Shown: positions 1-64,000 of the stretch, one piece after another
Numbering within the stretch: position 1 is the first letter of the stretch
Layout of the letters: each line of letters begins with the position of its first letter
NCBI RefSeq assembly: GCF_000018585.1
Contig: NC_009976.1
Coordinates: 1,173,982-1,237,981, forward strand
Reading direction: 5' to 3'
Source: Prochlorococcus marinus str. MIT 9211
Lineage (GTDB): Bacteria; Cyanobacteriota; Cyanobacteriia; PCC-6307; Cyanobiaceae
Length of the DNA: 64,000 nt
Notes under the pieces: generated by a model
What the model was told of the DNA's origin: nothing
The model's input: only the letters and a program-made list of their open reading frames with translations
Databases searched by the model: none
Program-made: the position numbers and the translations under genes

Positions 1-143
1 ACATCGAACCCCTTACATCCAGCCAAGGTATATATAAAGGATAGTTTTCTGACTTCATTGATGTCTTCATTACCTGCGCCACAAACCAGCTTAAAAAAAG
101 ATCCCGTCGACAAAAGCTCCTTATATCTCGCGAATCTATCCAT
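1..143 (-). CDS. LdpA-like iron-sulfur protein, N-terminal part only (runs off window)
   Basis: The first 47 codons of a minus-strand gene whose remainder lies outside the window. The start is the ATG preceding codons for DRFARYKELL. Residues 15-45 carry FFKLVCGAG followed by a VRKLSFIYTLAG stretch. This resembles the N-terminus of cyanobacterial LdpA (light-dependent period protein, an Fe-S protein of the circadian input), where the motif is typically FKLICGAS and YTLAGAD. It diverges at several conserved positions (CKGFD instead of ADCID), so it may be a paralogue rather than LdpA itself. It lies 54 nt downstream of the HAD gene in the same direction and is probably the last visible member of that operon. 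Family call by recall only. Confidence 0.5.
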   Translation of the reverse strand, partial: MDRFARYKELLSTGSFFKLVCGAGNEDINEVRKLSFIYTLAGCKGFD

Positions 144-197
144 CGATCAATTAAATACATGTAGATAATAACATTTTTAAAGGTAAAAGGAATTAAC

Positions 198-959
198 CTA
201 CTGTTGATTGACAATAATTTCCTTTAGGGTTTGAACTGATGAAGGATTAATTGAAAGTAATTCTTCTAATCCTATTTGACCTGTTGCTACAAGTATTGAA
301 CCCGCTAATTCTGCTTTGTTGGCCATAATATAATCCATTTTCGCATCTCCTATTGCCATAACATTATTAGGAGATAAACAAAGAGATTTACAAACCTGCA
401 AAGCTGGTTCTCCTGTAATCTTTTTCCCATACCCAGAATCTCCGCCTAAAATAATCTCGAAAATATTCATTAATTCTAATTTTTGTAAAGTGGAAATAGC
501 GTTATACTCCTTATCACTTGTAACCAATGCAAGCTTAACTCCTAATGAATATAATAGCGTGGCAAAATTTAGTGCTGATTCTAATGGCTTAATATAATTA
601 TTAGATTCTATTTTGAAGCCTAATTGAACTGATTCAAAGATTAAGTTTATTTCTTTTTCTGTAGATTGTATTGAATGATTATATAAATATCTTAAAACAG
701 CATCTATAACTTCATCCCTACTTTTTATAGCTATTGGTCCCTCTGGCAAAAGTCGATTAGATGAGCTGTCAAATCCCATTGATAGCATAAGGCTATGCAA
801 ATATGATTTTGGGAGTTTAAACTCTTTTAAAAGAATATTAGCCCTCCTTAAGATAATTTCTTTCCAGTAGATATGACTATCTGTAAGAGTACCATCTTTG
901 TCAAAGATGACAGCCTTGATGTTTTTATAAGTTCTCTGGTTTACACTAATATCTACCAT
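198..959 (-). CDS. HAD-superfamily hydrolase (phosphatase-like)
   Basis: A 253-residue HAD hydrolase. Motif I is FDKDGTLTDS with the nucleophile Asp20 and acid/base Asp22. Motif II is LALVTSD. The lysine motif is in GKKITGEPAL, and motif IV is AIGDAKMDYIMA. All catalytic signatures are intact, with an alpha-helical cap at about residues 35-130, as in phosphoglycolate phosphatase-type (HAD-IA) enzymes. It starts 6 nt after the stop of the aldolase gene upstream, so the two are almost certainly co-transcribed. The substrate cannot be read from the sequence. The neighbourhood suggests a phosphorylated sugar acid or similar intermediate, which is inference. The operon is separated from the housekeeping genes by a tRNA. 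Confidence 0.8.
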   Translation of the reverse strand: MVDISVNQRTYKNIKAVIFDKDGTLTDSHIYWKEIILRRANILLKEFKLPKSYLHSLMLSMGFDSSSNRLLPEGPIAIKSRDEVIDAVLRYLYNHSIQSTEKEINLIFESVQLGFKIESNNYIKPLESALNFATLLYSLGVKLALVTSDKEYNAISTLQKLELMNIFEIILGGDSGYGKKITGEPALQVCKSLCLSPNNVMAIGDAKMDYIMANKAELAGSILVATGQIGLEELLSINPSSVQTLKEIIVNQQ

Positions 960-965
960 ATTAAT

Positions 966-1757
966 TCATTCAATCCTGGCTTTTATTACACCTATCCTAA
1001 TATTCTCTTCTGCTGATCGAAGTTCATATAAGGCCCTCTTATATCTTAACCAAGCAAGTTCAAACTGTAGTCCTTTATTGATAATATCTACAAAATATTC
1101 CCTTGAACAGTTTTTTGAAGATCTAAAGGTACATTTCCTAGACTCAAAAGAATCGAGTCCAAAAGAACTTAGTCGGTCTATAAATTCAAAACTATTTGTT
1201 GACAAATTACCGCCTACGGTAAATCCTATAGACCTTGAGGATGCCTTTGTATGAATTTGTTTGGCAATCTCAAAAATTTCTAGCGAGTTAACATCACTTA
1301 TATTTAAAGAAGCGGAAAGGTCTGTCCTACCTAAGACAATAGAAGAGATAGGCAGTTTATAGGAATCGATAGTCTGTAAAATCGAATCAAAATTTTTAAC
1401 TGCTAATTTTGTCTCTATGTTTACAAAAAGCTTCGGTTTCTGTTTTAATACATGGAAAACAGGCAAAAGTTTCGAGAAAGTCTCTGAACAAACTTCTACA
1501 GCAAATGAGGACTCAACCATTGGTATTAAAATATTAGAAGCTCCTAATTGAAAAGCTTCATAAATATCTCTACTTGCAGACGGTCCTCCCACTTTTAGAG
1601 TAAGAGGAATTGAGTATTTACAACAAAGTTGAGATAATACAGATAGCTCTTCGATACGAGTTCCTTCTGCCTCAAATTCCGCCTTAATAGCCAATAATTG
1701 ACTTGTTTTAGAAAGATCTAGAAGACTATTCTCTAAAACAGATAAATACGTTTTCAT
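966..1757 (-). CDS. HpcH/HpaI aldolase/citrate lyase-family protein
   Basis: A 263-residue TIM-barrel protein of the HpcH/HpaI aldolase (citrate lyase beta-like) superfamily. Recognisable blocks are KAEFEAEGTR (24-34), GGPSASRDIYEA (58-68), PMVES (79-83), the NIET acidic motif (113-116), GRTDLSAS (143-150; compare GPNDLSAS in HpcH) and FESRK (204-208). These include the acidic metal-binding and arginine positions expected for an active aldolase acting on a 2-oxo acid. Relatives with the AEFEAEGTR and E(T/S)RK motifs occur, to my recollection, in surface-polysaccharide loci of diverse bacteria. Its ATG shares one base with the stop of the upstream paralogue (TAATG), implying translational coupling. 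The exact substrate is unknown. Confidence 0.7.
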   Translation of the reverse strand: MKTYLSVLENSLLDLSKTSQLLAIKAEFEAEGTRIEELSVLSQLCCKYSIPLTLKVGGPSASRDIYEAFQLGASNILIPMVESSFAVEVCSETFSKLLPVFHVLKQKPKLFVNIETKLAVKNFDSILQTIDSYKLPISSIVLGRTDLSASLNISDVNSLEIFEIAKQIHTKASSRSIGFTVGGNLSTNSFEFIDRLSSFGLDSFESRKCTFRSSKNCSREYFVDIINKGLQFELAWLRYKRALYELRSAEENIRIGVIKARIE

Positions 1758-2539
1758 TAAACTAAACTCTCAATTATAAAATTCATCATATGCATTTGCC
1801 TCTTGTTTACATAACTATGTTTAAAGTGCATTGAATTATTCATAAGGTCAAGTAGCTTGGCTTCTATACTTTGAAAGTTTAATATTTTTCTAGAGAGTTC
1901 ATCTATAGAAAAACCTTCTCTTGATATAGTAAACAAGCCTGTTTTGATAAAATCAGGCTTAATATTAGCTTTGCCTAGACAATGAAGACTTTGATTACTT
2001 ATTCCTCCACTTATAGAAAAAGAATGTCCAGAGTCTTTTAATGGCTTAGATATCTCCAAAATAATATGATTAATCTGATTTTCATAGTCTGAAACTTCAT
2101 AAGAGGATGTTCTTATGTTTCTTGAAGACCTAATTAAGCTTCTACGATTAAGATTAAAAATAAGATTTGATCGTTTCAAAAAAGATGGTATTGATAACTT
2201 CTTAACATCCAAAAGCATCTCTAGAGCATCTTTTGTACATATGTCTATAAAGATTTTATGCTTAGCCAAAAGACTTAAATCATCAGAAAAGACTTTCTCA
2301 AGTGCAAGAAAGATCTTGGAAACCGAAAATAACGATTCAACAAGAGGGAATTCATACGCTTCAACTCCAAGATTCCTAGCCTCCTGAAGGTCTCTTATTG
2401 ACTCAGATCCCCCCATCATTGAACAAAATAGGAACCCATTAACATGAGAGTAATTTCGTAGCATTAAAGTCTCTGAAATGTCTAGCCCAAATAAATGCTC
2501 ACTAGCATTTAAGAAAATCAAATTATTTTCACTCATCAA
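1757..2539 (-). CDS. Degenerate paralogue of the adjacent HpcH/HpaI aldolase
   Basis: A 260-residue protein that aligns with its downstream neighbour over most of its length: GGSESIRDLQEARNLG against GGPSASRDIYEAFQLG, and FPLVESLFSV against IPMVESSFAV. The catalytic blocks have been lost. The NIET acidic motif is DICT, GRTDLSAS has become NRRSLIRSS, and FESRK has become FIKTG. The fold is probably kept without aldolase activity, suggesting a structural or regulatory partner of the intact enzyme, perhaps a heteromeric ring. That role is inference. The ORF is full-length with no frameshift, which argues against simple decay. It is the first gene of the run that continues into the aldolase, HAD and LdpA-like genes. 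Confidence 0.6.
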   Translation of the reverse strand: MMSENNLIFLNASEHLFGLDISETLMLRNYSHVNGFLFCSMMGGSESIRDLQEARNLGVEAYEFPLVESLFSVSKIFLALEKVFSDDLSLLAKHKIFIDICTKDALEMLLDVKKLSIPSFLKRSNLIFNLNRRSLIRSSRNIRTSSYEVSDYENQINHIILEISKPLKDSGHSFSISGGISNQSLHCLGKANIKPDFIKTGLFTISREGFSIDELSRKILNFQSIEAKLLDLMNNSMHFKHSYVNKRQMHMMNFIIESLV

Positions 2540-2755
2540 GATTTCTCTGCCTCTGCCTAATTTAAAAGAATATATACATTATTGCAATAGATTTAAACTA
2601 TGATGAAACTATAGGATGGCTATATCCATTGCTTTAGAAAATAGATTTAGTCTATAATCATAATATAGTAGACACCAGACTAGGTTTGGGTTGAAAAAAT
2701 GAATTACTTTTAATCTTCTCAATAAATATAACTTAGCGTTAGATTTATAACTTTA
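2540..2755. other. AT-rich intergenic region upstream of the aldolase operon
   Basis: These 216 bases lie between the D-lactate dehydrogenase stop and the start of the degenerate aldolase gene, both on the minus strand. The stretch is very AT-rich and should hold the promoter of the aldolase-HAD operon. I could not identify a convincing -10/-35 pair, operator, terminator or small ORF. Confidence 0.4.
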
Positions 2756-4456
2756 TTAAGCATAGTATTTATTTTTCGACATCTTTCCTATTCCAGCATT
2801 AAATGAATTGGTTGGGTCTATCTTCTTATAAAAGTTAGACAAGTCATGTTCAGCAAAGTACAAGTGGCCGACATTATGTTCTGCAGGGTATTTAGCTCCT
2901 GCTTTATCTAAGACTGATAAAATTTCTTTCTTGATTTTAACAAGGTCTGATTCTGAATTAAAGACGAAATCCCAATGAAAAACCATGCATAGGAAATGTC
3001 CCATTTGAAAAGAAGCTTCTGACTCTAAAAACGCACTTTCAGGAAGAATTTCATGCCAATTTTTGTTGTTCCTAGGCAAAGCAACATCTAAGGGAAGCAA
3101 GCTAGTTGTTTGATCTTCATTAATAATGCAAAACCTCTTTGGTGCAATTCCTGCTACATATCTATGTAAAAGCAAATCTTCACCTTCGGACTGAGAGCAT
3201 TCGAGAAATTTAACATCACTAGTATTATTTATTTTTTTGGCAAGCATATCTCTAGTCTCTTCTATACATAGATCACTAGACTTAATTATTAGAAGGTGAG
3301 AGTATGCATGTCTATATTGCCTTATTCTGACTGGAAGGTGATCTGGTAACAGTTGAGCGTGGTTATGCAATATCTTTTCAAATAAGTTTTTCTTAGCAAA
3401 GGGAAGCCGATCAAAAAATAAATCAAATCGTTTTTTAAGTTTAAATAGCCTAGGCATAAATCTCTGACCAAAATATTTAATTATTAGAAATGTATCTTTC
3501 CCATATTTATCTGCTCCATCAAAAAAGCTTTTATGCATATACTCTGCCATGTCAGGCAGTTGATCAAAAGAAGTTAGTATTTCTTTCCGTATTTGACTAA
3601 AGTTACCTGGATTATTTGTCCCCACCAAAAAAACCTGCTCATTTTTTGGCTTTATAAAAGTATCCAATCGGACTGCAAATACAGCAATTTTACCAGCGCA
3701 CCCACTAGAATCATACAAACGTCTTTTATCAGAGTTAAATCTAGCGGGTATTTTAGAAGTCATATCTCGTAAACGATTTTTATATTCATAATCAGAGGCT
3801 TTTCTGTGAGTGTACGGTAAATTATTCTGATCAAATTTAGCATTTTCAAGATTACATAATATCTCTTGTGGTGTTTCACCAAGATCAATACCAAGGTTAT
3901 TAATTAATTCCAATTCTCCGTTTTTATCTACAGATGCATAAAGAGATAATTCAGTATATGCAGGACCTCTATTAACTAAATTTCCTCCAGAATTATTACA
4001 TATGCCTCCTATTATAGAAGCCCCAATACATGATGATCCTATCAATGAATGAGGCTCCCTCCCATAATCTAACAAAATATTTTCTAGATTTGATAGCGTA
4101 GAGCCAGGGAGCGCAATGACTTGTTTGGCATTATTTAATAATATTATTCTATCAATAGCTAATGTATTTATAATTACTACATCTCGATCATAAGTATCTC
4201 CATCAGGAGTTGAGCCTCCTGTAAGTCCTGTATTCGCTGCCTGTATAATAACAATCTTATCTAAGAAAATACAAAGATTTAAAATATCCCAAAATTGAAC
4301 TAGGTTTTGAGGTAAAACAACAAAGCTTGCTATCCCTTTGCCTACTCGTATACCCTCTCTATAACTTTTAGTTTGACTATTACCTGAGAGAATATTTTCT
4401 TCATCTAAAATCTGACTTAAACCCTTCTTTAATTCTTCTAGTCTGTCATCTCTCAT
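2756..4456 (-). CDS. dld: Quinone-dependent D-lactate dehydrogenase (Dld)
   Basis: A 566-residue flavoprotein matching E. coli Dld (571 aa, from memory) along its whole length. Matching blocks include QAANTGLTGGSTPDGD (FAD/PCMH domain), REPHSLIGSSCIGAS, IGGICNNSGGNLV with RGPAYTE, GIDLGETP, SSGCAGK and AVRLDTF. Further blocks are MHKSFFDGADKYGKDTF and, near the C-terminus, YPAEHNVGHLYFAEH, then DPTNSFNAGIGKMSK. Dld oxidises D-lactate to pyruvate at the cytoplasmic membrane face and passes electrons to quinone. It has no transmembrane segment; membrane binding is through a basic patch. This enzyme is not part of the ordinary picocyanobacterial core and sits beside a tRNA, so acquisition by transfer is plausible. 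The start ATG precedes RDDRLEELKKGL. Confidence 0.93.
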   Translation of the reverse strand: MRDDRLEELKKGLSQILDEENILSGNSQTKSYREGIRVGKGIASFVVLPQNLVQFWDILNLCIFLDKIVIIQAANTGLTGGSTPDGDTYDRDVVIINTLAIDRIILLNNAKQVIALPGSTLSNLENILLDYGREPHSLIGSSCIGASIIGGICNNSGGNLVNRGPAYTELSLYASVDKNGELELINNLGIDLGETPQEILCNLENAKFDQNNLPYTHRKASDYEYKNRLRDMTSKIPARFNSDKRRLYDSSGCAGKIAVFAVRLDTFIKPKNEQVFLVGTNNPGNFSQIRKEILTSFDQLPDMAEYMHKSFFDGADKYGKDTFLIIKYFGQRFMPRLFKLKKRFDLFFDRLPFAKKNLFEKILHNHAQLLPDHLPVRIRQYRHAYSHLLIIKSSDLCIEETRDMLAKKINNTSDVKFLECSQSEGEDLLLHRYVAGIAPKRFCIINEDQTTSLLPLDVALPRNNKNWHEILPESAFLESEASFQMGHFLCMVFHWDFVFNSESDLVKIKKEILSVLDKAGAKYPAEHNVGHLYFAEHDLSNFYKKIDPTNSFNAGIGKMSKNKYYA

Positions 4457-4588
4457 CTAGCTACTTTCTTGGAAGGTTGATACTTAAGCTAAGTCTAGTA
4501 TAGATAAAGTATATGAATTAGCAGGCACATTATTTTCGTCTAAGACCTTGAATATTTCTTCATTATAGCCTCAACAAGATAATAATTA

Positions 4589-4661
4589 TGGAGCCAAGCG
4601 GACTTGAACCGCTGACCCCCTGCATGCCATGCAGGTGCTCTACCAGCTGAGCTATGGCCCC
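4589..4661 (-). tRNA. tRNA-Ala (GGC anticodon)
   Basis: A 73-nt cloverleaf on the minus strand. The acceptor arm is GGGGCCA paired with TGGCTCC plus discriminator A. The D-loop is AGCTGGTA, the anticodon stem-loop is CCTGC-ATGGCAT-GCAGG with GGC at 34-36, and the T-arm is AGCGG-TTCAAGT-CCGCT. CCA is not fully encoded. It separates the accessory block (positions below 4.5 kb) from lexA. Confidence 0.97.
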
Positions 4662-4688
4662 AGACCAGAAACTTTACACCCAAGTCAA

Positions 4689-5303
4689 TTATGTTTTGCG
4701 CCAAACTGCCAAAAGTTTTCCTTGAATTTGCACTTGGTCTGCATCAATCTCTATAGGTTCATAAGCTGGATTGGCAGCTTCAAGACGAACTAAAGGTCCT
4801 TTACGAAAGAAATGCTTCAAAGTAGTCCCAGATCCAGGGACCATTGCGCTAACAACAGTCCCATTCCTAAGTGCAGATGGATCATTGACTGGCTCCATTA
4901 AAACCATGTCCCCATCGGCTATATAAGAATCAATCATTGAGTCACCATTAACTGTTAAAGCAAATATCCCTTTGGTCTGAAGAACAGTATTTAAATCAAG
5001 TGTTTCTTGGACATCATCAAATGTTTCCACTAAGCCTCCGGCAGCTACTGCGCCCAATACAGGGACCCCAGAGAAAGAGTCGCTAAGTAATTGCAAAGTT
5101 CTCGCATGACCTTCAGTCCATGTAATCCATCCTTTCTCCTGAAGATGGCGCAACCTACTTTGTATTGGAGCAGGAGAACGCAAACCCATCGCATTCATCA
5201 TCTGCCTAATAGAAGGACTGTGATGATGCGTGCCTATATAGTCCGTTAACCATTCATAAAGCTCTTGCTGAGCTGGTGTAAGCGACTCTTCTCCCATAAC
5301 CAA
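4689..5303 (-). CDS. lexA: LexA repressor / S24 autoprotease
   Basis: A 204-residue LexA. The N-terminal winged helix (residues 8-70) contains the recognition region SPSIRQMMNAMGL. The Ala-Gly self-cleavage site is at 88-89 within GAVAAGG, and the catalytic dyad is Ser122 (NGDSM) and Lys163 (TTLKHFF). All elements needed for RecA-stimulated self-cleavage are therefore present, unlike some cyanobacterial LexA proteins that have lost them. It represses SOS genes, and some cyanobacterial LexA proteins also regulate carbon or redox genes. Two Met codons (1 and 3) are possible starts. A box close to the cyanobacterial LexA consensus lies just upstream, suggesting autoregulation. Confidence 0.95.
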   Translation of the reverse strand: MVMGEESLTPAQQELYEWLTDYIGTHHHSPSIRQMMNAMGLRSPAPIQSRLRHLQEKGWITWTEGHARTLQLLSDSFSGVPVLGAVAAGGLVETFDDVQETLDLNTVLQTKGIFALTVNGDSMIDSYIADGDMVLMEPVNDPSALRNGTVVSAMVPGSGTTLKHFFRKGPLVRLEAANPAYEPIEIDADQVQIQGKLLAVWRKT

Positions 5304-5326
5304 TTCGTGTAATTCATTTGTTCTTC

Positions 5327-5340
5327 AATACATATGTACC
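5327..5340. promoter_or_regulatory. Candidate LexA box upstream of lexA
   Basis: Read on the minus strand the site is GGTACATATGTATT. It matches the cyanobacterial LexA-box pattern as I recall it (RGTACNNNDGTWCB) except at one position (GTAT for GTWC). It lies 24-37 bases upstream of the lexA ATG, where an autoregulatory operator is expected. Confidence 0.5.
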
Positions 5341-5364
5341 TATAAAACTAATTTTTGGCAAATT

Positions 5365-6321
5365 TCACAGCCCTCCAAGTAAGGATGCCAACAGAGCCTG
5401 TTGTATATGCAGTCGATTCTCTGCTTGATGAAATATTTTACTAGCCTTACTTTCAATTAATTCATCAGTAATTTCTTCGCCTCTATGAGCAGGCAAGCAA
5501 TGCAAAACTATTGCCTCTTGACTTGCTTCGCAAAATAAATTTTCATCTACAGTAAATTTCTTGAAAATTTCTTTTCGCTCTTGTTGCTCTTTTTCTTGGC
5601 CCATTGAAGCCCAAACATCCGTATAAATTGCATTGGCTCCCCTAACCGCTTCTACTGGTTCATTTAAAATTTGAAGAGTCGAGTCAAAAGAAGCCAAGGA
5701 ACGTGCTTTTTCGACAACCCAGGCACTTGGCTCGAAACCAGAAGGGCATGCAACACGTAAATGAACCCCTAAAATTGCACCTAACAGAATCAGAGAGTTA
5801 GAAACATTATTTCCATCGCCTATATAAGCAAGCGTTAGACCTTTTAATTTACCAAAAGTTTCTTTAATTGTAAGGAAATCAGCCAATGCCTGACAGGGGT
5901 GCTCTAAATCTGTAAGTGCATTTATTACTGGAATTGAAGCCCAATTAGCATACTCAATAAGCTCCTCATGGGAATAAGTTCTTATAGCAAGAGCATCACA
6001 ATAACGACTCAAAACCCTAGCAGTATCTTTTACAGGTTCTCCTCTCCCTATTTGGGTTGCTTGAAGACTTAAATCAACAACTTGTCCCCCTAAACGGGCC
6101 ATTGCAACTTGAAAACTTACTCTTGTTCTTGTTGATGCTTTACTAAAAATTAGTCCTAATACACGATTACCAAGATCTATCCTCCTTTCTTCCTTCTTAA
6201 GTTGTATTGAAAGATTAAATAAAGCATTTATCTGCTCCATCTGAAAATCAGCAGATGATATCAAGTCCTTTCCTTTCAATAAAGAAAGCTCCCTAGCTAC
6301 TCCTTGGGAAGAAGCGTCCAT
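5365..6321 (-). CDS. argF: Ornithine carbamoyltransferase
   Basis: A 318-residue enzyme that makes citrulline from ornithine and carbamoyl phosphate in arginine synthesis. The carbamoyl phosphate loop STRTR is at 63-67, HPCQ at 141-144 and the ornithine-binding HCLPAHRGEEI at 274-284. Length and motifs are typical of anabolic OTCases. The gene is minus-strand, between ftsH upstream and lexA downstream. The spacing to both neighbours (67 and 61 nt) suggests it is transcribed with ftsH or from a short promoter in the gap. Confidence 0.96.
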   Translation of the reverse strand: MDASSQGVARELSLLKGKDLISSADFQMEQINALFNLSIQLKKEERRIDLGNRVLGLIFSKASTRTRVSFQVAMARLGGQVVDLSLQATQIGRGEPVKDTARVLSRYCDALAIRTYSHEELIEYANWASIPVINALTDLEHPCQALADFLTIKETFGKLKGLTLAYIGDGNNVSNSLILLGAILGVHLRVACPSGFEPSAWVVEKARSLASFDSTLQILNEPVEAVRGANAIYTDVWASMGQEKEQQERKEIFKKFTVDENLFCEASQEAIVLHCLPAHRGEEITDELIESKASKIFHQAENRLHIQQALLASLLGGL

Positions 6322-6388
6322 GTAGTTAGCACTAAAAAGCCTTTATCGGAGATTAAGGCCCCTTTCGTCAAGCCCTAATCAAAGAAAA

Positions 6389-8284
6389 TTAAGGCAAAGT
6401 TGTTTCTGCAAGCATATCTTTAAGATCATTACCTTCAATAACTTCTCTTTCAAGAATCTTCTGAGCAATATTTTCAAGCAAAGGCAAGTTATGTCTGAGA
6501 ATATTTAATGCACTCTCATGCGCATCATCAACAAGACCCCTTACTTCTTTGTCTATGGCTTGAGCAGTTGCATCACTAACTGCTCTTCTAGGGTTGTTAG
6601 TCCCACCAAGAAAAGCTCCTCCACCTTGTTTGTCATATGCCAAAGGTCCTAAGATCTCACTCATTCCATATGTGCCCACCATTTGTTCAGCAAGGTCAGT
6701 AGCTCTTTGTAGGTCATTTGAAGCGCCAGTTGTGATTTTGCCAAAGACAATTTCTTCTGCAGACCTTCCTCCTAGCAAAGTTGCTATTTGCCCCTTCAAT
6801 TCCTCTTTGGAATTAAGGAACCTTTCTTCAGTAGGCAATTGCAAGGTATACCCAAGTGCGCTCATTCCTCTGGGAACTATAGATATCTTTGCGACCTTGC
6901 TTCCACCTGGCATTAAATGCCCAACAATTGCATGACCTACCTCGTGATAAGCAACAACTTTTTTTTCATCTTCTTGGAGGACTCTACTTTTTTTCTCTAA
7001 GCCTGCAACAACTCTTTCTATTGCCTCATTTAAATCTTGTTGCTCAACTTTATTTCTCTTATTTCTAGCAGCTAGTAATGCAGCCTCATTAACCATATTT
7101 GCAAGGTCAGCTCCAGCAAAACCACTTGTTGCTTGTGCAATCAAATCCAAATCAATATCATCAGCCAACTTAACTTTCTTTGTATATATCTCTAATATCG
7201 TCTTACGGCCTGAAAGATCTGGTCTATCTACCAATACCTGTCTGTCAAATCTGCCTGGCCTCAAAAGTGCAGCATCAAGTACTTCGGGCTGGTTAGTTGC
7301 CGCTAAAACTATTACTGGCTTATCTGCAGAAGCGAAGCCATCCATTTCAGTAAGGAGCTGATTAAGAGTTTGCTCTCTTTCATCGTTACCTCCTACAACA
7401 CCCATTGAGCCAGACCTGCTTTTTCCAATTGCATCTAATTCATCAATGAAGATAATGCAGGGAGCTTTTTTCTTTGCCTGCTCAAATAAATCACGAACTC
7501 TTGCAGCACCAGCCCCAACAAAAAGCTCTACAAATTCAGAACCTGAAATTATAAAGAAAGGGACTTCAGCCTCTCCTGCGACTGCTTTAGAAAGTAATGT
7601 TTTTCCTGTCCCCGGAGGTCCAACCAACAACACGCCTTTAGGTATTCGTGCTCCTATATCTGAATACCTTTGTGGCCTTTTTAAAAAATCAACAATTTCT
7701 GTTAATTCATCTTTTGCTTCGTCCACGCCTGCTACATCAGCGAAAGTAACTCTGGATTCCTCATCAGGAACATAAACTTTTGCCTTGCTCTTTGTAAAAC
7801 TCAATGCTCCTTGAGCTCCACCACCACCCATACTTCTTCGAGCAAAAAACTGAAGAACTAAGATGAAAATCAGTGGAGGTACAACCCAACTAAGGATGGT
7901 TGTAAAGATGTTTGGTTTTTTAGGAGGAGCTGCTGCAAATTCAACCCCTTTACTTTCTAAACGCTGAGGAAGATCCATATCAAAGATTGGCGTAGTGGCC
8001 AATACTGATGGAGAGTCTTCTGCTGGTGAAGAAAGCTCATATCTAATTTGTTCTTGAGTTATGTATGCCCTTTTTACTTCACCATCATTAACTTGATTAA
8101 TAAAAAGAGAGTATGGAACTCTGGGAACTTGCATATTTTGATTTGGAAAGAAGCTGCTAAATAACAACAGAGCTCCAAACCCAATCAAAACTAAGTTAAT
8201 AATTCCAAAACGCCGATTTGGTTGATTCTCGTCTTGACGAATCGGCATGGGATCAAAAATTCGATTGAATACCAAACTAAACAA
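6389..8284 (-). CDS. ftsH: ATP-dependent zinc metalloprotease FtsH
   Basis: A 631-residue membrane AAA+ protease. It has transmembrane segments at about 28-46 and 127-147 flanking a lumenal/periplasmic domain. The Walker A motif GPPGTGKT is at 222-229 and Walker B IIFIDE at 277-282. The second region of homology is [19 protein letters not shown], and the zinc motif HEVGH is at 447-451. Cyanobacteria carry several FtsH paralogues for thylakoid and plasma membrane quality control, including D1 turnover in photosystem II repair; which one this is cannot be settled here. The first Met gives [10 protein letters not shown]; a second Met at residue 13 (MPIRQDENQ) is also a reasonable start. Confidence 0.96.
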
Positions 8285-8356
8285 ATATCATCAAATCCGT
8301 TGATTGATCTAAGGCGTAAGAACCGAACGCTTTCTATCTATATCAGGCTATTGAGC

Positions 8357-9472
8357 CTATTCCAAAAAAGTATTTAATACAAAATCTTTACCACTTTTTG
8401 CCAAAGAAACTTCTTTTAAGATCAGGGCCTGGTCCAAAGAATCAAAGCCGAAATTTCCAAGGAGAGTCATTGCAGGCAAGCCCCCTAACAATTTAGGGGC
8501 CATAAAAATAACAATCTCTTGAACACAATTTTGCTTTATTGCACTGGTAGCCAAAGAGGGGCCGCATTCCCACAAAATTCTGTTGCAGCCTTTTTTTGCA
8601 AGTTCTTCAAGCAATTCTCTTGGATTACTTTCGTGAAGTTTTAGTTTTTCTACATTTTCAGGCAATTCCTGAATAAGCGGTAATGCGTTTTCATTACTGA
8701 AAGCAACAAGGGTTTTTGCACTTTCAGTCCTCCAAATTTGAGCGCCAATGGGCAAGGAAAGGCTTTGACTAAAAACAACTCTTAAAGGCTCAGGATTTCT
8801 TAAACCTCTACTAGTCAAAAGAGGGTCATCGGCTCTAAGGGTACCCCCACCGATAATTACAGCATCACACTTGGCTCTAAGAGCATGGACCTTTTCTCTT
8901 GCTTCTTGTGAAGTTATCCATTTACTTTTCCCATTAGATAAACCAGTTCGACCATCAAAACTCATTGCTAATTTCAGTATGCCCCAAGGCCTACCTGTTT
9001 TAATTCTAAAAATGAAGGCCCTATTCTGAAATGAAATTTCTTCTTTCAGAATTCCAGTAATTACTTCTATACCAGCTTCCTTTAACAAACGTATGCCATT
9101 CCCTGACACTCTTGGATCAGGGTCTTGCAAGCCAACAACTACTCTTGAGACCCCGGACTCAATAATAGTTTTAGTGCAAGGTGGCGTTAACCCATAATGG
9201 CAACAAGGCTCAAGAGTAACTAAAAGAGTCCCTCCCTTTGCCGCATCACCAGCTTGCCGTAAAGCCTCTACTTCAGCATGTGGACTACCAGCTTTTGAAT
9301 GAAAACCTTCTCCTATCAAGAGCTTGTCAGGATCAAGAACCACTGCTCCTACTAATGGATTCGGATTTGTCTCACCATCTGCCAATTGAGCCAATTGGAA
9401 TGCACGTTGCATCCAATAAAAGCATTCTTCAATATTCAAATCTTTTTTAGTCATTTGATAAGTTATTTTCAA
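8357..9472 (-). CDS. ribD: Bifunctional riboflavin deaminase/reductase RibD
   Basis: A 371-residue fusion of a zinc pyrimidine deaminase and a reductase, catalysing steps two and three of riboflavin synthesis. The deaminase motifs are HAEVEAL (65-71) and LEPCCHYGLTPPC (87-99). The C-terminal reductase domain (about 160-371) contains RPWGILKLAMSFDGR and GGGTLRADDP. The first Met overlaps the upstream DUF3122 gene by 26 nt. Met7 (MTKKDLNIEE) would reduce this to 8 nt and is a plausible true start. ribF lies elsewhere in the window. Confidence 0.94.
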   Translation of the reverse strand: MKITYQMTKKDLNIEECFYWMQRAFQLAQLADGETNPNPLVGAVVLDPDKLLIGEGFHSKAGSPHAEVEALRQAGDAAKGGTLLVTLEPCCHYGLTPPCTKTIIESGVSRVVVGLQDPDPRVSGNGIRLLKEAGIEVITGILKEEISFQNRAFIFRIKTGRPWGILKLAMSFDGRTGLSNGKSKWITSQEAREKVHALRAKCDAVIIGGGTLRADDPLLTSRGLRNPEPLRVVFSQSLSLPIGAQIWRTESAKTLVAFSNENALPLIQELPENVEKLKLHESNPRELLEELAKKGCNRILWECGPSLATSAIKQNCVQEIVIFMAPKLLGGLPAMTLLGNFGFDSLDQALILKEVSLAKSGKDFVLNTFLE

Positions 9473-9995
9473 TTAAAGACCGCCATTCTTCTACGACATA
9501 TGGAGGAACTGGTAATTCATCAAATCCTCCTTTCAAAGATAATCTTAATGGTCGATTGTTACTTAAATCTATGAGTAAAGGTGTTAGATTAAATTCTGCA
9601 GCCGCCTCTCTAGTATCTTTGAGTAATAGACTATTTTGTAATGTTATATCATCAAGATCCCAGCTCCTAATTCCAGATTGAACATTTAATATTGCAGGGT
9701 GAGACAAGCGTAGGCTTCCTGGAAAGCCTACAATTCTCAAAGTAATGGACTTCTCAACAAGATTTTTGGCATACGCAACTACTTGCCAAGTTTGATAATC
9801 AAGATCTCTAAGGCTTTCTAAACTTCTTTGGGTTTCTTCACCATCTATATTTCGTGTTGTCTCTAATTTTGCATCCAAAGCTGAAGGGTTAAAAAGCAAA
9901 ATTGTTATTGCTAAAAAGAATAAGAGTCCTAAAAAGAATCCTTTAAAAGTTTTTTTTGAAATGATTTTAGCTGTTCTCACTTTGTTCCGAGTCAA
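9447..9995 (-). CDS. DUF3122 family protein, membrane-anchored or secreted
   Basis: A 182-residue cyanobacteria-specific protein. The N-terminus is basic (residues 1-18), followed by a hydrophobic segment (about 19-36, GFFLGLLFFLAITILLF) that acts as a signal peptide or anchor. The body carries WQVVAYAKN, RIVGFPGSLRLSHP and the C-terminal LPVPPYVVEEWRSL block that I associate with DUF3122. Function unknown. It overlaps the small gene upstream by 29 nt and ribD downstream, so the three form a translationally chained operon. No enzymatic motif was seen. Confidence 0.7.
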   Translation of the reverse strand: MTRNKVRTAKIISKKTFKGFFLGLLFFLAITILLFNPSALDAKLETTRNIDGEETQRSLESLRDLDYQTWQVVAYAKNLVEKSITLRIVGFPGSLRLSHPAILNVQSGIRSWDLDDITLQNSLLLKDTREAAAEFNLTPLLIDLSNNRPLRLSLKGGFDELPVPPYVVEEWRSLIENNLSND

Positions 9996-10230
9996 GCAAC
10001 GCGTCCAAAGTCATTGCAGATCGAACTAAGGACTGATATTTCTCAAGAATACGTCGATTGTGGTCAATCCATCTAGCTGGATCAATCTCTCTATTACTGC
10101 CATTCAAACTCCGCGCATCAGTATTCATAAGCTCTAAATCCTCTTGTCTATTGATAAGTGCCACTAAAAGCTCATGCTGACGTTGTCGTCTTATTGAATA
10201 TTTATCGTTATGAAAGGTTGTTTTTTCCAC
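9967..10230 (-). CDS. Small conserved-type protein of unknown function (87 aa)
   Basis: I do not recognise this gene. It encodes an 87-residue, highly charged soluble protein with predicted helices (RRQRQHELLVALINRQEDL, then DHNRRILEKYQSLVRSAMTL) and no signal or membrane segment. It is the first gene of the overlapping set with the DUF3122 gene and ribD, overlapping the former by 29 nt, which supports it being real. It is divergent from cobL, with about 90 nt between the two starts. Confidence 0.55.
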   Translation of the reverse strand: MEKTTFHNDKYSIRRQRQHELLVALINRQEDLELMNTDARSLNGSNREIDPARWIDHNRRILEKYQSLVRSAMTLDALLDSEQSENS

Positions 10231-10320
10231 GGAGTCTTGTAATTGAAGATTTAGGCCTTGAGCTAAGAACTCATTTAACTTGTATAAGAGACCTTTTAGG
10301 TGGACCGAAAGAATACACCA

Positions 10321-11601
10321 ATGAACAGATCTTCAAAGCCAATCTATGTGATAGGAATTTGCGCTGGGGGGGTTGAAAAGCTTCCATTGTCACTTCAAGA
10401 GCTAATTGTCTCAGCCGAGAGAATTGCTTGTCCTGCAAGGATCTTGACGCCCTTGACTAATTGGTGGCATAAAACAGAAGTCGGCAAAAAGTTACCAGAA
10501 TTATTTGATAGCACAAATACAAATGAGCTAATTCACTGGCTCAAAAGCCAAAATCAAAAAACTATCTTATTAGCCAGTGGCGATCCACTTTGGTTTGGTA
10601 TAGGAAGAGTATTAATTGAAAACTTACCAAATCGTGAAATTGTTTTTCACCCCTCAACAACATCTTTGCAGCTTGCTTTTGCTAGAATAGGTAGACCTTG
10701 GCAAGATGCCTCTTGGATTAGTCTTCACGGGAGGGATCCAAGCCCTCTTATAAACCTTCTAAAGAAAAGGCCGAATGCAATAGCAATACTAACCGATCCT
10801 AAATTAGGTAGCCCAAAGCAAATTAAACATATTCTTGAATCAGCTGAACTAGATAAAATCTACACTTTTTGGATATTTGAAAGGCTTGGTCATTCTGAAG
10901 AGCGGATCTATAAGATCATGCCTTCTCAAAAACTGCCCGAATCAATAGATCCTTTAAATATAGTTGTCCTAATAAAAGAAAGTATCCCTATACATCAAAA
11001 GACTGACTTACCCCTATTTGGTATTGAGGATGGTCTATTTATTCAACATGATGATCGTCCAGGTCTTATGACTAAAAGAGAAGTTAGGGTCCAAATTCTT
11101 GCAGATATTGAGTTACCTGAAGAAGGAGTAATTTGGGATATCGGTGCTGGTGTAGGGAGCATAGGACTAGAAGCCCTGAGAATAAGACCAAAACTAAAAC
11201 TACTTCTAGTAGATAAAAGAGTTGGTAGCCAAAAGCTAATTAATGAAAATGCAGTAAGGCTTTCTGTTAAACCTTCAGTAATTATTGAATCTGATATAGA
11301 AAGATTATTAGAGCAAGGAACTATTCCAAAAAATGTATCTAAAGCTGACAGAATAATACTAGGAGGAGGAGAAAAAAGAGATCTGATTGGGCAATTACTC
11401 GAAAGGCTAAATCCCAAGGGAATTATTGTAATCCCTTTAACAACTTTACAATCAATTGATCAAATAGAAAAAATATTTAATGACTGGGGTTGCATATTAA
11501 AAATTAGTCAGCATCAAAATTACAGAGGAATTAAAATAGGCAAAGCAACAAGACTTTCACCTATGAACCCAGTATTTATTTTAAAAGCCAAGTTAATCTA
11601 G
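10321..11601 (+). CDS. cobL: Precorrin-6Y C5,15-methyltransferase (decarboxylating), CobL/CbiET fusion
   Basis: A two-domain corrin methyltransferase in cobalamin synthesis that methylates C5 and C15 of precorrin-6Y and decarboxylates the acetate side chain. The N-terminal CbiE-type domain (about 1-215) has PIYVIGICAGGVEKLP and LASGDPLWFGIGR. The C-terminal CbiT-type SAM methyltransferase has DIGAGVGSIGLEALR and ILGGGEKRDLIG. An in-frame GTG 21 nt upstream (10300) could extend it by 7 residues. I prefer the ATG because it gives the usual distance to the first motif, but no strong Shine-Dalgarno sequence discriminates. cbiB of the same pathway is at 59.6 kb. Confidence 0.92.
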   Translation: MNRSSKPIYVIGICAGGVEKLPLSLQELIVSAERIACPARILTPLTNWWHKTEVGKKLPELFDSTNTNELIHWLKSQNQKTILLASGDPLWFGIGRVLIENLPNREIVFHPSTTSLQLAFARIGRPWQDASWISLHGRDPSPLINLLKKRPNAIAILTDPKLGSPKQIKHILESAELDKIYTFWIFERLGHSEERIYKIMPSQKLPESIDPLNIVVLIKESIPIHQKTDLPLFGIEDGLFIQHDDRPGLMTKREVRVQILADIELPEEGVIWDIGAGVGSIGLEALRIRPKLKLLLVDKRVGSQKLINENAVRLSVKPSVIIESDIERLLEQGTIPKNVSKADRIILGGGEKRDLIGQLLERLNPKGIIVIPLTTLQSIDQIEKIFNDWGCILKISQHQNYRGIKIGKATRLSPMNPVFILKAKLI

Positions 11602-11619
11602 AAAAAATTTAAAATCTAT

Positions 11620-12528
11620 TTAACTTTTGTCAGGTTTGGCTTCATGAGGCAACCCCCAACCAAGTTTCTTCCTAAGCACTTGGAAAAATTCATGGTCAGA
11701 TAGTCTTACAAATTTTACTGGGTGGTTACTTCTTCGAATTAAGACACGATCTTCAGGCCAAACATAACAACCGGCGGTACCATCTACTACCATCATTAGC
11801 CTCTCAGGAGTTGCCGGGAAAACAGTTACAGGCTCCAAATCACTAAACACAAGTGCCCTTGAAGCAAGAGAATGAGGAGCAATTGGAGTCAATTGAAGGA
11901 CTGGGCAATCAGGAGTAATGACTGGCCCCCCCGCACTAAGTGAATAAGCTGTCGAACCAGTTGGTGTAGAAAGAATTACTCCATCAGCTGAAATATCCAC
12001 TGGAGCATGCCGACCAATTGATATCTCGAAATGACACATACTTGTTAGTGGCTCACGGTGAAGCGCCATCTCGTTTAAGCAAAGAGCTTCCCACCTTCTT
12101 TGATCACCTCTTAGTATGCTTACAACAAGACTTGTTCTTAGTTCTATCTCCCAATCGCTAGAAAGAATCTGGTCTATAGCATTATCAAGATCTGAGAGAT
12201 AAGCCTCTGCCAAAAAGCCTAAATGACCTGTATTTATTGTGAGAATAGGAACTTGTACTGGAGCAGTCTGACGTGCAGCAGATAAAACAGTTCCATCACC
12301 ACCTAATACTATTGCCATTTTCATAGATGAATCAAAGCCCTCTGGGACATGAGCGCTATAACCATTCATTCGCATGTGCTGGTCAGGATTAGCGAAACCA
12401 ACCATTCCACCTGAACTACTAGCTCTCACCACTTCATAGCCTGAGCTTTCAAGTCTCTTCTGAATAGTTAGAGCAATTTCAACAGCACGCTCTTTGCCAT
12501 CATTTACGATCAGTCCTAATTTAGGCAC
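11620..12528 (-). CDS. nadK: NAD kinase
   Basis: A 302-residue ATP-NAD kinase making NADP+. Signatures are LGGDGTVL (GGDGT at 76-80), [27 protein letters not shown] and the C-terminal region. Length matches the cyanobacterial family. It converges on cobL with an 18-nt gap. Cyanobacteria usually carry two NAD kinase paralogues, and I cannot say which this one is. Confidence 0.94.
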
Positions 12529-12629
12529 TGATTGAAATCCAATAATTAAACCCCTGAGCCATATTTAAAAAAAAATATGTTTTTTATTTTAAGTTTATTT
12601 TAATAAAAAAACTAAAAAAGAACCTAAAG

Positions 12630-13637
12630 CTAAAACTGTTCAAGGAACCTTAAATCACTCGTATAAAGACGTCTTATATCGTCTATGCCATGACGAACCA
12701 TACAAAAGCGTTCAACTCCAAGGCCTGCAGCAAAACCTGTCCACTTTTCAGAATCAATTCCAAGTCCTTCTAATACTGAAGGATCAACCATGCCACATCC
12801 CATAACTTCAAGCCATTTACCTCTCCATTGAACATCAACCTCGGCAGATGGCTCAGTAAATGGAAAATAACTTGCCCTAAATCGCACTGGTAAATCGCCA
12901 AAAAATGCTTTTAAGAAAGCCATAACTGTCCCCCGCAAATGACTGAAGTCAAGTCCTTCGTCTATTGCTAAAACTTCAACCTGATGGAATACAGGCGAAT
13001 GAGTCGCATCAACAGCATCACGCCTATAAACCCTTCCAGGAGAAACTATCCTTACTGGTGGGGGAGTCTTTTCCAAATAACGAATTTGTACTGGAGAAGT
13101 ATGAGTACGAAGCAGTAAGTTCCCTCCTAAATAAAATGTATCCTGCATATCTCTAGCCGGATGGTCCTCAGGAATATTTAAAGCCGCAAAGTTGTAGTAA
13201 TCATTCTCAACCTCAGGTCCCTCTTCAACTGAATACCCTAACCCACAGAACAAATCGACAATTTGTTCTGTGGTTGTAATCAAAGGGTGTCTATGTCCTA
13301 AAGGGATTCCTTTGACGGGAACAGTGATATCAATAGTTTCTTTAGCAACCAATTCACGAAGAGCTTTCGTTTTTAAATCATTTAATCTTTCAGAAATGAG
13401 TTTTTGGATTTGATTCTTTAATAAATTTGCTCTCTGACCAATTACTGGACGCTCTTCTCCACTCAGTGATCCCATAGAGCCAAGAATCTTGGAAACACTT
13501 CCTTTTTTACCAAGAAAACCAACTCTTAATTCCTCAAGTGATTTCTCTTCAACGGCCTGTGAAATGTCTTTTACAGCCTTTTCCTCTAAAAGATCTAGTT
13601 GATTAGTAAGCTGCCTAAGAGATACAGTTTCGCTCAC
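12630..13637 (-). CDS. pheS: Phenylalanyl-tRNA synthetase alpha subunit
   Basis: A 335-residue class II synthetase alpha chain. The N-terminal coiled coil occupies about 1-90. The catalytic domain contains [27 protein letters not shown], the motif 2 region [12 protein letters not shown] with HSPVFHQVE, and motif 3 [14 protein letters not shown]. It partners PheT, which is not in this window. Stand-alone pheS is normal for these genomes. About 100 very AT-rich bases separate it from nadK. It is divergent from surE. Confidence 0.96.
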
Positions 13638-13708
13638 GAGTAAAAAGTATTGAATACAAACTTTAAACAGCTATGGGTCATTATTTTGCTTAAAGAAATC
13701 TCAGAGTA

Positions 13709-14518
13709 ATGAAACCTTTGAAAATTCTAATTAGTAATGACGATGGGGTCTTTGCTGAAGGGATAAGAACGCTTGCAGGCGCTGCAGCATTTAGAGGCCA
13801 CCAAGTCACAGTGGTTTGTCCAGATCAAGAACGTTCTGCGACTGGTCACGGGCTTACCTTACATTCACCAATAAGAGCCGAAAAAGCAAATGAGTTATTT
13901 GGGAAAGGAGTGAGCGCATGGGGGTGTAATGGAACGCCTGCAGATTGCGTGAAGCTTGCTTTAAATGAAATTCTTCCAGAGAAACCTGATCTAATTCTTT
14001 CTGGAATAAATCATGGACCAAATTTAGGAACTGATATTTTTTGTTCTGGAACAGTTGCAGCTGCACTTGAGGGAACTCTTGCTGGCATTCCTGCTATAGC
14101 CATAAGCATAGCCAGTTTCCAGTGGCGTGATTTTTCTTTTGCAAGTCAACTGGCTTTAGAAATTGCAGAAGAGGCTCTAACCAAAAACTGGCCTCAAAAG
14201 TTGCTTTTGAATATAAATACTCCACCTTGCAAATCCTCAGAAATGGGTCAATTAGGTTGGACCAGACTTTCAATCAGGCAATACGAAGAACAATTCACTA
14301 GGCGGATAGACCCTAGAGGCAATCCTTACTATTGGATGGCTGGGAATGCAGTTAAAGACATTGATTCGGCAGGAGATGGTCCCTCTCAGTGGCCAAGTGA
14401 TGTAGCTCAAATCGAATCAAATTCTCCATCAATTACACCAATAGAACCTGACCTGTTTTGGCGAGGAAATATCTCAGATCTCCCAGCTATAAACTTAAAA
14501 AACTATTTCAGCCGATAA
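13709..14518 (+). CDS. surE: 5'/3'-nucleotidase SurE
   Basis: A 269-residue survival protein E, a metal-dependent nucleoside monophosphatase. The metal-binding NDDG is at residues 10-13, followed by [13 protein letters not shown] and [12 protein letters not shown] plus [10 protein letters not shown]. It starts at an ATG 71 nt from the divergent pheS. Its 3' end overlaps the convergent DUF3611 gene by 16 nt. Confidence 0.95.
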
Positions 14519-15069
14519 ATCCTTTGAAGCAACCAAAGAGAAAAGATTAATCCAATTAAGTGAGCAAACAGAACCTGCGTATTACTCAAAACAGAGAGCA
14601 TTTCCAGCGAAGTAATTGGATAATTATTCATATCAAACTTGCCTACCCCAAGTGAAATTCCAGGTGCCTGCATTGAAGCTTGAACAAATAGAGCACCTGC
14701 CAAAGACTGATAACCAACAGAAGAAAAAACCAATCCCAAAAGGTCGACAATTAATCCTCTTTTTAACAATCGACTGGTTTCTCCTCTACTAGGTCTTGCT
14801 GGACTATTAATGGCTCTACCAGCGCGAACTATCAACCATCCCTGCCAAAGGCTGTACAACAATAAGAAAAATGCAAAAGTGGTTAATGACAAACCAGGTC
14901 CTAGACCTAATGCTCTTTCTGAATTTCTTGCCAAGCTGCTGCCAACATTGTTAAAAAGCAAAACTCCTATGACAACGACTCCAAGAATTGTCTGGATCCA
15001 GAAACGTATCCAACCAATTCTTCGCATCCCTAAAGAAAGCAATGGGAAATCGGGCTGGTCTGGCATCAA
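14503..15069 (-). CDS. DUF3611 family integral membrane protein
   Basis: A 188-residue protein with four hydrophobic segments (about 20-40, 60-80, 108-130 and 160-182) and a central charged loop ([14 protein letters not shown]). This layout and the [20 protein letters not shown] start fit the cyanobacterial/plastid DUF3611 family, whose role is unknown. It is divergent from ribF and convergent with surE, so it has its own promoter in the short gap before ribF. The start ATG precedes [11 protein letters not shown]; a second Met at residue 2 is equivalent. Confidence 0.75.
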
Positions 15070-15126
15070 GATAAATATATTGTTAGTTCAAACTTGCCAC
15101 TTAATCCAAACTTTTGCACGTAACTC

Positions 15127-16044
15127 TTGATTCCTCTCTGTTCTCCGTCACAAGCTTGTCTTCCTACTGCAATAGCTTTAGGAAGTTTTGATGGCCTTCA
15201 TGCAGGGCACAAAAGAGTTATCAAAGAAATAACCAATTCAGATAAAGGAGTACCAACTGTAGTTAGCTTTTGGCCTCATCCTAGAGAGGTGTTATATGGA
15301 GAATCAAGGCTTCGCTTAGACCTCCCATCAGAGAAAGGGGCTCTTCTTGAGACCTTAGGAGTAAAGCAATTAGTGCTAGTGCCTTTCGATCATTATTTAG
15401 CAGAGCTAACTGCAGAAAAATTTTTTAATGAGGTACTAATAAACAAACTTCAATCCAAGCGAATTGCTGTGGGAGCAAATTTTCGATTTGGGAAAAATAG
15501 AGAAGGAGATCCCTATGTTTTAAAAAAACTTTGCGAAAGTGCTGATTTAGAACTTTCTATAGTCCCTATTCTGGAAGATGCCCAAGGGAGAATGAGTAGC
15601 AGCAGAATAAGATCAGAGTTAAAACAAGGCAATTTGAAAGCCACTAAGGATCTGCTAGGCAGACCGTATATCTTTAGAGGATTAGTAATTCCTGGCAAAG
15701 GTTTAGGGAAAACTATTGGCTGGCCTACTGCAAACCTTCAAGTTGATGGTAGGAAATTACTCCCAGGGATTGGGGTATACGCTGCCTGGGCAACGAAGCT
15801 CAATGGCAAAAATAAATTTCCTGCCGTAATGAATTTAGGACCTCAACCAACAATTGACCCATTAGCACCCTCAGCAGTAGAAGTACATTTGCTAAATCAA
15901 GAAATTGATTTAACTCAGAATGAATTGATTATTGAGCCGGTAAAGCGCATTAGAAGTCAAAAGAAATTTAAAGACCTAAATACACTTAGCGAACAAATTG
16001 GTCTCGATGCAAAAATTGCTCAGGAGATATTGAGCAAGATCTAA
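15127..16044 (+). CDS. ribF: Bifunctional riboflavin kinase/FAD synthetase
   Basis: A 305-residue enzyme converting riboflavin to FMN and FAD. The N-terminal adenylyltransferase domain has the nucleotidyltransferase motif LGSFDGLHAGHKRV and later MSSSRIRSELKQG. The C-terminal kinase domain (about 180-305) has GKGLGKTIGWPTANL and PGIGVYAAWA. No ATG precedes the first conserved block; the start used is TTG. The gene faces the 39-residue minus-strand ORF, leaving a single base between their stop codons. Confidence 0.93.
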   Translation: MIPLCSPSQACLPTAIALGSFDGLHAGHKRVIKEITNSDKGVPTVVSFWPHPREVLYGESRLRLDLPSEKGALLETLGVKQLVLVPFDHYLAELTAEKFFNEVLINKLQSKRIAVGANFRFGKNREGDPYVLKKLCESADLELSIVPILEDAQGRMSSSRIRSELKQGNLKATKDLLGRPYIFRGLVIPGKGLGKTIGWPTANLQVDGRKLLPGIGVYAAWATKLNGKNKFPAVMNLGPQPTIDPLAPSAVEVHLLNQEIDLTQNELIIEPVKRIRSQKKFKDLNTLSEQIGLDAKIAQEILSKI

Positions 16045-16045
16045 C

Positions 16046-16165
16046 CTATAAAGAGGAAGGATAGGCATTAGCCAGGCCCCAAACCACAAAAAAACCTATA
16101 CCTCCCAACAAAAACACACCCCAGAGGAGCACATTAATGGTGCCATTAGCATTATTTTTCTCCAT
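16046..16165 (-). CDS. Short single-pass membrane protein (39 aa), function unknown
   Basis: A 39-codon ORF starting at ATG. It encodes a short polar N-terminus (MEKNNANGTI), one transmembrane helix rich in glycine (about residues 12-31) and a terminal NAYPSSL. The size and architecture resemble the single-helix subunits of photosynthetic or NDH-1 complexes, but I do not recognise the sequence. It fills the ribF-thiE gap exactly and keeps an uninterrupted, strongly amphipathic-to-hydrophobic reading, which supports coding. No clear Shine-Dalgarno sequence was seen. Confidence 0.55.
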   Translation of the reverse strand: MEKNNANGTINVLLWGVFLLGGIGFFVVWGLANAYPSSL

Positions 16166-16208
16166 GAACTTGGAGCTATGGGATTATGTCAAGGTTGGCA
16201 CGAAATAA

Positions 16209-17240
16209 ATGGCTGTCATCCCTACTCCTGAAAAACATGTTGCTCAGCTGATAGATGCAAACCTTGATAGAGCAAGAGAAGGTTTAAGAGTCATTGAAGA
16301 TTGGTGCAGATATGGCCTGCAAAGAAAAGACTTGATAATTATTATTAAGGATTATCGTCATCAATTAGGTCGCCTCCATCAAAAGACTTATAAGCAAGCT
16401 CGCTCAGCACAGACTGACCAAGGTTCAGGATTAACTCACGAAGCTCAAAATGATCGTATAAGTCCTCTACAAATCGTGAGTGCTAATTGTGCAAGAGTTC
16501 AAGAAGCTCTTCGCGTGATAGAAGAATTTGCCAGAAATATTGATCCAGAGCTTACAAAAGCAGCCTCAAAAATTCGTTATGAGATTTACGATCTAGAAAT
16601 CAATATTCAAGAAGCAACTTCTGGGAAAAAACGTCAAAAGGAACTCTCAGCTTGCAAATTATGCTTAATAACGACCCCCCACCAAGAGCTTATAGCAAAG
16701 GTTTCTGCAGGATTAAAGGCAGGAGTAGGGATGGTGCAATATCGCTGTAAAAAGGGTAAAGACATTGACAAGTTTTCTGAAGCTGAAAAACTTGCTGTGA
16801 TTTGCAAAGATTATGGTGCTCTCTTTATAGTCAATGACCGAATCGATATAGCTCTAGCCGTAGATGCTGACGGTATTCATATTGGTCAAGAAGACTTACC
16901 ACTAGATATAGCAAGAAAGCTTATAGGTCCCGAAAAGTTAATAGGAGTTAGTTGCCATTCTCTTGAAGAAGCTCAAAAGGCAGATAAAAATGGTTCTGAC
17001 TATATAGGCTTTGGTCCTATTTTTCGAACTACTTCAAAGCCAGAGGTTGCTCCACTTGGTCTTGAGTGCTTAAAGCAAATATCAAATTCAATTAATCAAC
17101 CTTGTTTTGCAATTGGTGGAATCAACCATCTCAACAGATCTAAATTGTTGTCAACTGGAGTCTCTCGAATAGCAGTCATTGATGCCATCATGAAAGCAGA
17201 AGACCCTTTTCAAGCAAGCAAGCAGCTACTTGAGATTTGA
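16209..17240 (+). CDS. thiE: Thiamine-phosphate synthase with N-terminal ThiD2-like domain
   Basis: A 343-residue protein. The C-terminal half (about 145-343) is a ThiE TIM barrel joining HMP-PP and HET-P. Its motifs include GMVQYRCKKGKD, LFIVNDRIDIALAVDADGIH, IGQEDL, SCHSLEEA, DYIGFGPIFRTTSKP and FAIGGI. The N-terminal 130 residues carry IDANLDRAREGLRVIEDWCRY and a second related RVQEALRVIEEFARN block. This is the cyanobacterial extension that I recall as the ThiD2 (HMP-P kinase) domain, so the protein may be a fusion of two steps. thiS follows with a single base between stop and start. Confidence 0.93.
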   Translation: MAVIPTPEKHVAQLIDANLDRAREGLRVIEDWCRYGLQRKDLIIIIKDYRHQLGRLHQKTYKQARSAQTDQGSGLTHEAQNDRISPLQIVSANCARVQEALRVIEEFARNIDPELTKAASKIRYEIYDLEINIQEATSGKKRQKELSACKLCLITTPHQELIAKVSAGLKAGVGMVQYRCKKGKDIDKFSEAEKLAVICKDYGALFIVNDRIDIALAVDADGIHIGQEDLPLDIARKLIGPEKLIGVSCHSLEEAQKADKNGSDYIGFGPIFRTTSKPEVAPLGLECLKQISNSINQPCFAIGGINHLNRSKLLSTGVSRIAVIDAIMKAEDPFQASKQLLEI

Positions 17241-17241
17241 C

Positions 17242-17454
17242 ATGAAAATCACAGTCAATGGACTCCTTAAAGTCTTTCAAAACTCTTCAACGCCTTTATC
17301 TCTATCAGAAGTGATCAAGGACCTTGGTCATAATCCAAAATTAATTGTTGTGGAATTCAATGGGATTATTTTGCCTCAACAAGATTGGGACAACCAAGCC
17401 GTTAAAGATGGTGACAACCTAGAGATTGTCACCATTGTTGGAGGTGGTGCCTAG
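17242..17454 (+). CDS. thiS: Sulfur carrier protein ThiS, with an extra C-terminal Ala
   Basis: A 70-residue beta-grasp sulfur carrier for thiazole formation. The ATG starts one base after the thiE stop. An in-frame TTG at 17230 inside thiE is possible but unnecessary. The C-terminus reads VTIVGGGA. ThiS must end in Gly-Gly for adenylation and thiocarboxylate formation. Here one Ala follows the glycines, so the protein would need trimming or work differently. The family call rests on size, the thiE linkage and the NGxxLPQxxW-like midsection. Confidence 0.88.
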   Translation: MKITVNGLLKVFQNSSTPLSLSEVIKDLGHNPKLIVVEFNGIILPQQDWDNQAVKDGDNLEIVTIVGGGA

Positions 17455-17505
17455 TGTCTGTTAAATCGTCAATCACTTTTTAACTAGTTTCTCTAGCTAA
17501 TCAAC

Positions 17506-18432
17506 TTGTTTACATCAATCAAACGCTTTCTATCAGCAGTATTGCTTCCAATATTATTTGCAGTATTCATTGTGGTCCTTCCACAAAATGTCAATGCAGC
17601 AAATGGAGGACGTATTGGAGGAGGTAGTTTCAGCTCGCCTTCTATCTCAAGGTCTGGAGGATATGGAGGGAATTATCAAAGCAACTATGGTGGATTTAAT
17701 CGTGGAGGAATTGGCTTCCCTTTCATAATCCCACTCTTTGGGCTTGGAGGTGGCGGCCTATTCAGCTTTTTAATTCTTTTTGCAATTACAGGAGCAATAA
17801 TTAATTCACTAAGAAAAGGAGTTATACCCTCTACAAATAATGAAAAAATTATAAATGAGGGAAATAGTGGAACCGCAAAGATTATTCAGGCTCAAATAGC
17901 TCTTCTTTCTAATGCAAAGTCTATTCAAAGTGAATTAAGGCTACTAGCTGAAACAGCTGATACAACAACCTCCAAAGGCTTACAAAAGGTTCTTCAAGAA
18001 ACAATTCTTGCTCTACTACGTCTGCCAGACCTATGGGCATATGCAAACCTGGAAAGCGGCGAAGTTCCTATTAACGCAGCGGAAGCAACATTCAACAGGC
18101 TTTCAATTACCGAAAGGAGCAAGCTAACAGTTGAGATCGTTTCCAATGTTTCTGGAGAAATAAAAACCAACCAAGAATCTTTGGTCTCTAATCAAACCCC
18201 AGAACTAGGAAATGAATTTATTGTTGTAACGGTCTTACTTGCATCAAAGGCAAATATCTCACTAGGCGAAACGATTACTTCCGACTCTTTGCAAGAAGGA
18301 CTCAGAATTATTGGAGGAACATCTGCAAATGATTTGCTTGCTTTTGAAATTCTTTGGCAACCTGAGAATGAAGGAGAATTACTTAGCTCTGAAGAGCTTC
18401 TTACTTCTTATCCGCATTTAAAACATTTATAA
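17506..18432 (+). CDS. DUF1517 family membrane/secreted protein
   Basis: A 308-residue protein with a signal peptide (about 1-31, ending NVNA). A Gly/Ser-rich low-complexity stretch follows (GGRIGGGSFSSPSISRSGG and GGYGGNYQSNYGG), then a transmembrane helix (about 80-100) and a C-terminal soluble domain (about 120-308) typical of cyanobacterial and plastid DUF1517 proteins. Function unknown. The start codon is TTG: a stop lies four codons upstream in frame, and TTG gives a complete signal peptide. It may be co-transcribed with thiS. Confidence 0.75.
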   Translation: MFTSIKRFLSAVLLPILFAVFIVVLPQNVNAANGGRIGGGSFSSPSISRSGGYGGNYQSNYGGFNRGGIGFPFIIPLFGLGGGGLFSFLILFAITGAIINSLRKGVIPSTNNEKIINEGNSGTAKIIQAQIALLSNAKSIQSELRLLAETADTTTSKGLQKVLQETILALLRLPDLWAYANLESGEVPINAAEATFNRLSITERSKLTVEIVSNVSGEIKTNQESLVSNQTPELGNEFIVVTVLLASKANISLGETITSDSLQEGLRIIGGTSANDLLAFEILWQPENEGELLSSEELLTSYPHLKHL

Positions 18433-18551
18433 AGCTCATTAGATCATGGAGCTCCAAAAATCTTCATAATTTCTTTCGCTAAAATATCGCAATATCTCCC
18501 TCATCAGGGCTTCAACACAATTAAGGTGTGTGAAATTTATTTTATTTTTAA

Positions 18552-18719
18552 GTGTCAACTTCATCACAACAAGAGCCACGCTCGATGAAGTGGGAGAGCA
18601 ATGGCGAATTGGCTCAAAGAGATCTTTCTGAGCTAGTCAATAAATTACTTGATGTTGAATCATCAACTCATGGCAATGAACTTTCATGGCTTGGCACTAA
18701 ATATGACGAAGCAGATTAA
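18552..18719 (+). CDS. Small hypothetical protein (55 aa)
   Basis: A 55-codon ORF from GTG, hydrophilic and acidic, with a helix-forming LAQRDLSELVNKLLDVESS segment and an ELSWLGTKYDEAD tail. No family is recognised. It fills otherwise empty sequence between the DUF1517 gene and larB and is followed by a second ORF of the same size. An internal ATG at codon 12 is another possible start. Confidence 0.4.
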   Translation: MSTSSQQEPRSMKWESNGELAQRDLSELVNKLLDVESSTHGNELSWLGTKYDEAD

Positions 18720-18788
18720 TTAATTATCCTCACTCTTGCGCATAAGGAATTTATAACTCACCTTGGATCTATCAAACTTGTTGTGCAT

Positions 18789-18956
18789 ATGAATAGCAGA
18801 TCCATTGCATGGGTTAATACTCCTGTAATTATGGAGGCAATGCTTCGCTACCAAGAGAATCGGCTTCCTAGACCAATGAAATTATGGCTTGAAAAGCTTC
18901 TTGATATAAATACAAGCCAAAAAACAAATCTAGTCACTAATATTAAGCACCACTAA
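18789..18956 (+). CDS. Small hypothetical protein (55 aa), basic
   Basis: A 55-codon ORF from ATG; an in-frame GTG two codons upstream is possible. It reads MNSRSIAWVNTPVIM, then EAMLRYQENRLPRPMKLWLE and a polar tail, looking like a compact helical protein. No family is recognised. It ends 12 nt before the convergent larB stop. With the preceding ORF it accounts for the 0.5-kb gap between DUF1517 and larB. Confidence 0.42.
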   Translation: MNSRSIAWVNTPVIMEAMLRYQENRLPRPMKLWLEKLLDINTSQKTNLVTNIKHH

Positions 18957-18968
18957 TAACGAATTATT

Positions 18969-19634
18969 TTATTTATTGCTCCTAGACCTAATAATCCTCA
19001 ATGCAGCCATTGCGGCACCATATCCATTATCAATATTGACAACTGTCAGCCCTGGTGAGCAACTTGCAAGCATTCCCTTAAGAGCAGTAATACCACCTGC
19101 GCTAACTCCATATCCAACCGAAACAGGGACTCCTATAACTGGCTGAGGAATCAAACCTCCCAAAACTGTGGGAAGAGCCCCTTCCATTCCTGCGCAAGCA
19201 ATTACAACTTCTGCACTCGTTAATTTATCCAAATTATTCAATAGTCTATGCAACCCAGCAACACCTATATCCAAAAGAATCTCTGTTTTAATGCCATGCA
19301 GGCGCAAGGACAATTCAGCCTCAGAGGCTACGGCTAGATCACTTGTTCCACCACTTAAGATAACGACTTTTCCTTCTGTGGGATGAACTTCAAAAGGCCT
19401 ACCAAGTGTGAGACATTTCGCCTTTGAATGGTATTCAGCTTGTTCAAAGATCTGCATCAATTTTTCAGCTTTGTCTACAGACACTCTTGTAACAAAAGCC
19501 AATTGACCAGCTTCAGAAAAGCTTTTTAAGATTTCAGCAATTTGTTCAAATGTTTTATGTTCTCCCCAAATCGCCTCTACCATTCCTAGCCTGCTCAAAC
19601 GGTCAAGATCTAGACGAGCTTCCTTGCTAATCAT
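18969..19634 (-). CDS. larB: LarB, nickel-pincer nucleotide cofactor biosynthesis (PurE-like carboxylase)
   Basis: A 221-residue protein. The C-terminal PurE-like domain (about 85-221) has VVILSGGTSDLAVASEAE and ACAGMEGALPTVLGGLI, then PVIGVPVSVGYG, as in LarB. LarB carboxylates and hydrolyses nicotinic acid adenine dinucleotide in the first step to the nickel-pincer cofactor of lactate racemase LarA. Many cyanobacteria keep larB for unknown reasons. LarC, LarE and LarA are not in this window. The start overlaps the stop of the upstream TIGR03792 gene by ATGA, so the two are coupled. Confidence 0.88.
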   Translation of the reverse strand: MISKEARLDLDRLSRLGMVEAIWGEHKTFEQIAEILKSFSEAGQLAFVTRVSVDKAEKLMQIFEQAEYHSKAKCLTLGRPFEVHPTEGKVVILSGGTSDLAVASEAELSLRLHGIKTEILLDIGVAGLHRLLNNLDKLTSAEVVIACAGMEGALPTVLGGLIPQPVIGVPVSVGYGVSAGGITALKGMLASCSPGLTVVNIDNGYGAAMAALRIIRSRSNK

Positions 19635-20083
19635 TGAGGCAACAACTCACCTTCAAACTGAATAGGAAAAGGATTGCCAAATTCCTTACCCGTTTGGCCC
19701 CTCGCCAATTCTTCAAAAAGACCTTGCACTTTCTCTATCTCTTCTTTAGGTATAGATTTCCAATCGCCTCGACTAGACCAGCTAATCAGCACTGTTCCTT
19801 CCTCTGATTGCTTATCCCAAAAAAGTTGCCTTCCTAGAAAACCATCCTTCTTCTCCAGCCAAGGCTCCCAACTTTTTTTCTCAGCAATTAACCATGCCTC
19901 TCTATCTTCCTCAGGAACTCTTAATCGAAGATATTCAACAATCATATATTCTTTTGGGCTTTCCAAGGTTATTTGAGAAGAAGCAACAGCAATGTGCGTT
20001 GTGCCAAAGAATAAAATTACAACGCAAATAAATAATTTTAAAAAAAACAACCCAATTCCACTTTTTTTGAAAACTCTATACAT
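19631..20083 (-). CDS. TIGR03792-type cyanobacterial protein, exported
   Basis: A 150-residue protein with an N-terminal signal or anchor (about 8-35, FFLKLFICVVILFFG). The domain resembles an ABM-type (antibiotic biosynthesis monooxygenase-like) fold: VEYLRLRVPEEDREAWLIAE, WEPWLEKKDGFLGRQLFWDK and TVLISWSSRGDWKSIP. I associate these blocks with the uncharacterised cyanobacterial family TIGR03792. It lies between ispF and larB and is translationally coupled to larB. Function unknown. Confidence 0.7.
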   Translation of the reverse strand: MYRVFKKSGIGLFFLKLFICVVILFFGTTHIAVASSQITLESPKEYMIVEYLRLRVPEEDREAWLIAEKKSWEPWLEKKDGFLGRQLFWDKQSEEGTVLISWSSRGDWKSIPKEEIEKVQGLFEELARGQTGKEFGNPFPIQFEGELLPQ

Positions 20084-20085
20084 TT

Positions 20086-20571
20086 CTATTCCTTCTCCAA
20101 TAAGACAACTGCATGGCTACTAATCCCTTCCTCTCGACCTTCAGGACCAAGTCTCTCATTTGTTGTTGCCTTAATACCCACAAAATCGATCTCTATGCGC
20201 AATCTTTTAGCAATGTTATTTCGCATTAAATCAATGTGATTTTTTAATTTTGGTCGTTCAGCAATGATGACAGAATCTACATTTACAATTTTCCAATTTT
20301 TTTCTGAAATTAATTTTTCAATATTTTCTAGAAGCACAAGGCTGTCAGCATTCTTCCATTGAGGATTGTCTGGAGGGAAAAACTTACCAATATCGCCCAA
20401 ACCAAGAGCACCTAAAAGTGCATCCATAATTGCATGCACAAGTACATCCGCATCACTATGTCCATCCAACCCGAGACCTTCAGGGTGCTCTAACAAGACT
20501 CCTCCAAGGATAAGCCTTCTGCCAACAACCAAGCGATGGATGTCATAACCGTTGCCAATTCTTATTTGCAT
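20086..20571 (-). CDS. ispF: 2-C-methyl-D-erythritol 2,4-cyclodiphosphate synthase
   Basis: A 161-residue MEP-pathway enzyme (isoprenoid precursors for carotenoids, chlorophyll phytyl and quinones). The N-terminal metal site is GNGYDIHRL, followed by [34 protein letters not shown] and the C-terminal [16 protein letters not shown]. An upstream in-frame Met would add 14 residues that have no counterpart in the family, so the Met at [12 protein letters not shown] is taken as the start. It follows trmD on the same strand. Confidence 0.95.
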
Positions 20572-20633
20572 ATTGATATTTCTGGTTGGCTTAAAAGTAT
20601 AGCTGTATTGCATTTATTACTGGTTTAGAGCTT

Positions 20634-21353
20634 TTAAGTATCTGATGACTTTTTGGAAAGCCAACGATCATAAAGATCTGGTCGACGATATTTCGTACGA
20701 AGCTCTCTTTGATCTTGTCTCCATTTAGAGATTGCTTGATGATTACCACTACGCAAGACTGAGGGAACTTCCATCCCACGAAATTTTGCTGGGCGTGTGT
20801 AATGCGGGTGCTCAAGAAGAATATCCGAGTGACTTTCCTCAATCAATGACTGAGGATCCCCAACAGTCCCAGGAAGCAAACGAACCACACCATTTACAAC
20901 TGTCATTGCAGGCAGCTCTCCTCCAGTTAAAACAACATCACCTATAGATACCTCTTCGTCAGCAATAGTTCTAATCCGTTCATCAAAGCCCTCATAATGG
21001 CCACAAATCAAAACAAGTTGTTTGTACTCTTCTGACCAGCGCCAAAGTTTTTCTTGTGAAAGAGTTTGACCTTGAGGACTCATTAACAAAACTCTCCTCT
21101 TTAAAGAAAAAGGAACCGAATCAAAAGCAGCAAAAAAAGGTTCTGGCTTAAGAACCATGCCTGCACCACCTCCATAAGGTTGGTCATCTACTTTTCGATA
21201 GTTGTCATAAGCAAACTCTCGGGGGTTATGAACATGCAATTCCGCTATTCCAGATGAAAATGCCCTGCCAACCACACCAAGTTCTTTAAAACTCGAGAAT
21301 GCTTCTGGAGCAAGGCTTATAACATCAAAACGATATACCGTCATAAGGTTCAA
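20634..21353 (-). CDS. trmD: tRNA (guanine37-N1)-methyltransferase TrmD
   Basis: A 239-residue SPOUT methyltransferase. The motifs are YGGGAGMVLKPEP (60-72) and the knot region ICGHYEGFDERI. The DEEVSIGDVVLTGGELPAM block and a C-terminal tRNA-binding domain complete the family profile. It methylates G37 next to the anticodon and prevents frameshifting. The start overlaps the era stop by ATGA. Met4 (MTVYRFDVISL) is an alternative start nearer to the family norm. Confidence 0.96.
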   Translation of the reverse strand: MNLMTVYRFDVISLAPEAFSSFKELGVVGRAFSSGIAELHVHNPREFAYDNYRKVDDQPYGGGAGMVLKPEPFFAAFDSVPFSLKRRVLLMSPQGQTLSQEKLWRWSEEYKQLVLICGHYEGFDERIRTIADEEVSIGDVVLTGGELPAMTVVNGVVRLLPGTVGDPQSLIEESHSDILLEHPHYTRPAKFRGMEVPSVLRSGNHQAISKWRQDQRELRTKYRRPDLYDRWLSKKSSDT

Positions 21354-22297
21354 TTACCCTCATAACCAAGTTCCGCCAAGCTAGCTGGATTGCTTCTCCA
21401 ATTGGGAACAACCTTGACAAATAATTCAAGGTAAACAGAGCCATTTATGAATACCTGCATTTGAAGCCGTGCAGCTTGGCCAATCTGCTTCAACATTGAA
21501 CCTCCTTTCCCAATAAGAATGCCTTTCTGGCTTTTTCGTTCAACCAGAATTGTTGCAAGAATTGCAGTATGTACATTTTGAGATTTCTTGCCTGGTTTTG
21601 GAAGAATTTCTTCTAAACGATCAATCCTTACAGCAACACTATGAGGTATTTCCTCTCTTGTATGTAATAAAACTTGCTCACGAATCAACTCCCTAAATAT
21701 GGTTTGCTCGCTCTGATCAGAGACCATTTCAGGGGGGAAAAGCCTAGGACCAATGGGCAAATTCCTTGAAATCTCTTCAATTAGACCTTCAAGGCCTGTC
21801 CCATGAGTTGCGCTACAACAAAAGATAGGCCAATCTAGCTCGCGGAATAGATCCTTATATTCATTTTCTCTTTGCTTAGATTTTTCTAATGGGAGAAGGT
21901 CCCACTTATTTAATACTATTAATACTGGCCTTTCTTCTTCGCGAAGCAAGTTAACCACAAAATAGTCTCCCTTCCCAGGAGGATGACACCCTTCGAATAT
22001 AAGGAGAATAGTATCAACTTCCCCTATAGACCTTCTCGCACTTTGGACTAAACGTTGCCCTAATAAATGATGAGGTTTATGGATCCCAGGTGTATCTACA
22101 AAAACCAATTGTGCATTTTGGGTAGTCAAAATAGCCCTAAGTCGATTCCTTGTAGTCTGTGCAACTGGAGAAGTAATGGATACTTTTTGCCCAACCAATT
22201 CATTCACCAAAGTTGATTTGCCTACATTTGGCCTTCCAATCAAAGCAACAAACCCTGATCTAAAAATCTTTTCCTTGGGCTCAACTAAGGACATCAA
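21350..22297 (-). CDS. era: GTPase Era (16S rRNA maturation)
   Basis: A 315-residue GTPase with G1 GRPNVGKST (21-29), G3 DTPGIH, G4 NKWD and a C-terminal KH domain containing GKGGSMLKQIGQAAR. It binds the 3' end of 16S rRNA in 30S assembly. It is coupled to trmD downstream and divergent from the 174-residue unknown gene. Confidence 0.96.
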   Translation of the reverse strand: MMSLVEPKEKIFRSGFVALIGRPNVGKSTLVNELVGQKVSITSPVAQTTRNRLRAILTTQNAQLVFVDTPGIHKPHHLLGQRLVQSARRSIGEVDTILLIFEGCHPPGKGDYFVVNLLREEERPVLIVLNKWDLLPLEKSKQRENEYKDLFRELDWPIFCCSATHGTGLEGLIEEISRNLPIGPRLFPPEMVSDQSEQTIFRELIREQVLLHTREEIPHSVAVRIDRLEEILPKPGKKSQNVHTAILATILVERKSQKGILIGKGGSMLKQIGQAARLQMQVFINGSVYLELFVKVVPNWRSNPASLAELGYEGN

Positions 22298-22333
22298 CCA
22301 ACTGTATACACCCTAATAGCCTTACTACAAAAG

Positions 22334-22858
22334 TTGCACAAAGCCATGAAAAAACAAAACCCTGATTTTGAACAAGCATTAGAAATCGCATCTTTTTGGT
22401 GTAATGCTTGGGATCAAGGAGAATTAAGCGATGAAGTACTGGCAGATAAAATTCTGAATCTTTTAAGAAAGAAAGAAGGCGCAAGAGGTTTTTTTGTTAT
22501 AAGTCTTTTAAGTGATTCTCCTCTTATGGATCGTTTGCCAGACCCTCTTATTTTCTCATTAAGAGAAGAGGGTGAACATGTAATTGATTTAACAATAAAG
22601 AATATGGCAATGAGTTCAGCAATGGCAATATTTCATAAGAGAAGCAATAACTCTGAACAACAACATAGTTCCGAAAGAATAAGACAAAGATGCATAGACC
22701 TTCTCAGGTTATTGGAAGCAAAACTAGTTAAAAAAAAGCTGGATACACTACTAGAGGCAACTGAAGGGAAAGGTAAAGATGTGGAGTTCTTAAAGCGATG
22801 GAAATATGATGAAGAACAAATTAACGCAATTTCTGAGAGCATTCGTTCAATTGCATAA
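22334..22858 (+). CDS. Hypothetical soluble helical protein (174 aa)
   Basis: I do not recognise a named family. It encodes a soluble, charged, mostly helical protein with no signal or membrane segment. Notable blocks are ALEIASFWCNAWDQGELSDEV, ARGFFVISLLSDSPLMDRLPD and ERIRQRCIDLLRLLEAKLVKKKLD. The length and clean ORF divergent from era suggest a conserved cyanobacterial gene. Met5 (MKKQNPDF) is an equally good start. A strong terminator-like hairpin lies just after it. Confidence 0.65.
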   Translation: MHKAMKKQNPDFEQALEIASFWCNAWDQGELSDEVLADKILNLLRKKEGARGFFVISLLSDSPLMDRLPDPLIFSLREEGEHVIDLTIKNMAMSSAMAIFHKRSNNSEQQHSSERIRQRCIDLLRLLEAKLVKKKLDTLLEATEGKGKDVEFLKRWKYDEEQINAISESIRSIA

Positions 22859-22866
22859 AAGAAAAA

Positions 22867-22893
22867 AAGAGAGGAGCATTAAGCCCCTCTCTT
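22867..22893 (-). terminator. Rho-independent terminator for the Bax inhibitor-1-like gene
   Basis: Read on the minus strand, AAGAGAGGGGC pairs with GCTCCTCTCTT (11 bp with one G-T wobble) around a TTAAT loop, followed directly by a T tract. It lies 30 nt past the minus-strand stop. Between convergent genes it may also stop plus-strand transcription, although the T run is on the minus side. Confidence 0.85.
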
Positions 22894-22922
22894 CTCCTAG
22901 ATTAACCAATAGCTAAACTAAA

Positions 22923-23660
22923 TTAATCCCTACGTCCACCACCTTGAAGGGCAATTATTAACCGCAAGATAAATACAAACAAGTTTATATAAGTTAAGTA
23001 CATGCCTAAAGCTCCAGCTAAATATTGTTCATCGTTATATCTCCTTGGCATGGTATAGAAATCAACAAAAGACATTCCTACAAAAAGTACTGTTCCAAAT
23101 CCAGCAATCATTAGCTCTAGTCCAGTACCTCCAAACATCCCTGGAGCAAAGAATCCTCCTATTAGCTGCACAACCATTGCAATAATTAAGCCCATAAGGC
23201 CTAAGCCAACTACTCCTGACAGAGCTTGGCCAACACTGTCACTCATTCGACGGCCAACAGAAGAGGCAACAACAAAAGTAATGCCTGTAGCAAAGGCCGC
23301 TGTACCAACAGAACCTATGCCAGCTGTGCCTATCGCTATAGCAACAATACCGCTTAGAGTAAATCCGGTCAGGACACTAAATGCTGTTAAAAGTGGCAAT
23401 GCTTTGCTGTTATTAGCATTGTTTGCAGCACTTGTTGCCATGAAAAAAAGAACAATCTCCCCAATAAAAGCTACAAGGGCAAGTGGCTGAAATAGAGAAG
23501 GGTTCGAAGCCAAAAGGGAAAGTCCACTAATAACTCCCAATGCAGTAAGGACCATTCCCCCTCCGACATAAGGCAAAGCCTTATTTACGACATTGGGTCC
23601 AACCAAAGCACTTGTTTGTGCTTCGCGAATAGCCTGTTGAAAATTGCTACTAGCTGGCAT
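22923..23660 (-). CDS. Bax inhibitor-1/YccA-family membrane protein
   Basis: A 245-residue protein with about seven transmembrane helices separated by short loops. The FTLSGIVAIAIGTAGIG and GMSFVDFYTMPRRYNDEQY blocks and the C-terminal LYINLF-like helix (LTYINLFVFILRLI) match the Bax inhibitor-1 family (UPF0005, putative pH-dependent calcium leak or stress proteins). Its role in cyanobacteria is unknown. It has its own terminator and converges on the 174-residue gene. Confidence 0.85.
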   Translation of the reverse strand: MPASSNFQQAIREAQTSALVGPNVVNKALPYVGGGMVLTALGVISGLSLLASNPSLFQPLALVAFIGEIVLFFMATSAANNANNSKALPLLTAFSVLTGFTLSGIVAIAIGTAGIGSVGTAAFATGITFVVASSVGRRMSDSVGQALSGVVGLGLMGLIIAMVVQLIGGFFAPGMFGGTGLELMIAGFGTVLFVGMSFVDFYTMPRRYNDEQYLAGALGMYLTYINLFVFILRLIIALQGGGRRD

Positions 23661-23738
23661 AATTCACTACTTAAACTTGTTACTTACTCTGGCAGAAAAA
23701 AAAATAATTGGGATGTTTATATTGTGCGGATGTCACTA

Positions 23739-24707
23739 TTACTTTTCTTTGCTTGCATAAGCCTCTACGACTTTTTGCACAAGTGGGTGTCGAACAATGT
23801 CTGCTGTAGTTAAACGGCAAATAGAGATCCCCTTCACTAATTGCAAAACATCAATTGCTTCTACTAGGCCACTCTTTTGTCCAAAGGGAAGATCTATTTG
23901 AGTTATATCTCCAGTAACAACCATTCGGGATTTTTCGCCAAGTCTCGTCAAAACCATCCTCATCTGAGCAGATGTTGTGTTTTGCGCCTCATCAAGAATC
24001 ACAAAAGCATCTTCAAGAGTTCTTCCTCTCATATAGGCCAAGGGAGCTACTTCAATAATTCCTTTATCAAGCAATGAAGTGGTTTTCTCCAATCCAAGCA
24101 AAGTATGAAGTGCGTCATACAAAGGTCTCAAATAAGGATCAACCTTTTGCTGAAGATCACCTGGAAGGAAGCCAAGACGCTCTCCTGCCTCTAAAGCTGG
24201 TCTGGTAAGCACTATTTTCTCGATTCTTCTCTCTGTCAACATTCGAACTGCAAGAACTGTTGCAAGAAAAGTTTTACCCGTACCTGCAGGCCCTAAAGCA
24301 AAAGTCAAATCATGAGCCTCCATAGCCTCTAAATAAGTCTTTTGCCTAATAGTCCTGGGTCTTAAAAGGTTGCCACTCTTACTTCTTGCAACTACATGAT
24401 CAGTCAAAGAAGCATGATCATTTCGTCTCCCTGTATCTAAAGAAGTAAGTGCGGCCTGTAAATCAACTGAGGAAACAGACTGACCCTCTTGCCATATTGG
24501 TCGTATTAACTCCACCAATGCTGCTGCTCTTTCAAGCTGGTTAGAAAGACCACTTATCTCGAGCTTAAGTCCTCTTAAAACCAAAGAGGCACCAGTGATT
24601 GACTCTAATGTATGAAGCGTTGTCTGTCCTGCACCAGCAAGAGCAATCGCAGCATCAGAGTCAGGCAAATCAATCGAGAAGCGCCTTAAAGACGCTGCAT
24701 CAGACAT
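23739..24707 (-). CDS. phoH: PhoH-like ATPase
   Basis: A 322-residue PhoH-family NTPase. Walker A GPAGTGKT is at 139-146, DEAQNTTSAQMRMVLTRLG covers Walker B and sensor 1, and GDITQIDLP and a C-terminal DIVRHPLVQKVVEAY follow. An N-terminal region (about 1-110) precedes the ATPase core. The family is linked to RNA metabolism, and the frequent pho-regulon association does not hold everywhere. It follows rpsP by 8 nt and is likely part of the ffh-rpsP-phoH run. Confidence 0.93.
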   Translation of the reverse strand: MSDAASLRRFSIDLPDSDAAIALAGAGQTTLHTLESITGASLVLRGLKLEISGLSNQLERAAALVELIRPIWQEGQSVSSVDLQAALTSLDTGRRNDHASLTDHVVARSKSGNLLRPRTIRQKTYLEAMEAHDLTFALGPAGTGKTFLATVLAVRMLTERRIEKIVLTRPALEAGERLGFLPGDLQQKVDPYLRPLYDALHTLLGLEKTTSLLDKGIIEVAPLAYMRGRTLEDAFVILDEAQNTTSAQMRMVLTRLGEKSRMVVTGDITQIDLPFGQKSGLVEAIDVLQLVKGISICRLTTADIVRHPLVQKVVEAYASKEK

Positions 24708-24715
24708 AAATTTCT

Positions 24716-25093
24716 TTAATCTGCTGAAGTTGAGGTTTCAGAGTCCACTTCAGAGCCTTTTGATTCTTCCGTTTTTTCTTTTACAGCTTTTTTAGAGGCG
24801 GATTGTCTAGCCAATGCCTGTTTCTTCTTACCCTCAATCTCAGCGGGGCGAATAGTTTTTTCAATTAAACCACCTTTCTCCAGAAGAGATCTCACAGCAT
24901 CTGTTGGCTGTGCTCCTTGACTCAAACGCGTTCTGAGGGCTTCAGTATCCAATCTCGTTTCTTTAGTACGAGGATTGTAAAAGCCTAATTCTTCTAAAGG
25001 TCTTCCGTCTCTACGAGAAGTACTATTGCAAGCTACCAATCGGAAGCTTGCCTCCCTTTTTTTCCCATACCGCTTAAGGCGGAGCTTGATCAT
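24716..25093 (-). CDS. rpsP: 30S ribosomal protein S16
   Basis: A 125-residue protein with the S16 signature [20 protein letters not shown] and [14 protein letters not shown]. The core of about 80 residues is followed by a 40-residue Lys/Glu/Ser-rich tail, a lineage-specific extension common in cyanobacteria. It sits between ffh and phoH on the same strand. Confidence 0.97.
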
Positions 25094-25174
25094 CTTTGAT
25101 TAGTTCTAAGTGGTCTTAATTTAAGGCATGTGCATAAAACACTTACCATCCATATACTTTAGCTGGTTAAGGGG

Positions 25175-26632
25175 TCATAAGTCTCCAAATCCTTTCTTTT
25201 TTTTAGGCGGGCGTTGTCTTTTTAAAGGTCCATTAGAGCTTCTATTATTTCTTCCCGATAATTGACTGCGATCTATACCTTGCATAGCTCCAGGGCCTCC
25301 AAGCCCAGGCAAGCCACCCATACCAGGGATACCTGCCCCACTAGACATTTGCTTCATAAAGCCTCTCATTTTTTGAAAGTCCGCCAAGACCTTATCCATA
25401 TCAGCCGGGGTATGGCCACTACCTAGAGCGACTCTTCTTCGACGAGAAGGTTGAGCAGCAAGCAATTCTGGTTGAGTTCTCTCTGCTGGGGTCATAGAGC
25501 CAATCATTGCCTCAATACGCTTAAGCTGTTCTTCCCCACTTTTAATCATTCCATCATCAATTTTATTCATCCCAGGGATCATTTTCATCAACCCTCCTAA
25601 CGAGCCCATCCTTTTAATCAAACGCATTTGTTTAACAAAATCTGAGAAATCGAAGCTTGCCTCCTGAAACTTCTTTTGCATCTGCTCTGCATCTGCAATC
25701 TCTACTTCTTTCTGCGCTTTCTCAACTAGTGTGAGCACATCGCCCATGCCAAGTATTCGACTGGCCATCCTTTCTGGGTGAAATGGCTCTAAAGCTTCTA
25801 CTTTCTCTCCAGTACCAATGAACTTGATTGGTTTCCCGCTAATCTTCTTAATTGAAAGGGCTGCACCACCTCTCGAGTCGCCATCTAATTTTGTAAGTAC
25901 AGCTCCAGTAATTCCTACTTTTTCATGAAAAGCCCTAGTTAACTCAGCGGCTTCCTGGCCAATCATCGAATCAACTACAAGTAGTACTTCATCAGGATTA
26001 ACTGCTGAGCGAATTCGCACCATTTCATCCATCATTTCGCTATCTATCTGAAGTCTTCCAGCGGTATCAACCAATAATGTGTCAAAGCCTTCGTTCCGAG
26101 CTTTCTCAAGGCCTGATGCAGCAATTTGTTCAGGCTTTAAATTGCTCCCAAGACTAAAAACATCTATATCAATTTGGCTCCCCAAAGTTGTCAATTGCTC
26201 TATTGCTGCTGGCCTATAAACATCTGCAGCGACCATAAGAGCTTTACGCCCTTGATCCTTTAAATGCAAAGCAAGTTTTGCGGTAGCAGTAGTTTTTCCA
26301 GCCCCTTGTAAGCCTGCCATAAGTATTACTGTGGGCTTTTCTGAAACATTGGCTAATGGGGCATTTTCTCCTCCCATAACTTCAACCAATTCTTGCTTAA
26401 CAACTTCTACAAACTTCTGTCCAGGCTTAACACCTCTTACTACTTCTGCACCAATAGCTTTTTGGCCAACCTCTGCTACAAATTCTTTAACGACTGACAA
26501 GCTAACATCTGCCTCCAACAAAGCCCTACGCACTTGCTTTAGTGCAGGCCCTATATTCTCTTCACTGATTTTATTTTCACCTCTTAAACCTTTAATTGCG
26601 TCTTCAAAGCTCGCTGAAAGATCATCAAACAT
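25175..26632 (-). CDS. ffh: Signal recognition particle protein Ffh (SRP54)
   Basis: A 485-residue SRP GTPase. It has the N domain, then the G domain with GLQGAGKTTTAAK-like G1 (around residue 110), DTAGRLQ G3, TKLDGDSRGG G4 and the GTGEKVEALEPF closing loop. The C-terminal M domain is methionine-rich (MKMIPGMNKI, MQKKF, GFMKQM) and ends in a basic KRQRPPKKKKGFG tail. It binds signal sequences and the SRP RNA, whose gene lies at 53.7 kb. Confidence 0.97.
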   Translation of the reverse strand: MFDDLSASFEDAIKGLRGENKISEENIGPALKQVRRALLEADVSLSVVKEFVAEVGQKAIGAEVVRGVKPGQKFVEVVKQELVEVMGGENAPLANVSEKPTVILMAGLQGAGKTTATAKLALHLKDQGRKALMVAADVYRPAAIEQLTTLGSQIDIDVFSLGSNLKPEQIAASGLEKARNEGFDTLLVDTAGRLQIDSEMMDEMVRIRSAVNPDEVLLVVDSMIGQEAAELTRAFHEKVGITGAVLTKLDGDSRGGAALSIKKISGKPIKFIGTGEKVEALEPFHPERMASRILGMGDVLTLVEKAQKEVEIADAEQMQKKFQEASFDFSDFVKQMRLIKRMGSLGGLMKMIPGMNKIDDGMIKSGEEQLKRIEAMIGSMTPAERTQPELLAAQPSRRRRVALGSGHTPADMDKVLADFQKMRGFMKQMSSGAGIPGMGGLPGLGGPGAMQGIDRSQLSGRNNRSSNGPLKRQRPPKKKKGFGDL

Positions 26633-26687
26633 TACTAAAAGGTGCCAATAGAGATAAGACTAAGCTAGTAAGAAAATATTACTAGAA

Positions 26688-28727
26688 CTATGTGCTACTT
26701 GAAAAATCAAGCAACTGCCATATATTTTTTTCTCTTCCTAAAACATACTTTAGCTTTAATGAGGGAATCGTTGTCTCGGAAATGATCTGATCAGAAGAAT
26801 TAACTCTTTGGTCTTTATAGTTAAGTACTGCTTTTACAGATATTCTCTTTTCAGTTTGTTCCTCTATCTCTAAACTTTTAATATTTGCATAGATAATCTG
26901 TCTTTCTCCAAGAGCAATATCTTTCTCCCTTTGCTCGAGAACAATTTTCACAAGAGAAGGTCTTGCTACATTTGATAAATCTAAATTGTTAACCCCAGAT
27001 AAGATACCTGCCTTCCCAGAAAGCCAAGCCTCAATTAATTGTTGGACTTCATCTTTTGATGGTGATTTGTTTGTTAAAGTGTTGTATCTTTTTTCTAATT
27101 TAGTCTGATCCTGTTGCTTTATATTCAAATTAATATCTGTTTTTTTACTGACAATTTTTTCAGAAGGCTCTTTAAAGCTTTCAGATATATTATCTTCAGT
27201 TGGATTATTTCTATATAAAATCAAAGCAGTAAATGTTCCTGAAAACAGTAATAGGAACAACGCTAAAGTTGCTTTAAAAAAGTTATTTTCTGGAATTTTA
27301 ATTCGTGGTTTTGCTATTTCTATATAAAAAGGTCTCCACTTCAACAATTGAACTAAGTTTTCCAAGAAAGTTTTCTCATCACTGAGCTCCTCTTCAGGAG
27401 AACCTAGGTATTTGTTGTTTTTTTCAGAATCCTTCTCAATTTCATCAACATTAGAAAGAGTCGAATCATTCTCTAAGGAGTTTATTGAATCATTTGTTTT
27501 ATCTGAAGACAGTCCAGAAAAAAGAGAAAACCCTGCTCGAGCAATCCCAAAAGCCCCTCTGCGTTCTATTTGCTCTACATATTCTTGAACATCCCTATCT
27601 GCGAACCAAGCCTCTAAATCAACAGTGTCAATCTCAATATCTCTGAAACCTGGTAGAACGTCTCTAAGCAGCCAATTTCTACAGTAATGACATAAAGCAG
27701 CCAATTCTTCTCCAGGATATGCATTTAGCCAATCTTGTAATCCTTTATCAGGACTACTTTTAAAACGAACGCCTGCCTGCTGAACATCCGCCAGCAAAAG
27801 ATCTATACAGCCAAGCAAAGGCATTGAATCAAAGCCCTGCTGATTCAATGCCTTCAACTGTTTCTTTGCTTTTTGCAAAAATTCAGGTTTCCGCCAATGG
27901 AAGCCTGATGCGACCAAAGCCAGGGCACCCAAAAAACCAGCATCTGGAGATCCTCTCCTTTGCCAATGGAGAAATAAGTCAATCTGCTCTTGCGCAGTTA
28001 GGAAATTCCTTATTTGCTGAAAGAAAAGTTCAAACTCTCGCTGTGATAGTTCAATAGAAGAATTCGACAAATTATCCCCTTCCAAGCCTCCCCTCTTAAG
28101 GACAAGACTATCTAATAGATTCAATCCTTCTTCGTGAGATTTCTCATCAGATAAATCTCTGCTTAACAAATCAAGGATTCTATAAGGTAGTAACACTTCT
28201 AAATCTCTTTCAATTATCTTTCTCTGTTCAGGAAGTTTCCCCATCCTTTGAAGCAATTGAATACCTTCCTCAAGGAGTTCCGCAGCCGAAGCGTAACGTC
28301 TTAGTTCTTGCTCCTGTATTGCAGCATCTCTACAAGCCAAGGCCCCTATCAATGCCAAATCCGCCTCACGGCCGCTTCCCAGTGCTGGTGTTTGAGGAGG
28401 TTGAAGTGCTTTTCTTGCAAGCTTAAAAGCTTCATCCGCTACTCCGCCTTCCCAAAGCAGAATGAGTCCTGCTACTTCTCTATTAAATGAAAGATCAAGC
28501 CCTACGGCTCCATTTAAAAGAGCTGACTCATAATCCTCCCTCAAATCTTTATCACAAAGCAAATCAGCAGAAAGACGTAAAAGTTCAGACCTCTGCGCAA
28601 TAACTTCAGGAGTAAATCCAGGATGCGGAATACGATTTAATCTCAGCTGAAAGAACCTAAGAACCTCCTCTGCATCAGCAGATGGACTAACTCCGAGCAA
28701 ACGAAAATGATCTATTGGGAGTTCCAA
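26688..28727 (-). CDS. ftn2: Ftn2/ZipN/ARC6-type cell division protein
   Basis: A 679-residue protein. The N-terminus (DHFRLLGVSPSADAEEVLRFFQ) is a J-domain-like fold lacking the HPD motif. A long helical repeat region follows (about 80-400). A transmembrane helix lies at about 484-505 after an acidic, Ser/Asn-rich linker. A C-terminal IMS-type domain (about 560-679, EVQQLIEAWLSGKAGILSG) completes it. This order is that of cyanobacterial Ftn2/ZipN and plastid ARC6, which tether and stabilise the FtsZ ring. The gene name is by homology. ftsZ itself is at 52.6 kb. Confidence 0.88.
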   Translation of the reverse strand: MELPIDHFRLLGVSPSADAEEVLRFFQLRLNRIPHPGFTPEVIAQRSELLRLSADLLCDKDLREDYESALLNGAVGLDLSFNREVAGLILLWEGGVADEAFKLARKALQPPQTPALGSGREADLALIGALACRDAAIQEQELRRYASAAELLEEGIQLLQRMGKLPEQRKIIERDLEVLLPYRILDLLSRDLSDEKSHEEGLNLLDSLVLKRGGLEGDNLSNSSIELSQREFELFFQQIRNFLTAQEQIDLFLHWQRRGSPDAGFLGALALVASGFHWRKPEFLQKAKKQLKALNQQGFDSMPLLGCIDLLLADVQQAGVRFKSSPDKGLQDWLNAYPGEELAALCHYCRNWLLRDVLPGFRDIEIDTVDLEAWFADRDVQEYVEQIERRGAFGIARAGFSLFSGLSSDKTNDSINSLENDSTLSNVDEIEKDSEKNNKYLGSPEEELSDEKTFLENLVQLLKWRPFYIEIAKPRIKIPENNFFKATLALFLLLFSGTFTALILYRNNPTEDNISESFKEPSEKIVSKKTDINLNIKQQDQTKLEKRYNTLTNKSPSKDEVQQLIEAWLSGKAGILSGVNNLDLSNVARPSLVKIVLEQREKDIALGERQIIYANIKSLEIEEQTEKRISVKAVLNYKDQRVNSSDQIISETTIPSLKLKYVLGREKNIWQLLDFSSST

Positions 28728-28832
28728 GCATTAATTGGCTATTAAAAAGAAACTCTAGGCATATGCACGATCTCTGCACATTCTTCTTCCATAGACCCTT
28801 AAAGTTGTAAAAGGTTTGATAGATAAATCAAG

Positions 28833-29915
28833 ATGAATCAGAGCACAATTGCAGATCATGAGATGAGTAATCTCCCCAAGAAAGAGGATCATGCTGAGCG
28901 ACTTTCCTCGTTATCAGGAGGTGAGTCTGCAGTTATAGATCGCGATACAGGCCTAAGGCTTTTCAAAGACATGACCTTAGGAAGAAGGTTTGAGGACAAA
29001 TGTGCTGAGATGTATTACCGAGGGAAAATGTTTGGATTTGTTCATCTTTACAACGGGCAAGAAGCTGTGAGTTCCGGTGTCATAGGAGCAATGAAGCTCA
29101 AACACGATTGGTTTTGCAGCACCTATCGCGATCATGTACATGCTCTTAGCGCTGGAGTCCCTGCAAGGGAAGTAATGAGTGAGCTATTTGGCAAAGAGAC
29201 TGGATGCAGCAAGGGGAGAGGAGGATCCATGCATCTTTTTTCCAAAGAACATCATCTTTTGGGAGGCTATGCATTTATTGGAGAAGGGATTCCAGTCGCT
29301 CTAGGTGCAGCCTTTAGCAGTCGTTACAAAAAAGAGGTTTTTAAAGATAAAAATAGCGATGCTGTAACAGCCGCCTTCTTTGGAGATGGTACGTGTAATA
29401 ACGGTCAATTTTTCGAATGCCTCAACATGGCCCAACTATGGAAGCTGCCAATAATTTTTGTTGTTGAAAACAATAAATGGGCTATAGGGATGGCTCATGA
29501 CAGAGCTACTAGTGATCCTGAAATTTGGAGAAAAGCTGGAGCTTTTGGCATGGAGGGAGAAGAGGTTGATGGAATGGATGTCCTAGCGGTTAGAGGAGCA
29601 GCAGAAAGGGCCCTTGAAAGAGCTAGAGCAGGAGAAGGACCTTCTTTAATTGAATGTCTTACCTATAGATTTAGAGGTCATTCTCTTGCTGATCCGGACG
29701 AATTAAGATCTGAACAAGAAAAAGAGTTTTGGGCACAAAGAGATCCATTAAAGAACCTTGCCAAGGTTCTTGTATCAAAAGAATTGGCAAATGAAAATGA
29801 ACTTAAAAATATTGAGAAAGAGATTGATTCTGAAGTTACTGATGCAGTTGAATTTGCACTTGCAGCTAAAGACCCTGACCCAAGTGAATTAACTAAATAT
29901 ATCTGGGCTGAATAA
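28833..29915 (+). CDS. pdhA: Pyruvate dehydrogenase E1 component alpha subunit
   Basis: A 360-residue thiamine-diphosphate enzyme subunit. [19 protein letters not shown] lies at the N-terminal side and [13 protein letters not shown] and GRGGSMHLF in the core. The ThDP-binding motif is [17 protein letters not shown], ending in VVENN. With E1 beta, E2 and E3 it makes acetyl-CoA from pyruvate; lpdA (E3) is at 38.8 kb. It is divergent from ftn2, with about 100 nt between the starts carrying both promoters. Confidence 0.96.
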
Positions 29916-30041
29916 GGAGAAGAAACTGCTGACTAGTCCCTATGTATTAAAGACCTGAAAAAATCAATTGAAATATATGGTATGTATTCTTTAAATCAAC
30001 TTAAGGATTTAGATTGAGGAATAACTTTCAATCAAAAAAGT

Positions 30042-30983
30042 TTATATACCACTTGGAAGTTTCCTAGTCAGATTGCGTAATTTTCGAAGGGACTTCAATT
30101 CAACTTGCCTTACTCTCTCTCTAGAGACTTGTAACAAACGTCCAATCTCAGCAAGAGTATGTCTTTCATTTCCTTCTAAGCCAAATCTAAGTTTAAGAAC
30201 ATGCTGTTCTTGCTCACTTAGGTGTGTCAACCATCTACCAAGTTGCTCTTGATGAATACGTTGCTCAACTTTATCTAACGGTTCTTCTAAAGAAGAGTCA
30301 GCAATCAAATCCCCCAAGAAACTACGTCCGTCATCACCATTTACTGGTGCATCTAAACTACTTGTTGTAAGAGCTTGGCGCAGAATGGAATCTAGCTCTT
30401 CAGCATCAATTTCCATAGCTTCTGCAAGCTCAGCCCTACTTGGCATTGCTCCTAATTTATGAGCCAAGTCTGAGCTGATTTTTCTTATAGTTGCAAGACG
30501 TTCACTTAAATGAACTGGAAGCCTAATAGTTCTTGACTGACAAGCTATAGCCCTAGTCATGCTCTGTCTAATCCACCAAAAAGCATAAGTTGAGAATTTA
30601 TATCCTCTCGTAGGGTCAAACTTCTCCACAGCTCTTTCTAAGCCTAAAGATCCTTCTTGAACAAGATCAAGCAACTCGAGCCCTTTACCCTGATATTTCT
30701 TAGCAACACTAACTACCAGCCTGAGATTGGCCTTCATCATCCTCTCTTTAGCCCTACGACCAATTCTAATTAAACGTCGCTGATGAGATGTGAACTCCTC
30801 ACTCTTTACATCAATACTCCCGTCTTCGGTCAAGTTCATCATTACCTGAACCTGATTGCCTAACTCAATTTCCTCAGCAGGAGTAAGAAGTGGAACCCTC
30901 CCAATTGTTGATAAGTACCAACTTATTGGGTCACTACTACGTCGCTTTTGTGATTCAGCCGCCTTGGGTGCAGATGAAACCAT
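30042..30983 (-). CDS. Group 2 RNA polymerase sigma factor (RpoD-like)
   Basis: A 313-residue sigma-70 factor without region 1.1. It has region 1.2 (DPISWYLSTIGRVPLLTPAEE), region 2 (LLDLVQEGSLGLERAVEKFD, then YKFSTYAFWWIRQSMTRAI), region 3 and region 4 (HTLAEIGRLLQVSRERVRQVE). The length and conserved region 2.4 fit the non-essential group 2 factors (SigB/C/D type) used for stress or circadian adjustment. I cannot assign the exact orthologue. It is convergent with pdhA and on the same strand as nnr, which lies upstream of it. Confidence 0.93.
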   Translation of the reverse strand: MVSSAPKAAESQKRRSSDPISWYLSTIGRVPLLTPAEEIELGNQVQVMMNLTEDGSIDVKSEEFTSHQRRLIRIGRRAKERMMKANLRLVVSVAKKYQGKGLELLDLVQEGSLGLERAVEKFDPTRGYKFSTYAFWWIRQSMTRAIACQSRTIRLPVHLSERLATIRKISSDLAHKLGAMPSRAELAEAMEIDAEELDSILRQALTTSSLDAPVNGDDGRSFLGDLIADSSLEEPLDKVEQRIHQEQLGRWLTHLSEQEQHVLKLRFGLEGNERHTLAEIGRLLQVSRERVRQVELKSLRKLRNLTRKLPSGI

Positions 30984-31113
30984 TGTCTCTTATCCCAATT
31001 AACTAACAACGACTTTCCTACAGATATTGGAAAAGAGGCCAAGCCTTCAAAAACCCTTCAGATTCTTGCTTGCAAACCTACACAATTCAGCCAAAACTGT
31101 TCATCTAACACTC

Positions 31114-32703
31114 TTAAATGTTTCTTTGAACACATTCAGGACACTGAATGTGTCTTACAAGTTTTTCTAAAGCCAATGCAATTGAGCTTGCTTTACTTCC
31201 TTTTTTGCAACTTTTTGCCGCTTCCGCGTGAAGCAATGCTGCTAAAGCAAGTAATTCATCATTCATTGCTCCTCCTATAGAAAACCCTATTGCACCTACT
31301 CCAGCAACAAATCCAGCCAAAACATCCCCTAAACCTGCACGCGCAGCACAGCTAGATGTAGACACCAATTGCCATCTCACCCCAGAGGGGGATGCTATAA
31401 GGCTATGTGCCCCTTTAAGCAATACATTTGCCCCAGTCATCTTTGCCGCTTTAGGCGCTGCATCCAAAGGTGATAAGTCCTTAAGATTTGGGAATAAACG
31501 ATAGAACTCCTGTAAATGAGGAGTCAGCCATGTTGGTCCTTCACGCTTATTAATCCACTCCCAGCTCTCAGTAGAAAAAGCTAATCTATTTAAAGCATCA
31601 GCATCAAGAACTAATAACCCTGGAAATTTTTCAAGCTGGCAAGCAATATCACTCCACTTTTCGTTAGCCAAAGCTAAACCAGGACCAATTAATAATGAGT
31701 CTAGACGGTCTAATTTGTGTTTTAAGATCGCCTCCCCTATCTCAGATTCTCCATCAATTGAATTTCCCAATATTCCTGAAACAACAATTTCTGGAGAAAC
31801 TTGCCAAATATTATCTGCCATTTTTTGGGGCAAAAGCGCCTTAATACTGCCCACACCACTTGCTAATGCGCCTTGTAAAGCAAGTAAAGCAGCACCTTTA
31901 TACTTGTCACTGCCGGCAACAACCAAAAGTCTTCCACGCTGATATTTAGAAGAAATTGAAGAAGGCTCAGGCCAAGGGATCGAAAAAAGATCATCACCTG
32001 CAAGTTTGAAGAAGTTAATTTGCTTATCTTTCTTGAGAACTTTCTGTGGAATACCAATATCAAGTCTTATTAATTCACCCACATATGGGATAGCAATGTC
32101 TTGAATCAATCCCTGCTTATTCAAGCCAATAGTCAAGGTATAAGAAGCTGTAGCTGCAACGTTTGAGAAAGTCTTTCCTGTATCTGAACAAATCCCAGAT
32201 GGAACATCAATAGAGATTAATCTTCTTGGTTGTTTTTCCTCTCTACCCTTTAAAAGATTTGCTATTTTCTCAGGAAGAGGACGGGTCTGTCCAAGTCCAA
32301 AAAGGGCGTCAATCCAAAGAGTCTTACAATAAACATTAGGTTCTTCATGCAATTCCTTAATACCCAGCCAATGCGAATAAGCCTGATGACGCCGAGTTAA
32401 AGATTGCGTAATTGGCAAAGGACACCAAATAGATACATCTATGTTCTCCAAGAACAATTCTCTAGCTAAAACCAGCCCGTCCCCTCCATTGTGCCCTGGA
32501 CCAACTAAAATCAATACACCGTTTAAAAGTAATTCAGGCCTTTCCAAAAACCAATCTTTCAGTTTTTGCCCTACTTTTTCCATTAATGCCTCAACAGGCA
32601 TGCCTCTATTGATGAGATTGTTTTCAAAGCTTCTCATCTGAGCAGTTGAGGCAATTAAATGATCTGCATCTGATTTAGGCCAGTTCACAAAAAAAATCTC
32701 CAC
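31114..32703 (-). CDS. nnrED: Bifunctional NAD(P)H-hydrate epimerase / ADP-dependent dehydratase
   Basis: A 529-residue repair enzyme. The N-terminal NnrE epimerase domain (about 1-225) has [17 protein letters not shown]. The C-terminal NnrD dehydratase domain (about 240-520) has [44 protein letters not shown] and [17 protein letters not shown]. Together they repair damaged NAD(P)HX. It is divergent from mnmA with only about 30 nt between the starts, so both promoters overlap. Which start is used upstream of [10 protein letters not shown] is uncertain. Confidence 0.94.
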
Positions 32704-32734
32704 TCCATTCCACTATGGAGACATCATTGCGATA

Positions 32735-33955
32735 ATGGCTATGAAATCTCAAAAAGCCAAGCCAATATCTAACAAAAGCAAGCTGGAAAGATCTCCTATT
32801 GAAATGGAAGTTGTATCACATCTCAAGCAACTTCAGGGAGAGCATGCCATTGCAGTAGGCCTTTCAGGTGGAGTTGACAGTTCATTAACAGCTGCGCTTC
32901 TAGTTGAAGCTGGATGGAAAGTCGAAGGGTTAACTCTTTGGTTAATGGAAGGTAAAGGTTCTTGTTGTACGGAAGGGTTGGTTGATGCAGCAGGGATTTG
33001 TGAACAGTTAAAAATCCCTCATCATGTCGTAGATGAAAGATCGACATTTCAAAAAGAAGTAGTTGAGAATTTAGTCAACGGATATCAAGAAGGCATAACC
33101 CCTTTACCTTGCTCCAGATGCAATAGGTTCGTAAAGTTCTCACCAATGATTAACTGGGCAAGAAAAAATCGAAATCTTAAGAGGATCGCAACTGGTCATT
33201 ATGCACGCATTAAACATGCTGAGACAAATAAATTAAATAGCCTAGATGAAAGAAAAAATAGACATCAGCTTTTGCGTGGGATAGATCAAAACAAAGACCA
33301 AAGTTATTTTTTATATGATTTATCACAAGAGATTCTTGGACATGTTGTTTTTCCTTTAGGAGCATTAACCAAATCTTTTACTCGCAAGGAAGCAAATCGG
33401 TATGGCCTAAGAACAGCCAACAAAAAGGAAAGTCAAGATCTTTGCCTTGCTGAAAAGCATGGATCCATGAAAGCTTTTTTAAACAATTATCTCCCTCCCA
33501 GAAAAGGCGAAATTGTCCTTACAGATGGCCTGGTAGTTGGCGAGCATGATGGAATTGAACATTTCACAATTGGTCAAAGGAAGGGCTTGGGGATCGCATG
33601 GAAAGAGCCATTACACGTAATCAATATTCAACCCTCTTTAAATCGAGTAATAGTTGGTCCTAGAGATCAATCTGGTCGATCAAATTGCACTGTTGGAGAA
33701 GTTAATTGGGTATCAATTTCTGCCCCTATGCAAGAGAGGCTTGTCGAAGTTCAAGTTAGGTATAGGAGTGATCCTGTAAAAGCAAAGCTAGTTCCAATAG
33801 AGCCAACAATTAAGGATATAAAAAACAACCGTCCTCACAGATGCAGAATTGAGTTTGAGAACCCGCAGTTTTCAATTTCACCAGGTCAAGCTGCTGTTTT
33901 TTATAAAGGTGAAGTGGTCCTTGGCGGAGGAATAATTCAACCTTTTGAATATTAA
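32735..33955 (+). CDS. mnmA: tRNA-specific 2-thiouridylase MnmA
   Basis: A 406-residue enzyme thiolating U34 of Lys, Glu and Gln tRNAs. The PP-loop SGGVDS is at 44-49. The catalytic cysteines lie in PCSRCN (125-130) and SQDLCL (Cys237). The C-terminal domain has [21 protein letters not shown] and PGQAAVFY. The N-terminal 25 residues are a basic extension. [14 protein letters not shown] segment replaces the usual acidic loop after the PP-loop; I believe this is the cyanobacterial form. It ends 4 nt before the convergent lnt stop. Confidence 0.94.
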
Positions 33956-33959
33956 TTTT

Positions 33960-35456
33960 TCATGCTTTTGGCTCTAGAAAAAATAATCCAAATATTCCCG
34001 CTATCAAAAAAACTATCAACGGTTTTTCTCCCCACCTAACATAAGGAGTTATTTTTTCAGAAAAATGCAGAGATGCTAGCCCCACCTTTTGTTTAAAAGG
34101 TGGTATGACAGGTGTAATACTACCGTCAGCAGAGATCATCGTAGAAGGTCCAGTATTAGAAACTGTTATCAAGTCCCTTGCCGACTCAATACTTCTCATT
34201 TGAGCCAATGCAAGAAATTGCTTTTGAAGAGAAATTGGGTATGGATCAAGGTTCGCTATTGCTAAGATCCATTGCGCCCCATCTTTGACCGCTTTACTTA
34301 ATCCATTCCCATTAGTTATCTCATAACAAATTGCCACAGCAATTGGAGGGCCATCCCAAATAAGCAATCTTGAAGATTCTCCTGGTTCAATTCCACCAAT
34401 AGAAGACAGTCCTGGAATAGATAATCCTGGCAAAGGAGGTATCCATTCCCCTAAAGGGACCAAGCGATACTTGTCAACAAAATCAGTAAAAGTTGTCTGG
34501 TCTTTTTTAAAAACAAGCAATGAACTCCTTTGATTCCCTTTATCAGCTCTAAAGCCTCCTGAAAGCAAAGGAATTTGAGCAGGAGAAAGAAGTTCTTGTC
34601 CAATAGGCAAGGTTCCTTCAGGGGCAACCATAAACGATGCCCCTAATACATTGGCCTCTTTTAAAGCCTGTTCCAGGGAAAAAGGCAAACGCCTTAATTG
34701 ATCTATTGAGAACTTCTCTCTTGTAGGAATAGCGCTTTGCCAAATAGCAACAGCTTTCGACGAAGAGAAGATTTCTTTTTCTAATAGTGCCCATCCAAAC
34801 AAATGTGCAAAAACCAATGCTGCTAAACCAAAAGAAAAAAATCTTTGCCAATTATTTTGAGACTTAAATAAAATTCCTGTTTGCCACAACCACCACCCAA
34901 CAAGAAACTGAACTGTTGTTAAACCACTTGAACCAAACCAACTAGACAATCCGGCAAGCAATCGATCTCCAGGCAGCAAACTACTTGAAATGCCTACCCA
35001 CAGTAGAGGGGATTGAGCAAGAACATTTTCTCCAAGCCCCCAGCATGCTGACAAAACAAACGCATAAAGAAACTTTCTTTTGAAGCAACCATTTCTAGCA
35101 TCAACCAAAAAATTGAGTCTTCCTAACCAGCACCACAAGGCTGAGAGGAATGCTCCTAAGAGACCACAAAATAACCATATTGAAATCGTTATAAACAAAC
35201 TAAACGGTTGAGAAACTCCCATCCACATCAAAGGGTGAAGAGCCAGCAACCATCTATGACTTATAAGTACTGCTACTGCTCCCCAAATACTTCCAGCCAA
35301 AGGGAACCTACTACTTGACCAAAGGAAAGCAATTGCGAGTGGCATAAGCAATATTCCTCCTTGTGAAAGGCCAACCCCCGCGAGTATTCCTCCAAAACCT
35401 GCTCTCAAAAAAGTGGAATATTTATCCGTTATCATTTTCCTCACGAAGCAATTCAA
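33960..35456 (-). CDS. lnt: Apolipoprotein N-acyltransferase
   Basis: A 498-residue membrane enzyme adding the third acyl chain to lipoproteins. Several N-terminal transmembrane helices (about 15-225) precede a nitrilase-like domain with the Glu-Lys-Cys triad at Glu280 (VAPEGTLP), Lys329 (VDKYRLVPLGEW) and Cys377 (AICYE). A final helix is near 475-495. The triad is intact. The gene starts close to the candidate LexA box in the divergent gap with the FKBP gene. The first Met precedes NCFVRKMI; Met8 is another option. Confidence 0.92.
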   Translation of the reverse strand: MNCFVRKMITDKYSTFLRAGFGGILAGVGLSQGGILLMPLAIAFLWSSSRFPLAGSIWGAVAVLISHRWLLALHPLMWMGVSQPFSLFITISIWLFCGLLGAFLSALWCWLGRLNFLVDARNGCFKRKFLYAFVLSACWGLGENVLAQSPLLWVGISSSLLPGDRLLAGLSSWFGSSGLTTVQFLVGWWLWQTGILFKSQNNWQRFFSFGLAALVFAHLFGWALLEKEIFSSSKAVAIWQSAIPTREKFSIDQLRRLPFSLEQALKEANVLGASFMVAPEGTLPIGQELLSPAQIPLLSGGFRADKGNQRSSLLVFKKDQTTFTDFVDKYRLVPLGEWIPPLPGLSIPGLSSIGGIEPGESSRLLIWDGPPIAVAICYEITNGNGLSKAVKDGAQWILAIANLDPYPISLQKQFLALAQMRSIESARDLITVSNTGPSTMISADGSITPVIPPFKQKVGLASLHFSEKITPYVRWGEKPLIVFLIAGIFGLFFLEPKA

Positions 35457-35507
35457 GAGTTATCTATTTAGATATTCTCTTCTCTTAAAAAGATAAAAAA
35501 GGTTTTA

Positions 35508-35521
35508 GGTACCCCTGTTCT
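35508..35521. promoter_or_regulatory. Candidate LexA (SOS) box between lnt and the FKBP gene
   Basis: GGTACCCCTGTTCT matches the cyanobacterial LexA-box pattern RGTACNNNDGTWCB (as I recall it) at every defined position. It lies 52-65 bases upstream of lnt and 34-47 bases upstream of the FKBP gene, in a divergent promoter gap. It fits the pattern better than the site next to lexA itself. A chance match in a 64-kb window is possible. Confidence 0.4.
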
Positions 35522-35554
35522 GCAAGAATCTTTGCATAATCACTATATCTATCC

Positions 35555-36154
35555 GTGAAAGAAGTCTTAATTAGTTTCAGCGTTTTTGTTGCTTGCGTAA
35601 TGATTGCAATCACAAGCCAAATCATTTCTCCTACAAAAGTTGATGCGGTAAATTTGAATTCAACTGAGCAAGCTGCATTCAAACCTGCAGAAAACTCTGT
35701 TAAGAATCCTTTTGAATTAGATCCCAACGACCCTAATCCAACTCTTTTCGTAATGGCAAAAGAGACAAAATCCCAGAACAAAACACCTCTAGGCAGCATT
35801 ATGGAAACACAAGAATCAATTCTTACAGCAAGTGGACTCAGAATTACTGACATCCGAGTCGGCGAAGGTCCAGAGGCTACAGCTGGCCAAAACGTTTCTG
35901 TTAACTACAAAGGAACACTTGAGAATGGCAAAGAATTTGATAGCAGTTACGGCAGAGGTCCGTTCAAATTTCCACTTGGAGCAGGAAGAGTAATTAAAGG
36001 TTGGGATGAAGGAGTAGCTGGCATGAAGGTTGGAGGGAAAAGGAAACTAGTAATACCATCTGAACTTGGGTATGGAAGCAGGGGAGCAGGCAATGGACTG
36101 ATTCCACCTAACGCTACTTTGATTTTTGAAGTTGAATTATTAGAGCTGAATTAA
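35555..36154 (+). CDS. FKBP-type peptidyl-prolyl isomerase, exported/membrane-anchored
   Basis: A 199-residue protein. An N-terminal hydrophobic segment (about 3-21, [19 protein letters not shown]) is followed by a linker (about 22-95). The C-terminal FKBP domain has [41 protein letters not shown] and [22 protein letters not shown]. The key aromatic and Asp residues of the FKBP pocket are present. It probably folds proteins at the thylakoid lumen or periplasm. The start is GTG. It is followed by the nickel superoxide dismutase gene on the same strand. Confidence 0.92.
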
Positions 36155-36239
36155 AATCAGAATAAGGAAGAAAGCAAAAGCAGCACTCAAATGGGAGATT
36201 GCCAAGTAGGCTATCTTTAAGATTTTTTATCTACGCCAG

Positions 36240-36713
36240 ATGCTGTATTCGGCACTTTCCGTAATCTTCAATAGACTTCCCGCCAAGACAGTGCATGCTC
36301 ACTGTGATGGCCCATGTGGTGTTTATGACCCTACATCAGCGCGAGTAGCCGCTGAAGCAGTGCTTTCTATGACAAAGAAACTGCTGGCATTGACTCCTCC
36401 AGAAGACAATGATCCACTCACATTGGCTGCATATAACAACACTTTCTCTCGTTTTGTGGCAGTTAAAGAAGAACAAGCCCAACAAGCAAAAAAAGAGCTT
36501 CTAATTCTTTGGACAGATTATTTCAAGCCTGAACATCTATCTGCGTACCCAGACCTGCATGAAACTTTTTGGAAAGCAGCCAAGCTTTGCAGTGCTTGCA
36601 AGGTCAATATTGATCAAGCAAAAGCCCAAGAGCTTATGGATACTGTAGAAAAAATTCATCACATGTTTTGGACATCCAAAGGACGTTCTGACTCCTGGGT
36701 TACTGCAAGCTGA
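36240..36713 (+). CDS. sodN: Nickel-containing superoxide dismutase
   Basis: A 157-residue precursor. The nickel hook HCDGPCGVYDP begins at His21; processing after Ala20 would expose His1, Cys2 and Cys6 as nickel ligands of the mature 137-residue helical-bundle enzyme. It removes superoxide and replaces Fe/Mn SOD in marine picocyanobacteria. sodX, the maturation protease, overlaps or abuts its 3' end, and a nickel permease gene faces them. Length and motifs are typical. Confidence 0.97.
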   Translation: MLYSALSVIFNRLPAKTVHAHCDGPCGVYDPTSARVAAEAVLSMTKKLLALTPPEDNDPLTLAAYNNTFSRFVAVKEEQAQQAKKELLILWTDYFKPEHLSAYPDLHETFWKAAKLCSACKVNIDQAKAQELMDTVEKIHHMFWTSKGRSDSWVTAS

Positions 36714-37074
36714 CAAATATTTATCAAGGATTGAGGCATTCAAGTCTTTAGTCCTTCTAATACTTGGTCTCCGGCAACATTGTCGTGTTGTCGGAGACTC
36801 TATGCATCCAACTATTAAGTCAGGTGATACCTTAATTTACATTCCTCTAAAAGAGAAGATTCATTTGCTAAAAAAAGGCAACATGGTGGTAATTGAACAC
36901 CCACAAAAACAAAAGACATTATTAGTCAAAAGGATCTTTAAACTAGACTTACCATTTTTAGAAGTAAGAGGGGATAATGAGTTTAATAGTATTGATAGTC
37001 GACAATTTGGGTTTATAAGCATAGAAAATGTTATTGGTATTGTAGAACAAATCATCCCCAAAAACCTTGATTAA
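36703..37074 (+). CDS. sodX: Nickel-type superoxide dismutase maturation protease SodX
   Basis: An S26-family (signal-peptidase-like) protease that trims the SodN leader. The catalytic Ser is in VVGDSMHPTIKSGD and the Lys in LLVKRIF. The first in-frame ATG is the Met of GDSM, just after the catalytic Ser, so the protein must start upstream. Between the previous in-frame stop (36646-36648) and that Met there is no ATG, GTG or TTG. Candidate starts are CTG at 36703 (used here, overlapping the sodN stop) or ATT at 36730. The upstream frame encodes a plausible hydrophobic segment and LRQHCRV before the catalytic site. Product certain, start uncertain. Confidence 0.85.
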   Translation: MQADKYLSRIEAFKSLVLLILGLRQHCRVVGDSMHPTIKSGDTLIYIPLKEKIHLLKKGNMVVIEHPQKQKTLLVKRIFKLDLPFLEVRGDNEFNSIDSRQFGFISIENVIGIVEQIIPKNLD

Positions 37075-37084
37075 GTATCAATCA

Positions 37085-37750
37085 TCAAAGAATATAACTT
37101 GATGTTTTATGTACCCAGAAGAATCCAGTAATTATAGATAAACCTCCTGTAAATCCAATCAGGCCAGGCAAAGCCTTTCTTCCAGCTTTCAGGGTTGCCA
37201 AAGACATTGCTAGCAACATTGCTCCCATCGCAACGATGGAACCAAGAAGATAAGCGGCCATATATGCAACAGCCCCAATAGGTGGCAATGCCAAAGCAGG
37301 AATAACTGCAAAAAGGTGGCTAGCCCCTGCTAAACCATGCAAAACTCCCAAGCTTGTTGAAGCATGTGAATGTTGAGCATGCTTCTTTGCGCCTCTAAAA
37401 TGAAGGTGAAAATGTTGATGATTATGCCCTTCTCCATGATTGTGAAGATGAGTATGTATTTTCAATCCGAATGAGGTTTTTATCGCCACAGTTCCTCCTA
37501 CTAGCAACACAACGCCAACACTGAATTCAGCGAAAGAGGACATTCTTTGTATATGAACCAAATCTTTTAGCAATATTGCGAGCCCTAATAGAAACAAAAT
37601 TCCTGTCGAATGACCTAATCCCCAAGCCAAACCATCTCGAAGCGCCAATTTAGGACTCTTAAAGGCATTTGGTGCCATTGCAACTATATGGTCCACCCCC
37701 CCAACTACATGGACAGCTCCAGCTAAAAAACCTGCAAAAACACTAATCAA
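37085..37750 (-). CDS. Nickel (cobalt) permease with His-rich loop
   Basis: A 221-residue membrane protein with about six hydrophobic segments. GAVHVVGGVDHIVAM at the N-terminus and GLAWGLGHSTGI fit the HupE/UreH/NicO type of nickel permease. A loop at 99-129 is packed with histidines and probably buffers or senses nickel, and a second GVLHGLAGASHLFAV motif follows. It is convergent with sodNX, with about 10 nt between stops. This arrangement strongly suggests it supplies nickel to the superoxide dismutase, and I recall the same neighbour in other marine cyanobacteria. Transport specificity is inferred. Confidence 0.82.
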   Translation of the reverse strand: MISVFAGFLAGAVHVVGGVDHIVAMAPNAFKSPKLALRDGLAWGLGHSTGILFLLGLAILLKDLVHIQRMSSFAEFSVGVVLLVGGTVAIKTSFGLKIHTHLHNHGEGHNHQHFHLHFRGAKKHAQHSHASTSLGVLHGLAGASHLFAVIPALALPPIGAVAYMAAYLLGSIVAMGAMLLAMSLATLKAGRKALPGLIGFTGGLSIITGFFWVHKTSSYIL

Positions 37751-37848
37751 AATATCGAAGCGACATTGCTTTTAGTTTGAACCATTGAGAAGCTTTATTT
37801 GGCAATTTTCCAACATAAGAAGATATTCTTGTTGCGAACAAGTCAGAT

Positions 37849-38736
37849 CTACTTAAATCCTTGCAAGTTTTTTAACGCCAATCCAATATCAGGTTGTCTC
37901 ATCAAAGACTCACCAACAAGAACAGCCTTTGCTCCATAGGAACTAACTTCTTCTAGATCTGCAGAGTTAAATAAACCAGACTCACTTACCAATAGAACCT
38001 CTTGTTCAGAAATTCTCTTTTTATGCTCTTTTACTACTTCTTTTGTCGTTCTTAAATCAGTATTGAAAGTCTTAAGGTCGCGATTATTAATTCCAACCAG
38101 AGGAAATCCTTCTAAATCTAGTACTCTTTTCAACTCATTAGAGTCATGCACTTCAACCAATATTGTTAATCCAAGGCTAATTGCAACTTTTCTCAGATAA
38201 AGAAGATCTTGATCAGAAAGTATGGCTGCAATCAATAAAACCGCATCAGCACCAGCAACTCTTGCTTGATAAATCTGGTAAGGCTGAATAATGAATTCCT
38301 TGCATAACAATGGTAAATCAACAGTCTTTCTGACTTGAACAAGTACCTCAAAGCCTCCTTGAAAAAAACTTTTATCTGTCAACACTGATAAGCATGTTGC
38401 ACCTCCTAACTTATAAGCAAGTGCTATTTCTATTGGATCAAAGTTTTCGCGAATCACTCCCTTGCTAGGACTTGCTTTCTTTATTTCTGCTATAACAGCT
38501 GGTGAAGTAGAGGATTGTCTCAAAGCCCCTAAGAAATCTTTAGTTTGAGGCAAATTATTGATCTGAGCCTTTAATTCCGAAAGAGGAACTCTCTCTCTTG
38601 AAACTTTTACTTCACGATCTTTCTCCCACAAGATTTTTTCAAGAATATTTCTGGGTTCACCATCTTCATGCGGAATAGCATATTCAAGGTTTGCAACCTT
38701 AACTTTAGGGTTTGGTGGACGTCGACGAATCTCCAT
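37849..38736 (-). CDS. trpC: Indole-3-glycerol-phosphate synthase
   Basis: A 295-residue TIM-barrel enzyme of tryptophan synthesis. Signatures are [65 protein letters not shown] and AVLVGESLM. The N-terminal 30 residues (a cyanobacterial extension) precede the barrel. It lies downstream of lpdA on the same strand with 27 nt between them. Confidence 0.96.
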
Positions 38737-38763
38737 GGGAAAACTTAATTGTTTTTTAGCCTT

Positions 38764-40209
38764 CTAAGACTGTTTTAATTGAGCAACAGCCTGTTTATAG
38801 GCAACCTCTATTACTTCACTAAGTGTTGGGTGAGTATGGACTTCAATAGCCAATTCATTGACTTTCTGTCGTCTTGCAACTGCATTTGCAACTTCCTGTA
38901 TTAAATCTGCAGCATGTAGTCCATAAATATGTGCTCCTAATACTTCACCATTATCTTTCCTAAAAAGTAATTTCATTAATCCATCACTTTCCAACTCTGC
39001 CAATGCTTTTGAGTTTGCTTTAAAGTAACTCCTGACAATGCCAAGTTCAAAATTATTTTTTTCAGCGAACTCCTTTGCCTCTGATTCCGCCATGCCAACC
39101 GAGCTAATTTCAGGGTGTGTAAATGTCGCAGCAGGAATACTTCGATAATCAATTTCTCTATTTTTACCAAGGATGTTATCGACTGCTACCGTCCCTTGAG
39201 CAGCTGCTGTATGAGCAAGCATTAGTTTTCCAGTGACATCTCCAACAGCCCAAAGATTCTTTAGAGGCTTACCGTCAACAAGAACCCTCATTGAATCATC
39301 AATGGGGATATAACCACGATTAGTTTTAACTCCAACTGACTCTAAGTTTAAGCCTGCACTCGTTGGGACTCTGCCTGTTGCTACTAAAACTGCATCTACT
39401 TCCAATTCTTCTAGCAACTCCCGGTTTTTGACATCGGACAATTCAATCTTCACTGGACAGCCAGGAGAAACTTTACTTGCCAAAACACCAGCCCTAGCAT
39501 CTATATCTCTTCCTTGGATCAAATTTCTCCCGGCAATTTTTGCAATATCAGTATCAAATGTCGGCATAACTCTTTCCAAAGCTTCGATCATTGTTACTTC
39601 GCAACCTAATGCTGTGTAAACATCAGCAAATTCAAGGCCGATATATCCACTACCAATAATTGCTATCCAACGAGGTAACCACTCAAGATTAATAGCTTCA
39701 TCACTAGTAAAAACAGTACGTCCATCAGTTTCTATCCCTGGCGGAACAAATGGATCTGAACCTGTAGCAATGACAATATCCTTAGCCGAAATTAAGCGAT
39801 CCACACCATTACTTTCTCGTAAGCCAACTTTCTGGGTACCTTCTATTCGTCCATACCCTCTCAAGATCTTTACACCCGAACGCTCAAGCGCCTTAGTTAA
39901 ATTATTTCGAATGTTCTTCACTAATTGATTAGCATGCTCAGCTATCTTTCTTCTCTCAAAGCGAACTGGTGCAGCATGAATACCAAAGGACGAAAGGTGT
40001 TCAGCATCTGCCAGCTCTCTAACTTTCCCGCTTGCCGCAAGCAAAGCCTTTGAGGGGACACAGCCTCTATTGACACATGTACCTCCCATTTCTCGTGATT
40101 CAATAATCGCGACACTTAAACCATGCTCGGCAGCATGCTTAGCAGCATCAAAGCCGCCATATCCAGCGCCTATGACGATCAGGTCAAATTCAAAGTTTGC
40201 TTCGCTCAC
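38764..40209 (-). CDS. lpdA: Dihydrolipoamide dehydrogenase (E3)
   Basis: A 481-residue FAD disulfide oxidoreductase. GAGYGGFDAA binds FAD, the redox cysteines are Cys45 and Cys50 (GGTCVNRGCVPSK), the NAD domain has GSGYIGLEFADV and the catalytic His lies in HTHPTLSE near the C-terminus. It is the E3 of the pyruvate dehydrogenase complex (pdhA at 28.8 kb) and probably of glycine cleavage. Its start lies 20 nt inside the 3' end of the SpoU methylase gene. Confidence 0.96.
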   Translation of the reverse strand: MSEANFEFDLIVIGAGYGGFDAAKHAAEHGLSVAIIESREMGGTCVNRGCVPSKALLAASGKVRELADAEHLSSFGIHAAPVRFERRKIAEHANQLVKNIRNNLTKALERSGVKILRGYGRIEGTQKVGLRESNGVDRLISAKDIVIATGSDPFVPPGIETDGRTVFTSDEAINLEWLPRWIAIIGSGYIGLEFADVYTALGCEVTMIEALERVMPTFDTDIAKIAGRNLIQGRDIDARAGVLASKVSPGCPVKIELSDVKNRELLEELEVDAVLVATGRVPTSAGLNLESVGVKTNRGYIPIDDSMRVLVDGKPLKNLWAVGDVTGKLMLAHTAAAQGTVAVDNILGKNREIDYRSIPAATFTHPEISSVGMAESEAKEFAEKNNFELGIVRSYFKANSKALAELESDGLMKLLFRKDNGEVLGAHIYGLHAADLIQEVANAVARRQKVNELAIEVHTHPTLSEVIEVAYKQAVAQLKQS

Positions 40210-41047
40210 CGTTCTTGCTCATATAAGAGGTCATTTTGGCCCTTCGCCTCTCTAACAGTAAAGGAGCGGCAGCCACCGCAACATTTAAAGACTCAACAGC
40301 TTCACTATGCGGCAAAGTTACACCATGTGTACAACAAGCTTGGATTCTTGGAGAAAGGCCACTCCCCTCATTTCCTAAGACCAATACAGTTGGCTTTATC
40401 CAATCAAGCTCCCAATAAGGTATAACTTCAAAATCTGAAGGTTTTCCAGCAACGTACGTAGCTACAACTTGATACCCCTCTTGGGAAACCCCTCTTAATT
40501 TATCAACCAGTCCATCAATAGCTATATCCTCTGAATCAGCAAGACGTTCAAATGGCAATTTCAGAACAGCTCCTGCAGAAGATCTTAAAACCTTTTGACT
40601 TAAGGGGTCAGCGCCTAGAGCAAGCCACAACGCATCTATATCTGCAGCAAGTGCTGTTCTAAATAAAGTTCCTACATTGCCTGGGTCCTGCAATCGATCC
40701 AAAACTAAAATAAAATCTGGTGAGTGCTTAAGTTTTGGCAGAGCAGATAAAGACAATAAAGAGGCCACTCCGTCTGGAGTAACAGTGGTCAACGAAGCTT
40801 GAAGGACAGAGGCTGTAACTAGATGAAATTGGACATTCTTAGGAAGAAATTCCAAAATTCTTGAATGATTTTCAAGCCATTTCGAAGTGGCGATAATTTC
40901 TTCGGGTATAGAACCATTTTTTAAAGCCTCTTCAAGCAAATGAGTGCCTTCTAAAAGCAATAAAGACTCAATAGAGCGTCCTTTGGGAGTTGATAAAGCT
41001 CTCAAGCGCCGTACCAAAGGGTTCCTACGGCTTGATATCAATGGCAA
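40190..41047 (-). CDS. TrmH/SpoU-family RNA 2'-O-methyltransferase
   Basis: A 285-residue SPOUT methyltransferase with an N-terminal RNA-binding domain (SRRNPLVRRLRALSTPKGR). The knot motifs are VLDRLQDPGNVGTLFRTALA, VLGNEGSGLSPRI and LPHSEAVESLNVAVAAAPLL. It methylates a ribose in rRNA or tRNA; the site cannot be inferred. It overlaps lpdA by 20 nt and is translated with it. Confidence 0.93.
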   Translation of the reverse strand: MPLISSRRNPLVRRLRALSTPKGRSIESLLLLEGTHLLEEALKNGSIPEEIIATSKWLENHSRILEFLPKNVQFHLVTASVLQASLTTVTPDGVASLLSLSALPKLKHSPDFILVLDRLQDPGNVGTLFRTALAADIDALWLALGADPLSQKVLRSSAGAVLKLPFERLADSEDIAIDGLVDKLRGVSQEGYQVVATYVAGKPSDFEVIPYWELDWIKPTVLVLGNEGSGLSPRIQACCTHGVTLPHSEAVESLNVAVAAAPLLLERRRAKMTSYMSKNGERSKL

Positions 41048-41071
41048 ATCAAACTTAATGATCCTATTACC

Positions 41072-41320
41072 TTAAAATTGTGTAGGTTCAGAAACTTTCA
41101 ATTCATCATTTAAAATCAATTTTTTTTTATCTACTTCAATCCCATTAATCAAAGAAATCTCACCTCTCAATCCTTCTGCAGTAAGGGTTTCTATCATCTT
41201 CTTCATGACTATTTCCTCCACAAGGGTCTCATCCATACTATCTGGTGTCAAACGCTCAATAAATTGACCTATTTTTGAGGCTACCAATTCCGAGGAATTA
41301 GTTATCTTTAGCACAATCAT
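41072..41320 (-). CDS. Small protein of unknown function (82 aa)
   Basis: I do not recognise it. It encodes an 82-residue soluble acidic protein with a predicted helical middle (VASKIGQFIERL, ETLVEEIVMKKMIETLTAEG) and a short C-terminal beta stretch. It precedes the SpoU methylase by 24 nt on the same strand, so it is probably the first gene of that operon. The tRNA-Leu behind it is minus strand too. Confidence 0.6.
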   Translation of the reverse strand: MIVLKITNSSELVASKIGQFIERLTPDSMDETLVEEIVMKKMIETLTAEGLRGEISLINGIEVDKKKLILNDELKVSEPTQF

Positions 41321-41352
41321 TAAAAAACCCTCTTTTCCTTAACTAAGAATAA

Positions 41353-41435
41353 TGCGGATGGGGAGACTTGAACTCCCATAGCACAAGGCCACATGTACCT
41401 GAAACATGCGCGTCTACCAATTCCGCCACATCCGC
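41353..41435 (-). tRNA. tRNA-Leu (CAG anticodon)
   Basis: An 83-nt class II tRNA. The acceptor GCGGATG pairs with CATCCGC plus A. The anticodon stem-loop is CATGT-TTCAGGT-ACATG with CAG, a long variable arm follows, and the T-loop is TTCAAGT. CCA is not encoded. Confidence 0.95.
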
Positions 41436-41685
41436 GAGCCCAATCAAACTAGTAAAAAAAAGACAATAGCTCTAATAGTTTTTCTAGTAATCAAAGAAAG
41501 CATATGTGATATCAAATAGAAAGAAAGAGGAAATGAATCAATGGTTATTTAACTAATTTCTAGAATATTGAATTTACTTAATTAAAGCTTAAGTAATTCT
41601 CAATTTCTAGTATTTGTCTTTCATATACCTAGACGGTATTAAGAGCACTTGTCAATATAGGTGCATTAGTGATTATATGTACTGC

Positions 41686-43059
41686 ATGAATAGTGTGGCT
41701 TCAATTTCAAACACAGTTGCGAAGCATCATTTAGAGGTTCGTGGAAGCAATTTTTTGTCTGGACAAATAAAAATTAGCGGTGCTAAAAACTCTGCATTAG
41801 TACTAATGGCAGCAACATTGCTTACAGAAGAGGCTCTTTTTCTTAAAAATATCCCAAGTCTTACAGATATCAATGTGATGTCAGAACTACTTAGTTCTAT
41901 AGGAGTACGCATTGAACGCAAGTCGAATGAAATTTCTTTAACCGCTAGAGACCTCCTTCAATCGGAACTTCCTTACAAATTAGTTCATGCTCTAAGAGCT
42001 AGTTTTGTCTGCGCTGGACCTCTTCTTGCAAGAATTGGAGAAGTTAGCATCCCATTACCTGGGGGATGTCGCATAGGGAATAGACCTATTGAAGAGCACA
42101 TCAGAGGTCTTGAAGCTTTAGGCGCCTCAGTAAGTATTGAGAAAGGAGTGGTAAAGGCAAAACTACCTAAGAACAAAAAGAAATTAAAAGGAGCTCATAT
42201 AAAATTCAATTGCCAAAGTGTAGGAGCTACTGAAACCATACTTATGGCAGCAACTCTTGCTGAAGGACGTACCGTTTTAGAGAATTCTGCTCAAGAGCCT
42301 GAGATCCAAGATCTTGCAAACATGTTGAATTCTATGGGTGCACAAATAAGAGGCGCAGGGACGAAAGAAATTATTATTGAAGGTGTAGAGAAATTAAACG
42401 GTTGTAATCACACTGTCATCCCAGATCGCATTGAAGCAGGAACATTTCTTATCGCAGCAGCAATAACTCGATCATCCATTTCTTTAACCCCTGTTATACC
42501 TGAGCACCTTGAGGCAGTCTTCAAAAAACTTCGTGAATGTGGTTGCCTAATTAACACCATGGGGGATTCAGTAAAAATCACTCCAAACGAAATAACCGCT
42601 GTAGACGTAACAACTTCTCCTTATCCAGGATTCCCAACTGATTTGCAAGCTCCCTTCATGGCTCTTATGACAACCGCTAAGGGCACAAGCAAAATCACTG
42701 AGACAGTCTTTGAGAAAAGAATGCAACATGTATCTGAGCTAAATCGAATGGGAAGCTCAATAAAGCTTTTAGGTAACACAGCTTTGATTACAGGAGTTCC
42801 TCAATTAACAGGAACATCTTTATCCGCAGGTGATTTACGTGCATCAGCCGCAATGGTTCTGGCGAGTCTTTCAGCAAAGGGAGTTAGTAAGATCATAGGA
42901 CTCGATTACCTTGATAGAGGATATGAAAGAATGGAAGATAAGCTAAAAAAAGTAGGAGCTGATATTTCTCGAGAAAAAATAACAATTTCTGCTAATAAAA
43001 ATTCTAAGGAAGGCTTTAAGCCACTAACTCCTCAAAGCATTCAGCAAGAAGTGGCTTGA
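41686..43059 (+). CDS. murA: UDP-N-acetylglucosamine 1-carboxyvinyltransferase
   Basis: A 457-residue enzyme making enolpyruvyl-UDP-GlcNAc, the first committed step of peptidoglycan. Key blocks are [27 protein letters not shown] with the catalytic Cys128 (fosfomycin target), [29 protein letters not shown] and [16 protein letters not shown]. An upstream in-frame TTG (41614) would add 24 unconserved residues; the ATG at MNSVASISN is preferred. The gene stands alone after tRNA-Leu(CAG). Confidence 0.96.
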
Positions 43060-43333
43060 GTCTAAAATCAAAGGATTTGAATAAATAATTAAAAGCTAGG
43101 ATCATAAAGAATTTATATTTGAGCATTTATATGAATATTTTTACCTCAATGAAAGAAACGATTAACTCTCTAAGTTATTTACCCTAAGCGTTAAAATATA
43201 AAGCCAGTATTTTTCAATGAATCCTTATAATCCGAAAAAGTAAGTAGATGGAATGCTTGCACCACAACACAAAAAAGGGTTATTTTAAGCTTGTATTTCA
43301 AAAATCTTTAGCGTTGATTCGCTGAGATCCCTT

Positions 43334-43415
43334 GGGAGCGTGGTGGAATTGGTAGACGCACCGCACTCAAAATGCGGCACCTTCGGGTTTGTCGGTTCGA
43401 GTCCGACCGCTCCCA
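43334..43415 (+). tRNA. tRNA-Leu (CAA anticodon)
   Basis: An 82-nt class II tRNA. The acceptor GGGAGCG pairs with CGCTCCC plus A. The anticodon stem-loop is CCGCA-CTCAAAA-TGCGG with CAA, then a long variable arm and the T-loop TTCGAGT. It is followed 8 nt later by the argD start codon. About 270 bases before it (from the murA stop) hold no gene I can support and should contain the promoter. Confidence 0.96.
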
Positions 43416-43423
43416 CTCCCTTA

Positions 43424-44605
43424 ATGCAAACATATAAACGCCTGCCAATTAGCCTGGTAAAAGGCCAAGGTGCTTGGGTTTGGGACGATAAAGGTAAGAA
43501 ATATATTGATGCCGTTGCAGGAATTGCCACTTGTACTCTTGGACATAGTGATAGAAAACTACGCAAGGCATTAATCAATCAACTAAGAAAAATCCAACAC
43601 GTTTCCAACCTTTATCAAATCCCAGAACAAGAAGAGCTTGCGAAATGGTTGATAAAGAAAAGTTGTGCAGACAGTGCTTTTTTCTGCAATAGCGGTGCGG
43701 AAGCCAACGAAGCAGCCATCAAGCTAGCCCGCAAGTATGGGCATAAAGAAAGGCAAATAGATCGGCCCGTTATCCTTTGCGCAAATGGAAGCTTCCATGG
43801 AAGAACACTTGCAGCGTTAAGTGCTACCGGTCAAGAAAAGTATCATGAAGGTTTTAAGCCTTTAGTAGAAGGGTTTGCATTTTTCAAATTCAACGATTCG
43901 GCATCCTTTCAAGAATTACATGATCAAATTGAAGCTAATGGGCCAAGAATTGCTGCTGTATTAATTGAACCAATTCAAGGAGAAGGAGGTATTAGACCAG
44001 GCAATAAGAAATTTTTTAAATTACTAAGAGATATATGTACTAAAAACAAAATCTTATTGATCTTTGATGAGGTTCAATCAGGCATGGGAAGAACAGGAAG
44101 GTTATGGGGCTATCAAAATCTTGAAGTGGAGCCAGATGCTTTAACTATTGCAAAAGGGTTAGGAGGTGGGCATGCGATTGGAGCATTATTAGTAAAAAAT
44201 AATGCCAATATTTTTGAGCCTGGTGATCATGCAAGTACTTTTGGGGGCAATCCGTTTGCTTGCAGAGCAGGCTTAACTATTGCGAAAGCGATAGAGGAAC
44301 GTAATCTTCTAGAAGAAACTTTATCTAGAGGGAAACAACTAAGAGAAGGTCTTCAAAGTATTGTTAAAGATCATTTAGATCATTTAGAAGAAGTGAGGGG
44401 GATTGGATTAATCCAAGGACTAGTTATTAAAAATCAGTCAGACTTAACATCACAAATCATAGTCGAAGAAGCAATTAATCAAGGACTATTAATTATTTCT
44501 GCTGGTCAAAAAGTAGTAAGAATGGTACCTCCTCTTGTTATCACAAAGAGACAAGTGGATTTCATAATAGATCGTCTAAGTAAGACCTTAGTTAATATTA
44601 TTTAA
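43424..44605 (+). CDS. argD: Acetylornithine aminotransferase
   Basis: A 393-residue PLP enzyme of arginine synthesis. It starts MQTYKRLPISLVKGQGAW, as in other ArgD proteins. NSGAEANEAAIKLARKYG, DEVQSGMGRTGRLWGYQ, the PLP lysine at about 244 (AKGLGGGH) and STFGGNPFACRAG are all present. The reading frame continues upstream into the tRNA-Leu, but those codons (ELVDAPHSKCG) are the familiar tRNA translation artefact, so the ATG 8 nt after the tRNA is taken as the start. folC begins directly after the stop. Confidence 0.96.
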   Translation: MQTYKRLPISLVKGQGAWVWDDKGKKYIDAVAGIATCTLGHSDRKLRKALINQLRKIQHVSNLYQIPEQEELAKWLIKKSCADSAFFCNSGAEANEAAIKLARKYGHKERQIDRPVILCANGSFHGRTLAALSATGQEKYHEGFKPLVEGFAFFKFNDSASFQELHDQIEANGPRIAAVLIEPIQGEGGIRPGNKKFFKLLRDICTKNKILLIFDEVQSGMGRTGRLWGYQNLEVEPDALTIAKGLGGGHAIGALLVKNNANIFEPGDHASTFGGNPFACRAGLTIAKAIEERNLLEETLSRGKQLREGLQSIVKDHLDHLEEVRGIGLIQGLVIKNQSDLTSQIIVEEAINQGLLIISAGQKVVRMVPPLVITKRQVDFIIDRLSKTLVNII

Positions 44606-45847
44606 TTGATTAACTTCACAGTCGATGGCGATGACGAAATTGAAAACCTTCTAAGTTTATATAAGGCTAGAGGTATAAGTCTTGAATTAAATAGGATGCA
44701 AGCAGCTCTAAAAAATCTTGGCAATCCTTACAACGAAATTCCTGCAATACAAGTTATAGGAACAAATGGGAAAGGTTCAATTGTAAGTTTTCTTGAGAGC
44801 TGCCTAAAAGAAGCAAGAATTAAAATTGGATGTAGCACCTCTCCTCATCTCGTAAGCTGGCGCGAGCGAATTCGCATTAATGGGCAAGAAATATCTTCTC
44901 AAGACTTTCTGAAAATTCTTACCAAATTCCAAGCAATCGCAAAAAGCTACCGCTTAACCCCATTTGAACTAATAATACTTTCTGCATTTGATTATTTTTA
45001 CAGCAATCAAGTTGAGTTAATGGTTTTAGAGGTGGGGCTAGGAGGAAAACTCGATGCAACAACAGCACATCCTTTCAGACCTTTAATAGCTATTGGAGGA
45101 ATTGGCTTAGACCATTGTGAATATCTGGGAAATACTTTAACAGCAATTACTAAAGAAAAAGCCGCTGTGATTTCATATGGAAGTACTGTAATTAGTTCAC
45201 CCCAGGAACCAGAAGTAAAAAGAGTTATTGAGAAAGTTGTATCTAAAAATAATGCAAGAATTATATGGGTAGAGCCATTATCTAAAGATTGGGAATTAGG
45301 TATAGCTGGTGAAATTCAAAGAACAAACGCCGCAGTAGCTAAAGGAATTTTAGAAGCCTTACCAAGCTTTGGATGGGAAGTCAATCAAACAACAATTCGT
45401 AGAGGGCTGTCCCTAGCAAAATGGCCAGGAAGGCTTCAAAAAGCAAGCTGGGGGAATATGCCATTAATTTTAGATGGAGCCCATAATGAACATGCAGCCA
45501 ATCAATTAGCTAAAGAACGATTGCTCTGGCCATCAGAAAGCAATGGAATTTTTTGGATTTTTGGCATTCAAGCGCATAAAGATGGTCCTGAGATAATTAG
45601 GAAATTGCTAAAAGTCAATGATCTTGGATGGGTTGTTCCAGTTCCAAATACTAAAAGTTGGAGCAAAAGTAATCTTTGCAAAACATATCCTGAAATGTCG
45701 AATCAATTAAATGAAGCCAATAGCGTGGCAAAAGTCCTAGAGAAGATTTCATCTGGAGAGATGTGTAAGGATAAAAAAACCATTGTAATAACTGGTTCCT
45801 TACTTCTTATAGGAAACCTTTTAAGAAAAGACTTACTTCTCTTTTAA
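44606..45847 (+). CDS. folC: Folylpolyglutamate/dihydrofolate synthase
   Basis: A 413-residue Mur-ligase-family enzyme with the ATP loop VIGTNGKGSIVSF, then STSPHLVSWRERIRING, EVGLGGKLDATTA, GLDHCEYLG and LDGAHNEHAANQLA. It adds glutamate to folates. The start is TTG directly following the argD stop, so translation is probably coupled. No ATG lies near the expected N-terminus. It is convergent with the FAD oxidase gene. Confidence 0.93.
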   Translation: MINFTVDGDDEIENLLSLYKARGISLELNRMQAALKNLGNPYNEIPAIQVIGTNGKGSIVSFLESCLKEARIKIGCSTSPHLVSWRERIRINGQEISSQDFLKILTKFQAIAKSYRLTPFELIILSAFDYFYSNQVELMVLEVGLGGKLDATTAHPFRPLIAIGGIGLDHCEYLGNTLTAITKEKAAVISYGSTVISSPQEPEVKRVIEKVVSKNNARIIWVEPLSKDWELGIAGEIQRTNAAVAKGILEALPSFGWEVNQTTIRRGLSLAKWPGRLQKASWGNMPLILDGAHNEHAANQLAKERLLWPSESNGIFWIFGIQAHKDGPEIIRKLLKVNDLGWVVPVPNTKSWSKSNLCKTYPEMSNQLNEANSVAKVLEKISSGEMCKDKKTIVITGSLLLIGNLLRKDLLLF

Positions 45848-45849
45848 AA

Positions 45850-47181
45850 CTAGGTCCACCCTCTTAATTTACCTGGATTAAGTATGCCTTTTGGATCAAA
45901 AATCTTTTTAGTATTTACTTGATCACTATCAATAATTCCTAGTCCGCCATCCTCAACACTAATTACATGCGGATTAAAGATAACTGCTCCAACCTTCTTG
46001 CAATCATTAATTAATTCCCCCAAAGACTCTTCGCCTTGCCATCTAACAAGTGGCAAAGCAGCTATTCGTTGAGCTCCTTGCTGGCGAACAGCCTCAAGAT
46101 GCCAAAGAATACTCTTACCCCATTTTTTTCTAATAATGTTCATTGCCTCAACCTCATTTTGCGGTAGAAGCATTTGAAGATAAGTCCAATTTGAATCAAT
46201 AGATCTCATATGCAATGTGGTGTGGTTCCATGTCAGTTCCCTCAATCCATTACCTCTACCTTCCCCGCCTAAATCTTTAAACCTAGCTCCAATGCTGGAA
46301 GAGAGCCTTTCAATAGTAGTAACGCCATCTGGAGCAACTAACAGAAGCAAGCGATGCTTACCATGGCTAACTCCGCTCCAATTAGGAATAGCTTCAATAA
46401 TCTCCTTTTCCAGCAAGCTTCCCAAAAAAAGATTTACAGATGCATTTGCACAACTTTGCAAAAGATGAACAGCATCAGACCAGTTTTCACAATCAATTAC
46501 TACCTGTTGCCATTGGATTAAAGAAGAAGTCGCCAAAGTTAATGCTGTAATAATTCCATTAGTTCCGTATGCATGGTTGAGCGACTCTGAAGAACGAGAA
46601 TTTAATTGCAATATTTTTGGATCTTTTTCAGTGGTCACAACTTCTAGAGCAAGCAAGTGTCCTGGGTCTCGCAAAAAGCCCCACCTAATTGACCCTATAC
46701 CTCCTGAACCTCCTGCAATAAATCCCCCAATAGATGCCGTTCTCCAGGTGCTTGGCAAGATTCTCAACTGACGTCCCTTTGTTGAAAGATAATTGTCCAA
46801 ATCACCCATTAAACAACCGCATTCAACAATTACTTGGCCTGTAAAAGAATCAAATTTTCTTATCTTATTAAGAGCTCCCATTAGCATGACCACTCCCCCT
46901 TGAAGAGGAACGCACTGACCATAATTGCCAGTTCCTGCACCTCGCAAAGTCAAAGGGATGGAATACTTATAACAAATACCGGCTACTGCAATAACTGCAT
47001 CAATTGCCAATGGTTTAACTACAAAATCAGCACAACAATGGCCAAGTTTTTCTAATAGGATTGGTGAATAGTCATAAAAATCTCGAGAATATCTTTGAAT
47101 TTCATTGGCAGAAGATATGATAATTAGTCCATCAACACGAGCAAGATCTTTAAAAAAATTATCTGGCAATCTATTATTCAT
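45850..47181 (-). CDS. FAD-linked (PCMH-type) oxidoreductase
   Basis: A 443-residue flavoprotein of the FAD-linked oxidase (GlcD/PCMH) class. The FAD domain contains KPLAIDAVIAVAGICYKYSI, LTLRGAGTGNYGQCVPLQGG, VECGCLMGDLDNYL and GGFIAGGSGGIGSIRWG. The C-terminal half is an alpha-beta cap without Fe-S motifs. The substrate is unknown. Its ATG overlaps the stop of the amidohydrolase gene (ATGA), so the two form a coupled pair. Alternatives include glycolate- or lactate-type oxidases, but the C-terminal half does not resemble Dld. Confidence 0.82.
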   Translation of the reverse strand: MNNRLPDNFFKDLARVDGLIIISSANEIQRYSRDFYDYSPILLEKLGHCCADFVVKPLAIDAVIAVAGICYKYSIPLTLRGAGTGNYGQCVPLQGGVVMLMGALNKIRKFDSFTGQVIVECGCLMGDLDNYLSTKGRQLRILPSTWRTASIGGFIAGGSGGIGSIRWGFLRDPGHLLALEVVTTEKDPKILQLNSRSSESLNHAYGTNGIITALTLATSSLIQWQQVVIDCENWSDAVHLLQSCANASVNLFLGSLLEKEIIEAIPNWSGVSHGKHRLLLLVAPDGVTTIERLSSSIGARFKDLGGEGRGNGLRELTWNHTTLHMRSIDSNWTYLQMLLPQNEVEAMNIIRKKWGKSILWHLEAVRQQGAQRIAALPLVRWQGEESLGELINDCKKVGAVIFNPHVISVEDGGLGIIDSDQVNTKKIFDPKGILNPGKLRGWT

Positions 47182-48473
47182 TTTAAATAATTTTTAAAAG
47201 TAGATTGGTTCAAATCAAAACTCTTCTCATGAAGATGTTTACCTTTAATTATTACATTTCGCTTAGGTGGAGAGGCAAGCACCTCTGACCAATTTTTTGC
47301 CTCTAAGTAAATAAAGTCTGCAGGGCTACCTAATGAAAAAGTTCCATCCCAATCCATTCCCATTACTCTGGAAGCTGAAGTTGTGAAAGGGGAAAGTCCT
47401 AATCTATTCCATGGTGCCAACTGCGCTATAGGCAATGAGAAAGCCATCAAAGAAAGAGGATCAAAGTTTCCGCCAGGGAACCAAGGGTCTTGAACATTAT
47501 CTCCTCCTATAGCAACATTTACTCCTGCATTTTGAAGATGCCCAATAGGAGCCAATGGCCTTTCTAAGGGTGGGCTTAGTTCTTTGTCCCCAAGCAACCA
47601 AGAATTAGTTAAAGGCATTGCCACCACATTTACTTCATGGTGGGCCAGTCGATCTGCACATTCAACCAACGATCGTTTCCCTAGAAGGCTCATGCTACTT
47701 AAATGACTACAAGTTAAAGGAACTTTTAAGTCAATCTGATCAAGAACGTTTATCAATTGCCTCAATCCAGCACCTGGAGAAATATGTGATTCATCTATAT
47801 GTAAATCAACTCCACAACCAAAATCATTAGCCAGGTTGAATAATTTATATAAGTGATCTCTAGTCTCCCTTTTACAAAAAGGTGGGGTAAGCACACCTCC
47901 TAAGAGTCCTTGATGACATGCGACCTTTCTAGCAAAAGTTTTACCATTTTTAGTGCTCCAATAATCCAAAGGGACCATTGCTACAAATTGCAATTGAATT
48001 AATTGCTTCCATTCATTTTGAAGATCAACTAGAACCTCCCATGTTTGATCTGCAAAAGGCCCAAAACTATCAACATGACTTCTAATTGCCCTCAGCCCAT
48101 TTTTCAAAGCAAGCTGTAAACATCTCTCCGCACTAAGTCGAACTTGCATAACTGAGCGGGTTAGATGCTCTTGAAGGTTTGCTTTTAAAGCACCCTCGTA
48201 GCTCCCCTCTAAATTTGGGAAGTTTTGCCAAGTAAATGCTTTATCAATATGAGCATGAGGTTCAACGAATCTAGGAAGAAGAAGTTTTAATGATGATCTA
48301 TTAGGTATATCAATTGCTTCCAGCTTAGTAATACGGTCCTGATGCCAAGTAATACGAATGGGAGAAAGCCCATCCAGAGTAACTTTTGAAGCTAAATTTT
48401 GACTAATTAAGCCTCTAGGAACAAAAGCCTCAAGAGAAGAAATATCTAAATCTTCTGTTCTTTTGCCAATCAT
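47178..48473 (-). CDS. Cytosine deaminase-like metal-dependent amidohydrolase
   Basis: A 431-residue amidohydrolase. The metal-binding start is PHAHIDKAFTW (compare EPHVHLDTT in cytosine deaminase), then AIRSHVDSFG, DLHIDESH, CSHLSSMS and the late metal Asp in GGDNVQDPWFPGGNFDP, followed by an SPADFIYLEA closing strand. This fits the CodA/isoguanine deaminase branch. Pyrimidine or related ring substrates are therefore likely, but the particular one is unknown. It is the first gene of the coupled pair with the FAD oxidase and is read from near tRNA-His on the opposite strand. Confidence 0.82.
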   Translation of the reverse strand: MIGKRTEDLDISSLEAFVPRGLISQNLASKVTLDGLSPIRITWHQDRITKLEAIDIPNRSSLKLLLPRFVEPHAHIDKAFTWQNFPNLEGSYEGALKANLQEHLTRSVMQVRLSAERCLQLALKNGLRAIRSHVDSFGPFADQTWEVLVDLQNEWKQLIQLQFVAMVPLDYWSTKNGKTFARKVACHQGLLGGVLTPPFCKRETRDHLYKLFNLANDFGCGVDLHIDESHISPGAGLRQLINVLDQIDLKVPLTCSHLSSMSLLGKRSLVECADRLAHHEVNVVAMPLTNSWLLGDKELSPPLERPLAPIGHLQNAGVNVAIGGDNVQDPWFPGGNFDPLSLMAFSLPIAQLAPWNRLGLSPFTTSASRVMGMDWDGTFSLGSPADFIYLEAKNWSEVLASPPKRNVIIKGKHLHEKSFDLNQSTFKNYLK

Positions 48474-48515
48474 TTCTAATCCTGTAAAGAAGAATTGGTA
48501 AATTCATAGATACGC

Positions 48516-48589
48516 GGCGGGCGTCGCCAAGTGGTTAAGGCAGCGGCTTGTGGCGCCGCTATTCGGGGGTTCGAATCCCCTCGCTCGCC
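48516..48589 (+). tRNA. tRNA-His (GTG anticodon)
   Basis: The acceptor GCGGGCG pairs with CGCTCGC (one G-T), with a genome-encoded G before position 1 facing discriminator C, as tRNA-His requires. The anticodon stem-loop is GCGGC-TTGTGGC-GCCGC with GTG. The T-arm is GGGG-TTCGAAT-CCCC. Confidence 0.96.
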
Positions 48590-48696
48590 CTGATTAAACA
48601 ATTTTATGGAGTGAGAACCTTTGGCAAAATTAAAATTGGCTTAATAGTCGCAATATAAGAAAAACAAACACTCTTTCAGAGCAATCAACTTTCGCC

Positions 48697-50100
48697 GTGT
48701 TATCAACTAAAACACTTCCATCAAGCAAAGCTCAGGAGAGCCTACAAAGTCCAACCAAAGGAAGCTACTGGATTACCACCTTTGGCTGTCAAATGAATAA
48801 AGCCGACTCTGAGCGTATGGCAGGCATTCTTGAAAGGATGGGTTACAAACAAGCAGAGGAAGAATTACAGGCAGATTTAGTTCTTTACAACACTTGCACT
48901 ATCAGAGATAACGCTGAGCAAAAAGTTTACAGCTATCTTGGCAGACAAGCTCTTAGAAAAAAATTATTTCCTCAGCTCAAGCTGATTGTTGCTGGTTGCG
49001 TTGCTCAACAAGAAGGTGAATCTCTACTTAGAAGAGTCCCAGAACTAGATCTCGTAATGGGACCTCAACATGCAAATCGACTAGAAACCTTGCTAAACAA
49101 AGTGGAAACAGGGCAACAAGTTTTAGCTACAGAAGAGCTTTACATCATCGAAGACTTAACCACCGCAAGAAGAGATAGTTCAATATGTGCCTGGGTAAAC
49201 GTCATTTATGGATGCAATGAAAGATGCACATATTGTGTAGTCCCTTCTGTACGAGGCAAAGAACAATCAAGAACCCCTCCAGCCATAAAACGTGAAATAG
49301 AAAATCTCGCAAATACAGGTTTTAAAGAAGTGACTTTACTAGGACAAAACATTGATGCATATGGACGCGATTTACCAGGTACAACCCCTCAAGGTCGTAA
49401 AAAAAATACTCTCACTGATCTTCTTTATTACATTCATGATATTGAGGGAATTGAACGTATTCGATTTGCGACAAGTCACCCTCGTTATTTCACTTCAAGA
49501 CTAATAGAGGCTTGTGCAGAACTCCCAAAAGTTTGCGAACACTTTCATATCCCTTTCCAAAGCGGTGACGATGAAATCCTCAATCAGATGAGAAGAGGAT
49601 ACAAAATTAAGACCTACAAAAAAATTATTGGTCGCATTCGAGAACTCATGCCTAATGCATCAATAACTGCCGATGTAATAGTTGCCTTCCCTGGAGAAAC
49701 AAATGAACAATTTCAACGCTCTCTAAGCCTTGTAGAAGAGATTGGTTTTGATCAACTAAATACTGCTGCTTATTCACCAAGGCCTAATACGCCCGCAGCT
49801 TTATGGCCAAATCAAATACCAGAAGAAATAAAGATTGAAAGGCTAAGAAAACTAAATTCTCTTGTAGAAATTAAAGCTAAAGAAAGGAATGTACGCTATA
49901 AGGACAGAGTAGAAGAAGTTCTTGCTGAAAATACTAATCCAAAAGATAAACAACAATTAATGGGAAGGACTAGAACCAATCGTCTAACTTTTTTCCCTAA
50001 AGTAGACAATCAGGGTAATTCCTATAAGCCTGGGGATCTGGTAAAAGTAAGAGTGAAAGATATTCGCGCATTTTCCTTAAGTGGAGTAATTGAAAATTAA
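48697..50100 (+). CDS. miaB: tRNA-2-methylthio-N6-isopentenyladenosine37 synthase MiaB
   Basis: A 467-residue radical-SAM methylthiotransferase. The N-terminal UPF0004 domain carries [12 protein letters not shown] and [12 protein letters not shown]. The radical-SAM cluster is [12 protein letters not shown] (Cys173, Cys177, Cys180). [13 protein letters not shown] block and a C-terminal TRAM domain ([13 protein letters not shown]) follow. It thiomethylates A37 of tRNAs reading U-starting codons. The start is GTG. Confidence 0.96.
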
Positions 50101-50151
50101 AAAGATAATCGCATGAGCTACTTTTCATTAAACAGCAATTAATATCTTTAT

Positions 50152-51213
50152 ATGTCAAAATCTAAAACAAAAGTATGCGTCATTTTTGGAGGGGTTTCTG
50201 GGGAACACAATGTATCCATTCAATCTGCGATTACAGTAGTTAATGCATTAAAGCAAGGAGAAAATGCAAATCGCTTTGAAGTAATAAGCCTATATATAGA
50301 TTCGCAAGGTAGATGGATGAATAACAATGTTGCAAAGGAAGTTTTAAGCAATGGTCGAAAACCTTCCACAAATGAAACTCCAGAAAACTTATCAAGCCAA
50401 GGTTTTAGATATTTTCCAGAAGATATAGAAGAAATAGATGTTTGGTTTCCAGTCCTTCATGGCCCAAACGGAGAAGATGGCACAATTCAGGGACTCTTAA
50501 AGTTAACAGGAAAGCCTTTCGTTGGATCTGGGGTGCTCGGTTCGGCATTAGGCATGGATAAGATTGCCATGAAAATAGCTTTTGCCTCGGCAAATTTGCC
50601 TCAAGTTAAATACTTCTCAATTAATAAAAATGAACTTATAAACCCTCATGCACATTCATTATTCATTAAAAGAATAGAAGCCAAGCTTGGATATCCATGT
50701 TTTATAAAGCCAGCCAATCTTGGTTCATCAGTTGGTATTACAAAGGCATACAACAAACAACAACTCATAGAAGGCCTAAACATTGCTGCAAATCATGACC
50801 CAAGGATAGTTATTGAGGAGAGTGTCACTGGTAGAGAACTTGAATGTGGGGTACTTGGGAAAGAGAAGATGATTGCTTCAACAGTAGGGGAAGTAAAGCA
50901 TCAATCTGATTGGTATGACTATCAAGCAAAGTATTCAGGAGTCTCTAGTGAAGTCTTAATTCCTGCCCCCATATCTGAAGAGATTTCAAAGAAAATTCAA
51001 GAATTATCTTTACTTGCATGCAAAGCAATCTCAGTAGAAGGCATTGCAAGAGTTGATTTTTTCTACAAAGAAGATACTAATCATGTTTTGATTAATGAAA
51101 TAAATACCTTACCTGGCTTTACCATGCAAAGCATGTATCCAATGCTCTGGAATCAATCTGGATTAAATATCGAAAAACTAGTGGCAATTTTGGTAGAAAC
51201 GGCTCAAGATTGA
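50152..51213 (+). CDS. ddl: D-alanine--D-alanine ligase
   Basis: A 353-residue ATP-grasp enzyme supplying D-Ala-D-Ala for peptidoglycan. Blocks are CVIFGGVSGEHNVSIQSA, FPVLHGPNGEDGTIQGLL, GSALGMDKIAMK, FIKPANLGSSVGITK and INEINTLPGFTMQSMYP. The catalytic GEHxxS (compare E15) and metal-binding NEINTLPG are intact. It heads the group ddl-unknown-ftsQ-ftsZ. Confidence 0.96.
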   Translation: MSKSKTKVCVIFGGVSGEHNVSIQSAITVVNALKQGENANRFEVISLYIDSQGRWMNNNVAKEVLSNGRKPSTNETPENLSSQGFRYFPEDIEEIDVWFPVLHGPNGEDGTIQGLLKLTGKPFVGSGVLGSALGMDKIAMKIAFASANLPQVKYFSINKNELINPHAHSLFIKRIEAKLGYPCFIKPANLGSSVGITKAYNKQQLIEGLNIAANHDPRIVIEESVTGRELECGVLGKEKMIASTVGEVKHQSDWYDYQAKYSGVSSEVLIPAPISEEISKKIQELSLLACKAISVEGIARVDFFYKEDTNHVLINEINTLPGFTMQSMYPMLWNQSGLNIEKLVAILVETAQD

Positions 51214-51260
51214 ATTAACTTAATTCTCTTTTTGATAAGGAAAACGCTCTTGCTGAAACA

Positions 51261-51671
51261 ATGACTCACGGACTACTTTGGTTCCCTTTATTAATAGCTT
51301 TTGTCCTTTTAACTGGCCTTGGTTGGATTGAGAAAAGGCGTCAGGCACTCTACAGAAGTTGGGCTAAAGGTGCGGAATTGGCAAAATTAGATAGCTCTGG
51401 AGCTGCTCGCCTTAAAGAAGGAATCCTTTGCTGGAGTAATTTTGAAGCAGGGAAGTTCAACGACAAGGATTCTTTTGAAATCAAACAGTTAGAACTTGTT
51501 GAGCTTATGGCACTTAGTTCTGGAGAAGCGCCACTAACCAATGAATCCCAAGGTCAATGCCGCTTAAGGCTTATTGGTTCAGGGAAAGAAACAGATGTAC
51601 CGTTTGCAGATGCAGAAAGGGCCCGTGAATGGATGTCTCAACTTATGGAAAAAGCTCGTTGTGATCTGTGA
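51261..51671 (+). CDS. Membrane-anchored unknown protein between ddl and ftsQ (136 aa)
   Basis: I do not recognise a named family. An N-terminal hydrophobic helix (about 4-21, GLLWFPLLIAFVLLTGLGW) is followed by a basic juxtamembrane segment and a soluble domain (about 45-136) with LKEGILCWSNFEAGKF and RLRLIGSGKETDVPFADAERAREWM. The start ATG overlaps nothing. The stop overlaps the ftsQ GTG (GTGA). A role in wall synthesis or division is suggested only by position. Confidence 0.65.
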   Translation: MTHGLLWFPLLIAFVLLTGLGWIEKRRQALYRSWAKGAELAKLDSSGAARLKEGILCWSNFEAGKFNDKDSFEIKQLELVELMALSSGEAPLTNESQGQCRLRLIGSGKETDVPFADAERAREWMSQLMEKARCDL

Positions 51672-52429
51672 AAAGAAGAAGTTCCAAAAGAATCTCTCTC
51701 AAAGATCTTTCTCCTCTTCTTATAAACCTATGGAGATTAACTTTTTTTAGCGTTATATCATTTACATTCGGCTTCTTAATCTTCAAGAATGGCTGGGAGG
51801 AAATTGATACTAGTCAAATTCATATAGAAGGCAATAGTTATTTAGACAAGGACTTAATAATCCAAGGCATGGGAATCAAACTCCCTTCTCCTCTTCTAGC
51901 AATCAACCCCAAACAAATTGAAGAGAATCTCTTAAAAAAACTACCCATAAAAGCAACAAAATCAGGTCGAATCATTACACCACCAACAATTTATATACAA
52001 ATACTCGAAAGAAAACCAATTGCCTTCGCTACAAGGACTACTGTAAATGGCATTGAACAAGGCATGCTAGACGCAGAAGCTCATTGGATTCCTATATACG
52101 ATCAAATTCAAGCAAAAAAGATCCTTAACAAACAAAGTATGCATATTCAGGGTTGGTCTGAGAATCAAAAGGAACTGATCTCATACATCATTAATAATCA
52201 AGAAAAGCTCAGTAGTCCTCTAGAAAAGATAATTTTGAGCCCCAATGGAGACATCAGCTTTAAAACAAGGGATTTTGAGTTCATCTATTTAGGCAGTAAT
52301 CATAGTTTGTTAAAAAAACAAATTTCTACCCTTTCTCACCTTATGAAGGCTTTACCAAGTCAGTTTAAAAACAAGAAAACGACTATTGATCTAAAAGACC
52401 CCTCAAATCCCAAATTACTATTGGAATAG
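51668..52429 (+). CDS. ftsQ: Cell division protein FtsQ
   Basis: A 253-residue bitopic protein with a transmembrane helix (about 24-40, FFSVISFTFGFLIFKNG) and a POTRA domain (about 45-120; DTSQIHIEGNSYLDKDLIIQGMGI). The rest is a periplasmic domain with low conservation. In the divisome FtsQ links cytoplasmic FtsZ-associated proteins to the wall machinery. The start is GTG overlapping the preceding stop. ftsZ follows after about 175 nt. Confidence 0.85.
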   Translation: MKRRSSKRISLKDLSPLLINLWRLTFFSVISFTFGFLIFKNGWEEIDTSQIHIEGNSYLDKDLIIQGMGIKLPSPLLAINPKQIEENLLKKLPIKATKSGRIITPPTIYIQILERKPIAFATRTTVNGIEQGMLDAEAHWIPIYDQIQAKKILNKQSMHIQGWSENQKELISYIINNQEKLSSPLEKIILSPNGDISFKTRDFEFIYLGSNHSLLKKQISTLSHLMKALPSQFKNKKTTIDLKDPSNPKLLLE

Positions 52430-52604
52430 ATAGGGTTCTAATAAAAAATCAGATAACGTATTGTTCCAAATTTGGACAATTTTTCGAGAAAAGTCAGTGA
52501 ACTCTGATTTATTACCCTATTAATATCTAGAGATTATTGAAAAACCCAACAGAACTCTATTACTAGTTCATAATGCACAAAAAATTAGCGTTTAAACTCT
52601 CGAT

Positions 52605-53729
52605 ATGGCTATAGGCATGGGAAACAATTTGGGGGCTTCCAAAGTTGAAGACATTCAACCAAGCCAAAACGCTCGAATTGAAGTTATCGGAGTAGGCGGT
52701 GGAGGTAGTAATGCCGTCAACCGGATGATTCTTAGTGACTTAAAAGGGGTTTCATATAGGGTTCTCAATACAGATGCTCAAGCATTACTTCAATCTTCTG
52801 CCGAAAACAGAGTGCAACTAGGCCAAACTCTCACTAGAGGGTTAGGAGCAGGAGGAAATCCAAGCATTGGCCAAAAGGCTGCAGAAGAATCCCGCGCTGA
52901 TCTTCAACAAGCCTTAGAAGGTGCAGATCTGGTATTTATAGCTGCAGGGATGGGAGGAGGAACGGGGACAGGAGCAGCTCCTGTAGTTGCTGAAGTTGCA
53001 AAAGAGACTGGTGCACTGACTGTGGCAATTGTTACGAAGCCATTTGGATTTGAAGGTCGCCGTCGAATGCGTCAAGCCGATGAAGGGATTGAAAGACTTG
53101 CAGAGAATGTTGACACTCTGATTGTGATTCCCAATGACCGTCTCAAAGATGTAAATGCAGGAGCACCTCTTCAAGAAGCATTCAGAAATGCAGATGACAT
53201 TCTAAGAATGGGAGTGAAAGGCATCAGTGACATAATTACATGTCCTGGTCTTGTAAATGTGGACTTCGCAGATGTCAGATCTGTAATGACAGAAGCAGGA
53301 ACTTCCTTGCTTGGAATTGGTTTTGGATCAGGTCGTTCTAGAGCAGTAGAAGCTGCCCAGGCAGCAATAAACAGCCCGCTATTAGAAGCAAGTCGTATTG
53401 ATGGCGCTAGAGGATGTGTATTAAATATTACTGGTGGGAAAGATATGACCCTAGAAGATATGACTACAGCATCAGAGGTGATTGCTGATGTGGTCGACCC
53501 AGAAGCAAATATTATCGTTGGAGCAGTTATTGACCCTGAACTTGACGGAGAGGTACAAGTCACTGTTATAGCAACAGGTTTCAATGGGAGCCAACCATAC
53601 AAGAATCAAAAGTCAGGGGCTAAGTTATCTCCTCAAGCGTTTTATAGACAAGGTGCTAGTAAAGAAGCTGGAGCAAGCATTCCTGAGTTTCTAAGACTCC
53701 GCCAAATCAGAAAAGATCCGGAAAACTAG
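52605..53729 (+). CDS. ftsZ: Cell division GTPase FtsZ
   Basis: A 374-residue tubulin homologue. An extended N-terminus (1-24) is followed by [13 protein letters not shown], the tubulin signature [10 protein letters not shown] (117-126), the T7 loop NVDFADVR and ATGFNGSQP near the C-terminal end. The tail ends in [13 protein letters not shown], a conserved interaction peptide. It polymerises into the Z ring. The 175-nt leader probably holds its own promoter. Confidence 0.98.
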
Positions 53730-53737
53730 ATTTTTAG

Positions 53738-53835
53738 GTGACCCGGAGTCCACGCCTGCTTCAAGCATCCCGTTTGGCTGCTACCTTCCGGTTCTGACCA
53801 GGTATAGGCGTCAAAGCCGCATAGGTCCGAGTCGT
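53738..53835 (-). ncRNA. ffs: Signal recognition particle RNA (4.5S-type)
   Basis: Read on the minus strand it has the conserved SRP helix 8 loop: ACCTGGTCAGAACCGGAAGG followed by TAGCAGCCAAACGG, with flanking arms (GACGCC against GGCGTG, and an outer GGACC-type arm). The size is about 100 nt, as in other bacteria with the short form. Ends are set by the pairing and are approximate. It is transcribed opposite to ftsZ, and its 3' end is about 10 nt from the ftsZ stop. Confidence 0.92.
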
Positions 53836-53875
53836 CTCAATCTTAGCAACCTCAATGTTTTAGCAAAACAGCTAA

Positions 53876-54646
53876 ATGATTCCAAAGGAATTAGCTCTAC
53901 TTAAAGAGCTAGGAAAACCAATCACAGTCCTTACTGCATGGGATAGCTTGTCATCGGCAATTGTTGAGGCTGCAGGAGCAGATGTTGTACTAGTAGGAGA
54001 TTCCTTGGCCATGTTTGTTCATGGTCATACATCAACATTACCTGTAACACTTGAGCAAATGCTCCTTCATGCACAGGCTGTAGGGAGAGGTTTCGTTAAT
54101 CCAGCCGAAAAACAACCTTTAGTTGTGTGTGATCTGCCCTTCCTAAGTTTTCAATGCGGAGAAGATAGAGCCGTTTCAGCTGCAGGGACTTTACTAAAGC
54201 ACTCATGTACTTCTGCTGTAAAAATTGAAGGTGCCGAACCGGAAGTTCTAAAAGTTATCGAACGTTTAATAAGAATGGGAATACCTGTAATGGGACATCT
54301 TGGATTGACGCCTCAATCAGTTAACAATCTTGGTTATCGAAAACAAGCCGAAGATCCAATCAGTCAAAAAAAAATCATGCGTCAGGGTATTCAATTAGAG
54401 GAAGCTGGATGCTTTGCAATAGTTTTAGAGCATGTTCCAGAGACGCTTGCTCTTCAATTGAAAAGCAAACTAAGAGTTCCTGTCATCGGAATAGGCGCTG
54501 GTGAAAACTGCGATGGACAAGTAAGAGTGACAGCTGACTTACTTGGTCTTACGAAAAAACAACCACCTTTTAGCAAGCCCCTTATAAAAGGACGGGAAAT
54601 ATTTGTTGGTGCTCTTAAAAACTGGGTTGAGCAACAGCGGACTTAG
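53876..54646 (+). CDS. panB: 3-methyl-2-oxobutanoate hydroxymethyltransferase
   Basis: A 256-residue TIM-barrel enzyme making ketopantoate for CoA. Signatures are [56 protein letters not shown] and [14 protein letters not shown]. It begins at the ATG downstream of the SRP RNA region. The 3' end overlaps the convergent hemW gene by 32 nt. Confidence 0.96.
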
Positions 54647-55862
54647 GGAGAGAGTCCCACCATAAAAGCATTTCTACAAGGACTTGATTACTGACATTCA
54701 TTCCCACTGGATCAGTCAATACAAACCTCTTACCTTGCCGCTTTAACCAACCTTTCTCAATAGCTCCATTCCAGTGGTTTTCCAATTCTTTCAAAAAAAT
54801 ATTGCTATGAGTTTGATCCCACCCCCATTCAATAGCCATTTCTTCAAAATTTATCCCCTCGCGTCTACGGAGTCCAACAAGAAAAAGTTCGTCCAAATCT
54901 ATTGAACTTTGATTTGTAGGGAGCAAGGATTTGTCTATACCTTCTAACTCTTGCTTTAGAAGCCATGCTTCATAAGCAGCTCTTGTTTTTGGTCGCTCTA
55001 ATCTTTTTCCCCAAGGACAACTTGTGGCACCTAATCCAAATCCCCACCATCTAGCCCCACTCCAATAAACTCTATTATGTCGAGAAGTATGACCAGGTAA
55101 TGCAAAATTAGAAATCTCATAACGCGAATAACCAGCTTCTTGAAGTATTGAACTAGTTAAGGAAGTAATATCCGCAGCAAATTCATCGCTTGGTAAATTC
55201 AATTCGCCTCGAGATTGTCTCCATGCAAACACTGTTCCTTCCTCAATACTAAGATCATAGATAGAAAGATGTGGCGGAGAAATCTCCAAGAGTTTTTTGA
55301 GTTGTTGTTCCCAAGTAAATAAATTTTGTTTTGGGAGGTTCTGAATAAGGTCTAAACTCCAACTAAATAGATTCCCTTGGCTATAAGCTTTTTTTATCCA
55401 TTGGCAAGAATCAAATAATTGCGAAGAATCATGTCTTCTGCCAAGCATAGAAAGTGCTTCATTATCAAAACTTTGTGCACCAAGACTCAGTCTCGTAATA
55501 CCAATTTCTAAATACTCTCGAAGATCTTCTTCATTAAAACTTGCCGGATCAACCTCAACAGTAACTTCCGCACCATCTTGAAGTCCAAAGTGATCAAAAA
55601 GATGTTGTAACAAATCACCTAGTTGATTAGGAGTCAAAAGAGAAGGAGTTCCTCCTCCTATATAAACGGTTGACAAAGGCGAGGCTTGGGGAGCCAAGGA
55701 AATTTCTCTGAAAAGTAGTTTTAAATAAGACTTAATTGATTTACTCCCAGCAGCTCCTTCCCCGCGAGCTTTATCTCCCAAAGGCACAATAGGAAAGTCA
55801 CAATAAAAACAACGTCTATGACAAAACGGAATATGCAAGTAAGCACTTCTAGGTTCTTTCAC
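54615..55862 (-). CDS. hemW: Radical-SAM HemW-type protein (coproporphyrinogen III oxidase-like)
   Basis: A 415-residue radical-SAM protein. The cluster cysteines are Cys14, Cys18 and Cys21 ([14 protein letters not shown]), and [34 protein letters not shown] and [11 protein letters not shown] follow. The shorter length and HIPFC-type start fit HemW (a heme-inserting protein often annotated HemN) better than true HemN. Its final codons overlap panB. Confidence 0.9.
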
Positions 55863-55970
55863 GACTTCATCTATAAATCAATCCGCAAAGGTGTGCAGAT
55901 TTTTCTAGGCTGATACCTTAAAGATGAATCATGCTGCATATACAAAAAGCAGGTCCCAAAAATTAATTCC

Positions 55971-57086
55971 ATGGCGGGCTTCCTGACAATTATTTTATTC
56001 CTAATTGCTGGAGCTGCTAGCTCTTGGCTTGGGTTTGAGTATTTACCCGAGAAAGTTGTGCAAGGTGCTTCCTACTTTGGGGAAACAAAAACTGTAATTA
56101 CAGCTCTTGGAGGGTTTCTAGGACTAATAACAGGAATTCTTTTTCAGCAATTAACGACAAAAATCACTCAAGAAACAAAAAGCACACCTACGGATCTTCT
56201 AGTAAGCAGATCTGTAGGCCTAATCCTAGGGTTACTGATTGCCAATCTTCTTTTAGCGCCATTATTGCTATTGCCACTTGCAAAAGAAGTGTTTTATATA
56301 AAGCCTCTTATTGCAATATTAAGCAACATTTTTTTTGGAGTTCTTGGCTACAACCTCGCAGAAGTGCATGGCAGAACATTCCTTAGGTTGTTAAATCCAA
56401 ACAGCACAGAAGCTCTTTTAATAGCTGAAGGTATTCTTACTCCTGCAAGTGGAAAAATTCTTGACACAAGTGTAATTATTGATGGACGAATTCAAGGCCT
56501 TTTAAAATGTGGACTTATAGAAGGGCAGGTGATTGTAGCTCAAACTGTTATCGAAGAATTGCAACAATTAGCTGATTCAAGTAACAACGAAAAAAGGGCA
56601 AAAGGAAGACGAGGACTAAAGCTATTAACAGAGTTAAGAGAAGACTATGGCAGAAGACTTGTAATAAATAGCACAAAGTATCAGGGTCAAGGTACTGACG
56701 ACCGTCTCTTGAAATTAACTGAAGATACAGGCGGGACTTTAATTACTGCAGATTTCAATCTCTCGCAAGTAGCCCAAGTCAAAGAATTAAGAGTATTAAA
56801 TCTCAGTGATTTGGTCATTGCCCTGAGACCAGAAGTACAGCCAGGAGAAAAACTCAACCTAAAAATTGTTCGAGAAGGAAAGGAAGAAACACAAGGTGTT
56901 GGTTATCTTGAAGACGGAACAATGGTGGTTATCGAAGGTGCTAGGAAATCTATAGGTGAGCGCTTAGAAGTTATTGTCACAGGAGCTTTACAGACTTCTA
57001 CAGGCAGAATGATTTTTGGAAAGCTTGAGAAAGATCATCCGGCCAACAAATCTGACAAAAAAAAGCCCTCTTCTAGCCAGTCGTAG
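55971..57086 (+). CDS. Membrane-bound PIN-TRAM domain protein (YacL-like)
   Basis: A 371-residue protein with about four N-terminal transmembrane helices (1-140). A PIN nuclease domain (about 160-285) has LDTSVIIDGRIQGLL, VIEELQQLADSSN and GTDDRLLKLTEDTGGTLITADFNL, including the acidic metal-binding residues. A TRAM domain (about 290-350) follows, plus a polar tail. Such YacL-type proteins are widespread in cyanobacteria and Firmicutes. An RNase or nucleotide-related role is likely. It precedes clpR. Confidence 0.9.
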   Translation: MAGFLTIILFLIAGAASSWLGFEYLPEKVVQGASYFGETKTVITALGGFLGLITGILFQQLTTKITQETKSTPTDLLVSRSVGLILGLLIANLLLAPLLLLPLAKEVFYIKPLIAILSNIFFGVLGYNLAEVHGRTFLRLLNPNSTEALLIAEGILTPASGKILDTSVIIDGRIQGLLKCGLIEGQVIVAQTVIEELQQLADSSNNEKRAKGRRGLKLLTELREDYGRRLVINSTKYQGQGTDDRLLKLTEDTGGTLITADFNLSQVAQVKELRVLNLSDLVIALRPEVQPGEKLNLKIVREGKEETQGVGYLEDGTMVVIEGARKSIGERLEVIVTGALQTSTGRMIFGKLEKDHPANKSDKKKPSSSQS

Positions 57087-57118
57087 CTAGGCTCAAAACC
57101 TGGACAAATTTATTTCAT

Positions 57119-57790
57119 ATGACTGTATCTGCTCCTTACTACGGAGACTCCTCAGTACTCAAAACTCCTCCTCCTGACCTTCCTTCACTGCTTCTAAAGG
57201 AAAGGATTGTATATCTTGGACTTCCTTTGTTTTCGGATGATGATGCCAAGAGACAACTTGGGATGGATGTTACCGAATTGATAGTTGCTCAACTTCTTTA
57301 TTTAGAGTTCGACAATCCAGATAAACCTGTTTACTTCTATATCAATTCAACAGGTACAAGTTGGTACACAGGAGATGCCATAGGTTTTGAGACAGAAGCA
57401 TTTGCCATTTGTGACACCATTAGCTACATAAAACCCCCAGTTCATACAATCTGCATAGGACAAGCGATGGGGACTGCCGCCGTAATCCTATCTGCAGGGA
57501 CAAAAGGGCAACGCGCTGCTCTACCTCATTCATCAATAGTTCTTCACCAACCCAGGAGTGGGGCTCAAGGACAAGCAACTGATATACAGATCAGAGCGAA
57601 AGAAGTGATACATAACAAGCAGTCCATGCTTGAAATACTTTCAAAAAATACTGGTCGTAGTGTTGAAGAGCTATCTAAAGATTCAGATCGAATGAGTTAT
57701 CTCAATCCAAACCAAGCGGTTGAATATGGGTTAATCGACAGAGTCCTTAAAAGCAGAAAAGATTTACCTTGCCCAACTCCAGAAACCTAA
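57119..57790 (+). CDS. clpR: ClpR, proteolytically inactive ClpP paralogue
   Basis: A 223-residue ClpP-family protein. The catalytic Ser motif (GLAASMG in ClpP) is IGQAMGTAA here, so the Ser is Gly118. The His (VLHQP, His143) is kept. A TGTSWYTG insertion in the substrate-binding region replaces the ClpP SPGGSV segment. Cyanobacterial ClpR assembles with ClpP3 into the essential mixed core. It is directly upstream of a ClpP gene on the same strand, the usual clpR-clpP3 operon. Confidence 0.95.
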
Positions 57791-57866
57791 TCAAAATTTG
57801 CGAAGCAATGTCGCCTTAAAACTTCTAAAACCTCTCAGTTATCACCTTTCAAAAACTTTTTTTATT

Positions 57867-58469
57867 ATGCCAATTGGTACTCCAAGTGTTCCTTATAGAC
57901 TTCCAGGCAGCCAATTTGAACGCTGGGTAGATATTTATACAAGACTAGGAGCTGAAAGGATCCTATTTCTTGGTCAAGAAGTTAATGATGGCGTGGCTAA
58001 CAGCCTTGTAGCGCAAATGCTTTACCTTGATTCTGAAGACAGCACAAAACCTATCTACTTATACATCAATAGCCCTGGAGGATCAGTGACTGCTGGTCTG
58101 GCTATATATGACACCATGAAATATGTAAAAAGTGATGTAGTAACTATTTGCGTTGGTCTTGCGGCATCTATGGGTGCATTCCTTTTATCAGCAGGTACAA
58201 AGAACAAACGCTTAGCCTTACCCCACAGTCGCATCATGATTCATCAACCTCTTGGTGGGACATCTCAAAGACAAGCAAGTGATATAGAAATTGAAGCTAA
58301 AGAAATTCTTCGAATCAAAGAGATGTTAAATAGATCATTAGCTGAGATGACAGGGCAGAGCTTTGAAAAAATCGAAAAGGATACTGACAGAGACTACTTT
58401 CTTAGTGCAAAAGAAGCAGAAGAGTATGGCTTAATTGACAAAGTAATCTGTCATCCCAATGAAGCTTAG
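57867..58469 (+). CDS. clpP: ATP-dependent Clp protease proteolytic subunit ClpP (ClpP3 type)
   Basis: A 200-residue serine protease subunit with Ser101 (GLAASMGA), His126 (MIHQP) and the [10 protein letters not shown] substrate strand. An upstream in-frame TTG would add 23 residues, but ClpP proteins start near the [14 protein letters not shown] segment, so that ATG is taken. It forms the ring with ClpR encoded 76 nt upstream. The active site is intact, so the pair supplies both catalytic and non-catalytic subunits. Confidence 0.95.
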
Positions 58470-58477
58470 TGATCTAA

Positions 58478-59584
<1,107 letters not shown>

Positions 59585-59604
59585 AAATTTCTACATTATT
59601 AATC

Positions 59605-60594
59605 TTGGCCGCAGTTTTATTAGATTTAGCTGCAGGAGATCCCAAAAAGCTTCCCCATCCAGTAGTTTTTATGGGCTACTTAATCAACTTTTTACAAAAA
59701 AAAGTTGAATCATTTGCTGAGGAAAATATCCTTAGTTTACGCTTAGGCGGAGTATTAATAACTTTTATAGTATTTACTACTGCAGGCCTCAGTGGCTGGA
59801 TGATTGAGCGATTAGCTTACAAAGAATCATTTTTTCCTATTTTATTTAATAATTCAATTCTTATAATTTCTTTAGCAAGTTGCTTGTCAGCCCGAAGTCT
59901 TTATGACAGCATTTTGAGAGTGATTAATAGTTTAAACAATCAATCTTCTGAAGAATCTATAGAAGCTGCACGTAAAGAGCTTGGTTATATTGTTGGTCGA
60001 GATGTTGATCAATTAGAAAAGCAAGAAATACTAAGAGCGACTGCAGAAACTGCTAGCGAAAATGCTGTTGATGGAGTTTTTGCTCCTCTATTTTGGATGG
60101 CAACTGGTATTTTACTTTGGAACATCTCTCCTAATTTGCCAGGTCCATTAGCATGTGCTTTTGCATTTAAATCTGCTAGCACAATGGATTCCATGCTGGG
60201 TTATCGTGAAGGTAATTTAAGATGGCTTGGCACAGCAAGTGCTCGATTAGATGACATTTTGACTTTTATTCCTTGCAGATTAGTATTGCTTTCACTGCCT
60301 TTGGTAAGTCGTCCATTAAATGAATTACCTAATCTTGTGAAAGGTGCTTTTGAAGATGGTTCAAAAGATTTATCTCCTAATTCCGGTTTATCAGAAGCAA
60401 TCTTTGCTTACTGTGCGGGAATAAAGATGGGTGGAGCAAACTTATATAAAGGGAAGCTAATATATAAACCAATACTTTCTAAATATTCACCAGAAGCAAA
60501 CAAAGAAGGTATTTACAATATCCTAAAGATTGGATTTTATCTGGAAATGCTTTGGCTAATCTCAATAATGACTATTTCAATAACATTCAACTAG
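59605..60594 (+). CDS. cbiB: Adenosylcobinamide-phosphate synthase CbiB
   Basis: A 329-residue membrane protein that attaches aminopropanol phosphate to the cobyric acid side chain in cobalamin synthesis. The LLDLAAGDPKKLPHPV start, RDVDQLEKQEILRATAETASENAVDGVFAPLFW and AFKSASTMDSMLGYREGNLRWLG-like block (read in parts) mark the CbiB/CobD family. The start is a TTG 20 nt after ilvC; a CTG overlapping the ilvC stop would give a longer start. Several transmembrane helices span the body. Its 3' end overlaps the convergent sugar transferase by 4 nt. Confidence 0.92.
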   Translation: MAAVLLDLAAGDPKKLPHPVVFMGYLINFLQKKVESFAEENILSLRLGGVLITFIVFTTAGLSGWMIERLAYKESFFPILFNNSILIISLASCLSARSLYDSILRVINSLNNQSSEESIEAARKELGYIVGRDVDQLEKQEILRATAETASENAVDGVFAPLFWMATGILLWNISPNLPGPLACAFAFKSASTMDSMLGYREGNLRWLGTASARLDDILTFIPCRLVLLSLPLVSRPLNELPNLVKGAFEDGSKDLSPNSGLSEAIFAYCAGIKMGGANLYKGKLIYKPILSKYSPEANKEGIYNILKIGFYLEMLWLISIMTISITFN

Positions 60595-61262
60595 TATGCA
60601 CCTCTATCAATAGGAAATAATAATACAAAAAATGTACGCATAATTATTCTAAAGTCCATCCAAATATTCTTTTGTCTTACATATACAAGGTCTAAGCTAA
60701 TGCGTCTTTTATAACTTAGGTTATTTCTTCCACTGATTTGCCACAAGCCTGTTATTCCTGGTCTTACTGAGTTAACTTCCTCCATAAATTCTCCGTAGCG
60801 CTCTACCTCTTCTGGAACAATTGGCCTTGGTCCCACAACACTCATTTCACCTCTTAGAACATTAAAAAATTGTGGTAATTCGTCAAGGCTAGTTCTCCTA
60901 AGAAATTTGCCAATTGATGTTATTCTAGGATCATTTCTTAATTTAAAATCCTTTTGAAACTCTTCCTTTAAAAGTGAGTTCTCTTCAAGTAAATTATTTA
61001 ATATATCTTCTGCTTCAGGATGCATTGTACGAAACTTTATACAACCAAATCTAGAAAAGTTTCGACCAACTCTTTCCTGAACATAGAAAACAGGGCCAAC
61101 AGAACTTAGCTTGACCAATAAAGCAAACAAAAGAAAGAATGGAAACCCTACTAGCAAAATTGATAGAGAAAAAATAATATCTGCAAATCTTTTTATAGAC
61201 CTGTAATAATAGTTCTTTCTTATGATCTGATCATCTTGGGAAAATTGTTGATCTAATGCCAT
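60591..61262 (-). CDS. Polyprenyl-phosphate sugar phosphotransferase (bacterial sugar transferase)
   Basis: A 223-residue monotopic transferase. A hydrophobic anchor (about 25-50, [19 protein letters not shown]) is followed by [36 protein letters not shown] and SVVGPRPIV, the hallmarks of the WcaJ/PglC superfamily. It transfers a sugar phosphate to undecaprenyl phosphate, starting a surface polysaccharide. The exact sugar is unknown. The glycosyltransferase gene just upstream is a likely partner. Confidence 0.92.
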
Positions 61263-61358
61263 GGATCAAAAATAGAACATCTTTTTAGTAATTATAAAAA
61301 AGCAACTTCTATGATAAATATTGTATTAAAGATCTATTTTCTTGCCGTAATTCTAAGG

Positions 61359-62564
61359 TCAGTTAAAGGAACCGCACAAAGAAGATTTCAAATGACCTTC
61401 CCATGCTGTTTTGAGAGCAGATTGGAAATTCCTAGAGAAAACCTCAGGTCGAAATTCTTGAGCCCGCTGATTGATTAATTCAGGGCTCAACTTCTCATAG
61501 ATTCTCTTTTCTTCAAACCAAGAAACTGCTTCGAACAAAGATTCCATAGTTTGGTTTGAGAAAAGAACACCTGTAGAGGTATTGATATCTTTCCTCGCAC
61601 AGGTAATAGTATCCAATAGCCCACCCTTCGCCAAAGCAATTACGGGTGCTCCTGCTGCCATAGCTTCTACAGGAGCAATCCCAAAGTCTTCAACACCTGC
61701 GTAGACGTAAGCCCTGCATCGTTCCATAAGTCTCTCAACATTTCTTCTACTCTGAAAGCCTAGGAACTCTATATTTGGGCCTGCAATCTTTTCTAAATAA
61801 TTCCTCTCAGGCCCTTCTCCTACAATAATCAAAGGCAACTTCAATAAATTAAAAGCTTCTACTACAACATCTACTTTCTTATTGGGAACAAGCCTACAAA
61901 GGCATAAATAATATTCATCTCTACGCTCACAAAATGAGAACCGATCAACTTCAACTGGCGGATGGACAATCTGAGCCCTGCGGCCCCAATATTTAAAAAT
62001 TCTTCTAGCAGTAAAGCTTGAATTTGCCAAAATACAATCAACTCTTGCTGCACTAAGCTGATCCCATTGCCTTAACTGATGTAATTGCCAACGTATTAAA
62101 GGCTCTAAACCAACTTTCCTTAAAGAAGACCTCTTTAAATAGACATTCATCTGATCCCATGCATATCTAACTGGAGTATGTATATAACTAATATGGAGTT
62201 GATCAGGCGAGGTAAGTATTCCCTTTGCTACAAGATGGTTGCTGCTGACTACCAGAGGGTAATCGCTAAGGTCAATTTGCTCGATTGCATAAGGTAGCAA
62301 TGGCAAAAATCTTTGAACATGAGAGGAACCAAATGGAAGATTCTGAATAAAACTAGTTTCAATTGATCTGCCAAACAACCAACTATCTGGACGAGCACTT
62401 TCGCTCTCAACCAAAGAAAAAAGTTGGGGTTTAGAACCTAAAGATAAAATCAAATTATCAATTGCATGAACTACCTGCTCTGCACCCCCAGTTGATCGAG
62501 AAGAAAACCACTCATGCACAAGAGCTACTCTCTCTGGAAAATCAGTAGGGACTTTGTTAACCAA
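61359..62564 (-). CDS. GT4-family glycosyltransferase
   Basis: A 401-residue GT-B glycosyltransferase. The N-terminal half has RVALVHEWFSSRSTGGAEQVV. The C-terminal GT4 domain carries LCRLVPNKKVDVVVEAF, GEGPERNYLE, GFQSRRNVERLM and EDFGIAPVEAMAAGAPVIA. Donor and acceptor sugars cannot be read. It shares strand and surroundings with the sugar transferase, consistent with a small surface glycan locus. Confidence 0.92.
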   Translation of the reverse strand: MVNKVPTDFPERVALVHEWFSSRSTGGAEQVVHAIDNLILSLGSKPQLFSLVESESARPDSWLFGRSIETSFIQNLPFGSSHVQRFLPLLPYAIEQIDLSDYPLVVSSNHLVAKGILTSPDQLHISYIHTPVRYAWDQMNVYLKRSSLRKVGLEPLIRWQLHQLRQWDQLSAARVDCILANSSFTARRIFKYWGRRAQIVHPPVEVDRFSFCERRDEYYLCLCRLVPNKKVDVVVEAFNLLKLPLIIVGEGPERNYLEKIAGPNIEFLGFQSRRNVERLMERCRAYVYAGVEDFGIAPVEAMAAGAPVIALAKGGLLDTITCARKDINTSTGVLFSNQTMESLFEAVSWFEEKRIYEKLSPELINQRAQEFRPEVFSRNFQSALKTAWEGHLKSSLCGSFN

Positions 62565-62630
62565 ATTCCAAGCCTCTTACAATGAGCAGTGATTAAATCT
62601 TATACAAATAAATGGTCATTATAAAATCTA

Positions 62631-63083
62631 CTAAGCAAAAAAATCATGGAAAGTTGATTGAGTTAAGTCAGTGCCAAGTATTAATAAAAATAGCAACCCA
62701 GAGGCAAAGCATAATAAAGTAACATACCTTACATAGCCTTTTGCTCTTGGTAAACGGAAATAAGACAATGTCAAGGTAAGTATCAAGAATAAGCCTGTGG
62801 CAAGCGAACTTATTTCAGATATATAGTCAAATCTTAGATTTAATTTAATCTCATATGAAAGAAGCTTGAGATGCCAATTAATTGGTGTTCCTGATTGATG
62901 ATTCAATATCAAGAGAAAACTTATCAAGGTTGACAAGATTATGCTATTAATTATGAAAAAGCTAACAGGCTTTGTAAGCCTGTTCATTGTCCTGTTAAAA
63001 CTGAGGAGCAAGACCCCAATTAAAGTTGCGCATACCAAAGGTGAAATTGGGATTAACCAAGAGACATCTATCAATGAAGGCAT
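62631..63083 (-). CDS. Stand-alone NdhF N-terminal-like protein
   Basis: A 150-residue membrane protein aligning with the first four to five helices of NdhF1 (NDH-1 subunit 5): SWLIPISPLVCATLIGVLLLSFN near the start, W...L...YEIKLNLRFDYIS in the middle and GYVRYVTLLCFASGLLFLLILG at the end. A full NdhF is about 600-700 residues. This one stops at DLTQSTFHDFFA, just before the conserved FWELVG helix with its proton-pathway Glu. The downstream sequence has no NdhF continuation. No frameshift is seen, so it may be a functional fragment or a relic. Confidence 0.65.
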   Translation of the reverse strand: MPSLIDVSWLIPISPLVCATLIGVLLLSFNRTMNRLTKPVSFFIINSIILSTLISFLLILNHQSGTPINWHLKLLSYEIKLNLRFDYISEISSLATGLFLILTLTLSYFRLPRAKGYVRYVTLLCFASGLLFLLILGTDLTQSTFHDFFA

Positions 63084-63333
63084 CTGCTTACTTTTTTGTG
63101 GCTATCAAGAAAAGATCCTTCTGAAATTCTACACCAGTTATCAAATCTGCAAAAATTAAAACACATTTAAAAACTATGCAAGCGAATATTGCCCAGACTA
63201 AGCCAAAAAGATATTAAATCTATGAAGAAAATTCTGCCCCATCAACTCAATCCTATAAATAGGTTCTTCTAATCTTCGAGAGTAATAAGAATTTAATTTA
63301 ATAAAATAGGAAAAACTTATTTTCACATATTAG

Positions 63334-63348
63334 GCTGATACTATCAGC
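63334..63348. promoter_or_regulatory. Perfect inverted repeat upstream of the small ORF and hli
   Basis: GCTGATA and TATCAGC flank a single C, giving a 7-bp perfect dyad. It ends 11 nt before the ATG of the 51-residue ORF and about 195 nt before hli. It could be an operator or a leader hairpin. No known regulator motif was recognised. Confidence 0.4.
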
Positions 63349-63359
63349 ATCCAATAACT

Positions 63360-63515
63360 ATGAATAATTACATTATTATTTTTTTTATAGTTGTTTTCAT
63401 CTCAATAATTGGGTTTAGGTTAAATATCGTAGAAAGTAGATACTTATTGGAGAAATCAACGCGAATGGTCAAGAAACTCAAAAAAAAGGGTCGAAGAAAA
63501 AGGAAAAGCAAATAG
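63360..63515 (+). CDS. Small membrane protein with basic tail (51 aa)
   Basis: An ATG-started ORF encoding one hydrophobic helix (about 4-18, YIIIFFIVVFISIIG), then NIVESRYLLEKSTRM and a strongly basic C-terminus (KKLKKKGRRKRKS). The layout fits a membrane-anchored small protein with the basic tail on the cytoplasmic side. No family is recognised. The hli gene follows 28 nt later on the same strand. Confidence 0.45.
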   Translation: MNNYIIIFFIVVFISIIGFRLNIVESRYLLEKSTRMVKKLKKKGRRKRKSK

Positions 63516-63543
63516 AATTTTTAAATATGGGAACTTTTAAGTA

Positions 63544-63804
63544 ATGCCAGATTCTCCTTCCGACTCAGAAAACAACTTTACGAAGAACAAGCTTTCATCT
63601 TTAGAACAAGTCAGCAAAGCGAGTCTCACAGAGGCAAAATGGATAGACAATAGCGGAGAAGCTGTAGAAAAAGTTTTCGGGTTCAATCAAAATGCAGAGC
63701 TAGTCAATGGAAGAGCTGCAATGTTTGGGTTCTTAATGCTTGTAATCACTGAAATAGTATTTGGAGGCCAAGCAACAACTCACAGTATTTTTGGTATCGG
63801 CTGA
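63544..63804 (+). CDS. hli: High-light-inducible (Hli) protein
   Basis: An 86-residue single-helix chlorophyll-binding-like protein. The signature NAELVNGRAAMFGFLMLVITE matches the LHC-type motif (ExxNGRxAMxGF) in helix 1. A long hydrophilic N-terminus (about 1-45) precedes it. Hli proteins protect photosystems under excess light or stress and are abundant in Prochlorococcus. The class cannot be decided from sequence alone. Confidence 0.92.
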   Translation: MPDSPSDSENNFTKNKLSSLEQVSKASLTEAKWIDNSGEAVEKVFGFNQNAELVNGRAAMFGFLMLVITEIVFGGQATTHSIFGIG

Positions 63805-63864
63805 TTATCAAAACCGTCTAAAATTCCTTTAAGATGTAACCAAAAGACTTCTCTATAGTTAATT

Positions 63865-64000
63865 ATGAGCAGAAAGGATTGGATTGGTATTGCCTATGTA
63901 TCAACTTGGGTAATAATTTGGGGGACATTTGGATCCTTAATTGACTACCCACTACTTCAGAAAAGTATTTATAACGCTGGTTCTATAGGACAATTAACCA
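63865..64000 (+). CDS. Unknown small membrane protein, start only (runs off window)
   Basis: ATG-started reading frame open to the window edge (45 codons seen). It begins MSRKDWIGIAYVSTWVIIWG, followed by TFGSLIDYPLLQKSIYN. It has a transmembrane helix (about 7-22) near the N-terminus. No family is recognised. It is 60 nt downstream of hli on the same strand. Confidence 0.45.
   Translation, partial: MSRKDWIGIAYVSTWVIIWGTFGSLIDYPLLQKSIYNAGSIGQLT

Follow-up and report, generated by a model that had tools for sequence, protein, structure and literature searches.

A run of tightly packed minus-strand genes at the left edge of the window (the whole 64,000-nucleotide stretch analyzed here, G000:C1:1173982-1237981 in a single-contig genome of 1,688,963 bp) raises the question of what these genes make together. 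A first-pass annotation had recognized an aldolase (Ald2), a degenerate paralogue of it (psAld), a HAD phosphatase and the N-terminus of an LdpA-like Fe-S protein (LdpAl), and had proposed that they work jointly, together with the Fe-S partner, to produce a sugar-acid metabolite, perhaps for surface glycans. Our analysis supports this proposal, in that the genes co-occur widely and LdpAl is not the ordinary ldpA product. With moderate confidence, we favor the reading that this operon represents one version of an undescribed pathway leading to a CMP-activated 2-keto-3-deoxy sugar acid that is destined for a surface glycan. Literature searches, mostly in openly accessible papers, found no description of the gene set, which is weak evidence of absence.

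Gene Content and Genomic Setting of the Operon

The four genes are present on the minus strand with almost no spacing (Table 1). psAld and Ald2 overlap by one base, a gap of 6 nt separates Ald2 from the HAD gene, and 54 nt lie between the HAD gene and the start of LdpAl at position 143. The initial list of four was correct and lacked two members, a second aldolase gene (Ald1) and a KdsB-like gene, because the window edge cuts the operon; both were recovered when the sequence to the left of the window was inspected for further members, as the annotation had advised. The reading frames of LdpAl and Ald1 overlap by 17 bp. In its full extent the unit consists of five minus-strand genes and the convergent KdsB-like gene, inside a glycan island, with dld 216 bp away on the other side. 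Scans for promoters and terminators gave no signal above chance level.

Table 1. Positions of the operon genes, of dld and of the LdpA-like paralogues adjoining LdpAl in other loci. Plain numbers are window positions; window position = L002 position - 9982.
Feature	Position	Strand	Description
psAld	1757-2539	minus	pseudo-aldolase paralogue of Ald2, 260 aa
Ald2	966-1757	minus	HpcH/HpaI-superfamily aldolase, 263 aa, PF03328 3.6e-9
HAD phosphatase	198-959	minus	HAD superfamily, 253 aa, PF13419 3e-18
LdpAl, N-terminal 47 codons	1-143	minus	LdpA-like protein, predicted 2[4Fe-4S] TIM barrel
LdpAl, whole gene	L002:9100-10125 = G000:C1:1173099-1174124		341 aa, complete left of window
Ald1	L002:8373-9116	minus	second HpcH/HpaI aldolase, left of window
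KdsB-like	L002:7640-8398		CMP-Kdo-synthetase-like, convergent with Ald1
dld	2756-4456	same as operon	respiratory D-lactate dehydrogenase, upstream of psAld
Degenerate LdpA-like paralogue	L055:11035-11874, L057:11018-11869, L058:5980-6840, L062:944-1849, L064:11110-11979, L037:10582-11433		

To the left of the KdsB-like gene lie CDP-sugar genes, an epimerase gene, a GT2 glycosyltransferase gene and a gene for a 537-aa protein. The last of these shows profile homology (E 1e-9) to a family of ~600 aa whose genes come after KdsB at numerous other loci and which bears a weak resemblance to an O-antigen biosynthesis family. This transferase-like family, common to the picocyanobacterial and other loci, is a candidate transferase. 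The presence of glycan genes on this side, the KdsB-like neighbor and the absence of KdsA strengthen the sugar-acid reading, and the operon with its adjacent CMP-sugar synthetase probably makes an acidic sugar for the cell surface.

The genome also encodes NeuB, ~50 kb from the operon and near another CTP transferase. Elsewhere in the same island, a single plus-strand run (L150:15181-19336; G000:C1:1159680-1163835) encodes a HAD protein, a GAPDH-like protein, a CTP transferase, an HpcH/HpaI aldolase (32% to Ald1) and a 2-hydroxyacid dehydrogenase. This set looks like another CMP-sugar-acid pathway.

Ald2 Is Paired with a Metal-Site-Deficient Paralogue

Ald1, Ald2 and psAld share a family with the HpcH/HpaI class II pyruvate aldolases (HpaI, GarL, YfaU and SbnG). 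The Glu/Asp metal ligands of these enzymes are present in both Ald1 and Ald2, whereas psAld has lost the metal site. Ald2 matches PF03328 with 36.7 bits (gathering score 25) and carries the signature K25..E.E.EG, LK.GG, PMVES, GR.DL and ESR. Among 19 aligned Ald2-type proteins, there is little or no variation at K25, E29/E31, K55, PM[VI]E, E115, D146 and the E.R motif, and all 19 retain both metal ligands, E115 in NIE[ST] and D146 in GR.DL. Catalysis in HpaI involves a His and an Arg; by visual inspection of the alignment, Ald2 has F in place of the former and K in place of the latter. The earlier description of Ald2 as an intact aldolase thus fits its metal ligands and does not extend to the His/Arg pair.

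psAld reaches the cut-off of no Pfam family, but profile comparison with hhalign identifies it as a paralogue of Ald2 (E 4e-13). Its AF2 model (pLDDT 93.1) is matched best by SbnG (4tv5; Z 15.7, rmsd 3.5, 192 aligned) in a ranking topped by HpcH/HpaI entries, with CLYBL and pyruvate kinase less than 1 Z behind, and by 4mf4 in Foldseek (E 3e-7). The gene directly precedes Ald2 in each of eight loci. All eight proteins have lost the Lys, the Asp and the ESR motif, and seven have lost the Glu, while the psAld-specific motifs GG.ESIRD, FINI, R132 and IKTGLFT are mostly retained. Open frames and the retention of these motifs in the eight loci rule out a decaying pseudogene. What the annotation called a degenerate paralogue is, as judged from its sequence, a conserved pseudoenzyme beside its active paralogue. 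We infer that the two proteins form an Ald2:psAld heteromer. Such a conserved active/inactive pair provides a clean case for studies of pseudoenzyme partners.

In genome G008, the psAld-Ald2-LdpAl trio lies between genes for heme oxygenase and two ferredoxin-dependent bilin reductases (L036:8880-14256). Ald2 relatives are also found without LdpAl in other picocyanobacteria (L124-L131), mostly near genes for a TPP enzyme and a DegT-type aminotransferase and CDP-glucose genes.

LdpAl Belongs to a Clade Apart from Canonical LdpA

LdpAl, the sole LdpA relative in its genome, scores 127 bits against the canonical LdpA model (NCBIfam NF045992), for which the equivalog cut-off is 450. It exceeds the gathering scores of LdpA_C (34.6 versus 22.2 bits) and of the LdpA Fe-S domain (29.5 versus 27.6 bits; PF12617/PF25160). 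Five of 149 relatives are 60-69% identical to LdpAl, and other LdpA relatives are 29-37% identical. A tree of 83 sequences, to be read with caution because it was made by a quick method and long branches meet in it, separates an LdpAl clade (54 rows) from 24 canonical LdpAs, with SH-aLRT 99 on both branches. By this tree, the LdpAl clade is distinct from canonical LdpA and spans many phyla, archaea and viral contigs. The score and the separate clade together rule out that the fragment in the window belongs to an ordinary ldpA gene, a possibility that the annotation had itself raised against its proposal. Canonical LdpA, an input component of the cyanobacterial clock, shares with LdpAl the 2[4Fe-4S] insert and most conserved residues. 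In contrast to it, LdpAl, at about 30-37% identity, is operonic with sugar enzymes and is not confined to cyanobacteria.

A scan of 84,980 genomes recovered 62 loci, and a separate scan of viral contigs recovered ten; LdpAl was not found among annotated phage and plasmid records. LdpA has been called exclusive to cyanobacteria (PMC5520375), but the scan places LdpA relatives in non-cyanobacterial phyla as well. Relatives in Gastranaerophilales and other Melainabacteria (L086-L100, L103-L110 and L113) also run counter to this statement.

Predicted Fold and Possible Function of LdpAl

The AF2 model of an LdpAl orthologue (69% identical; pLDDT 91.8) is a TIM barrel with a ferredoxin inserted after the third strand. 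Its best structural match is KDPG aldolase (8di1; Z 18.4, rmsd 2.7, 207 aligned). Near-ties, at Z about 17 and under, come from deoxyribose-phosphate aldolases, ribulose-phosphate epimerases and hexulose-phosphate synthases. Because several kinds of phosphate-binding barrel match about equally, the fold does not name the reaction of LdpAl. The matches listed by a profile search of the PDB were all of the ferredoxin type, and searching viral models by fold produced no hit with an E-value of 0.001 or lower. Across 54 sequences, divergent Melainabacterial ones included, K18, D47, S85, D91, H93, E171, H173, Q230, D232, R303 and eight Cys are invariant; most of these residues are also present in canonical LdpAs. 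The prediction for LdpAl is a TIM barrel that binds phosphate and contains a 2[4Fe-4S] ferredoxin insert; this fold, together with the invariant active-site-like residues, makes it a likely enzyme of phosphorylated sugars.

A different view of the same protein is that, like canonical LdpA, it is a redox or light regulator that controls the aldolase, HAD and CMP-sugar enzymes via its Fe-S clusters and has no catalytic activity of its own. Its distant homology to the clock-input redox sensor, the invariance of its eight Cys and the existence of clade members that lack the module are consistent with such a role. However, a regulator would not be expected from the invariant polar residues in a phosphate-barrel fold, from the occurrence of LdpAl in non-photosynthetic bacteria, archaea and viral contigs, or from its constancy when the enzymes around it are exchanged, and we consider a regulatory function unlikely.

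The Gene Set Recurs in Distant Lineages

The proposal would have been refuted had these genes been scattered in relatives with no co-occurrence; the set instead co-occurs in very distant genomes. Its conservation across many phyla excludes a chance origin. When LdpAl loci of freshwater Synechococcus, Sericytochromatia and Gastranaerophilales / Melainabacteria are set apart, an aldolase gene lies beside LdpAl in 40/40 loci that are not cut off, nearly always together with HAD and CMP-sugar synthetase genes. An aldolase gene (Ald1, or a DRE-TIM HMGL-like aldolase gene, HMGL) and a HAD gene occur within 2.6 kb of LdpAl in all 19 non-cyanobacterial cellular loci, and KdsB lies within this distance in 15 of these; in the other four, the contig stops less than 2.5 kb to the right. 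According to their records, the carriers include Acidimicrobiales, Chloroflexi, Nitrosomonadales, Rhodocyclaceae, Thioglobus, Bacteroidales, Omnitrophota, Bacteriovoracaceae, a Micrarchaeon and a Methanomicrobiales archaeon. Marine picocyanobacterial loci carry either HMGL or Ald2 with psAld within 4 kb of LdpAl, and never both (11/11: the window, L034, L052, L053, L054, L055, L057, L058, L060, L062 and L064; L033 duplicates the record of L052, and L056, which is cut off, was left out). The operon is horizontally mobile.

In the viral contigs (L114-L123), whose viral origin rests on the IMG/VR collection and a few phage-type neighbors, Ald2 lies within 2 kb of LdpAl in 10/10 cases and a TPP enzyme gene is present in four. 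A short gene directly follows LdpAl; in L114, the one tested, it encodes a BT0820-type HAD. Several of the ten contigs also carry phosphatase and CMP-transferase genes.

LdpAl-clade genes without the module were found in five freshwater Synechococcus loci, in two Sericytochromatia and in Gastranaerophilales. One of the freshwater genes (L067-L070 and L073), that of L067, directly follows the gene for DNA polymerase III delta'. A position of these genes at the ordinary ldpA site was considered and not supported, as the ldpA loci tested have different neighbors within the 1.5 kb of flank compared. Genome G028 (99%-complete) keeps psAld, Ald2 and LdpAl, lacks the KdsB-like gene and Ald1, and encodes four other CTP_transf_3 proteins.

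Unrelated Aldolases Replace Each Other

In two further genomes of the same genus (G001 and G002), the site between the 537-aa gene and dld holds an LdpAl that is 68% identical, a HAD protein of another family, a KdsB that is 39% identical and, in place of Ald2, psAld and Ald1, an HMGL. LdpAl is the most constant part where enzymes are swapped in this way. The replacement of one pyruvate-type aldolase by another, unrelated one suggests that the aldol step is the shared function. HMGL is closest to 4-hydroxy-2-oxovalerate aldolase (DmpG/BphI) and to an uncharacterised Bacteroides structure (3dxi), which belong to the same family. It differs from DmpG/BphI in its length of ~540 aa, in an extra C-terminal part and in its location within glycan clusters.

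The aldolases might instead run in the direction of cleavage, with the operon serving as a catabolic or recycling unit in which 2-keto-3-deoxy acids are split and the neighboring D-lactate dehydrogenase uses the product. Among characterised HpcH/HpaI and 4-hydroxy-2-oxovalerate aldolases, the nearest ones serve catabolism, and dld follows the operon at the same site in three genomes of the genus. Yet dld is set off by 216 bp and is not among the genes that recur with the module in other lineages, and the link to a CMP-sugar synthetase and glycan genes is constant. We judge a catabolic function to be very improbable.

The class that contains the Rhodocyclaceae genome (L111) yielded six further HMGL genes, all in genomes without LdpAl, and in 5/5 cases with enough flank these genes cluster with one for a CTP transferase and one of the same HAD family. 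These clusters imply that aldolase, HAD and CMP transferase form a wider core to which LdpAl was added in one branch. Since they work without LdpAl, its step is not universal. No consistent substitute for LdpAl turned up when one was sought in them; its position is taken by ELM1-like, APH-like, MptE-like or unassigned genes.

Relation to the Kdo Pathway

The HAD protein is of the subfamily IA type (PF13419, 66.9 bits), with motifs FDKDGT, TSDK and GDAKMD intact, and reaches 15.5 bits against the KdsC model, below the cut-off of 208. The KdsB-like protein exceeds the thresholds for CTP_transf_3 (151 versus 22.6 bits) and the PRK05450 subfamily (217 versus 193 bits), falls short of the kdsB equivalog TIGR00466 (127 bits, cut-off 155) and, by eye, keeps its motifs. 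There is no match to the KdsA model TIGR01362 in the genome of the window. The operon shares the logic of the Kdo pathway (KdsD-KdsA-KdsC-KdsB), in which a C-C bond is formed to give a 2-keto-3-deoxy acid phosphate, a HAD phosphatase acts and a KdsB-type enzyme transfers CMP. It differs in having metal-type pyruvate aldolases in a genome devoid of KdsA, in its additional Fe-S barrel protein and second aldolase, and in the subfamily of its HAD protein.

A KdsB-like enzyme without KdsA could also indicate an alternative route to ordinary Kdo, with a pyruvate aldolase replacing KdsA. To our knowledge, however, the Gram-positive and archaeal carriers have no Kdo-LPS. Sixteen module genomes were sampled for KdsA: six already have a true KdsA alongside the module, so that a second Kdo set would be redundant there, and none above cut-off was found in the Acidimicrobial, Chloroflexi, Methanomicrobial and picocyanobacterial carriers. 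The score of the HAD protein is not KdsC-like, and the LPS of marine Synechococcus lacks Kdo (PMC4515613). Ordinary Kdo is accordingly an improbable product.

A Proposed Route to a CMP-Activated Sugar Acid

Against the background of the genes, folds, conserved residues, co-occurrence and non-orthologous swapping described above for this operon family, we infer each reaction, the order of reactions and the product as follows. In step 1, a pyruvate-type aldolase, Ald2 held by its inactive partner psAld or the HMGL-like enzyme in relatives, would join pyruvate to a phosphorylated aldehyde. LdpAl would make or convert the phosphorylated substrate in step 2, possibly with a requirement for electrons. 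The HAD enzyme would then remove the phosphate (step 3), the KdsB-like enzyme would couple the acid to CMP (step 4), and a transferase of the neighboring 537-aa family would add the sugar acid to the glycan (step 5). Ald1 might carry out a further C-C bond step or the synthesis of the acceptor. The operon points to a nucleotide-sugar pathway that is so far undescribed and that a very abundant lineage of marine phototrophs would share with unrelated bacteria, archaea and viral contigs. Surface glycans bear on interactions with phages and grazers.

More tentatively, the LdpA family as a whole might be an enzyme family, in which a sugar-phosphate TIM barrel receives electrons from a built-in ferredoxin and performs a new reductive step toward CMP-activated sugar acids of a new class, with horizontal transfer among bacteria, archaea and viruses; we hold this broader idea to be possible but doubtful. 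If it were true, canonical LdpA would be the relative of an enzyme, with most active-site residues kept, and would no longer be solely a redox sensor of the cyanobacterial clock. LdpAl offers a testable handle on the molecular mechanism of LdpA, whose control over CikA abundance is reported to be unexplained (PMC13421787).

In six Prochlorococcus loci, LdpAl is adjoined by a degenerate LdpA-like paralogue (Table 1) that has lost the entire ferredoxin insert and most of the invariant residues. From its sequence, this paralogue is a second conserved pseudoenzyme.
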